Shown: piece after piece, positions 1-27,129 of the stretch | How positions within the stretch are numbered: position 1 is the stretch's first letter | How the letters are laid out: each line of letters starts with the position of its first letter | Virus record (IMG/VR): IMGVR_UViG_3300025617_000090 | Coordinates: 1-27,129 of that record | DNA length: 27,129 nt | DNA from: a virus | Reading direction: 5' to 3' (one strand) | Translations under genes and position numbers: made by a program | The notes under the pieces: generated by a model | What the model saw: the letters and a program-made list of their open reading frames with translations, nothing else | Told to the model about the DNA's origin: nothing | Database searches by the model: none

Positions 1-1093
1 CGTAAAAACCAGTTCCAATATATTTGAAAGCCGCGTCTGTTGTGACTTTGTAATAGTACCGTTGACATAACGCTAACTCGGCAGCCTTCGACCCACCCCC
101 AGCAAGACGGAACGGTGTAGCAACACCCCCAGCCTCCAACTGCACACCCCACAAATCAATTACCGACCCGTCTACACTCTCTTGATAAATACGCAACTCC
201 AACAAAGAACCAGAACCAACGGTTTTGCCGGAAACCGAATCTAATGTTCCTGTAAACGAAAACCTTTGCCACGAGCTTGTCATAGAAAAGGTATCTGAAA
301 AAGAAACAGTTTTTGCGCTCCCGCCCGAACCAAAACTCTGAGCAAAACGAATGGAACCAGAATTAGAATTAACAGATTTGGCCCAAAAACTTAAAGTAAC
401 TGTTTGACCGGCAAGCGTATTAACATCTTCAATCTTATGTTCGATTCGCGGGGCGGTTGCTGAGCCAAGAGTGGTAATTTCACTCCTAATAAAGAATTGA
501 GCGTTCCCGTAGCCGATCGCCTCAATACTTCCTGGCGTGAAAGTTTCCTGAGTGACGGAGTTAGTGGTAGGAGTTGCAGAACTAGAAACAAAAGAAAATC
601 TATCGGCGCTATAGCCACTGCCGGTAAATGATGTTCCCCTCTGCCACACCCCAAAATCACCATTGATGATCGCGTTACCCGACAACGGCTGAGCATTCAC
701 CCACGAAGAACCGTTATACACACTCAACGACTTACCCGACTCAACATCAGTATTCCACCACAAGTTACCCGTCAACGGAGAACCAGGCTCAACATCATTC
801 ACATCAATAGAAGCAGACGACGACGCAGCGCGAATACCCACCCACTGCGACCCATCAACATCCTCATACCAGACATAGAAAGACCCATCCGTGGAATCCC
901 ACCACAAATCCCCATTACCAGGGTCAACTGGAGGCGTATCAGAAATTGTCGTAGAGGCACCCTCTGCCTGCAATTGAGCAATATCAGCCTGAGCGGTTTC
1001 AATTTCCCCCGCCGTCGTATTCCAAATCGCAGGAAAAGTGCGCGGATCGGCACCATCCGCAGGAGTCAAACCGCCGGAAAGTCTAGTAACCAT
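1..1093 (-). CDS. Tail fibre / receptor-binding protein, C-terminus cut by window edge
   Basis: The 364 visible residues start at ATG 1093 and run off the window. Two similar segments (about residues 46-80 and 88-125) each carry a D/N-LWW motif followed by a Ser/Trp-V motif, a short repeat common in phage fibres. They precede INGDFGVWQRGTSF and then a carbohydrate-binding-like beta region with WGVQLEAGGVATPFR and ELALCQRYYYK. The last motifs are typical of fibre proteins of aquatic phages and cyanophages and are usually followed by roughly 80-100 more residues. The protein probably sits at the tail tip and touches the host surface. There is no clear ribosome binding site. A TAGAAT box ends 6 nt before the ATG, so a leaderless message is possible. 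It directly follows the tape measure, a place usually held by distal tail proteins. Confidence 0.8.
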   Translation of the reverse strand, partial: MVTRLSGGLTPADGADPRTFPAIWNTTAGEIETAQADIAQLQAEGASTTISDTPPVDPGNGDLWWDSTDGSFYVWYEDVDGSQWVGIRAASSSASIDVNDVEPGSPLTGNLWWNTDVESGKSLSVYNGSSWVNAQPLSGNAIINGDFGVWQRGTSFTGSGYSADRFSFVSSSATPTTNSVTQETFTPGSIEAIGYGNAQFFIRSEITTLGSATAPRIEHKIEDVNTLAGQTVTLSFWAKSVNSNSGSIRFAQSFGSGGSAKTVSFSDTFSMTSSWQRFSFTGTLDSVSGKTVGSGSLLELRIYQESVDGSVIDLWGVQLEAGGVATPFRLAGGGSKAAELALCQRYYYKVTTDAAFKYIGTGFY

Positions 1094-1099
1094 ATCTAC

Positions 1100-1105
1100 A
1101 TTCTA
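1100..1105 (-). promoter_or_regulatory. Possible -10 box for a leaderless fibre transcript
   Basis: TAGAAT on the minus strand is followed by 6 nt and then the fibre ATG at 1093, which puts the expected transcription start at or next to the start codon. No convincing -35 box is seen. The inference rests only on spacing and on the absence of a Shine-Dalgarno sequence. Confidence 0.35.
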
Positions 1106-1107
1106 CT

Positions 1108-3177
1108 TTACACTTTGGCGAAGACAGGACCGGACTGCCTCTCATAACGCTTGATTTCTTTGATGATCTGTTCCCCGATACGCTGACCATCGGAACCCAT
1201 ACCAGCGTTCACGTTGATGTTGTAAACCGCCTGCCCTCTACCAGCGCGGAAAGAACCGCCGCCGCCCGTGAAAGAAGAGGAACCGATCGAATCCATCTTT
1301 GCGACTGAACCCATCGTGATACCGCTATTTATACCGGAGATCGTGCCGGAAGACGCGTCCATCATACCGCCCATAGCCTTCTCCACGTCCCTTGTTGATT
1401 CGACGATCCCCCGAGCCATACCTTGACCGAGGTTCTCGCCGATCCCCGCGAATAGTTTGGAGGGGGACCGGATACCAAAGAAGTTTTTGATGTCGTTCAC
1501 GACGTTGCCGAAGAAGCCGCTGATTTTGCCTCTCAACCAGCCAGCCATATTGCTCATACCTTGCCAAATACCCTTTATTAGTTCTTTACCGGCGTCGATT
1601 AGGGCTGGTACCGACGCGATGATCGCGCTGACGATCGCTGTGATGATTTCGGGGATAACCGCAACGATGCCCTCAATGATTTCCGGCAACGCTTCGACAA
1701 GGGCTAAGAATAACTGGATACCGGCTTCGATCAGCTGAGGTAAAGCAGCCAAAACCGTTTCCACCACGCTCGTGATAATCAGAGGTATCGCCCCGACTAT
1801 ACCCTTGATGATTTCCGGTAGCGCCTCGATCAAAGAAAGGAACAGGTCTAAACCGAGTTGGACGATGTGAGGCAACGAGCCGATAAGGAAGTCGGTTATG
1901 CCACTAATGATCTTAGGCAGTGCGTCTATCAAAGTGGGGATGGCTGACATTAGACCCTCGATCAGAGAGCTTAGGATCGTCACACCGGCGGCGAGGATAT
2001 AAGGCAATGCCTCGATTAGCGCGTCTACGGCAGCCAACAATCCATCGACCAAAACAGGGATCAGCGTCGGTAGCGTGCTTTGGATTCCGAACGAGAGTTC
2101 ATAAATAGCTTTCGCACCGGCTTCGATCAACATGGGCAACAAACTCATGATCGATTCCGCGAGCGTACCTATCACGTTAGGCAAGATTTTGATAAGTTGC
2201 GGTAAAGCGTTCACAATACCCTGCAACAAGGCTTCTATCAACTGAAAACCGGCGTCCAAGATAGTGGGTACTAGACCGACGATTACCTCGGTCAGCGACT
2301 CGATCACGGGAGCGCTTGCCTCAACCATGCTCGACAGGGCTACCGGTAGAGCGGCGGCGATGTTTTCGATGATCGGAACCACGTTCTTAACGACAGCCTC
2401 GAACGCCTCCACGACGTTACCGGAGAGGTCCACCACATCGGCGTTAGCGTCTCCCAAACCAGCGATCAGAGTGCTGGTCGATGCTTGTAACATCCCGATC
2501 GAGCCGGAGATTGTTTCTGTGGCTTCTTTCGCGAAGTTACCAGCGTACTGTTGTGTACTATCCAAGAACATCTGGATGGCGAGTTCAGATTTCTCCGCCG
2601 CGCTCGCGGTCGAGAAGGAGAAGTCAGTCATCCCCTGACCGGCGGCGTACGCTTCGATCGCCGTCGCGTTCATAGCGACACCAAGGTTGTCCATCATCGA
2701 GAAGTTACCCTTGGCGGCTCCCGCGACAGACTCCATCGCGACGCCCATGTCGATACCCATAACGGACGCCATATCAGCGGCACGCTGCATAGCCTGTTCG
2801 GTCATGCCTAGCGCTTTGACCTGTTCGATGCCCGATCCCTGGAACAGGGAACCCATCTTGTTAGCAGTGGCTAAATACTCCGAGGTCGATACGCCGAGGT
2901 TCTTAAAGGCTTGCGAAGCGGTATCTTGTAGGTCTAGAGCGTAATCACCGAAGACCGCCTCCGATCCACCGATGTTTTGTTCCAGTTCCGAGAACGCTCG
3001 AACGGACGCAGTTACAAGACCAGCAGCAGCCGCTCCCGCAGCAGCGCCAGCGATCGCGAAAGCCTTCCCAGCACCCGCTAAACTCCTGCCTAGACCGCCG
3101 ATCGAAGACTGAGCATCCTTGATCCCTTTAGGATCGGACTTGAAGATAATCGGTAGGGTTATACCCTTAGCAGCCAT
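1108..3177 (-). CDS. Tape measure protein
   Basis: This 689-residue protein sets tail length and is packed inside the tail tube. The N-terminal third (about 1-260) has the Gly/Ala-rich hydrophobic stretch and the AAEKSELAIQMFLDSTQQYAG-like region typical of siphophage tape measures. Residues about 268-535 hold six hydrophobic repeats with an exact 44-residue period: the Gly of the L/V-P-x-L/I-I-x-A-G motif falls at 310, 354, 398, 442, 486 and 530. A conserved segment around 545-590 (GWLRGKISGFFGNVVNDI, then FFGIRSPSK) is characteristic of this family in phages of Gram-positive bacteria. At roughly 0.15 nm per residue the length suggests a tail near 100 nm. The ATG overlaps the upstream stop codon at 3177. 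Confidence 0.92.
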   Translation of the reverse strand: MAAKGITLPIIFKSDPKGIKDAQSSIGGLGRSLAGAGKAFAIAGAAAGAAAAGLVTASVRAFSELEQNIGGSEAVFGDYALDLQDTASQAFKNLGVSTSEYLATANKMGSLFQGSGIEQVKALGMTEQAMQRAADMASVMGIDMGVAMESVAGAAKGNFSMMDNLGVAMNATAIEAYAAGQGMTDFSFSTASAAEKSELAIQMFLDSTQQYAGNFAKEATETISGSIGMLQASTSTLIAGLGDANADVVDLSGNVVEAFEAVVKNVVPIIENIAAALPVALSSMVEASAPVIESLTEVIVGLVPTILDAGFQLIEALLQGIVNALPQLIKILPNVIGTLAESIMSLLPMLIEAGAKAIYELSFGIQSTLPTLIPVLVDGLLAAVDALIEALPYILAAGVTILSSLIEGLMSAIPTLIDALPKIISGITDFLIGSLPHIVQLGLDLFLSLIEALPEIIKGIVGAIPLIITSVVETVLAALPQLIEAGIQLFLALVEALPEIIEGIVAVIPEIITAIVSAIIASVPALIDAGKELIKGIWQGMSNMAGWLRGKISGFFGNVVNDIKNFFGIRSPSKLFAGIGENLGQGMARGIVESTRDVEKAMGGMMDASSGTISGINSGITMGSVAKMDSIGSSSFTGGGGSFRAGRGQAVYNINVNAGMGSDGQRIGEQIIKEIKRYERQSGPVFAKV
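1558..2376 (-). repeat. 132-bp periodic coding repeat in the tape measure gene
   Basis: Six copies of a 44-residue unit occur in tandem within the tape measure. In the best-matched pair, prolines at residues 454, 465 and 480 recur at 498, 509 and 524, exactly 44 residues later. The DNA copies have diverged, so the repeat is clear mainly at protein level. Forty-four equals four 11-residue (hendecad) helical turns, which suits a long coiled rod. Confidence 0.8.
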
Positions 3178-3734
3178 TACTTGATACCAGCCTTCATAAC
3201 CTCGCGAGCGTACTTATCCAACACGTTCTCAGCAATATCGACCATATCCCGACGACGCTTCATAAAGCCGCGCCAAACGAAACGACCGCCGCGTCCCTTC
3301 CACAGTTTCGCGTGCCCATCCAAACCCTCGATCATTCTCGGACCCCGACGATCCGGTAAACCGTCATCACGAGTCCGCTGATACTTCCTGCGGGTGCCAG
3401 CCAGGTCCGCGATCTTCAAAGCCGCTTTGTAAGCGCCACGACCGTAAACCTCGATACGCGCTAAAGAACGGGACTTGCCACCGCCAGGATTGACGTAAAC
3501 AGAAGCATTTATGCCTCGAAGAGCAGTACGACCGCTATGCGACTCAAAACCACGAGGAACACCGGCGGCATTGATGTCATCGACGATGCCAGAGGCTAGA
3601 GGCTTCAGGTCCCGCTTTAGTTCAGCGATGAACTGTTTACGGACACCATCCTCCATACGGTCCATAGCCTTGGCGAAGCGAAACATTTGCTCGCGGTCGA
3701 TTGTGAACTCGACTAGCGTTTCTTTTTTCGCCAT
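3177..3734 (-). CDS. HK97 gp10-like neck / tail-joining protein
   Basis: This 185-residue basic protein resembles the HK97 gp10-like family. It has an N-terminal helix with FRFAKAMDRMEDGVRKQFI, a middle beta region with SGRTALRGINASVYVNPGGG and ARIEVYGRGAY, and a C-terminal helix ending in YAREVMKAGIK. The ATG at 3734 was chosen because AAGGAG lies 7 nt upstream. The open frame extends 26 codons further, but that part overlaps the frameshifted chaperone and reads as low-quality sequence. The family usually lies upstream, between head connector and tail terminator. Here it lies between chaperone and tape measure, so the exact assembly role is less certain than the family. Confidence 0.65.
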   Translation of the reverse strand: MAKKETLVEFTIDREQMFRFAKAMDRMEDGVRKQFIAELKRDLKPLASGIVDDINAAGVPRGFESHSGRTALRGINASVYVNPGGGKSRSLARIEVYGRGAYKAALKIADLAGTRRKYQRTRDDGLPDRRGPRMIEGLDGHAKLWKGRGGRFVWRGFMKRRRDMVDIAENVLDKYAREVMKAGIK

Positions 3735-3754
3735 AAAGACTCCTTGATAACATT

Positions 3755-4164
3755 CTACCGCTTGCCCTTGCTGTTCTGGTTCTTCGCCGTGAGGTATCTC
3801 ACCATCGTCCACAACATACGCGGTTCCAGGTGCATCAGTTCACGAGGGCTGATACCAGTTTCGCAAGCGATCGCCGCCAACTGCCAGTGAGCGCTACTGT
3901 CGCCGAGTCCCTTTATTCTTTTGGGTCAGCACCGGTCACACTTGCTACCGATTCCGTCCACTTCTCGAACTCGTCTTTCGTAGCGCCGGACCTTTTTTGT
4001 GCGTGCCAAGCGAGATAGAACAAGTGCGTAAGACGCAAGTCCTTATCCAACCTGGCGACGCTCATATCGAACTTAGTCTCAAAAGCGATAAGGTCGGCGG
4101 CGATCGCTGTGACGGAAGTTTCCTTACCGTCTACGAACTGAATCTGTAGGTCTATCGGGTTCAT
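3755..4164 (-). CDS. Tail assembly chaperone, long form made by -1 frameshift
   Basis: This is the gpG-T-type fusion. Reading starts at ATG 4164. At the slippery heptamer CCCAAAA (minus strand, 3925-3919; zero-frame codons CCA AAA, two codons before the zero-frame stop) ribosomes can shift by -1 and continue to TAG at 3757-3755, giving about 136 residues. The shifted part contains HWQLAAIACETGISPRELMH followed by a short helix and a basic tail (NSKGKR). This is the typical C-terminal extension of siphophage chaperones that bind the tape measure. The position directly before the tape measure region fits. The heptamer and the long open shifted frame are seen directly; frameshifting itself is inferred. 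Confidence 0.85.
3913..4164 (-). CDS. Tail assembly chaperone, short form
   Basis: This is the 83-residue unshifted product (gpG type), starting with MNPIDLQIQFVDG and ending GADPKE. It is alpha-helical and acidic, with LTHLFYLAWHAQKR in the middle, a motif very common in short tail chaperones of siphophages. It should be made in excess over the shifted form and help load tail tube subunits onto the tape measure. It follows the major tail protein by 2 nt. Confidence 0.85.
   Translation of the reverse strand: MNPIDLQIQFVDGKETSVTAIAADLIAFETKFDMSVARLDKDLRLTHLFYLAWHAQKRSGATKDEFEKWTESVASVTGADPKE
3919..3925 (-). promoter_or_regulatory. Programmed -1 frameshift slippery site CCCAAAA
   Basis: The heptamer fits the X XXY YYZ rule in the correct frame (C CCA AAA), just before the zero-frame TAA at 3915-3913. 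The -1 frame stays open for about 54 codons and encodes a recognisable chaperone extension. A downstream stimulatory structure was not modelled. Confidence 0.85.
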
Positions 4165-4166
4165 GG

Positions 4167-4574
4167 TTACGACTCAGCCCTTACCACAGCACCGTTCACG
4201 GGCCAGGAAACCGAGAGGGTAGCCAGGTCGCCCACAGAGGAGGCGAACGGCTGATACTCGGTCACGAGCGCGTCGAAGGTGTAAGTAGGGTTGGTAGCGC
4301 CAGTTGCTTCGCTGGTTGGCTTGATGACGATCTCCACAGAAGTTCCGAGAAGAGGCCAGAGCGTAGCGTCCACCGAGGTCGCACCAAAGTCTTGGTGGAA
4401 GTCGAGGGAAACGGAACCGTCCTTCAACCCGGAAATACGGGTACGGAACGAGTTCCCGAAACTCGTGGTTTCCTGCTCTTCTGCTGAAACATCGAGAGTA
4501 ACAGCAGCAAGGCTCGTGCTGAAGTCAGTCCCACCGATGGTGATTGTGTAATCAGTTGCGACAAACTTTGCCAC
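4167..4574 (-). CDS. Major tail (tube) protein
   Basis: This 135-residue all-beta protein has alternating hydrophobic strands, for example YTITIGGTDFSTSLAAVTLD, followed by EETTS-like and SGLKDGSVSLDFHQDF motifs. The last of these (G-x-K-D-G-S/T-V-S-L-D/E-F) is typical of small siphophage tube proteins, which stack as hexamers around the tape measure. The length is near the short end for the family, with no added Ig-like domain. The gene lies immediately before the chaperone pair, the usual order. Confidence 0.8.
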   Translation of the reverse strand: MAKFVATDYTITIGGTDFSTSLAAVTLDVSAEEQETTSFGNSFRTRISGLKDGSVSLDFHQDFGATSVDATLWPLLGTSVEIVIKPTSEATGATNPTYTFDALVTEYQPFASSVGDLATLSVSWPVNGAVVRAES

Positions 4575-4583
4575 AGTAATCTC

Positions 4584-4985
4584 CTAATCTGAATAAACGA
4601 CAACGGCGAAGTCCGCCGCTAGGTAAGTTACCTCTCCCAATGATACAGTACCGATATTACTCATTTCGGTTACACGCACATCGAAAGCCGAACCACCGAG
4701 AGTCTTATCTGACTCGATAGCTTCCTTCACGCTATCTGCTCCCTTGGAGGTATAAGCGTCTAGGCGACGTTGCGCCCAACGCTCGGACGCCCGAGAAGCG
4801 ATAACAGTAACGGTGAAGTTATATTCAACTAGACCGCCGCCGAACGCCTGGTCGTAGTTCACGCTGTTGATAGAAATAACCGCGACGGGAGGGTTAGGAC
4901 TATCGGGGATGTCTACCGACGTGCGTAGACCGCTAATCGTTCCGATGTTCGTAGCCAAGCCGTTACGAAGATCGTAAATGCTCAC
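4584..4985 (-). CDS. Tail terminator / tail completion protein
   Basis: This 133-residue protein lies between a head-tail connector and the tail tube gene. Its layout of an N-terminal helix (MSIYDLRNGLATNIG), beta strands and a Trp-containing helix (ERWAQRRLDAY) followed by strands is like tail terminator proteins, which cap the finished tube and join it to the head. The GTG start at 4985 overlaps the preceding TGA by 4 nt, so translation is probably coupled. The assignment rests on position and fold pattern, not on an unmistakable motif. Confidence 0.6.
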   Translation of the reverse strand: MSIYDLRNGLATNIGTISGLRTSVDIPDSPNPPVAVISINSVNYDQAFGGGLVEYNFTVTVIASRASERWAQRRLDAYTSKGADSVKEAIESDKTLGGSAFDVRVTEMSNIGTVSLGEVTYLAADFAVVVYSD

Positions 4986-5596
4986 GCGGCTCTGACCTTA
5001 CGGAAGGGTGCTACGAGAGCCATCACGTCAGGATCGATACGAGTGATGTTGATCGCTCCGATGTCGCCGAAGCCAGCGACGCCGAGCGGAGAGTCGTAGC
5101 GCTTGAACTGACGCGCGGAGTAAAGAATAGTTGCTTGTTTGATCGCTGTTGGAACCGCAGCCCAACCCCAAGTGGCTGTCACCTTGACTGTTGCCTCTTG
5201 CGCGTTCACGTTTCTGATGTCAAACATGGGCCATAAGTAATCACCGATGGCGCGTAAACGGTTATACGGTTGCTCTAAGCCGCCGACGTAACCATTTAGC
5301 GGCTCGAACTGAACATCTGTGTCGAGGTCCCAGGTCGTGTCGAAAGTATTACCGTCGGAGCTCGTCTTCACCTCGGTGATGGAGATGGCATCGTCGATCT
5401 CCGTCAAGAAGGCGTCCTGCGGCATGAACAGCCGTGTGGCGCTCCCGGAGTTGTAGAACGATCGTTCCGTATATCCGTCGATTTCTCTAGAAGCGGCTTC
5501 GATAGCCGTCTCAAGCAACGCATCGTCGATAGTGTCGCTGATCCTCAGCGCACCCTTGACTTCTGCAAGACTCGCGTACCCGTTTGTTATAGCCAT
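4982..5596 (-). CDS. Head-tail connector (adaptor) protein
   Basis: This 204-residue protein resembles HK97 gp6 / SPP1 gp15-type adaptors. The N-terminal helical part includes YASLAEVKGALRISDTIDD and ALLETAIEAASREIDGYTER, which is very typical: a short substrate-like loop, then helices ending in I-D-x-Y-x-x-R. A beta domain follows and then a C-terminal helix with AIKQATILYSARQFKRYDSP. It would form a ring under the portal. A GGAGG sequence lies just upstream of ATG 5596. A hairpin separates it from the capsid gene. Confidence 0.8.
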   Translation of the reverse strand: MAITNGYASLAEVKGALRISDTIDDALLETAIEAASREIDGYTERSFYNSGSATRLFMPQDAFLTEIDDAISITEVKTSSDGNTFDTTWDLDTDVQFEPLNGYVGGLEQPYNRLRAIGDYLWPMFDIRNVNAQEATVKVTATWGWAAVPTAIKQATILYSARQFKRYDSPLGVAGFGDIGAINITRIDPDVMALVAPFRKVRAA

Positions 5597-5656
5597 AAGA
5601 CCTCCGCTTCTATTGTACCCATTATCGCCGCCGGATATATCCCGACAGGCAAACGA

Positions 5657-5689
5657 ATACCCCCAGCCGACCTACCGAACTGGGGGTAT
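5657..5689 (-). terminator. Hairpin after the capsid gene
   Basis: A perfect 10-bp inverted repeat, ATACCCCCAG and CTGGGGGTAT, flanks a 13-nt loop and starts about 15 nt after the capsid stop codon. On the minus strand it is followed by TCGTTTG, a weak T-rich tail. It could be a partial terminator or an mRNA 3'-end stabiliser that lowers expression of the connector genes relative to capsid protein. Confidence 0.65.
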
Positions 5690-5703
5690 CCGCGTTGGTT
5701 AGG

Positions 5704-6834
5704 CTATGCCTGAGCCAGGTACTTGATGTGGTTTGCACCGTTCGCAACACCAGCAGCAACACGGTATGTGAAGCGGTAGCCGGTGATGTCGTTAGCGAAG
5801 TACGCGTCCGTCGAAACCGAGGTCTCGAGTCCGGTTGTCGCGATCTTCACCGAAGGCCAGTGCCCGAAGAGCACGGACTTGTTACCGGTGGTGGGAGCGT
5901 CCACAGCAGGGTTCTCGAAGACCGGGAAGCCCAGGATCGTGCTGGGTCCACCAGCGACGACATCCAGAACGTACCGTCCGTCGGAGTCCTTCAGTTTGCG
6001 GATTTTGCCCATCGTGGTGCTGTTCACCATGTATCCGGTGCCAGGAAGGTTACGGACCATCCCGTCGGGAGCGAATGCCAACTCGATCAGTTCATCTGCG
6101 GTGACTTCGGTTGCGGAAGCGGCGGTCACACCGGCTCCTGCAACTGCCTCAACAGCAGCGTTCACGATCTCGTTCACGCGGGTACCGATAGCGACACCAG
6201 CGTTCTCGGCGATCGAACCCTCGATGTCGAAGCCAGCGTCCTGAATCAGCTCGTTAGCAAGTTTCACGATGAAACCTTGCTTGGCGGGCTGAAGGAGCAG
6301 AGAACTGTAAGTGTTCTCGGACTCGTCCATCGCTGCGCCAGCAGCGGTCTCGGTCGCGGTGCTGTAAGCGGTCATCACGGGGATACGCAGGTCCGAACCG
6401 GAGTCGCGCTGGAAGACCTCAGAGGTTTCGAGGTAGGGTCCAACGAGCTTCGCGAGCGCGTAAACGCGACCCAGGAAGTCTACGGGAACGGTGTTAGCGG
6501 AAGGAACGAGCGTCGCACGCTGTTCCATCGTGAAGGCGTGGTCACGGAGCTCTCCGTTAGCCATCGAACGGAAGACGTCGGCTGCGCCGCGCGACTCCTG
6601 TACGGGAACGTATCCACGAGCAGCCTCGGCTGCTTCTGCGGCACGGTCAGCGTTGCGCTTAGCGATTTCGATGGCTTCGTCAGCCTTACGAATGTCAGCC
6701 TCTACGCGGTCGATCTTTTCCAACTCGGAAGCGTCCAACCCACGACCCTCAGCCTCGGCGGAGTCAATGACTTCCCGAATCTGCATCGTGAGGTTTGCAC
6801 GGACTTCTTCCTGAGTCTTTACGAACTCAGACAA
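5704..6834 (-). CDS. Major capsid protein, HK97 fold
   Basis: This 376-residue protein has two parts. Residues about 1-85 form a charged coiled coil (EVRANLTMQIREVIDSAEAE and onward), the scaffold-like delta domain that the prohead protease removes. The rest matches HK97-fold capsid proteins: a spine-helix region around AKQGFIVKLANELIQDAG, then a loop and strands with GFPVFENPAV and SVLFGHW, a common shell-protein signature. The TTG start at 6834 follows GGAG by 6 nt. A large reverse-frame opening across this gene is a by-product of its codon use. Confidence 0.92.
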   Translation of the reverse strand: MSEFVKTQEEVRANLTMQIREVIDSAEAEGRGLDASELEKIDRVEADIRKADEAIEIAKRNADRAAEAAEAARGYVPVQESRGAADVFRSMANGELRDHAFTMEQRATLVPSANTVPVDFLGRVYALAKLVGPYLETSEVFQRDSGSDLRIPVMTAYSTATETAAGAAMDESENTYSSLLLQPAKQGFIVKLANELIQDAGFDIEGSIAENAGVAIGTRVNEIVNAAVEAVAGAGVTAASATEVTADELIELAFAPDGMVRNLPGTGYMVNSTTMGKIRKLKDSDGRYVLDVVAGGPSTILGFPVFENPAVDAPTTGNKSVLFGHWPSVKIATTGLETSVSTDAYFANDITGYRFTYRVAAGVANGANHIKYLAQA

Positions 6835-6998
6835 TGTTGTCTCCTCATGTTTTGATTATTTGGACCGGAGCGCGGTTCCGCAGACTCCCGAGATCGGCAG
6901 AGCACACTCACAATTCCGATGTAACCATTGTAACGGAAAGTGGCGGAAACTTCGTATTTTAGTAGGTTGATGGTGAGGGATACCGGTATACTTGATTT
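6835..6998. promoter_or_regulatory. Divergent control region between capsid gene and plus-strand island
   Basis: This 164-nt non-coding gap separates two divergent transcripts. Toward the capsid gene there is TACAAT (minus strand, 6932-6927), a fair -10 box, and GAGGAG just before the TTG start. Toward the plus strand there is TATACT at 6987-6992, overlapping the perfect palindrome ATACCGGTAT (6980-6989). No clear -35 box is seen in either direction. Confidence 0.55.
6980..6992 (+). promoter_or_regulatory. Plus-strand -10 box with overlapping palindrome
   Basis: TATACT (6987-6992) ends 6 nt before ATG 6999, so the message is likely leaderless or nearly so; no Shine-Dalgarno is present. ATACCGGTAT (6980-6989) overlaps the box and could be an operator. 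TACCGGTA and GTATACTT both recur upstream of the other plus-strand gene group. Confidence 0.5.
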
Positions 6999-7202
6999 AT
7001 GGAAAGGATAAATGAAATGCTAGAAGATATGATCAGCCGCTACGTCGGGGCAAGGCTACTGTCGTTCGCCGGAACCGTGCAAGACTCCAAGCGAGCCGAG
7101 TTCGAGATACTAGAGATCGAGGCTCAGGCTAACGATCTAGGTCTACTCCGCGAAGTCAAGCGCGGCGTGTTCGAGCAGATGTACGGTGTTTCCGTTGCCT
7201 AG
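6999..7202 (+). CDS. Small protein of unknown function, first gene of head-operon island
   Basis: This 67-residue protein is predicted to be mostly helical, starting MERINEMLEDMISRYVGARL and ending YGVSVA, with many charged residues and no Cys, signal or membrane segment. I do not recognise a family. It runs against the flanking capsid and protease genes and has its own promoter-like box. A cargo (moron) gene or an early host-takeover gene is plausible from the layout alone. Confidence 0.65.
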   Translation: MERINEMLEDMISRYVGARLLSFAGTVQDSKRAEFEILEIEAQANDLGLLREVKRGVFEQMYGVSVA

Positions 7203-7410
7203 CCGCAAGCGCGTCAAACGTCGCGCGGAGATCACGGGTTGTGAGTTCGCTGTCGATGGTCCGCTGGTGACGCTTTACCCGCCGGAGGGCTTCGCCTTTG
7301 AAGGGGAATACCGGATGCTAGAGCGAGAGGTAGACCCAGGTTGGGTAACCAAGTTGGATATCTACGAGGAACTGTTCGACGCGATGGACGACATACGCCC
7401 CATGAGCTAA
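7186..7410 (+). CDS. Small protein of unknown function, second gene of head-operon island
   Basis: The frame starting at GTG 7186 gives 74 residues; TTG 7195 is an alternative start. It overlaps the preceding gene by 17 nt, so the two are probably co-translated. The N-terminus is very basic (SRKRVKRRAEITG), the middle reads as beta strands (LVTLYPPEGFAFEGEYRML) and the C-terminus is acidic (YEELFDAMDDIRPMS). The family is not recognised. Its stop overlaps the stop of the converging minus-strand gene within the tetranucleotide CTAA (7407-7410), leaving no room for a separate terminator. Confidence 0.6.
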   Translation: MFPLPSRKRVKRRAEITGCEFAVDGPLVTLYPPEGFAFEGEYRMLEREVDPGWVTKLDIYEELFDAMDDIRPMS

Positions 7411-7589
7411 CGCGTTTCAGTTACCTCGGTAACACGAACCTCGCGTTGTGGCTTCTTCGCCTCGCGCTTATCCTCGTCCAAGTCGGCGATCGCCTTAGCC
7501 ATAGTGGAAGCCAAGTCTTTGATGACACCAGAGGAGGGCTTGCCAGCAACCTTCAGGATCGCCTCTTCGATCTGCTTTTCCGTAGCCAT
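7407..7589 (-). CDS. Small helical protein after the protease
   Basis: This 60-residue protein, beginning MATEKQIEEAILKVAGKPSS, is charged and largely helical with a basic then Thr/Val-rich end (VRVTEVTETR). It starts at the protease stop (TAATG overlap), so the two are coupled. Small proteins at this spot between protease and capsid genes occur in many phages of actinobacteria; their role is unknown, possibly a scaffold or structural accessory. Confidence 0.6.
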   Translation of the reverse strand: MATEKQIEEAILKVAGKPSSGVIKDLASTMAKAIADLDEDKREAKKPQREVRVTEVTETR

Positions 7590-9208
7590 TATGCTCCCAT
7601 CAACAGTTCTAGTTTCTTCTTCTTCAAAGCCAGCATCGCCTTAGCCTTGTCCTCGTCGGCGGCTTGATCCACCTCCGGCTTCTCCGGCGCGATCGAGTCT
7701 AACACGTCCGTCAGCAGTCGAGTATCCTCGTCGGTCATCGTTTCGCCGTTCTCAAGTTTCAGCAAAGCGTCCGACAGGGCGTCCACATCCACATCGGCTC
7801 TTTCTGCGACCTTCGCCAAGCCGCGCACGGAGGTAGTACCACTCGTACCCTCGTAAGCCGGGAAAGCCACAAGGGATACCTCGTGCAACATAACCTCGCG
7901 AAGCACGCGCTCGTTACCAGCGGCGTTCCAATCATCGCCACCCTTCGGAACCGTGAAACCGAACGACATAGCATCTACGTCCCCGCGACGCAGAAGTTCA
8001 GCTGCGTCTCGACCTCTAGAGGTGTTGGGTAGCGTAGCCATAACCTTCAGACCACGCTCGTCCTCGATCAGTTTCATAGTCCCAGAGCGCGTAGAACCGA
8101 GCACCTCGCTCGTATCGTGGTTCCAGAGTAACTTGATGTCGTTACGGCTCTTAAGGGAACGCAGGAAGGCTCCCGGCGCGATACGCTCGACGAAACTACC
8201 CGATCGGGAGCCGCCGGGGAGAGGGCGAGAGTCAGACTCAAAGACAGCAGCGTATCCCTCGAAGCGCATCCCCTCCTCGGAATCGATGATCTCGTAATCG
8301 ACAGGATTGACGCGCAGTTCTAGTTCTTTCAAAGCCTTACCTCTTGTCCGTCCTTCGTTTTCTTTTTCCATTCTAGCAATGACTCCATCCGCGTAGTCGT
8401 AAGCACGCTGCGCCGCCCTCTTCGACGGACCGCTACCCCATAACAGGTGAGCGACGACACCGTTGGAAGGGTAATTCTCGTTGTCAGGATCGGCGGCGGG
8501 AGCATCTAGGTCTACCATGTGCCTCGCGATCCAAGCGCGGAGGCGTACCCACTTGTCAGGCGTCACGTTCCCGCGAGCCATCGCCCGAGCCTCGTTGATA
8601 GTCCTCTGACGCAAACCATCGCCACCGAGTCCCTCCTCAACATAAGCCAGTCCTCTTCGGGCGGCTGCCCTCATATAAGCTGGAGGCTCCAAGTTCACCT
8701 GACGCATAGCCATACCGAGATAAGAACGGGTCAGGTCCTCGATCTTTGTCAGCGTAGATAGTTTATGCCCCACGATTGTCTCGGTAGCCATCCACTCAGC
8801 ACCATCGTCCGTTTCCTCTTCTCGGAATATACGGATAAGCGCGGCAGGATCGTCCTCTTCGGCTGTGATCTCAAAGTCCGTGTCAGGGACACTCACCGTG
8901 CCATCGAGAATAATCTCTTCGATGCGTCCCCGAGCCATCCCGCCGGAAGAGTCCCACTCAACGAAGTCCCCGACAGAAACCTCGCCCGGTTCCGCGCGAT
9001 CGCTAATACCTTCTTCGTCAGAACGTTCTAGCAGATTAGGGCTATATTCGCCGCCGGGTTCTAAGTCTTCCGAAAGTGAAGCAGCTACCATATGAGCGAT
9101 CGCCTCGTCCTTTGTAGCGTGACAACCGCCCTCGATAAGTGATCCGTCACTCTTCACGACAGCCCAGTTCGGGCAATCAGGTGACTCGTCATAAATGTAA
9201 TAAGGCAT
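7589..9208 (-). CDS. Prohead maturation protease with long N-terminal extension
   Basis: This 539-residue protein is much longer than the usual HK97 protease of about 200-250 residues. Residues about 292-470 hold the protease (U35 type): FEGYAAVFESDSRPL, IAPGAFLRSL, LLWNHD (candidate catalytic His), DAMSFGFTVP (candidate catalytic Ser) and LHEVSLVAFPAYEGT. Upstream are a small domain (MPYYIYDESPDCPNWAVVKS, GGCHATKDEAIAHMVAASL), a tudor-like barrel around 75-130 (VSVGDFVEWDSSGGMARGRI, resembling DUF2945/Hva1) and a helical part around 175-285. The C-terminus (about 475-539) is an acidic then Lys-rich helix, likely scaffold-like. It would cleave the capsid delta domain during head maturation. 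Confidence 0.85.
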   Translation of the reverse strand: MPYYIYDESPDCPNWAVVKSDGSLIEGGCHATKDEAIAHMVAASLSEDLEPGGEYSPNLLERSDEEGISDRAEPGEVSVGDFVEWDSSGGMARGRIEEIILDGTVSVPDTDFEITAEEDDPAALIRIFREEETDDGAEWMATETIVGHKLSTLTKIEDLTRSYLGMAMRQVNLEPPAYMRAAARRGLAYVEEGLGGDGLRQRTINEARAMARGNVTPDKWVRLRAWIARHMVDLDAPAADPDNENYPSNGVVAHLLWGSGPSKRAAQRAYDYADGVIARMEKENEGRTRGKALKELELRVNPVDYEIIDSEEGMRFEGYAAVFESDSRPLPGGSRSGSFVERIAPGAFLRSLKSRNDIKLLWNHDTSEVLGSTRSGTMKLIEDERGLKVMATLPNTSRGRDAAELLRRGDVDAMSFGFTVPKGGDDWNAAGNERVLREVMLHEVSLVAFPAYEGTSGTTSVRGLAKVAERADVDVDALSDALLKLENGETMTDEDTRLLTDVLDSIAPEKPEVDQAADEDKAKAMLALKKKKLELLMGA

Positions 9209-9486
9209 TAGTCGTTCTTCCGTATGTCTAAGACACCAACCTCTAACCCGTCCGGGTCGGACATGGCGTATAGCACATCGTTAGGTTGCAGCGTTATCTG
9301 GATAGTAGCGCCGGGATCGATGTGGATTGAGTCCGCGAGGGTCATATCAGCGGGACCGATATGTACGTAATGGTTAGAGCTCTTCGTCATGTTATGAAGT
9401 GTCACATCATGCGGTTGATTATCGCCGCCGACGATCAGCGTTGCTGTCGTATCGGAAAGCGTGACGGAAGTGGTGGTTACTGGCAT
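9208..9486 (-). CDS. Small beta-rich structural protein (possible head decoration)
   Basis: This 92-residue protein is nearly all predicted beta strand (SVTLSDTTATLIVGG, DVTLHNMT, HYVHIGPADMTL, ATIQITLQPNDVLYAMSD). This single jelly-roll-like pattern is found in small phage capsid-decoration or fibre-base proteins. It lies between portal and protease genes, and the start codon overlaps the portal stop. I did not recognise it with certainty; the structural role is inferred from position and strand pattern. Confidence 0.6.
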   Translation of the reverse strand: MPVTTTSVTLSDTTATLIVGGDNQPHDVTLHNMTKSSNHYVHIGPADMTLADSIHIDPGATIQITLQPNDVLYAMSDPDGLEVGVLDIRKND

Positions 9487-10850
9487 TAGACGACCTCATC
9501 TTTGTAAACTGATTCGGGGTCGATCGGGTCGATCGCAGTGACCTGTTGCAAAGCGCTCGGAGGCAATCCGGTGTGAACGATCGGCGGCAAGCCCAGCATC
9601 TCTAGCACATCAGCCGGTTGGAAACCAGCCGCAACGAGTTTCTGAGCACCCTCGATTTTGCTCTTTAGGGCAGTCACGTTGGAATCGTCGATATTGACGT
9701 TAGCGAGTGGCACGCGTACCTTATCAGCGCTCTCAGTATCCATCGGGGACAAGTCTTCTAAGCGGCGGACATCGTTGATAGTCAAAAAGCCCGACTGAAG
9801 ACCCGTAGCGTATGCCGAGGATCGTGACTGAATATCAGCGCGTAGCAGACCATCGAGGTTGAACTTTAGGAAAGCCTCTTCTCCGCCAGGTGAGCGAGCG
9901 AGCAGTTTAGACATAGCGCCTTCGATCTTCGTGATGATCGGTCGCAAACCGTGAGTGACCCAAGCGAGATTAGTCTGCTCGACGCTCGCGTAAGAGTTAG
10001 TTCCCGGGAGCGCCAGGAGGTGAGGAGGCACGTTGAACGCACGGGCGACATCTTCTACCGCCATATGACGCGCTTCTAGCGACTGAGAAGCAGCCGGGTC
10101 GATTTGAGTCGCCTTGAACGTCGCGCCGCCGGAAAGGACGCCGGTGCGATGACCACGACGCCAACCCTTGTGGCGAGAATCGAACCCGCTCGCCAAGTTG
10201 GAGGCTTGCTCGGCGGTCAAGTTACCAGGGAACTCGATAATACCGGACAAGTTCGTGCCCATACCAAAGAACGTAGCCGCGAAGCGCTCCAAAGCGAGAG
10301 CCAAACCGAAGTTTTCCTTCAAAGCCTTAGTTCTAGACTCGCCGCGTATCTGACCCGGACGAACGAGATCGGGAATAAAGATAACGTCCTCGTGGCTAAG
10401 GACTTTCTCTTCGCCTTCGAGGATAAACTGCAAGCGACCGAGAGCGTTACGTTTCACTTCAACATGCGTCGGGTTTAGAACCGTAAGATTGACGACCTCA
10501 CCACGACGATTGCTGAACACTCTAATAAAAGCGTTGCCATCTAGTAGTAATGACACGATGAGGGAATTGTAGAACGCCTCTCGTGGGAGATCGACATCTG
10601 GACTACTAACCCAAAGCGGTTTGGGTCGGTAGGGAACTCTCGTTTCGCCATCGCGTACAAAACTATCTAGAGGGAGCGTCGAGATCGTGTCAGCGATGAG
10701 AGAAACAGCGGAATAAACAGCGTTTACTTGGAAGACCGTCTTCTCATCGACGTTCGTCGCCGATAAGGTTCCGAAGGCGATGTCGTCACCGGACTCGAAG
10801 ACCGTCTGAAAGTCGATCGCCCTCTGCTCGAACAGTTTATTGAATACCAC
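9486..10850 (-). CDS. Portal protein
   Basis: This 454-residue HK97-type (phage_portal) protein forms the twelve-part ring through which DNA enters the head. Recognisable features are NAVYSAVSLIADTISTLPLD near the N-terminus, HEDVIFIPDLVRPGQIRGES in the middle, and the clip/stem segment RHMAVEDVARAFNVPPHLLA with SYASVEQTNLAWVTHGLRP, which is highly characteristic. It starts with GTG directly after the TAA of the small membrane protein, so translation is likely coupled. The C-terminal part is acidic. Confidence 0.93.
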   Translation of the reverse strand: MVFNKLFEQRAIDFQTVFESGDDIAFGTLSATNVDEKTVFQVNAVYSAVSLIADTISTLPLDSFVRDGETRVPYRPKPLWVSSPDVDLPREAFYNSLIVSLLLDGNAFIRVFSNRRGEVVNLTVLNPTHVEVKRNALGRLQFILEGEEKVLSHEDVIFIPDLVRPGQIRGESRTKALKENFGLALALERFAATFFGMGTNLSGIIEFPGNLTAEQASNLASGFDSRHKGWRRGHRTGVLSGGATFKATQIDPAASQSLEARHMAVEDVARAFNVPPHLLALPGTNSYASVEQTNLAWVTHGLRPIITKIEGAMSKLLARSPGGEEAFLKFNLDGLLRADIQSRSSAYATGLQSGFLTINDVRRLEDLSPMDTESADKVRVPLANVNIDDSNVTALKSKIEGAQKLVAAGFQPADVLEMLGLPPIVHTGLPPSALQQVTAIDPIDPESVYKDEVV

Positions 10851-10979
10851 TTATTTTCCCATCGCAAAGCCGATTAGTATTAGCAAACCTCCACCGATAA
10901 CGAAACCGAGCGGCAGTGCGAACAGCGCGGCTCCGGTTGTCACGGCAACAGCACCTAGTATCTGTAAGGTCGTGGACAT
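10851..10979 (-). CDS. Small membrane protein between terminase and portal
   Basis: This 42-residue frame is almost entirely hydrophobic: MSTTLQILGAVAVTTG, then LFALPLGFVIGGGLLILIGF, ending MGK. It would form one long or two short membrane spans. A short AGGA element precedes ATG 10979, and its TAA abuts the portal GTG. The tight packing between two conserved genes supports a real gene. Function is unknown; tiny membrane proteins at this site are common in phages of actinobacteria. Confidence 0.7.
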   Translation of the reverse strand: MSTTLQILGAVAVTTGAALFALPLGFVIGGGLLILIGFAMGK

Positions 10980-10984
10980 TTTTC

Positions 10985-12511
10985 CTATCCAAAGAATTCA
11001 GGGACTACATCTTCTATTCTACCCACAGTTGCTCGGTCATATGCTAAGACCGCCGCGACCGCGCCGTCAATCTTCCTCATACTATTACGTTTCTCTTTCA
11101 CGATACGAGGACCTAACGAGTCTACCTTCGTGACCGCGTTCTCTAAATGGCGTGAAAGAGTAGGATCGCCGTCGTGAACGATTTGCTTGGAAGTCACAGC
11201 GTCATAGAACTTCGCACAAGCAGGAACCATACGCCGCGCACTAGTCGATGGCCATTCCACAACGGGTAATCCCATATCTTCGAGGACCTGCATACTGCGT
11301 TGCCAACGGAAAGGGTCACAAGCGATCTCCCGGACATTCCTATGCTCTTTGCAGAACTCGATAATGGTATTCTCGACGTCCGATATATCCACCCGCCACT
11401 CATCGCTGTCGGTTTCCTGCTTTTCCCAAGCTTTCACTAGAAAGACACGGGAAGGTTCTTCCTCATTCTTCGGAACGGTCGCCCCGACGACCACAGAAGC
11501 GTCACCGGAGAACGATCCATCGAAGCCCAAGACGATCTCATCATCATGTTTCACGTGAAACTCTCCCTCGCAAGCGTCCCAAGCTCCGTTAGGTAGCCAA
11601 GCGATCTGGCTAGAAACCCACTGATTACAGCGTTTAGTACGGAACTCCGCCTCGGGAGTCCTTCGCACAGCCGATTTGAAGTCGTTTTCATCGTTTAGAT
11701 CGGCGAAGCCAGGGTTAGCCGCCGCCCAAACCTCGGGAGCCTTATGATCGCCCTCCGCTTCCCACCATGCCATGAAGAAGGAGTCATCTTCCGTTTCCCC
11801 TTTAGCGATGGACTTACCGTAGTTGTATAGCGTGTAAGCGATAGAGTCCCGACCGGTGCTATCAGCCTTCGTCCCAGCAGTCGTGATCGCCATCAAAGAA
11901 GCCTTATTACCTCTAGCGCCCATCGCCAAAGACATAACATCGAACAGTTCCCGATTCGGTTGCGCGTGCAACTCGTCGAACATGACGAACGTAGGGTTTA
12001 GTCCCTCTTTTGAGTAAGCCTCCGCCGACAACACCCGATATACGGAGTTCTTTTCCGGTATGTGGATAGCGTTCCGGTAAACCTTAGCCATAGAAGACAA
12101 GTCTTCGCTCGCCTCGATCATCCTCACAGCATCACGGAACACGATCCTCGCCTGATCGGTCTCAGCCGCCACAGAATAGACCTCCCCGCCCTCCGGTCCC
12201 ACGATTAGTGAATACAGCGCCAGGATGGAGCCGAGCGCACTCTTACCGTTCTTCCGAGGCATACCCACCAGGTTGATACGGTTCCGCAAGCCGCCGTCTT
12301 CATATGCGAACAGATGTTCGATAAGCGTTCTTTGCCAATCGCGCAGCTCTAACGCCTGACCCGCCCTCCCAGCGACGGAGTCCTTCGTGATCAGACCGTA
12401 GTTATCCGCGAAGTCATTGACGTACGCTCCGTAGGATCGTTGTAGGGCTTCACTCGGTAAAGGTGTCAGCCACTTCGGAGGCCACGATGTCGTGGTTGTT
12501 TGCTCGCTCAA
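10985..12511 (-). CDS. terL: Terminase large subunit
   Basis: This is the packaging motor ATPase and nuclease. The Walker A region is NLVGMPRKNGKSALGSILAL, Walker B is FVMFDELHAQ, and the nuclease domain starts at VLGFDGSFSGDASVVVGAT (first acidic residue D) and continues with REIACDPFRWQ. The TTG at 12511 is preferred because GGAGGAG lies 4-6 nt upstream and the protein then starts near the conserved PPKWLTPLP segment, giving 508 residues. A longer frame from ATG 12556 exists but adds only Arg-rich sequence inside the small-subunit gene. The gene overlaps terS by about 60 nt. Confidence 0.93.
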   Translation of the reverse strand: MSEQTTTTSWPPKWLTPLPSEALQRSYGAYVNDFADNYGLITKDSVAGRAGQALELRDWQRTLIEHLFAYEDGGLRNRINLVGMPRKNGKSALGSILALYSLIVGPEGGEVYSVAAETDQARIVFRDAVRMIEASEDLSSMAKVYRNAIHIPEKNSVYRVLSAEAYSKEGLNPTFVMFDELHAQPNRELFDVMSLAMGARGNKASLMAITTAGTKADSTGRDSIAYTLYNYGKSIAKGETEDDSFFMAWWEAEGDHKAPEVWAAANPGFADLNDENDFKSAVRRTPEAEFRTKRCNQWVSSQIAWLPNGAWDACEGEFHVKHDDEIVLGFDGSFSGDASVVVGATVPKNEEEPSRVFLVKAWEKQETDSDEWRVDISDVENTIIEFCKEHRNVREIACDPFRWQRSMQVLEDMGLPVVEWPSTSARRMVPACAKFYDAVTSKQIVHDGDPTLSRHLENAVTKVDSLGPRIVKEKRNSMRKIDGAVAAVLAYDRATVGRIEDVVPEFFG

Positions 12512-12941
12512 TGATCTCCTCCAGTTTGCTTCGCGCTTTGACCTGCGCCACGCCAAGTCTAGTTCTATCAGCCGGTGTTAGACCCAAAGAAGCCAAGTTC
12601 TCTTTGATAAGACCGGAAAGTCTATCCACGCGGCGTCCGATCGCCATATCATCGTTCTGCATAGTTTTGATACGCAAGTTCCAACGCTCATCAACCATCT
12701 CGCAAGTCATGAGCAACATTTCGGAGTCGGCATCGAAACTAATCCAGTTAGCGCCCATCAACCAAATGCGATCCCAGAGTTCCTTACCTGGCTTAAGCAA
12801 CGGTCGCGGCGGTTCCGGTATGCCCTGAACGCGTGGCAACTCTTGGAGTTCATCGTCCTTCGGTAACGCCCTCTTACCTGGATTACCTAACAACCTCTTT
12901 TGCTCGATAGGCGTGGGAGGTCTGCCCTTCTGAGCCATCAC
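12450..12941 (-). CDS. terS: Terminase small subunit (P27-like)
   Basis: This 163-residue DNA-recognition subunit opens with MAQKGRPPTPIEQKRLLGNP and GKRALPKDDELQELPRV, the standard start of P27-family small terminases (G-R-P-P-x-P, R-L-x-G-N-P-G). The middle has WDRIWLMGANWISFDADSEM, and the C-terminus has LGLTPADRTRLGVAQVKARS. It lies directly before terL, with ATGA overlap to the kinase gene upstream, so kinase and terminase are made from one message. Confidence 0.9.
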   Translation of the reverse strand: MMAQKGRPPTPIEQKRLLGNPGKRALPKDDELQELPRVQGIPEPPRPLLKPGKELWDRIWLMGANWISFDADSEMLLMTCEMVDERWNLRIKTMQNDDMAIGRRVDRLSGLIKENLASLGLTPADRTRLGVAQVKARSKLEEIIERANNHDIVASEVADTFTE

Positions 12942-13522
12942 ACACTCGCTTCATCCATCGGTAGGTCTATCGCCTCTCGAATGATGTCGGCGATCGCTGT
13001 TGGTCCTATATTAGTAGTATCGACAGGTAAAGCAGGGATACCGTTGGTCACCGCCTTCTCGAACATGCGGAAGCTCGCTGTAGCCCTCCCTTTGATCCAG
13101 GTAGGGTTTTGGTCGGACCCGCGCTCCCGACGCCTCTGCGCGGCGTTCTCAGCCGTTAGTAGTACCACCAGGGTCTTGCACCGCATACCCAGCGTAAATA
13201 AGAACTTCTCGTTCGCGAGCCGCGCTCCCTCCCCCAATATAACGCTTGGGAGATCGTCCTCAGCCGCCCAAGCCACCGCGTCCGGGTTCACACTCATACC
13301 GAGCGCGTCCGTACCGGAGAAAGTGCCCCGAGTCCTACCAAGACGCACGCCCGATCCTGCGCCGCCTTCCAACGGTTCGCCCCACAACTGACCGCGCAAC
13401 CGGATCGCCTCCCCCACTCGATAGTGCGAAGAGAGTGCGTTCATCACGGTCGTCTTTCCAACACCAGGTTCTCCTACGAGATAAACCGCGATACTAGAAC
13501 TCTCCAAAGCGCACGCCCCCAC
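12938..13522 (-). CDS. P-loop kinase of the phage DNA-base hypermodification type
   Basis: This protein has a Walker A motif, LVGEPGVGKTTVM, then TRGTFSGTDALGMSVNPDAV and VILGEGARLANEKFLFTLGM, and AAQRRRERGSDQNPTWIKGR near the C-terminus. The FSGTDALxM, GEGxRLAN and RGSxQxxTWxKGR motifs match the phage kinase family that includes 5-hydroxymethyl-dU DNA kinases. Those enzymes phosphorylate hydroxymethylated bases in DNA so that other groups can be added. GTG 13522 is chosen because TAAGAT ends 8 nt upstream and no Shine-Dalgarno is present; TTG 13531 and later codons are possible. It is downstream of the dioxygenase and overlaps terS by 4 nt. Family assignment is strong, substrate is inferred. 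Confidence 0.78.
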   Translation of the reverse strand: MGACALESSSIAVYLVGEPGVGKTTVMNALSSHYRVGEAIRLRGQLWGEPLEGGAGSGVRLGRTRGTFSGTDALGMSVNPDAVAWAAEDDLPSVILGEGARLANEKFLFTLGMRCKTLVVLLTAENAAQRRRERGSDQNPTWIKGRATASFRMFEKAVTNGIPALPVDTTNIGPTAIADIIREAIDLPMDEASV

Positions 13523-13530
13523 TCTATGCA

Positions 13531-13536
13531 ATCTTA
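13531..13536 (-). promoter_or_regulatory. Possible -10 box for the kinase-terminase transcript
   Basis: TAAGAT on the minus strand lies 8 nt before GTG 13522, fitting a leaderless start. It follows a hairpin at the end of the dioxygenase gene, as expected for a new transcription unit. No good -35 is seen. Confidence 0.35.
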
Positions 13537-13553
13537 AAAATTATTTTCGCGCC

Positions 13554-13575
13554 ATAGGCATTCGCCTATTTTTTT
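13554..13575 (+). terminator. Hairpin with T-run at the end of the dioxygenase gene
   Basis: ATAGGC and GCCTAT pair around a 4-nt ATTC loop and are followed on the plus strand by a run of Ts, the form of an intrinsic terminator. It overlaps the dioxygenase stop codon. On the minus strand it is followed by GGCGCG and only later AATTTTT, so it would end sense transcripts poorly. No plus-strand gene ends here, so its target is unclear. Confidence 0.45.
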
Positions 13576-14453
13576 ACGATCTTCGTGTCGCCGTTGGAGC
13601 GTCCCGTCTTGACTTTCTCTTTTAGGGAATCGATGCTGTCGCCTACCATGCCTGCCTCGCGCTCCTTGCGCCGCTTGCGGGCTTCCCCGATCTCGACAGC
13701 GTAGGTGTGGCAGTCCTTCATTCCTCTCTTAGCGTAGAAGACGATCGAGTAGCGGTAGCCGTCCTTTTGGCGGACTGACATCGGTGTTACCCCGTGAACA
13801 TACTTGTAGCCGTTGAACCATAGTGCCCAACCGTCTTTACACGCGATCGTCATACCGTATTCGGGCATGTGAAGGTTGCCGCCATCCATACCGCGACGTA
13901 CGACGGGCATAGCTGACCAGGTATCGAAGTTAGCGCCGTCCCTGTGATATGGCAAAGGGCTTGACTGGTTGATAACGCCGGAGGTCCAAAGTGTTTCATC
14001 GGTCATACGCCATTCCGGTAGGACGACATCGATCTCTTTGAAGTCGTTTTCGAAGACTTCCGGCAACTCCTGACGCAGATACGATGCCAAAACATCCGAG
14101 GTTTCGTTTAGGGTCATCTGGGATTCGGGGTCTTCGTAAGTGAAAGACGTGGGAGTGCAGGCTTCCCGTTGGAGCACCGCCGAGCGGGTCGTCATACCGA
14201 ACGTCCGGGAAACGTTGCGCGTGCCGGAGGATCGTAAAGTCGTGGAGTAGTGCGTCTTCAGCACAGCGGCGCGTAGAGGTGTTACCTTCTCCGGGTATGG
14301 CGCGTACATAAGAACTGCCTCACCGGTTTCCGCGTCGCGGTAGATACCAGCTTCTGTGATGTTAGGTACGATGTCGGGCACCGTTTCACCCACGACAGCA
14401 TCGGCGTCCTTCTTATCCAAAACACGGGTTATTTCATACTCTGGTAGTTTCAC
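13566..14453 (-). CDS. TET/JBP-like 2-oxoglutarate, Fe(II)-dependent DNA base dioxygenase
   Basis: This 295-residue protein has the double-stranded beta-helix dioxygenase signature: H170 and D172 (PYHRDGANFDTWS), H220 (YKYVHGVTP) and R234 (DGYRYSIVFY), with GGNLHMPEYGMTIACKDGWA between. The H-x-D, G-G-x-L-x-x-P-x-Y-G, H-G and R-x-S-I-V-F-Y order matches the TET/JBP superfamily, which oxidises the 5-methyl group of thymine or 5-methylcytosine in DNA. H/D/H bind iron and R binds 2-oxoglutarate. The C-terminus (250-295) is Lys/Arg-rich and may bind DNA. It overlaps the ParB-like gene by 4 nt and precedes the kinase. Whether the substrate is T or 5mC cannot be told; no methyltransferase is in the window. 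A general dioxygenase is the alternative. Confidence 0.78.
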   Translation of the reverse strand: MKLPEYEITRVLDKKDADAVVGETVPDIVPNITEAGIYRDAETGEAVLMYAPYPEKVTPLRAAVLKTHYSTTLRSSGTRNVSRTFGMTTRSAVLQREACTPTSFTYEDPESQMTLNETSDVLASYLRQELPEVFENDFKEIDVVLPEWRMTDETLWTSGVINQSSPLPYHRDGANFDTWSAMPVVRRGMDGGNLHMPEYGMTIACKDGWALWFNGYKYVHGVTPMSVRQKDGYRYSIVFYAKRGMKDCHTYAVEIGEARKRRKEREAGMVGDSIDSLKEKVKTGRSNGDTKIVKK

Positions 14454-15121
14454 AGCGCTTCCTCTACTAGTTTGCGAACGACATCGGCGTTGTTATCCAT
14501 CTCGAACTTCTTACCGAGTTGGTCTAACATCTCTACCATTTTCGCATAATCAGTTTGGGGATAGTAGAGAAGTATCCCTCGCGTCGCGCGATTGACATAA
14601 CGCTCCAAGAACTCGTCGTAGGTCTTTTCCTTCTCAACCTGCATACTCGGGTCCGAACGGTTACTGCGATCGCCGCCGCCGCCGTCCTCGGTCTTAGCCG
14701 CCACCGTGATTTGATGTTCATCTGCCAGAGCCCGGAAGTCTTCCAAAGCGATCTCGTCGAAACCAACGCTCTCAAGCCCGTCGGAGCCGATAATGTCGAA
14801 CGCGCTCATAAGTTCATCGACGTTCCACTCACCGAGCTGCCCGATCCTGTTGTCCGCGACAGAGTATGCGGTAGCGGTCTGCTCATCGTCGTCTACCCAT
14901 ACGACAGCGATCTCTTCCCAACCTAGTTCCTGCGCCGCCTGGTACTGGTGGTTCCCGGCGATGATCTCCTTCGTCTTCTTATGCGCGACGATGGGCTTCC
15001 GCTGCCCGAAACGCTCATACGACTTCTTGATAGCCTCGATGTCGCCCATACGCGGGTTAGAAGCAGCGAGCTTCAGTTTCGATAACGATACGGCTAGGGG
15101 TTGCAGGTCTTTGACGATCAT
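14450..15121 (-). CDS. ParB-like (ParB/Srx fold) protein
   Basis: This 223-residue protein starts like phage ParB-domain proteins: SLSKLKLAASNPRMGDIEA, then FGQRKPIVAHKKTKEIIAGN, HQYQAAQELGWEEIAVVWVD and YSVADNRIGQLGEWN. The usual G-H-x-R nucleotide-binding signature appears as GNHQ. A Gly/Asp-rich linker near 148 leads to a C-terminal domain (TYDEFLERYVNRATRGILLY and DNNADVVRKLVEEAL) common in phage homologues. GGAGAC precedes ATG 15121. In phages such genes lie beside DNA methylases or base-modifying enzymes, and here the next two genes are a TET/JBP-like oxygenase and a kinase. It may guide or support DNA modification; its exact reaction is unknown. Confidence 0.85.
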   Translation of the reverse strand: MIVKDLQPLAVSLSKLKLAASNPRMGDIEAIKKSYERFGQRKPIVAHKKTKEIIAGNHQYQAAQELGWEEIAVVWVDDDEQTATAYSVADNRIGQLGEWNVDELMSAFDIIGSDGLESVGFDEIALEDFRALADEHQITVAAKTEDGGGGDRSNRSDPSMQVEKEKTYDEFLERYVNRATRGILLYYPQTDYAKMVEMLDQLGKKFEMDNNADVVRKLVEEAL

Positions 15122-15307
15122 CTTGTCTCCAAAATACGGTAAGGGTCGTATTCCCGAGTCTATATGACGAAGTGTTCAAAAAAAGCTGATTTTCGCGGGA
15201 GTCTGCGCAAGTCTAGGCTGGGGGGTTCGCGGCTTCCCTTATATATCTCCGGATGGGGTCCCCCATGTATGTGGGTGGGGGAGGAGTGTCGGGTTATGTC
15301 GGGTTGG
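15122..15307. other. G-rich non-coding gap between HNH gene and ParB-like gene
   Basis: This 186-nt stretch has no supported gene. It is strikingly G-rich on the plus strand around 15210-15320, with a 6-bp hairpin CCCCCA/TGGGGG (15260-15265 and 15276-15281), a GATATATAAG word and, nearer the ParB-like gene, a run of seven Ts on the minus strand. It probably holds the promoter for the ParB-like gene. Its location between an HNH endonuclease and the terminase region also makes it a candidate packaging (cos/pac) site, an inference only. Confidence 0.4.
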
Positions 15308-15640
15308 TTAGCGGGGGAGGGGTTTGTCGCCTCTGGCGGCGTTGCAGGATCGATGTGAGGGTAGGAGTGGGGAGGAGGGGTTTCCTGGTTCTAGGTGGTC
15401 TGCTTGCCAGGGGTCGTGGGGGTTAGGTCCGCCGCCGCATATGTGACAGGTGGTTGCTGTTTCTCTGATTCGTTTGGCTCGCTTGCGGTAGTCGGCGTTG
15501 TAATACTGTTGTTTTTTGGCTCGGCGTTCCGGCGTATCCCTTCTACGCTCTTTCTGTTGCGTTATAGCCTGCTGGTGTGTTTCGCAGCGGTTCGCCCGAG
15601 AGAGGGTTCCGCAGTCGAGGCAGGGCTTTAGGAACGCCAT
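15308..15640 (-). CDS. HNH endonuclease
   Basis: This 110-residue protein has CLDCGTLSRANRCETH at the N-terminus (a zinc-binding pair), a basic helical middle (RRDTPERRAKKQQYYNADYR) and the HNH core CHICGGG, DPWQADHLEPGNP and LLPSHRSCNAARG. Small HNH proteins of this type near terminase genes assist DNA packaging by helping TerL cut cos DNA. Its start overlaps the phosphoesterase stop at 15640. Confidence 0.88.
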   Translation of the reverse strand: MAFLKPCLDCGTLSRANRCETHQQAITQQKERRRDTPERRAKKQQYYNADYRKRAKRIRETATTCHICGGGPNPHDPWQADHLEPGNPSSPLLPSHRSCNAARGDKPLPR

Positions 15641-16803
15641 TAGAGTTTATAGACGGTCCCGGTGAATGGTTCGCCTTTATTTAGGTAGAAGACTGCTAAG
15701 CCGGGGATGCTATCTTCTCCGGATACCATACGGAACCAGTTGGAGCCGTTATCCATTGTGGGAGCCATGACTAAGAAGCGACTCGTTCCGTTGTGGTTTG
15801 ATCCCATCTCGGTTATGCGTAGGTGGTGGAAGTGTCCGTGTACGAGCGTCGTAGCGGCTGCTACGGGTTGATGACCGAACGCTTGTTGTCGCCACCAGGT
15901 AGCCATTAGGTCCGGGCGTCTTGCTTGATGCCCGTGAGCGATACCCAGTATGTGATAGTTGTCATCGAATACATCGATCGCTAGTGTTTCGTCTTGCGGT
16001 TGCGGTTCCCGGAACGACACGTTCGTTATACCGACTTCCGAGGCTAAGCGTGCTAACTGTCTGCCGATGAAGACACCCCAGTCATCGGTTGGTTTGCCGA
16101 TCGCTTTCCCGTTCATACGGAACTGACAATGATTACTACCAACGCTTGCGTAGGTAACCTTTGGTACGTGCTCCGCTAACGCTCGGATAGTTCTCCAAGC
16201 GAGCGTGGTAGCCACATCCACCTGCTCCATAATGCTCAGGTCGTTAGAGTAGTTCTGTTGTGGGGCGTTCGCGTTGTAGAAGTTCTCGACGGTATCCCCG
16301 ACGTCGGCGAAGATAACTCTTTCCGGCTTGTCCTTCTTTATCATCTCGATCAAGTCGGCGGCGGTACGTTCGACTCTTTCGATAAGGGAAGCAGAGTTAC
16401 CGCGATAATCCACTTTGCCGACCTGTAGGTCTGACCAACAGACCACGAGAGCGCGATCCGTAGGCTGCTTCGGCTGTCGCTTCTTGACGCCTCGCTCTGC
16501 CTCCCTCATCAGTATCGGAAGGTCGATGCCGTCCGATGTTTTTTTGCGGAAGGTGAATCGGTAAGAGGTCAGCCAAACCAGTTCACCATCTTTTTGCTGT
16601 TGCCAACGAGAAGTCCTAACGGGTGGTATCACTTCGATACCGTCAGGATCGATACCGGCGTCGATTAGGAAGTCATTGAAGTTTTGCGGTTCCTCCGAAT
16701 ATCCTCCCGTTACGGCTGTCCCCTCGCTACCGTCGAACTCTACGGCGGGTTTGACTGATACCGGTCTTGTTATCTTCTCGGCGGGTTCCAGATTTTCTAG
16801 CAA
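15640..16803 (-). CDS. Calcineurin-like metallophosphoesterase
   Basis: The metal-binding motifs appear in order: SDLQVGK (D-x-x-x-G-K), DVGDTVEN (G-D-x-x-E-N), VGSNHCQF (G-N-H-like), AHGHQ and VHGHFHH. They place the catalytic core at about residues 115-360 of the chosen 387-residue form. Such enzymes cleave phosphodiester or phosphomonoester bonds and occur in many phages near HNH genes, where a DNA-end or nucleotide role is suspected. TTG 16803 is chosen because the 31 codons before it overlap the helix-turn-helix gene and read as Arg/Ala-rich noise; the frame is open from 16896. The domain call is firm, the start is not. Confidence 0.82.
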   Translation of the reverse strand: MLENLEPAEKITRPVSVKPAVEFDGSEGTAVTGGYSEEPQNFNDFLIDAGIDPDGIEVIPPVRTSRWQQQKDGELVWLTSYRFTFRKKTSDGIDLPILMREAERGVKKRQPKQPTDRALVVCWSDLQVGKVDYRGNSASLIERVERTAADLIEMIKKDKPERVIFADVGDTVENFYNANAPQQNYSNDLSIMEQVDVATTLAWRTIRALAEHVPKVTYASVGSNHCQFRMNGKAIGKPTDDWGVFIGRQLARLASEVGITNVSFREPQPQDETLAIDVFDDNYHILGIAHGHQARRPDLMATWWRQQAFGHQPVAAATTLVHGHFHHLRITEMGSNHNGTSRFLVMAPTMDNGSNWFRMVSGEDSIPGLAVFYLNKGEPFTGTVYKL

Positions 16804-17018
16804 GAGCAGTGCCCCCGCCGGTGCCGGATGATCACGTTCGTCGAGACGATGACGTCCCGCTGCTTCAGCGCGTTCGCTAGTGCGTGAGAAGACCAAGTAT
16901 CGTGGTCGTCGAGATACGCCTGTAACAGAGCCGCGTCTTTTTCTTCGAGTTGTTGAAGAATCTTATTGACCTTGCAACTGACGCGATTATCTTGGTTGGG
17001 TGTTAGACCTTCAAGCAT
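16797..17018 (-). CDS. Small helix-turn-helix protein
   Basis: This 73-residue protein has a helical N-terminal part (CKVNKILQQLEEKDAALLQA) and a C-terminal segment WSSHALANALKQRDVIVSTN followed by VIIRHRRGHCSC. This pattern of W-S-x-x-A-L-A-x-A-L, V-S, I-x-R-H-R-x-G-x-C is widespread in phages and looks like a DNA-binding helix-turn-helix, possibly a RuvC-like or terminase-type partner. It starts within the preceding gene's end (8-nt overlap) behind GGAG. Confidence 0.7.
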   Translation of the reverse strand: MLEGLTPNQDNRVSCKVNKILQQLEEKDAALLQAYLDDHDTWSSHALANALKQRDVIVSTNVIIRHRRGHCSC

Positions 17019-17184
17019 CTTCTCTGCTCCGCGCCGCTTTCCAAGTAGACATCATAAGACCGGCGAACAAAATACCACCGAATACATAACCGAGTACCAT
17101 CGTGATCGGCTCCGCCTGCATAGCCAGCAAAAAGTAGGTCGCCGACATGATAAGTATCAACAGGTTAGACACGATCCCCTTCAT
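17011..17184 (-). CDS. Small two-span membrane protein
   Basis: This 57-residue protein has two hydrophobic stretches, VSNLLILIMSATYFLLAMQA and MVLGYVFGGILFAGLMM, and a basic tail (WKAARSRED). ATG 17184 is chosen because it overlaps the TAA of the SSB-like gene (TAATG); a longer frame upstream has an unlikely polar start. Location in the replication block argues against a lysis role; function is unknown. Confidence 0.65.
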   Translation of the reverse strand: MKGIVSNLLILIMSATYFLLAMQAEPITMVLGYVFGGILFAGLMMSTWKAARSREDA

Positions 17185-17528
17185 TAGAAAGGGACCTGTT
17201 CGTTCGCGACCGCCGTTGGCCATTGTTCGCGGAGCGCCGCTTCTCCCAACTGAGCCTGTTGCGGTTGTGCCGAGGGCGTGATCTGCGGGTTGTTCACGTG
17301 ACCGCGCGCGTACCGGACCTGTCCCTCATCGCCCTGGAACTCTTCTAACTTGACGGATAGTAACCCCTCGATCGAAACAACGCTACCGACAGCGGGTTGC
17401 TTTCCCCAAACAGTCCACTTGTCTGTTTTTTGCTCGCCGTTCTTTAGTTGGTACTTCGTTTCTGCGATGAAACCCTTGTCAGAAAGGTGCCTCACGACCT
17501 CTGCGTTTTCGATAATAACCTTAGCCAT
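17184..17528 (-). CDS. SSB-like single-stranded DNA-binding protein
   Basis: This 114-residue protein has an OB-fold-like strand pattern (KVIIENAEVVRHL, FIAETKYQLKNGEQKTDKWT, VWGKQPAVGSVVSIEGLLSV, GQVRYARGHVNNPQ), then a Gln/Pro-rich linker and a C-terminus NEQVPF. The terminal PF resembles the tip by which bacterial SSB proteins contact partners. It would coat single-stranded DNA during replication and recombination. GGAGGA precedes ATG 17528, which overlaps the upstream gene by 8 nt. The OB-fold reading is by eye. Confidence 0.6.
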   Translation of the reverse strand: MAKVIIENAEVVRHLSDKGFIAETKYQLKNGEQKTDKWTVWGKQPAVGSVVSIEGLLSVKLEEFQGDEGQVRYARGHVNNPQITPSAQPQQAQLGEAALREQWPTAVANEQVPF

Positions 17529-17757
17529 CTTCTTGATCCTCCATTCTCGGGTACCAATCTAGTTCCCGTAGTAGTTTCATATCTTCCGTGTATTGCTCAC
17601 ATTTACCGCAGTAAAGACGCCCTTGCCGATCGGCAAAAGACTTAATCACCGGATAGTTACAGTTCCGGCAAGGACGAACTAGGTCTTCTTCCCTCAATTC
17701 ATCCAACATGAAAGTAAGCAACATCGCCGCTTTAGTTCCGTCCATGCGATCTATCAT
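17521..17757 (-). CDS. Zinc-ribbon protein
   Basis: This 78-residue protein has two Cys pairs, CRNC (residues 30-33) and CGKC (50-53), spaced as in a zinc ribbon, after a helical N-terminus (TKAAMLLTFMLDELREEDLV). Its C-terminus is acidic (MEDQEDG). AAGGAGG lies 3-4 nt before ATG 17757. It may bind nucleic acid or a replication partner; function is not known. Confidence 0.7.
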   Translation of the reverse strand: MIDRMDGTKAAMLLTFMLDELREEDLVRPCRNCNYPVIKSFADRQGRLYCGKCEQYTEDMKLLRELDWYPRMEDQEDG

Positions 17758-17783
17758 TGACCCTCCTTCGATATACCCAAAGT

Positions 17784-18173
17784 CTATACCCTACGAGCTT
17801 TTCCGGTGTATTTTGCCATATTTTTTTTCTGCGCGTCGCCAGAGTCTTCCAACGACCGTCGAGCGATCGCTAACTGTTCCTCGGTGAACTTCGGCGGCTT
17901 CGTTTTCTTAGCTGGCTTCGGTTTGGGCTTGACTACCGGTTCCGCGCGGCGGGTATTCTGTTTGGGTTGCGGCTTAGAAAACTCCCGCTTATATCTATCG
18001 AGCGCGATCGCGATGTTCGCCGCTTCCTCAGCTCTAACCTTTTCCGTCCACAGTCGGTAGTTTTCTCCCGCCGCGTCCTGCTCACGCTTCAAGCGCAACT
18101 GATCCGGATTAGAGGGATGTTCCCGCCATAGAGCTTCTATGTCGATCCCGTATTCCTTTGCGTAGTTCACCAC
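17784..18173 (-). CDS. Basic Lys/Pro-rich protein of unknown function
   Basis: This 129-residue protein has an N-terminal helical part (YAKEYGIDIEALWREHPSNP, AAGENYRLWTEKVRAEEAAN), a Lys/Pro-rich linker around 70-92 (PVVKPKPKPAKKTKPPKF) and a short helical end with QLAIARRSLEDSG. The positive charge suggests nucleic acid contact. It starts at GTG 18173 or 18170, overlapping the upstream TGA. I do not recognise a family. Confidence 0.6.
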   Translation of the reverse strand: MVNYAKEYGIDIEALWREHPSNPDQLRLKREQDAAGENYRLWTEKVRAEEAANIAIALDRYKREFSKPQPKQNTRRAEPVVKPKPKPAKKTKPPKFTEEQLAIARRSLEDSGDAQKKNMAKYTGKARRV

Positions 18174-18460
18174 GTTTGATCCTCGAACTCTGACGTATAA
18201 GCCAAGAACACTAGATCGCGTATGACTTGAACTGCATATAACCCTGGCTCGTATTGATGACGTACCGCCAGAATGTCGAACGCGTTGCCGACCGTCAAGA
18301 GGTCTTCCGCGTTTTCTAAATGCATCATCACGAAGTTCATACCGTATTCGTCAAAGTGATGCGCCCTCACAAGATACTGTTTGGGTGTTTCGTGAGACTG
18401 CGGAACGAACGGTTCCCACCATTCCGTTTCTCTTATAGCGTCTTCGCATACTTTACACAT
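18167..18460 (-). CDS. Hypothetical early protein
   Basis: This 97-residue protein begins MCKVCEDAIRETEWWEPF with a C-x-x-C pair and contains helical segments (GMNFVMMHLENAEDLLTVGN, LYAVQVIRDLVFLAYTSEFE). There is no His/Cys partner for a full zinc site. It overlaps the preceding gene by 8 nt within the early operon. Family not recognised. Confidence 0.6.
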   Translation of the reverse strand: MCKVCEDAIRETEWWEPFVPQSHETPKQYLVRAHHFDEYGMNFVMMHLENAEDLLTVGNAFDILAVRHQYEPGLYAVQVIRDLVFLAYTSEFEDQTW

Positions 18461-18641
18461 CTGTTTCCCTTTCTTTCACATCGAAGTCCGATCCGTAGAT
18501 ACCGGCAGCAGAGTTATCGCTATAACCATCCAACCCGTGTTGGAGAGTCCAATATACGAAGTGACGAGCGTGACTCTCGTTACCTGCGTATACCGTGCCC
18601 GTGATAACGAACTCGTATGGTTTCATTTCAGGATGTTTCAT
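18453..18641 (-). CDS. Hypothetical early protein
   Basis: This 62-residue protein starts MKHPEMKPYEFVITGTVYAG and continues with HARHFVYWTLQHGLDG, a small alpha/beta pattern. ATG 18641 is chosen because AGGAGGGA lies 5-6 nt upstream; an ATG 21 nt earlier overlaps the replication gene stop but has no such site. Function unknown. Confidence 0.65.
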   Translation of the reverse strand: MKHPEMKPYEFVITGTVYAGNESHARHFVYWTLQHGLDGYSDNSAAGIYGSDFDVKERETDV

Positions 18642-18658
18642 TTCGTTCCCTCCTATTT

Positions 18659-19396
18659 TCATTTACAACCGAACTCTCCCGGACGACACTCATAATGCTC
18701 GCCGCGATCGTGTTCAGCCCTCACCCAAGCTCGCGCGTCAGGCAGCTCAGCAGGTCGCTGAGCGGGTTTTACCTCACGCTCGGGGTAAGCTTCGTCCGAC
18801 CAGCCCTCGCGGTTCAGCCAGGTCGCTGGATACGGTATGAACTGTGTTGGAGGCAGGTTGGGATCGGATATCAACTTATCCAAGCCAGCCAGTATCTCAG
18901 CGAGGTTATCTTCAGCCGCCTTATCGAAAGATCGCCGAGCCGCCTTCTTACCAACCTTCCGCGGATACTTATCCCAAAACTGCTCGAACGCAGAGTCGAT
19001 AACATCGCGCTCATGTTTCTTAACCTTGGTCTTCTTAAGGTTAGTCTTCTTAAGGGTTGGATTCACCGTCATCGGGTTATCCGGCAACGGTGCAACCGTC
19101 ATCGGTTCAGACGTCTCCCAAATGATCTCAGCGAACTCACCGCCCTCCGTGCGATCCTGCCTCCGCGTCAAGTAACCGGCAACCTCCAACTCACGAACCG
19201 AGGCGCGTATAGCATCGCGACCGCAACCGTTATCGCGAGCCAACGACTGAATCGTGACAGACCAACCCTCCGTATGGCTGAGCAACTGCGCTAACAAGCC
19301 CTTAGAACGCAAACCCAGCCGCGTATCCCGCAACCACGAGTTTGGTATCTGAGTGAAATGCCCCTCAAAAGTGAAGCGGCGTCGAATAATCGGCAT
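18659..19396 (-). CDS. Replication initiation / replisome organizer protein
   Basis: This 245-residue protein has two parts joined by a Lys/Thr-rich linker. Residues about 1-95 form a winged helix (LGLRSKGLLAQLLSHTEGWS, IQSLARDNGCGRDAIRASV, RELEVAGYLTRRQDR), as in phage replication initiators that bind the origin. Residues about 135-205 contain FEQFWDKYPRKVGKKAARRS and FIPYPATWLNREGWSD, a segment shared by many phage replication organizer proteins. The linker repeats L-K-K-T, and the DNA there carries GTCTTCTTAAGG twice (about 19030-19055). It likely recruits a host helicase, as no phage helicase or polymerase is in the window. Confidence 0.8.
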   Translation of the reverse strand: MPIIRRRFTFEGHFTQIPNSWLRDTRLGLRSKGLLAQLLSHTEGWSVTIQSLARDNGCGRDAIRASVRELEVAGYLTRRQDRTEGGEFAEIIWETSEPMTVAPLPDNPMTVNPTLKKTNLKKTKVKKHERDVIDSAFEQFWDKYPRKVGKKAARRSFDKAAEDNLAEILAGLDKLISDPNLPPTQFIPYPATWLNREGWSDEAYPEREVKPAQRPAELPDARAWVRAEHDRGEHYECRPGEFGCK

Positions 19397-19418
19397 ATAA
19401 ACCCTCCCTGGTATAAGC

Positions 19419-19748
19419 CTAAGTGTTTTCTATAACATCCCAACCGAACTTATCGTTCAGAACCACCCATAACCCTAACGTCTGATAGAACACCGGTGTC
19501 TTGCCCGGATCGTCATACGAACGCAACTTCCAACCATATTCCCTCGCCATCGCCGCGATCGCCGCGTCTGACTCCATCGCGGTATTCATCGTCGAACATA
19601 TGACGATTATGTTAGAAGGCACATCTCTCGCTTTGGAACCACCCATACCACGATTAGCGCGATGATGGGGAGCTATCGCATCGGTTTCCCCACAGTGAAT
19701 ACAGCCGCCGTCGCGAGTTATGTATTTACCGAACTGTTTACCGTTCAT
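19419..19748 (-). CDS. HNH-like nuclease protein
   Basis: This 109-residue protein has CIHCGETDAIAPHHRANRGM with GGSKARDVPSNIIVICSTMN, a C-x-x-C pair followed by a His-His-Arg-x-N-R-G-M-G-G core typical of small phage HNH-fold proteins. The remainder (LRSYDDPGKTPVFYQTLGLW) is a conserved tail in such proteins. It overlaps rusA by 11 nt. It may cut DNA during replication or packaging. The second Cys pair expected in some HNH proteins is only partly present. Confidence 0.7.
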   Translation of the reverse strand: MNGKQFGKYITRDGGCIHCGETDAIAPHHRANRGMGGSKARDVPSNIIVICSTMNTAMESDAAIAAMAREYGWKLRSYDDPGKTPVFYQTLGLWVVLNDKFGWDVIENT

Positions 19749-20139
19749 GAGCCCAAAGTATTACTTCTCGCAAACGAACGACAGTCCTAGCGTTGTCCTT
19801 ATCCGTGTTGATCTTCCGCAAGTTCAGACCTACGACCGCGTGGTCATCCTCGAAAGCGTGCTTGTTCAGCGCGTCGAGAACCAACTTCGCCATATTGTCG
19901 ATGTCTTTCCGATAACGCGTACCCAGGTAAAAGTCGATGTCAATGACCATCCAATACTCGAACGGACGCTCACCCGAAGCGATCCACGCATCCAACACGC
20001 GCCGCTCTTGCTCCAAAGTCACCTTCGGCGTGAAAGTACCCCGCTGCGTCACCCGAGGACGCTGCTTGGAGCGAGGCTCCCCCGGAACCGTGAAACCAAC
20101 AACACGCTCCGGGGAAGCACCGATCACCTGATTGTTCAA
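19738..20139 (-). CDS. rusA: RusA-type Holliday junction resolvase
   Basis: This 133-residue protein contains FTVPGEPRSKQRPRV at the N-terminus and the catalytic region RYRKDIDNMAKLVLDALNKH followed by FEDDHAVVGLNLRKI. The D-x-D-N, K-x-x-x-D-A-L-N and D-D pattern is diagnostic of RusA, which resolves four-way junctions with Asp-bound metal. It fits next to the exonuclease and annealing proteins upstream in the same operon. The length is close to typical (about 120-130). Confidence 0.92.
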   Translation of the reverse strand: MNNQVIGASPERVVGFTVPGEPRSKQRPRVTQRGTFTPKVTLEQERRVLDAWIASGERPFEYWMVIDIDFYLGTRYRKDIDNMAKLVLDALNKHAFEDDHAVVGLNLRKINTDKDNARTVVRLREVILWAHER

Positions 20140-20483
20140 GCGTTACTCCACTCCATACGCATAATCGCGCTGATGGAACGACCGATCTCCAAGCGATCGC
20201 GTAGAGCTCTCAATTTAGAAACGATTGCTCTCTGCTCTTGCTCAGCACACTCCAACACGAAGTTCGCGTCGTCAGTCTTTAGCCGCGCGGTATATTTGCG
20301 TATCTCCATCGGTACGCCCTCCGTATCTAGGAATATCTGTGCATAGGAGCGTTCGTAGTTACGACGCGCAACGATGACCTTATGATCGACCTGCGCTAAA
20401 GCTTCGGTTGCTTCATCGATCTCCTTACCGATACTCGATAGGGTCGCGACCACCTCCGCTGGCGTTAGGTTGCTATTTACCAT
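20136..20483 (-). CDS. Helical protein of the recombination block, unknown function
   Basis: This 115-residue protein is almost entirely helical and probably forms a coiled coil (VVATLSSIGKEIDEATEALA, QEQRAIVSKLRALRDRLEIG). It lies between the annealing-protein region and rusA, overlapping both neighbours by a few nucleotides. Small coiled-coil proteins occur here in many phages with YqaJ exonuclease, but no function is known to me. Confidence 0.65.
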   Translation of the reverse strand: MVNSNLTPAEVVATLSSIGKEIDEATEALAQVDHKVIVARRNYERSYAQIFLDTEGVPMEIRKYTARLKTDDANFVLECAEQEQRAIVSKLRALRDRLEIGRSISAIMRMEWSNA

Positions 20484-20676
20484 AGAACGCGGTACCCATA
20501 GCGTAATACTCTCGAATCACACGCCCGAGGGGATCGGTCGAGTCCCGCCGGTCGTAACGCTTGTGAGGGTCTATAGCGTCGGTGGTTGGACCGATCTTCA
20601 CATTTTCCTCATAAGCTCGATCCAGCAACACCCTCGATACGAGCACTTGATTGTCGTAGTCAGTTTCTTCACTCAT
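20473..20676 (-). CDS. Small hypothetical protein
   Basis: This 67-residue protein starts MSEETDYDNQVLVSRVLLDR and is acidic at its N-terminus. ATG 20676 overlaps the end of the annealing-protein gene (8 nt) and has AAGGAAGG about 9-10 nt upstream; a longer in-frame reading with an Arg/Lys-rich start lies inside the neighbour and is unlikely. Family not recognised. Confidence 0.6.
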   Translation of the reverse strand: MSEETDYDNQVLVSRVLLDRAYEENVKIGPTTDAIDPHKRYDRRDSTDPLGRVIREYYAMGTAFYGK

Positions 20677-21193
20677 TTTCCAAGACCTTCCTTTTCTTGG
20701 TGAAAGAGGCTTTGACCTTCTCGGAGAAACCAGCATCTAGAGCCTCTGCCCAAAGAGCCTTCACCTCGTCCATACTCACGGACGCGTCAAGTCTAGTCAA
20801 AAACTCCTCTGGGACCGGCTTTTCCGTAGTACGCGGCTGAGGACCACGCGCTGCTTTCTCCATCTCGGTCCTACTAGGGCGCTTCTTAGAGGCGTAGTTA
20901 GCGTTCGCGAGCGCTCTACCGATCGCCGAAGTTTCAGCGTTCTCAAGCGCCGCTGTCTTGTTAGCACCGGCAGTACCCTCTATCTCGAAAGCAAGACCGG
21001 TGGCTTTAGGACAGTTGGCGTGCTGCTCCTCATGATCGGTGAATATCTGAGCGCGAACGACGAAGTAACCTTTGGCTCTATCCGCCGCTTCCGTCAGCTC
21101 GTAAGAAACGATCCGACCATCTGGATAATCCTCATAGAAAGCACGAATGCGATCTTCGACGAGGTCATATTCTTCTAGGTTGAACTGTGGCAT
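20669..21193 (-). CDS. Rad52/Erf-like single-strand annealing protein
   Basis: This 174-residue protein has an N-terminal part typical of phage annealing or ssDNA-binding proteins: DRIRAFYEDYPDGRIVSYEL, YFVVRAQIFTDHEEQ and ALENAETSAIGRALANANYA. The E-x-A-E-T-S-A-x-G-R-A-L segment is the recognisable core. The C-terminal third is Lys/Pro-rich then helical and may bind a partner. The next gene upstream is a YqaJ exonuclease, the usual partner: the nuclease makes single strands and this protein anneals them. A general ssDNA-binding protein is the alternative. Confidence 0.68.
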   Translation of the reverse strand: MPQFNLEEYDLVEDRIRAFYEDYPDGRIVSYELTEAADRAKGYFVVRAQIFTDHEEQHANCPKATGLAFEIEGTAGANKTAALENAETSAIGRALANANYASKKRPSRTEMEKAARGPQPRTTEKPVPEEFLTRLDASVSMDEVKALWAEALDAGFSEKVKASFTKKRKVLENE

Positions 21194-21195
21194 TA

Positions 21196-21783
21196 CTACC
21201 CCTCCTTTATAGTTGTTAGAAGTCTATCCGCTACCTCAGACAACTTCTTTATTTCTTGATCATCGCGCTCTACGATGACCGCTTTCGGCTCGAACCATCC
21301 AGAAACGAACCGACCCTCCCGTTCCTCGCGCAGTAACCAAGCGAACACGCATAACTCCGCCCCGGTGACGAACATCTGCCATTGAACTTGTCGCTTATAG
21401 TTCGCGGGAACCTTGCTCCACACGCCCCAATCCTTACCGGTCGTTTTCACCTCCGAGATGATCTCGTGATCTAGGCTAATGCCATCCGGCGTCGCTACGA
21501 ACTCGTCCCGATCCTTATGGGCGATAAGCCACTCGTTAGGCATAACGTCGTACCTATCTTTGACCCATAACGATACGAAACCTTCCATACGCCGCCCGAA
21601 CTCCATATAAGAGTTATCCAGCACCGGAGGAGCCTCCCCGCGCAACTTGATCAAAGCCTCATCGAAACCCGCCGGGGTAGCCGCCTTAGCGATCAAAGTC
21701 GCCGTGATCTTGCCCTCACGCGCCGCCAACCATGACTCCTGATCGATCGCCTTATTCGCGATAAAGCTCTCAGCACCAAGCAT
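21196..21783 (-). CDS. YqaJ-type (lambda Exo-like) exonuclease
   Basis: This 195-residue nuclease shows SWLAAREGKITATLIAKAAT at the start, FGRRMEGFVSLWVKDRY, ATPDGISLDHEIISEVKTTG (catalytic D and E-V-K) and NYKRQVQWQMFVTGAELC (the Y-x-x-Q-V-Q-W-Q-M signature). These are the standard motifs of PD-(D/E)XK YqaJ exonucleases, which digest one strand from a DNA end for recombination. Length is normal. It is translated just before the annealing protein (3-nt gap). Confidence 0.92.
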   Translation of the reverse strand: MLGAESFIANKAIDQESWLAAREGKITATLIAKAATPAGFDEALIKLRGEAPPVLDNSYMEFGRRMEGFVSLWVKDRYDVMPNEWLIAHKDRDEFVATPDGISLDHEIISEVKTTGKDWGVWSKVPANYKRQVQWQMFVTGAELCVFAWLLREEREGRFVSGWFEPKAVIVERDDQEIKKLSEVADRLLTTIKEG

Positions 21784-21970
21784 CGACAGCCTCCTTCAAC
21801 CATTCAGCCAAAACATTCACATCATCAAAGTGAACCTCCTCGGCAACCGATAAGAGATGTTTTCGCTTAGCCAATATCGAAGCACGATAGCGCCGCGCAT
21901 CGCAGACGCAAGAATCGTCCTCACAAGTTCGGTCAATGCTGATTTCTATCGAATAATTGACGTCAGACAT
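21770..21970 (-). CDS. Small hypothetical protein
   Basis: This 66-residue protein starts MSDVNYSIEISIDRTCEDDS and has C-x-x-x-x-C-x-C near residue 16-23 and a C-terminal Cys. It overlaps the winged-helix gene at TGATG and the exonuclease start by 14 nt, showing compact operon packing. Function unknown. Confidence 0.6.
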   Translation of the reverse strand: MSDVNYSIEISIDRTCEDDSCVCDARRYRASILAKRKHLLSVAEEVHFDDVNVLAEWLKEAVDAWC

Positions 21971-22293
21971 CAGCGGCCTCCAAACAGACGCTCGCGAAGA
22001 CCTCGGCTAGTGACTTCCCAGACGATCGCTTTCCGACCGCTAGGCGTAGTAGTACGCTTACCAGAGTCGCGGACCATCTTGCGTTCCACGAGCTCAGCGC
22101 GGCGGGAACGGATACCGGACTCCGAGGCGTAAGGAGCCTTCTTATACTTACGATAAGCCTCAATCAGTTCGTGATCCGCCCTTTCCCGCTGCAAAGAACG
22201 CAGAATGAACAACTGTGTTTCAGTCACGTTCCGGACGCTCTCGGCGGCTAGGTCGCTGGTGACGGGGTCAGTATTTCTTGCTTTAGGCATCAT
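21970..22293 (-). CDS. Winged-helix DNA-binding protein
   Basis: This 107-residue protein reads as a compact winged helix: NTDPVTSDLAAESVRNVTET, then DHELIEAYRKYKK, SESGIRSRRAELVERKMVRD and a wing TTTPSGRKAIVWEVT. The D-P-x-T-S-x-x-A-A and S-G-I-R-x-R-R-A-E-L-V motifs are common in small phage regulators in recombination operons. AAGGAGGG lies before ATG 22293. It is the first gene of the recombination set and could regulate the early operon or act at DNA ends. Confidence 0.78.
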   Translation of the reverse strand: MMPKARNTDPVTSDLAAESVRNVTETQLFILRSLQRERADHELIEAYRKYKKAPYASESGIRSRRAELVERKMVRDSGKRTTTPSGRKAIVWEVTSRGLRERLFGGR

Positions 22294-22301
22294 GCCCTCC
22301 T

Positions 22302-22415
22302 TTATCCTGCAAACACGATCGTAACGAAGACCACCGACATGAAGATCGCCGAACGCGTTGTGGACGCGCCCAACCAGTCGCCGAAAGTCAATAAGTAGTG
22401 AATAACCATCGTCAT
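22302..22415 (-). CDS. Tiny membrane protein
   Basis: This 37-residue frame, MTMVIHYLLTFGDWLGASTT then RSAIFMSVVFVTIVFAG, has one good membrane span at its C-terminus. Its ATG overlaps the stop of the preceding gene (ATGA), so translation is probably coupled, and it fills an otherwise empty gap exactly. Function unknown. Confidence 0.6.
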   Translation of the reverse strand: MTMVIHYLLTFGDWLGASTTRSAIFMSVVFVTIVFAG

Positions 22416-22624
22416 GATGTCACCGCCAACAAGGTCACGATCGCACCGAGCGCGAAACTTAGCATCACGACAGCGAACATAATCACCATATCGAACCTGA
22501 TGACGCTCGATCGAGCCGGGCGACGATAGGTTTCCCGCCGCCTAGCAGTCTTCTGACGACGCGTAACATACCGATCCGGTTCTTCAACCTGGCGGCTTAT
22601 TTCTAGTTGATTGTAGTATCCCAT
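22412..22624 (-). CDS. Small single-span membrane protein, first leftward early gene
   Basis: This 70-residue protein has a very basic N-terminal half (YVTRRQKTARRRETYRRPAR) and one C-terminal membrane span (MVIMFAVVMLSFALGAIVTL). The positive half would stay in the cytoplasm. GGAGGGC lies 4 nt before ATG 22624. It opens the leftward early operon next to the divergent control region. It might act on the host membrane early in infection, which is inference. Confidence 0.7.
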   Translation of the reverse strand: MGYYNQLEISRQVEEPDRYVTRRQKTARRRETYRRPARSSVIRFDMVIMFAVVMLSFALGAIVTLLAVTS

Positions 22625-22751
22625 TTTGCCCTCCTACGGTTTGGGTATAACCCAACCCTAAGTGATTTTCATAGAAATGTTTGGGTTTCCGTATACTTTT
22701 TTCTAGAATACCGGTAGCCTTATTCTTAACGAACCCTAGAAGGAGGGAACT
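22625..22751. promoter_or_regulatory. Divergent early control region
   Basis: This 127-nt gap lies between leftward and rightward early genes. It contains the palindrome TTGGGTATAACCCAA (22641-22655), a half-site TTGGGTTT (22681-22688), TATACT (22692-22697), TAGAAT (22704-22709) preceded by TTGGGT with exactly 17 nt spacing, and TACCGGTA (22709-22716). AAGGAGGGA (22738-22746) is the rightward ribosome site. The 59-residue helix-turn-helix protein at the end of the rightward group is a candidate ligand for the palindrome. Confidence 0.6.
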
Positions 22752-22886
22752 ATGTCCGAAATACAACTAACCTACAGGCGAATGACTGCTATGCCGGTCT
22801 GCGTTGAGTGCCGCCGCTGGTTCGACATCACCGATGAAGAACAAGCTAACGAGTGGTACTACGGTCACGATTGCGAGGCGATCTAA
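22752..22886 (+). CDS. Small Cys/His-rich protein
   Basis: This 44-residue protein starts MSEIQLTYRRMTAMPVCVEC and ends GHDCEAI. C17-x-x-C20 and H39-x-C41 can bind one zinc ion. A strong AAGGAGGGA lies 5 nt before ATG 22752. Its TAA overlaps the next ATG (TAATG), so the two are coupled. Tiny zinc proteins in early operons often bind host enzymes; the function here is not known. Confidence 0.65.
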   Translation: MSEIQLTYRRMTAMPVCVECRRWFDITDEEQANEWYYGHDCEAI

Positions 22887-23170
22887 TGCCCACGCAATAT
22901 CAACTGTTGGATAACCCGCCAGCATACGCCGAGGCGGTCGCTAAGCTCTGGTCCTGGTCAGAGAACTACGAGTTCCCCTCACCCAGCAGCGTCTTCCTAG
23001 ACCTAACTGGTTACACCCAAGAACATATGGGGGAGCCGCTTTGCTCTATGGCTCAAGTCCCACAGATTTTGGGCTATATGGAGATGGATATGTTGGCTAA
23101 CGCCCTTCGGGAATACGCCGATCGTCCGCAAGACGTTATGAACTACGTCGAGTCACTACTGTTCGCTTAG
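22886..23170 (+). CDS. Hypothetical early protein
   Basis: This 94-residue protein starts MPTQYQLLDNPPAYAEAVAK at ATG 22886, chosen because it overlaps the previous stop; an earlier in-frame ATG at 22853 lies inside the previous gene. Later segments include YEFPSPSSVFLDLTGYTQEH and MLANALREYADRPQDVMNYV. It is soluble and helical with no known motif that I recognise. Confidence 0.7.
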   Translation: MPTQYQLLDNPPAYAEAVAKLWSWSENYEFPSPSSVFLDLTGYTQEHMGEPLCSMAQVPQILGYMEMDMLANALREYADRPQDVMNYVESLLFA

Positions 23171-23186
23171 GAAGGGAATAGAGCTC

Positions 23187-23351
23187 GTGAAAATATATCA
23201 ACCAGCGCCTTACGTCGAGACCGAGGACGGTTACGACTGGTGTGAGAGTTGCGGATACTTGGAGAAAGTAGCCGCGACGATCAGCCCGGACGGTATAGAG
23301 CCGTTAGGAGCGATATGCGCCGAATGTGATAAAGAGTTAGGAGGTAACTGA
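23187..23351 (+). CDS. Small zinc-ribbon protein
   Basis: This 54-residue protein from GTG 23187 has CESC (residues 19-22) and CAEC (43-46), a two-pair zinc ribbon. AGGAAGGG lies about 9-10 nt before the start. Its TGA overlaps the next ATG (TGATG). It probably binds nucleic acid or protein; role unknown. Confidence 0.68.
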   Translation: MKIYQPAPYVETEDGYDWCESCGYLEKVAATISPDGIEPLGAICAECDKELGGN

Positions 23352-23530
23352 TGGAAACGACATTGAAGAGATTAGCCGAGGAGCGGAACACCGTACTTCG
23401 CGAACTCAATAAGAACACGATCGCGATGAGGCACGCCGCCGCCGAAGCAAAACGATTTGGTTGGAAAGCGCCGACGATCGCCAAACACTTAGGCGTTACT
23501 AAACGGACCGTCTATCTTTGGAACAAATAA
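23351..23530 (+). CDS. Small helix-turn-helix protein
   Basis: This 59-residue protein has a helical N-terminus (METTLKRLAEERNTVLRELN) and a clear C-terminal helix-turn-helix, APTIAKHLGVTKRTVYLWNK, similar to those of resolvases and small transcription factors. AGGAGGT lies just before ATG 23351. It is the last gene of the rightward group and a good candidate regulator of the divergent region upstream. Confidence 0.78.
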   Translation: METTLKRLAEERNTVLRELNKNTIAMRHAAAEAKRFGWKAPTIAKHLGVTKRTVYLWNK

Positions 23531-23542
23531 TCGCATAAAGAA

Positions 23543-23584
23543 ACCCCACCCAGGCTAGAGAAAGGAGGGAAGCCTGAGTGGGGT
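23543..23584. terminator. Strong bidirectional terminator hairpin
   Basis: Arms ACCCCACCCAGGCT and AGCCTGAGTGGGGT pair over 14 positions with one C/A mismatch, around a 14-nt purine loop. The plus side is followed by AATTCTTTATT and the minus side by TTCTTTATG, so both converging transcripts, the rightward early group and the lysis cassette, could end here. Confidence 0.85.
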
Positions 23585-23590
23585 AATTCT

Positions 23591-23680
23591 TTATTGGCAA
23601 CTATCGCAGTTTAGTGTATCCATCGGGTCGATCGGGCAAATGAAACCTTCGATCTCCTCCATTAGGTCGATGTCAGCCAT
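23591..23680 (-). CDS. Tiny Cys-containing protein at the end of the lysis cassette
   Basis: This 29-residue frame starts MADIDLMEEIEGFICPIDPM and ends TLNCDSCQ. Its ATG overlaps the holin stop (TGATG), and its TAA lies just before the shared terminator. Three Cys residues, including C-x-x-C, could bind a metal or form disulphides. Real status rests on the exact start overlap and position. Confidence 0.5.
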   Translation of the reverse strand: MADIDLMEEIEGFICPIDPMDTLNCDSCQ

Positions 23681-23880
23681 CACTCGCGCCCTTTATCGTA
23701 CTGCAACACGGAGGTCAGCAATGACATAATACCGGCGAGCGCAGCAACGGAAGCGACGTTCAGCCAGTCTACATCCATAAGACCGGTAGCGCCCACACCG
23801 ATCGTCGCGATCGCTACCTGAGCGACCGTCTTCAACGCTCTCTCCGCCGCGTAATTCCAATAAGCCAACAATTTATCCAT
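23680..23880 (-). CDS. Holin, r1t-like
   Basis: This 66-residue protein starts MDKLLAYWNYAAERALKTVA and continues QVAIATIGVGATGLMDVDWL and VASVAALAGIMSLLTSVLQY. The R-A-x-K-T-x-A-Q, D-W-x-x-V and S-L-L-T-S motifs are those of the r1t holin family, which forms membrane holes to release the endolysin. There are two membrane spans. ATG 23880 has GAGGAG 9 nt upstream; longer frames add only implausible residues. It overlaps the preceding gene by 8 nt. Confidence 0.82.
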   Translation of the reverse strand: MDKLLAYWNYAAERALKTVAQVAIATIGVGATGLMDVDWLNVASVAALAGIMSLLTSVLQYDKGRE

Positions 23881-24100
23881 CAGGGTTGCTCCTCTTCTGT
23901 AAGTGATCATCAGCGACGGCACCGCCAATATAAGACCCGAGCACCAGCGTAATCAAAGCGACACCACCGGTGATAAGTTCCGAAGCACCCATTCTATCGC
24001 CCCAAACAGCCAAAGAACCGAAAGCGATCATAACCGCACCGATACCCCAAGAAGCGGCGATATACCTTCTACGAATCTTCCAGTTAGCTTGCGACCTCAT
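23873..24100 (-). CDS. Two-span membrane protein of the lysis cassette
   Basis: This 75-residue protein has two hydrophobic spans (YIAASWGIGAVMIAFGSLAV and LITGGVALITLVLGSYIGGA) and a polar C-terminus (DDHLQKRSNPDG). The Y-I-G-G-A end of the second span is common in small phage membrane proteins beside holins. ATG 24100 overlaps the previous TGA (ATGA). It may be a second holin or an antiholin. Confidence 0.7.
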   Translation of the reverse strand: MRSQANWKIRRRYIAASWGIGAVMIAFGSLAVWGDRMGASELITGGVALITLVLGSYIGGAVADDHLQKRSNPDG

Positions 24101-24333
24101 CGTGTCAGCACCGCCACCAAAGGGGAAACTACGGCGGCGAGGAAACCGAAACCGCCGATCGCCTGCCACATGCGCATCTCAAGTTTCCTAATGCGTGCCT
24201 CGTGATCCTCAATTTTGTCTTCCGAGTCGGGTAGGGCGTTAGCGATCTTTTCAAGCAAGCGACCTTGCCGTTGCACCTCAGCGTAAATATCGCGCATAGA
24301 AACCCTCACGGCTCCAGTTTCTTCTTCAGCCAT
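24097..24333 (-). CDS. XhlA-like lysis protein with coiled coil and membrane anchor
   Basis: This 78-residue protein has a soluble coiled coil (VSMRDIYAEVQRQGRLLEKI and DKIEDHEARIRKLEMRMWQA) followed by one C-terminal membrane span (IGGFGFLAAVVSPLVAVL). This layout matches hemolysin XhlA-like and similar lysis-accessory proteins. ATG 24333 overlaps the peptidase stop by 8 nt. Confidence 0.68.
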   Translation of the reverse strand: MAEEETGAVRVSMRDIYAEVQRQGRLLEKIANALPDSEDKIEDHEARIRKLEMRMWQAIGGFGFLAAVVSPLVAVLTR

Positions 24334-24862
24334 AGCGCAGCGCCCTCCGAATGTCAAAGAAACGACGCAGGCGAGCACTCATCGGCTTCACGACGCGCGG
24401 CGGGACAAGCTTCTCAACTGTCACCGGCTCGTCAATCAAAATCCCAGGCTCAGCCTCGAAGTAAGGTATCGGGTCTACAGTCTGCCCCCAAGTCCTTGTG
24501 GGATGGCGAACCTCGAAATGGAGGTGTGGCCCAGTAGAAGCACCCGTGTTACCCGACCGAGCAACCCGCTCCCCGCGCTCCACCCGCGTGCCCTTGTTCA
24601 GGTGTGACGCTTCCCGCAAATGGTAGTAGACCGTGAAGAGCTCGTCGTCGTGGCCGAGAATGAGGGTGTATCCGCCAGAAGCGCCAGAACCCTTATGCAC
24701 CACAACCCCATCAGCGGGTGCGGTCAAAGGTGTCCCCGTAGGCATGGCAACATCGATGCCGTGATGGAACTTCCGTTTCCCTGTAATCGGGTGAACCCGC
24801 CACCCGTAAGGGCTACGAGCGTTCACAGTGTACCCTTCAGGCCAGGGCTCAGAAAGGCGCAC
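24326..24862 (-). CDS. M23 metallopeptidase endolysin
   Basis: This 178-residue enzyme carries the LytM/M23 motifs: HHGIDVAMPTGT (H-x-x-x-D), YYHLREASHLNKGTRVERGE and TGPHLHFEVR (H-x-H). The preceding YGWRVHPITGKRKFHHG is also standard. It should cut peptide cross-links in the cell wall to release phage. GTG 24862 is chosen since it follows the upstream stop and leaves no implausible N-terminus; a longer frame overlaps the neighbour by 35 nt. There is no signal peptide or separate wall-binding domain. Given the position after tail genes, a tail-tip role is the alternative. Confidence 0.85.
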   Translation of the reverse strand: MRLSEPWPEGYTVNARSPYGWRVHPITGKRKFHHGIDVAMPTGTPLTAPADGVVVHKGSGASGGYTLILGHDDELFTVYYHLREASHLNKGTRVERGERVARSGNTGASTGPHLHFEVRHPTRTWGQTVDPIPYFEAEPGILIDEPVTVEKLVPPRVVKPMSARLRRFFDIRRALRYG

Positions 24863-24866
24863 CGAT

Positions 24867-25130
24867 CTAAGCTTCCAGGCCGAACGCAGCCTGCACTTCA
24901 TCCACAGTCAAACCCAAAGCCTGCAACTTCAAAACCGCGGAAGCCCTAGCCTCATCACGCACCTGCTTCTCAGCCAACTCCTCAGCCTCAACCTCAGAAA
25001 TCAAACCCTCAAGCTTTTTCCGTGAAGGCTTAGGACTATCGGACAACCACTCCAAACCTTCATAATCGTCACCACGGAGAACCCACTCATCGTGCAAGTA
25101 CCGCGTCGAAAGAACTTTGCGAATAGTCAT
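24867..25130 (-). CDS. Tail-fibre-associated small protein
   Basis: This 87-residue protein begins MTIRKVLSTRYLHDEWVLRG and ends SAVLKLQALGLTVDEVQAAF plus GLEA. The C-terminal pattern A-x-x-K-L-x-A-L-G-L-T-x-D-E-V/I is frequent in small proteins that follow fibre genes. It overlaps the fibre stop. It may be a fibre chaperone or tail accessory; no exact role is known. Confidence 0.65.
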   Translation of the reverse strand: MTIRKVLSTRYLHDEWVLRGDDYEGLEWLSDSPKPSRKKLEGLISEVEAEELAEKQVRDEARASAVLKLQALGLTVDEVQAAFGLEA

Positions 25131-25765
25131 TACGCCCCGATTTCCATAAGAGTAATTGTTGACAGGGAACCACTGTTGAACTCTGCCGTACCCGAACCAT
25201 TTGTTGCAGCGAACTGAACCTTATACACCACAGCAGAAGTCGTGGCTGGTGAATACAACTGTGTATGGGAAACAGAACCCACACGGTTCCTGTCCGAATT
25301 GTCAGTGAAAGCTACGTTTCCCGCAAATTGAGAAATAAACTCAGAACCATCCTGTAACAACTTGAACGCAATCCCATCATTCCCACCCGACTTGCCTGCG
25401 TTACCCATCGCCACAATGACCAAAACCTTACTGTCAGCGGCTGTCGGCGCGATCGTTGCCGTCAATCCCGTATCCTGAAACGTGGTCGAAGTGGTCGTCG
25501 CAGTACCAATGTCATAAGCCCAAACAACCTGCTTCACTTTGCCCTGCTCGCCACCAACCTCAACCCAGGAAGAACCATTCCAAAACTCAATCGTGTCCGC
25601 ATCCTCACGGTACGTTGTCATCCCCTCAGAAGGTGAAGAAATTGCTGCACTACGGGCAGAACTATCATCAAACACCATGATGCTCTGGTCAACAGCGTAA
25701 CCCTGCAAATCCGCGGCGGTAAGAATCTCACCCGAAGCGAAAACTTTTCTACCTAGACCAGCCAC
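25130..25765 (-). CDS. Tail fibre or tip protein
   Basis: This 211-residue protein starts with MAGLGRKVFASGEILTAADL, a common fibre opening, followed by QGYAVDQSIMVFDDSSARSA and TIEFWNGSSWVEVGG, a head-binding-type segment. The remaining 130 residues are beta-rich (TTSTTFQDTGLTATIAP, SVSHTQLYSPATTSAVVYKV), a jelly-roll-like tip. It would bind host surface sugars or protein. It follows the minor tail gene by 15 nt. Confidence 0.75.
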   Translation of the reverse strand: MAGLGRKVFASGEILTAADLQGYAVDQSIMVFDDSSARSAAISSPSEGMTTYREDADTIEFWNGSSWVEVGGEQGKVKQVVWAYDIGTATTTSTTFQDTGLTATIAPTAADSKVLVIVAMGNAGKSGGNDGIAFKLLQDGSEFISQFAGNVAFTDNSDRNRVGSVSHTQLYSPATTSAVVYKVQFAATNGSGTAEFNSGSLSTITLMEIGA

Positions 25766-25780
25766 AAAGAACTCCTCATA

Positions 25781-27058
25781 TTAGTAGCCGAGAACACCGG
25801 CATCATCATCAAGTTTACCAAAGAAAGCATCATCTAAAACGAAGAAACTCAAGCCGAGCGCCTCAAAACTGATCGTCACACTATGCGATTCAATACCGAC
25901 CTGGTGGGCCAACCCAATAATTTTGTTCCGCAACGATATGGGTGAACCAACCTGGTTTGGTGTGAACGTGACATCAGCTTGTTGTCCAAGCTCCAAAGAC
26001 AACACATCCGCTCGTTGCTGTGTCGTCAGATCCCTCAAGTTCACGGTAATGTTCTCCACCCGATATTCTGGTTCTTTGTATTTTTGCAGGATGTAGTCAG
26101 CCAAAGACTGAAGCGACCCACTCGCCAAGAACGTGTCTGTCGAACTTGCGGTCACACCATACTTCAGTTGGGAAACCAGATCGCTTGCCACAGCGGTGCC
26201 CTCACTTGAGGTGATAGTGACCTGGTTGGTGAGAAGTTCCGTACCGTACACGATAGAAATGTTGTCGTAAGAGATACCGGAACCGTCATCAGTGAACTGG
26301 AGGGCATCCCCCACGGGTTGCAACAGTCTTTCACGGAAAGAAACATCCCCTTGTTTGCTAATGAACAGCAGCCCAGCTTCGGAAGCTTCCACCTCTTGAA
26401 AGTAAGCCAACACATTCCCGCCACCCGTACCAGCGGCAAGGACAGCGTTCCCAGTATCAAGGTCACGCTTATCTTCAGGCCAGGGGATCGTCAGCCGGCT
26501 CAAAATAAGGTTAATTCTGAAACCGGAAAACTGTTCAAACACAGCGGCTTCGTCAACGGTTTCCCTGGCGAAGAAAGAGAACGCATCTGAAGCGGCAATG
26601 CTGGCAACAGATTCCCCACCTAACCCGTAATCGAAGTTCCAGTCGTCAATCGTGCCGGTGAATGCGGGGATCCCGTCAACGAAAATGCGGGTTTGTTTCC
26701 TCGGCAATGTGTAACGGATTAGGTCGGAGGTTTCGTTGAGGGGGTCGAACCGTCTGTCCTCGTTGCGGAACGCCACGTTGAGGCTTCCCGCGTTGGTGCG
26801 TTGAAGGTCGCGTGAACGTCCTCTGTTGGTGGATACTTGTGTGGTGTCGGAGGTGACGTCAATGTATTCGATTTCGCCGGTGAGTTCTCCGACCCCGAGG
26901 ACACCTAGTTCGGGGTCGCCTAGGGTGAACCCGTTGAGGAACCCTAGTTCGATGCGGGTTGAAACGTCATAGTTTCCGAGCCAGGTGTCGTCGAGGGTTG
27001 CCCAAGTGTCGTTGAGGTTTTCCCAGGTGAACGCTGGCGGTGTTTCGGTGAATGGCAT
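25781..27058 (-). CDS. Minor tail protein
   Basis: This 425-residue protein has the DTTQVSTNRGRSRDLQRTNA and GSLNVAFRNEDRRFDPLNET segments, typical of minor tail proteins of phages from actinobacteria, then LPRKQTRIFVDGIPAFTGTI and a baseplate-hub-like beta domain. The C-terminal part (VENITVNLRDLTTQQRADVL, GLAHQVGIESHSVTISFEAL) resembles tail-tip hub ends. It probably forms part of the tail tip that holds the fibres. Its ATG overlaps the preceding TAA. Confidence 0.8.
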   Translation of the reverse strand: MPFTETPPAFTWENLNDTWATLDDTWLGNYDVSTRIELGFLNGFTLGDPELGVLGVGELTGEIEYIDVTSDTTQVSTNRGRSRDLQRTNAGSLNVAFRNEDRRFDPLNETSDLIRYTLPRKQTRIFVDGIPAFTGTIDDWNFDYGLGGESVASIAASDAFSFFARETVDEAAVFEQFSGFRINLILSRLTIPWPEDKRDLDTGNAVLAAGTGGGNVLAYFQEVEASEAGLLFISKQGDVSFRERLLQPVGDALQFTDDGSGISYDNISIVYGTELLTNQVTITSSEGTAVASDLVSQLKYGVTASSTDTFLASGSLQSLADYILQKYKEPEYRVENITVNLRDLTTQQRADVLSLELGQQADVTFTPNQVGSPISLRNKIIGLAHQVGIESHSVTISFEALGLSFFVLDDAFFGKLDDDAGVLGY

Positions 27059-27060
27059 TA

Positions 27061-27129
27061 CGGTTGTTCTAGTTGTGTTGGTTCGTTACCCTCAGCAACC
27101 CATTCATCGGAGTCATAAACAGGGCGGTT
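27061..27129 (-). CDS. C-terminal end of a tail gene cut by the window edge
   Basis: Only 22 residues plus stop are visible, ending GNEPTQLEQP. The TAA overlaps the minor tail ATG (TAATG), so this is the upstream gene in the tail operon. It is too short to identify. It does not continue in frame from the gene at position 1. Confidence 0.55.

What the first reader, a model, noticed from the sequence alone, without database searches (positions are those of the whole stretch)
12938..15121. ParB-like / TET-JBP-like dioxygenase / P-loop kinase cassette: likely DNA base hypermodification system
Three adjacent genes code for a ParB-domain protein, a 2-oxoglutarate dioxygenase with H170-x-D172, H220 and R234 in TET/JBP order, and a P-loop kinase with FSGTDALGM, GEGARLAN and RGSDQNPTW motifs. 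The dioxygenase family is known to hydroxylate the 5-methyl group of thymine or 5-methylcytosine in DNA. The kinase family is known to phosphorylate 5-hydroxymethyl-dU in phage DNA before further groups are attached. Together they predict chemically modified virion DNA that escapes host restriction. No methyltransferase, glycosyltransferase or other decorating enzyme is visible, so the end product is unknown and this may be a minimal or new variant.
Basis: partly seen in the sequence, partly recalled or inferred. Interest (0 to 1): 0.88.

Follow-up and report, generated by a model that had tools for sequence, protein, structure and literature searches.

The report
Phage cassette predicted to phosphorylate DNA bases
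This virus fragment from an environmental sample carries three side-by-side genes (a DNA clamp-like protein, a TET-type oxygenase and a small kinase) that probably add a phosphate to the methyl group of thymine in the virus's DNA before packaging, a stripped-down form of a DNA-armouring pathway already known from other phages.

Summary
On the minus strand lie a ParB-fold protein, a true TET/JBP oxygenase and a P-loop kinase, followed directly by the terminase genes. The oxygenase passes Pfam Tet_JBP and keeps H170-x-D172, H220 and R234 in all 20 relatives aligned. The kinase belongs to PF18751, not to PF18748, the Pfam "5-hmdU DNA kinase" family.

The system is not unseen: the same order occurs in isolated phage Margaery, and Rhodococcus phage Tonitrus was published with a related set. 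The kinase family alone is weak evidence, because it also occurs in phages with no TET.

Three results tie this kinase to TET. Of 37 kinase-bearing viral loci with enough flank, 30 carry TET. In phage Pherbot a PF18751 kinase overlaps HMUDK_hel. In the window's own group TET and kinase moved between phage backbones as one unit; TET gives one clade (support 100/99), TerL rejects it (AU p = 0.0003).

In this group the slot after TET holds a kinase, glycosyltransferases or nothing. No transferase was found in complete relatives, so a phosphorylated base may be the end product. Thymine is more likely than 5-methylcytosine but not proven.

The parts
14450..15121 (-). ParB-fold (ParB/Srx N-domain) protein, 223 aa, first gene of the cassette; probable DNA-loading or targeting partner
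   Evidence: phrog_620 5e-32; ParB_N 1.3e-5; AF2 model pLDDT 84 matching ParB/Noc/KorB N-domains E 4e-8; whole-record search of 15 phage records: found in all ten that carry TET or a DpdA module, absent from the five with neither
13566..14453 (-). TET/JBP-type Fe(II)/2-oxoglutarate dioxygenase, 295 aa; H170-x-D172, H220, R234
   Evidence: Pfam Tet_JBP 1.9e-10 over cut-off; invariant catalytic residues in 20 relatives; PDB matches NgTet1 and TET2
12938..13531 (-). P-loop kinase of family PF18751, 197 aa; sits in the slot that holds glycosyltransferases in most relatives
   Evidence: PF18751 2.6e-21; AF2 pLDDT 91, adenylate/shikimate-kinase-like fold, Z about 12; moved together with TET
12450..12941 (-). 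terminase small subunit, P27 family (flanking packaging gene, not part of the chemistry)
   Evidence: TIGR01558 4.7e-6, below that model's curated cut-off; conserved downstream neighbour in relatives
10985..12556 (-). terminase large subunit (flanking packaging gene)
   Evidence: position between TerS and the HK97-type portal 9486-10850; synteny in relatives; TerL tree used as backbone marker. Named by position and synteny; no family search of this protein gave a terminase match

Best explanation
The cassette makes a two-step post-replicative base modification of phage DNA just before packaging. The ParB-fold protein loads on or marks the phage DNA (inferred). The TET-type enzyme hydroxylates the 5-methyl group of a pyrimidine, most likely thymine, giving 5-hydroxymethyl-dU (family chemistry shown elsewhere; substrate inferred). 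The PF18751 kinase then phosphorylates that hydroxyl (inferred from co-transfer, co-occurrence and fold). In the window and in complete relatives no transferase that would use the phosphate as a leaving group was found, so the phosphorylated base may itself be the product. Its role would be to block host restriction.
For: True TET with intact active site. The kinase fold is a real phosphotransferase fold. Of 37 IMG/VR kinase loci with at least 3.5 kb upstream, 30 hold TET, 21 the amino acid:DNA transferase ADDT, 20 both. TET and kinase travel as a unit: {window, L002, L003, L004} is one clade in the TET tree (100/99) but is rejected by TerL (AU p = 0.0003) and TerS (p = 0.0015); identity to the window is higher in L003/L004 than in L005 from the ParB C-terminus through TET, lower in ParB N-terminus and TerS. 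The kinase replaces glycosyltransferases in the same slot. In Pherbot a PF18751 kinase gene overlaps HMUDK_hel, the partner found next to the PF18748 kinase of M6. ADDT, TAGT, HMUDK_hel and C5-methyltransferase are absent from the window; ADDT is absent from complete Margaery, Nigel and Ottawa and TAGT from complete Margaery. Phosphorylating 5hmdU alone with the known kinase made SP8 DNA resistant to more restriction enzymes (PMC7653180). No C5-methyltransferase (PF00145) in 9 complete TET-bearing isolates.
Against: PF18751 is not the Pfam family of the known 5-hmdU kinase, and direct similarity is weak. PF18751 kinases with the same motifs stand beside terminase in phages with no TET, no thymidylate-synthase-like enzyme and no ADDT. 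The closest relative, L002, carries a C5-methyltransferase (in two frames), so 5mC is a possible substrate. The window is an incomplete genome.
Confidence: 0.5

Rival explanations
1. TET and kinase act as above, but the phosphate is only a leaving group; a transferase outside the fragment or of an unrecognised family replaces it, so the product is an aminoacyl-type thymine as in ADDT phages.
For: Most TET+kinase viral loci also hold ADDT (20 of 30); the sister isolate Kozie has ADDT and an FAD oxidoreductase between TET and kinase; the window is a fragment.
Against: No ADDT in complete Margaery, Nigel and Ottawa nor in the 71 kb contig G023, all with contiguous TET-kinase; none in the three closest contigs.
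Confidence: 0.22
2. The kinase is a packaging-linked enzyme that acts on something else; TET alone modifies the DNA (5-hydroxymethyl base).
For: 362 Mycobacterium phage records hold a related kinase but only 55 hold a TET relative; UncleHowie, BirdsNest and Imvubu have the kinase directly upstream of TerL and no TET in the whole record. Six contigs have ParB-TET with no slot gene, so TET alone can suffice.
Against: TET and kinase moved as a unit independently of TerS and TerL, and in the window group the kinase is confined to four contigs while the packaging genes are universal.
Confidence: 0.15
3. Same pathway, but the substrate is 5-methylcytosine made by a phage or host C5-methyltransferase.
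For: L002, the closest relative, and the contigs behind L036, L043, L047, L106 and L109 carry C5-methyltransferase sequence. As I recall, a published phage TET acts on 5mC (Burke et al. 2021, paper not held).
Against: None in the window, L003, L004 or any of 9 complete TET-bearing isolates; the transferase ADDT that often accompanies TET and kinase belongs to the thymidine pathway (pathway from memory).
Confidence: 0.13

Closest known systems
ParB-TET-kinase-terminase cassette of Microbacterium phage Margaery (Mementomorivirus)
   Same: Same three genes in the same order, directly upstream of terminase, no ADDT or TAGT in the whole genome
   Different: TET 45% and kinase 39% identical; no separate TerS annotated there; no published biochemistry found
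Five-gene thymidine hypermodification set of Rhodococcus phage Tonitrus (PMC11955845)
   Same: ParB, TET (best phage record hit, about 50% identity), PF18751 kinase
   Different: Tonitrus also has ADDT (PF18724) and a further gene of the kind found in CloverMinnie and Kozie; the window has neither
Thymidine hypermodification of Pseudomonas phage M6 (PF18748 kinase + HMUDK_hel + ADDT)
   Same: P-loop kinase proposed to act on a 5-hydroxymethyl pyrimidine in DNA
   Different: M6 has no TET relative; its kinase is PF18748 with a separate HMUDK_hel partner
TET + TET-associated glycosyltransferase (TAGT) systems
   Same: Same TET and ParB, same slot before terminase in sister contigs
   Different: Decorating enzyme is a glycosyltransferase rather than a kinase
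DpdA/QueCDE 7-deazaguanine modules of cluster B mycobacteriophages (CRB2, Knocker)
   Same: ParB-like first gene and PF18751 kinase next to terminase
   Different: Guanine replacement chemistry, no TET in the record

Membership tests
TET/JBP dioxygenase (PF12851) | Profile match above curated cut-off | tested here: met
   40.7 bits against 34.9
TET/JBP dioxygenase (PF12851) | HxD...H iron triad and 2OG-binding R | tested here: met
   H170, D172, H220, R234 invariant in 20 relatives
TET/JBP dioxygenase (PF12851) | Oxidation of 5-methylpyrimidine in DNA | not testable with these tools
   needs enzyme assay
5-hmdU DNA kinase of the M6 type (PF18748) | Profile match to PF18748 | tested here: not met
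   not among the 25 best of 28 listed families for the window kinase; best is PF18751; M6 gp54 itself matches PF18748
5-hmdU DNA kinase of the M6 type (PF18748) | Detectable relation to M6 gp54 by profile | tested here: inconclusive
   hhalign probability 56% over the P-loop half
5-hmdU DNA kinase of the M6 type (PF18748) | HMUDK_hel (PF18723) partner | tested here: not met
   absent from window; among 24 records searched present only in Pherbot, beside its PF18751 kinase
Ploopntkinase3 (PF18751) | Profile match above cut-off | tested here: met
   76.5 bits against 27
Thymidine hypermodification pathway with ADDT | ADDT (PF18724) gene | tested here: not met
   no match in window or its three closest contigs; all are fragments
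TET-TAGT glycosylation system | TAGT (PF20691) gene | tested here: not met
   no match in window; window is a fragment
ParB/Srx fold | ParB N-domain profile and fold | tested here: met
   phrog_620 5e-32; Foldseek to ParB/Noc/KorB; Pfam ParB_N just under cut-off

The most novel reading that the evidence does not exclude
A phosphorylated base, 5-phosphomethyl-deoxyuridine (or the cytosine analogue), is the finished DNA modification of a phage lineage, made by TET plus a PF18751 kinase with no transferase, and kinase or glycosylating modules are exchanged after TET as interchangeable end caps.
Probability: 0.3. Interest if true: 0.8.

Novelty: new variant of a known kind. Interest (0 to 1): 0.55.

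Why it matters
If right, phages armour their DNA by phosphorylating the bases themselves, a simpler end point than the sugar and amino acid decorations described so far. The slot after TET (kinase, one to several glycosyltransferases, or nothing) gives a natural series for testing what each extra step adds against host restriction. Isolated phages with the same three genes exist, so one mass-spectrometry run could settle it. The PF18751 kinases kept in many mycobacteriophages without TET raise an open question about what they phosphorylate.

Tried and rejected
Kinase as a terminase small subunit, as phrog_800 and several records name it: rejected, because the fold is a phosphotransferase fold and a separate P27-like TerS follows in the window. 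TET as a queuine tRNA-ribosyltransferase, as phrog_6059 and RefSeq name it: rejected. The strong form of "kinase is packaging-linked only": I leaned to it, then lowered it. PF18748, PF18723, PF18724, PF20691, PF00145 and PF00303 as hidden partners in the window: no matches. Pfam on 20 further window ORFs found no decorating enzyme. A Rosetta structure of the kinase's own family: PDB sequence matches were to the P-loop region only. Iyer 2013, Lee 2018, Lee 2022 and Burke 2021 could not be read (not held); statements resting on them are from memory. One look-up by a guessed PMC id returned an unrelated paper.

Full report
What is there. The window is a 27,129-base linear fragment of a virus genome. 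Nearly all genes lie on the minus strand; in reading direction: tail, lysis, replication, then the finding, then TerS, TerL, portal, capsid and tape measure. The finding is three tight genes: ParB-fold 14450-15121, TET 13566-14453, P-loop kinase 12938-13531.

TET. Pfam Tet_JBP matches above its cut-off. In an alignment of 20 relatives H170, D172, H220 and R234 are invariant. The only sensible PDB matches of that profile are NgTet1 and TET2. Phage databases often misname this gene "queuine tRNA-ribosyltransferase".

Kinase. It belongs to PF18751. The AlphaFold model (pLDDT 91) has an adenylate/shikimate-kinase-like fold, with many P-loop kinases tied at Z 10-12. M6 gp54, which I take from memory to be a tested 5-hmdU kinase, belongs to a different Pfam family, PF18748 "5-hmdU DNA kinase", and the direct comparison is weak.

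A real objection. PF18751-type kinases are common in cluster B mycobacteriophages: 362 Mycobacterium records match the window kinase against 55 with a TET relative. CRB2, PenguinLover67 and Knocker pair the kinase with a DpdA/QueCDE module. UncleHowie, BirdsNest and Imvubu have it directly before TerL with no modification genes beside it. Whole-record searches find no TET in any of these six, and the kinase motifs are the same. I found no explanation for what the kinase does there. B1 phages are reported to carry a lone DpdA-like gene elsewhere (PMC9584339), and B1 phage Orion had no detectable 7-deazaguanine by LC-MS (PMC6884629).

Evidence that binds kinase to TET. First, among 58 IMG/VR kinase loci, 37 have enough flank; 30 of these hold TET, 21 ADDT and 20 both. 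The loci were confirmed with the window kinase as query, which may favour TET-type kinases. Second, in Pherbot a PF18751 kinase gene overlaps a PF18723 HMUDK_hel gene, the helical partner that sits beside the PF18748 kinase in M6, and a thymidylate-synthase-like gene is nearby. Third, phylogeny: in the window's own group the TETs of window, L002, L003 and L004, the only ones with the kinase, form one clade (100/99), while TerL rejects that clade (AU p = 0.0003) and TerS too (p = 0.0015; that tree carries a long-branch warning). The ParB tree neither shows nor rejects it. L005 has a closer backbone than L003 (TerL 79 vs 73, TerS 74 vs 57, portal 80 vs 65) but a more distant TET (76 vs 86) and a glycosyltransferase in the slot. 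Windowed identity shows L003/L004 closer to the window than L005 from the ParB C-terminus through TET, and further in the ParB N-terminus and TerS. The exchanged unit is ParB C-terminus, TET and kinase.

The slot. Between TET and TerS these related contigs carry the kinase (4), one to several TAGT-like glycosyltransferases (most), a glycosyltransferase plus an epimerase/dehydratase (L005, L007, L010, L018, L036), or nothing (L024-L027, L031, L032). In the IMG/VR sets no TET locus held both kinase and TAGT, although the two sets were chosen by different queries; Acadian is an exception.

Minimal form. The contiguous ParB-TET-kinase order without ADDT also occurs in complete isolates Margaery, Nigel and Ottawa. 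It is therefore recurrent, not merely a truncated pathway. A transferase of an unknown family elsewhere in those genomes is not excluded. Phosphorylation of 5hmdU alone by the known kinase made SP8 DNA resistant to more restriction enzymes (PMC7653180), so the phosphate could be a functional end point.

Substrate. No C5-methyltransferase in the window, L003, L004 or nine complete TET-bearing isolates; L002 has one, read in two frames, and a few other contigs do. Thymine is favoured, not shown.

ParB. The model matches ParB/Noc/KorB N-domains. In 15 whole phage records it occurs in all ten that carry TET or a DpdA module and in none of the five with neither (M6, BirdsNest, UncleHowie, Pherbot, Imvubu). 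It follows the modification module whatever the chemistry, which suggests a DNA-loading or targeting role. One paper likens the CRB2 ParB to DpdB (PMC6392294).

Novelty. Parts and general logic are known or predicted; Tonitrus was published as a thymidine hypermodification system (PMC11955845). The transferase-free kinase form and the TET-kinase co-transfer are, as far as my searches of held papers show, not described.

Noticed in passing
L058:776-1744 and L055:813-1691 (Nigel and Acadian gp2); phrog_6059: TET/JBP oxygenases are annotated as queuine tRNA-ribosyltransferase in RefSeq and PHROGs; profile searches show they are TET relatives.
   Followed up: yes
L059:4041-4598, L065:1-567, L062:41685-42248; phrog_800: P-loop kinases of two families (PF18751, and M6 gp54 of PF18748) are annotated as terminase small subunit.
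   Followed up: yes
L064, L065, L069 (BirdsNest, UncleHowie, Imvubu): PF18751 kinase with intact motifs sits directly before TerL in phages with no TET, ADDT, HMUDK_hel or thymidylate-synthase-like gene; its substrate there is unexplained.
   Followed up: partly
L024, L025, L026, L027, L031, L032: ParB-TET followed directly by TerS with no decorating gene: a possible 5-hydroxymethyl-only form.
   Followed up: partly
L022:1643-4963 and L028, L030, L034, L035, L039: Slot expanded to several TAGT-like glycosyltransferases, in five contigs after a gene of one further family (no Pfam match for the L022 copy); may build a multi-sugar decoration.
   Followed up: partly
L002:72-976: C5-cytosine methyltransferase motifs at the contig start, read in two frames, in the closest relative of the window.
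   Followed up: partly
L067:6336-7809 (Pherbot gp53-gp54): HMUDK_hel overlaps a PF18751 kinase instead of the PF18748 kinase seen in M6, with a divergent thymidylate synthase nearby.
   Followed up: partly
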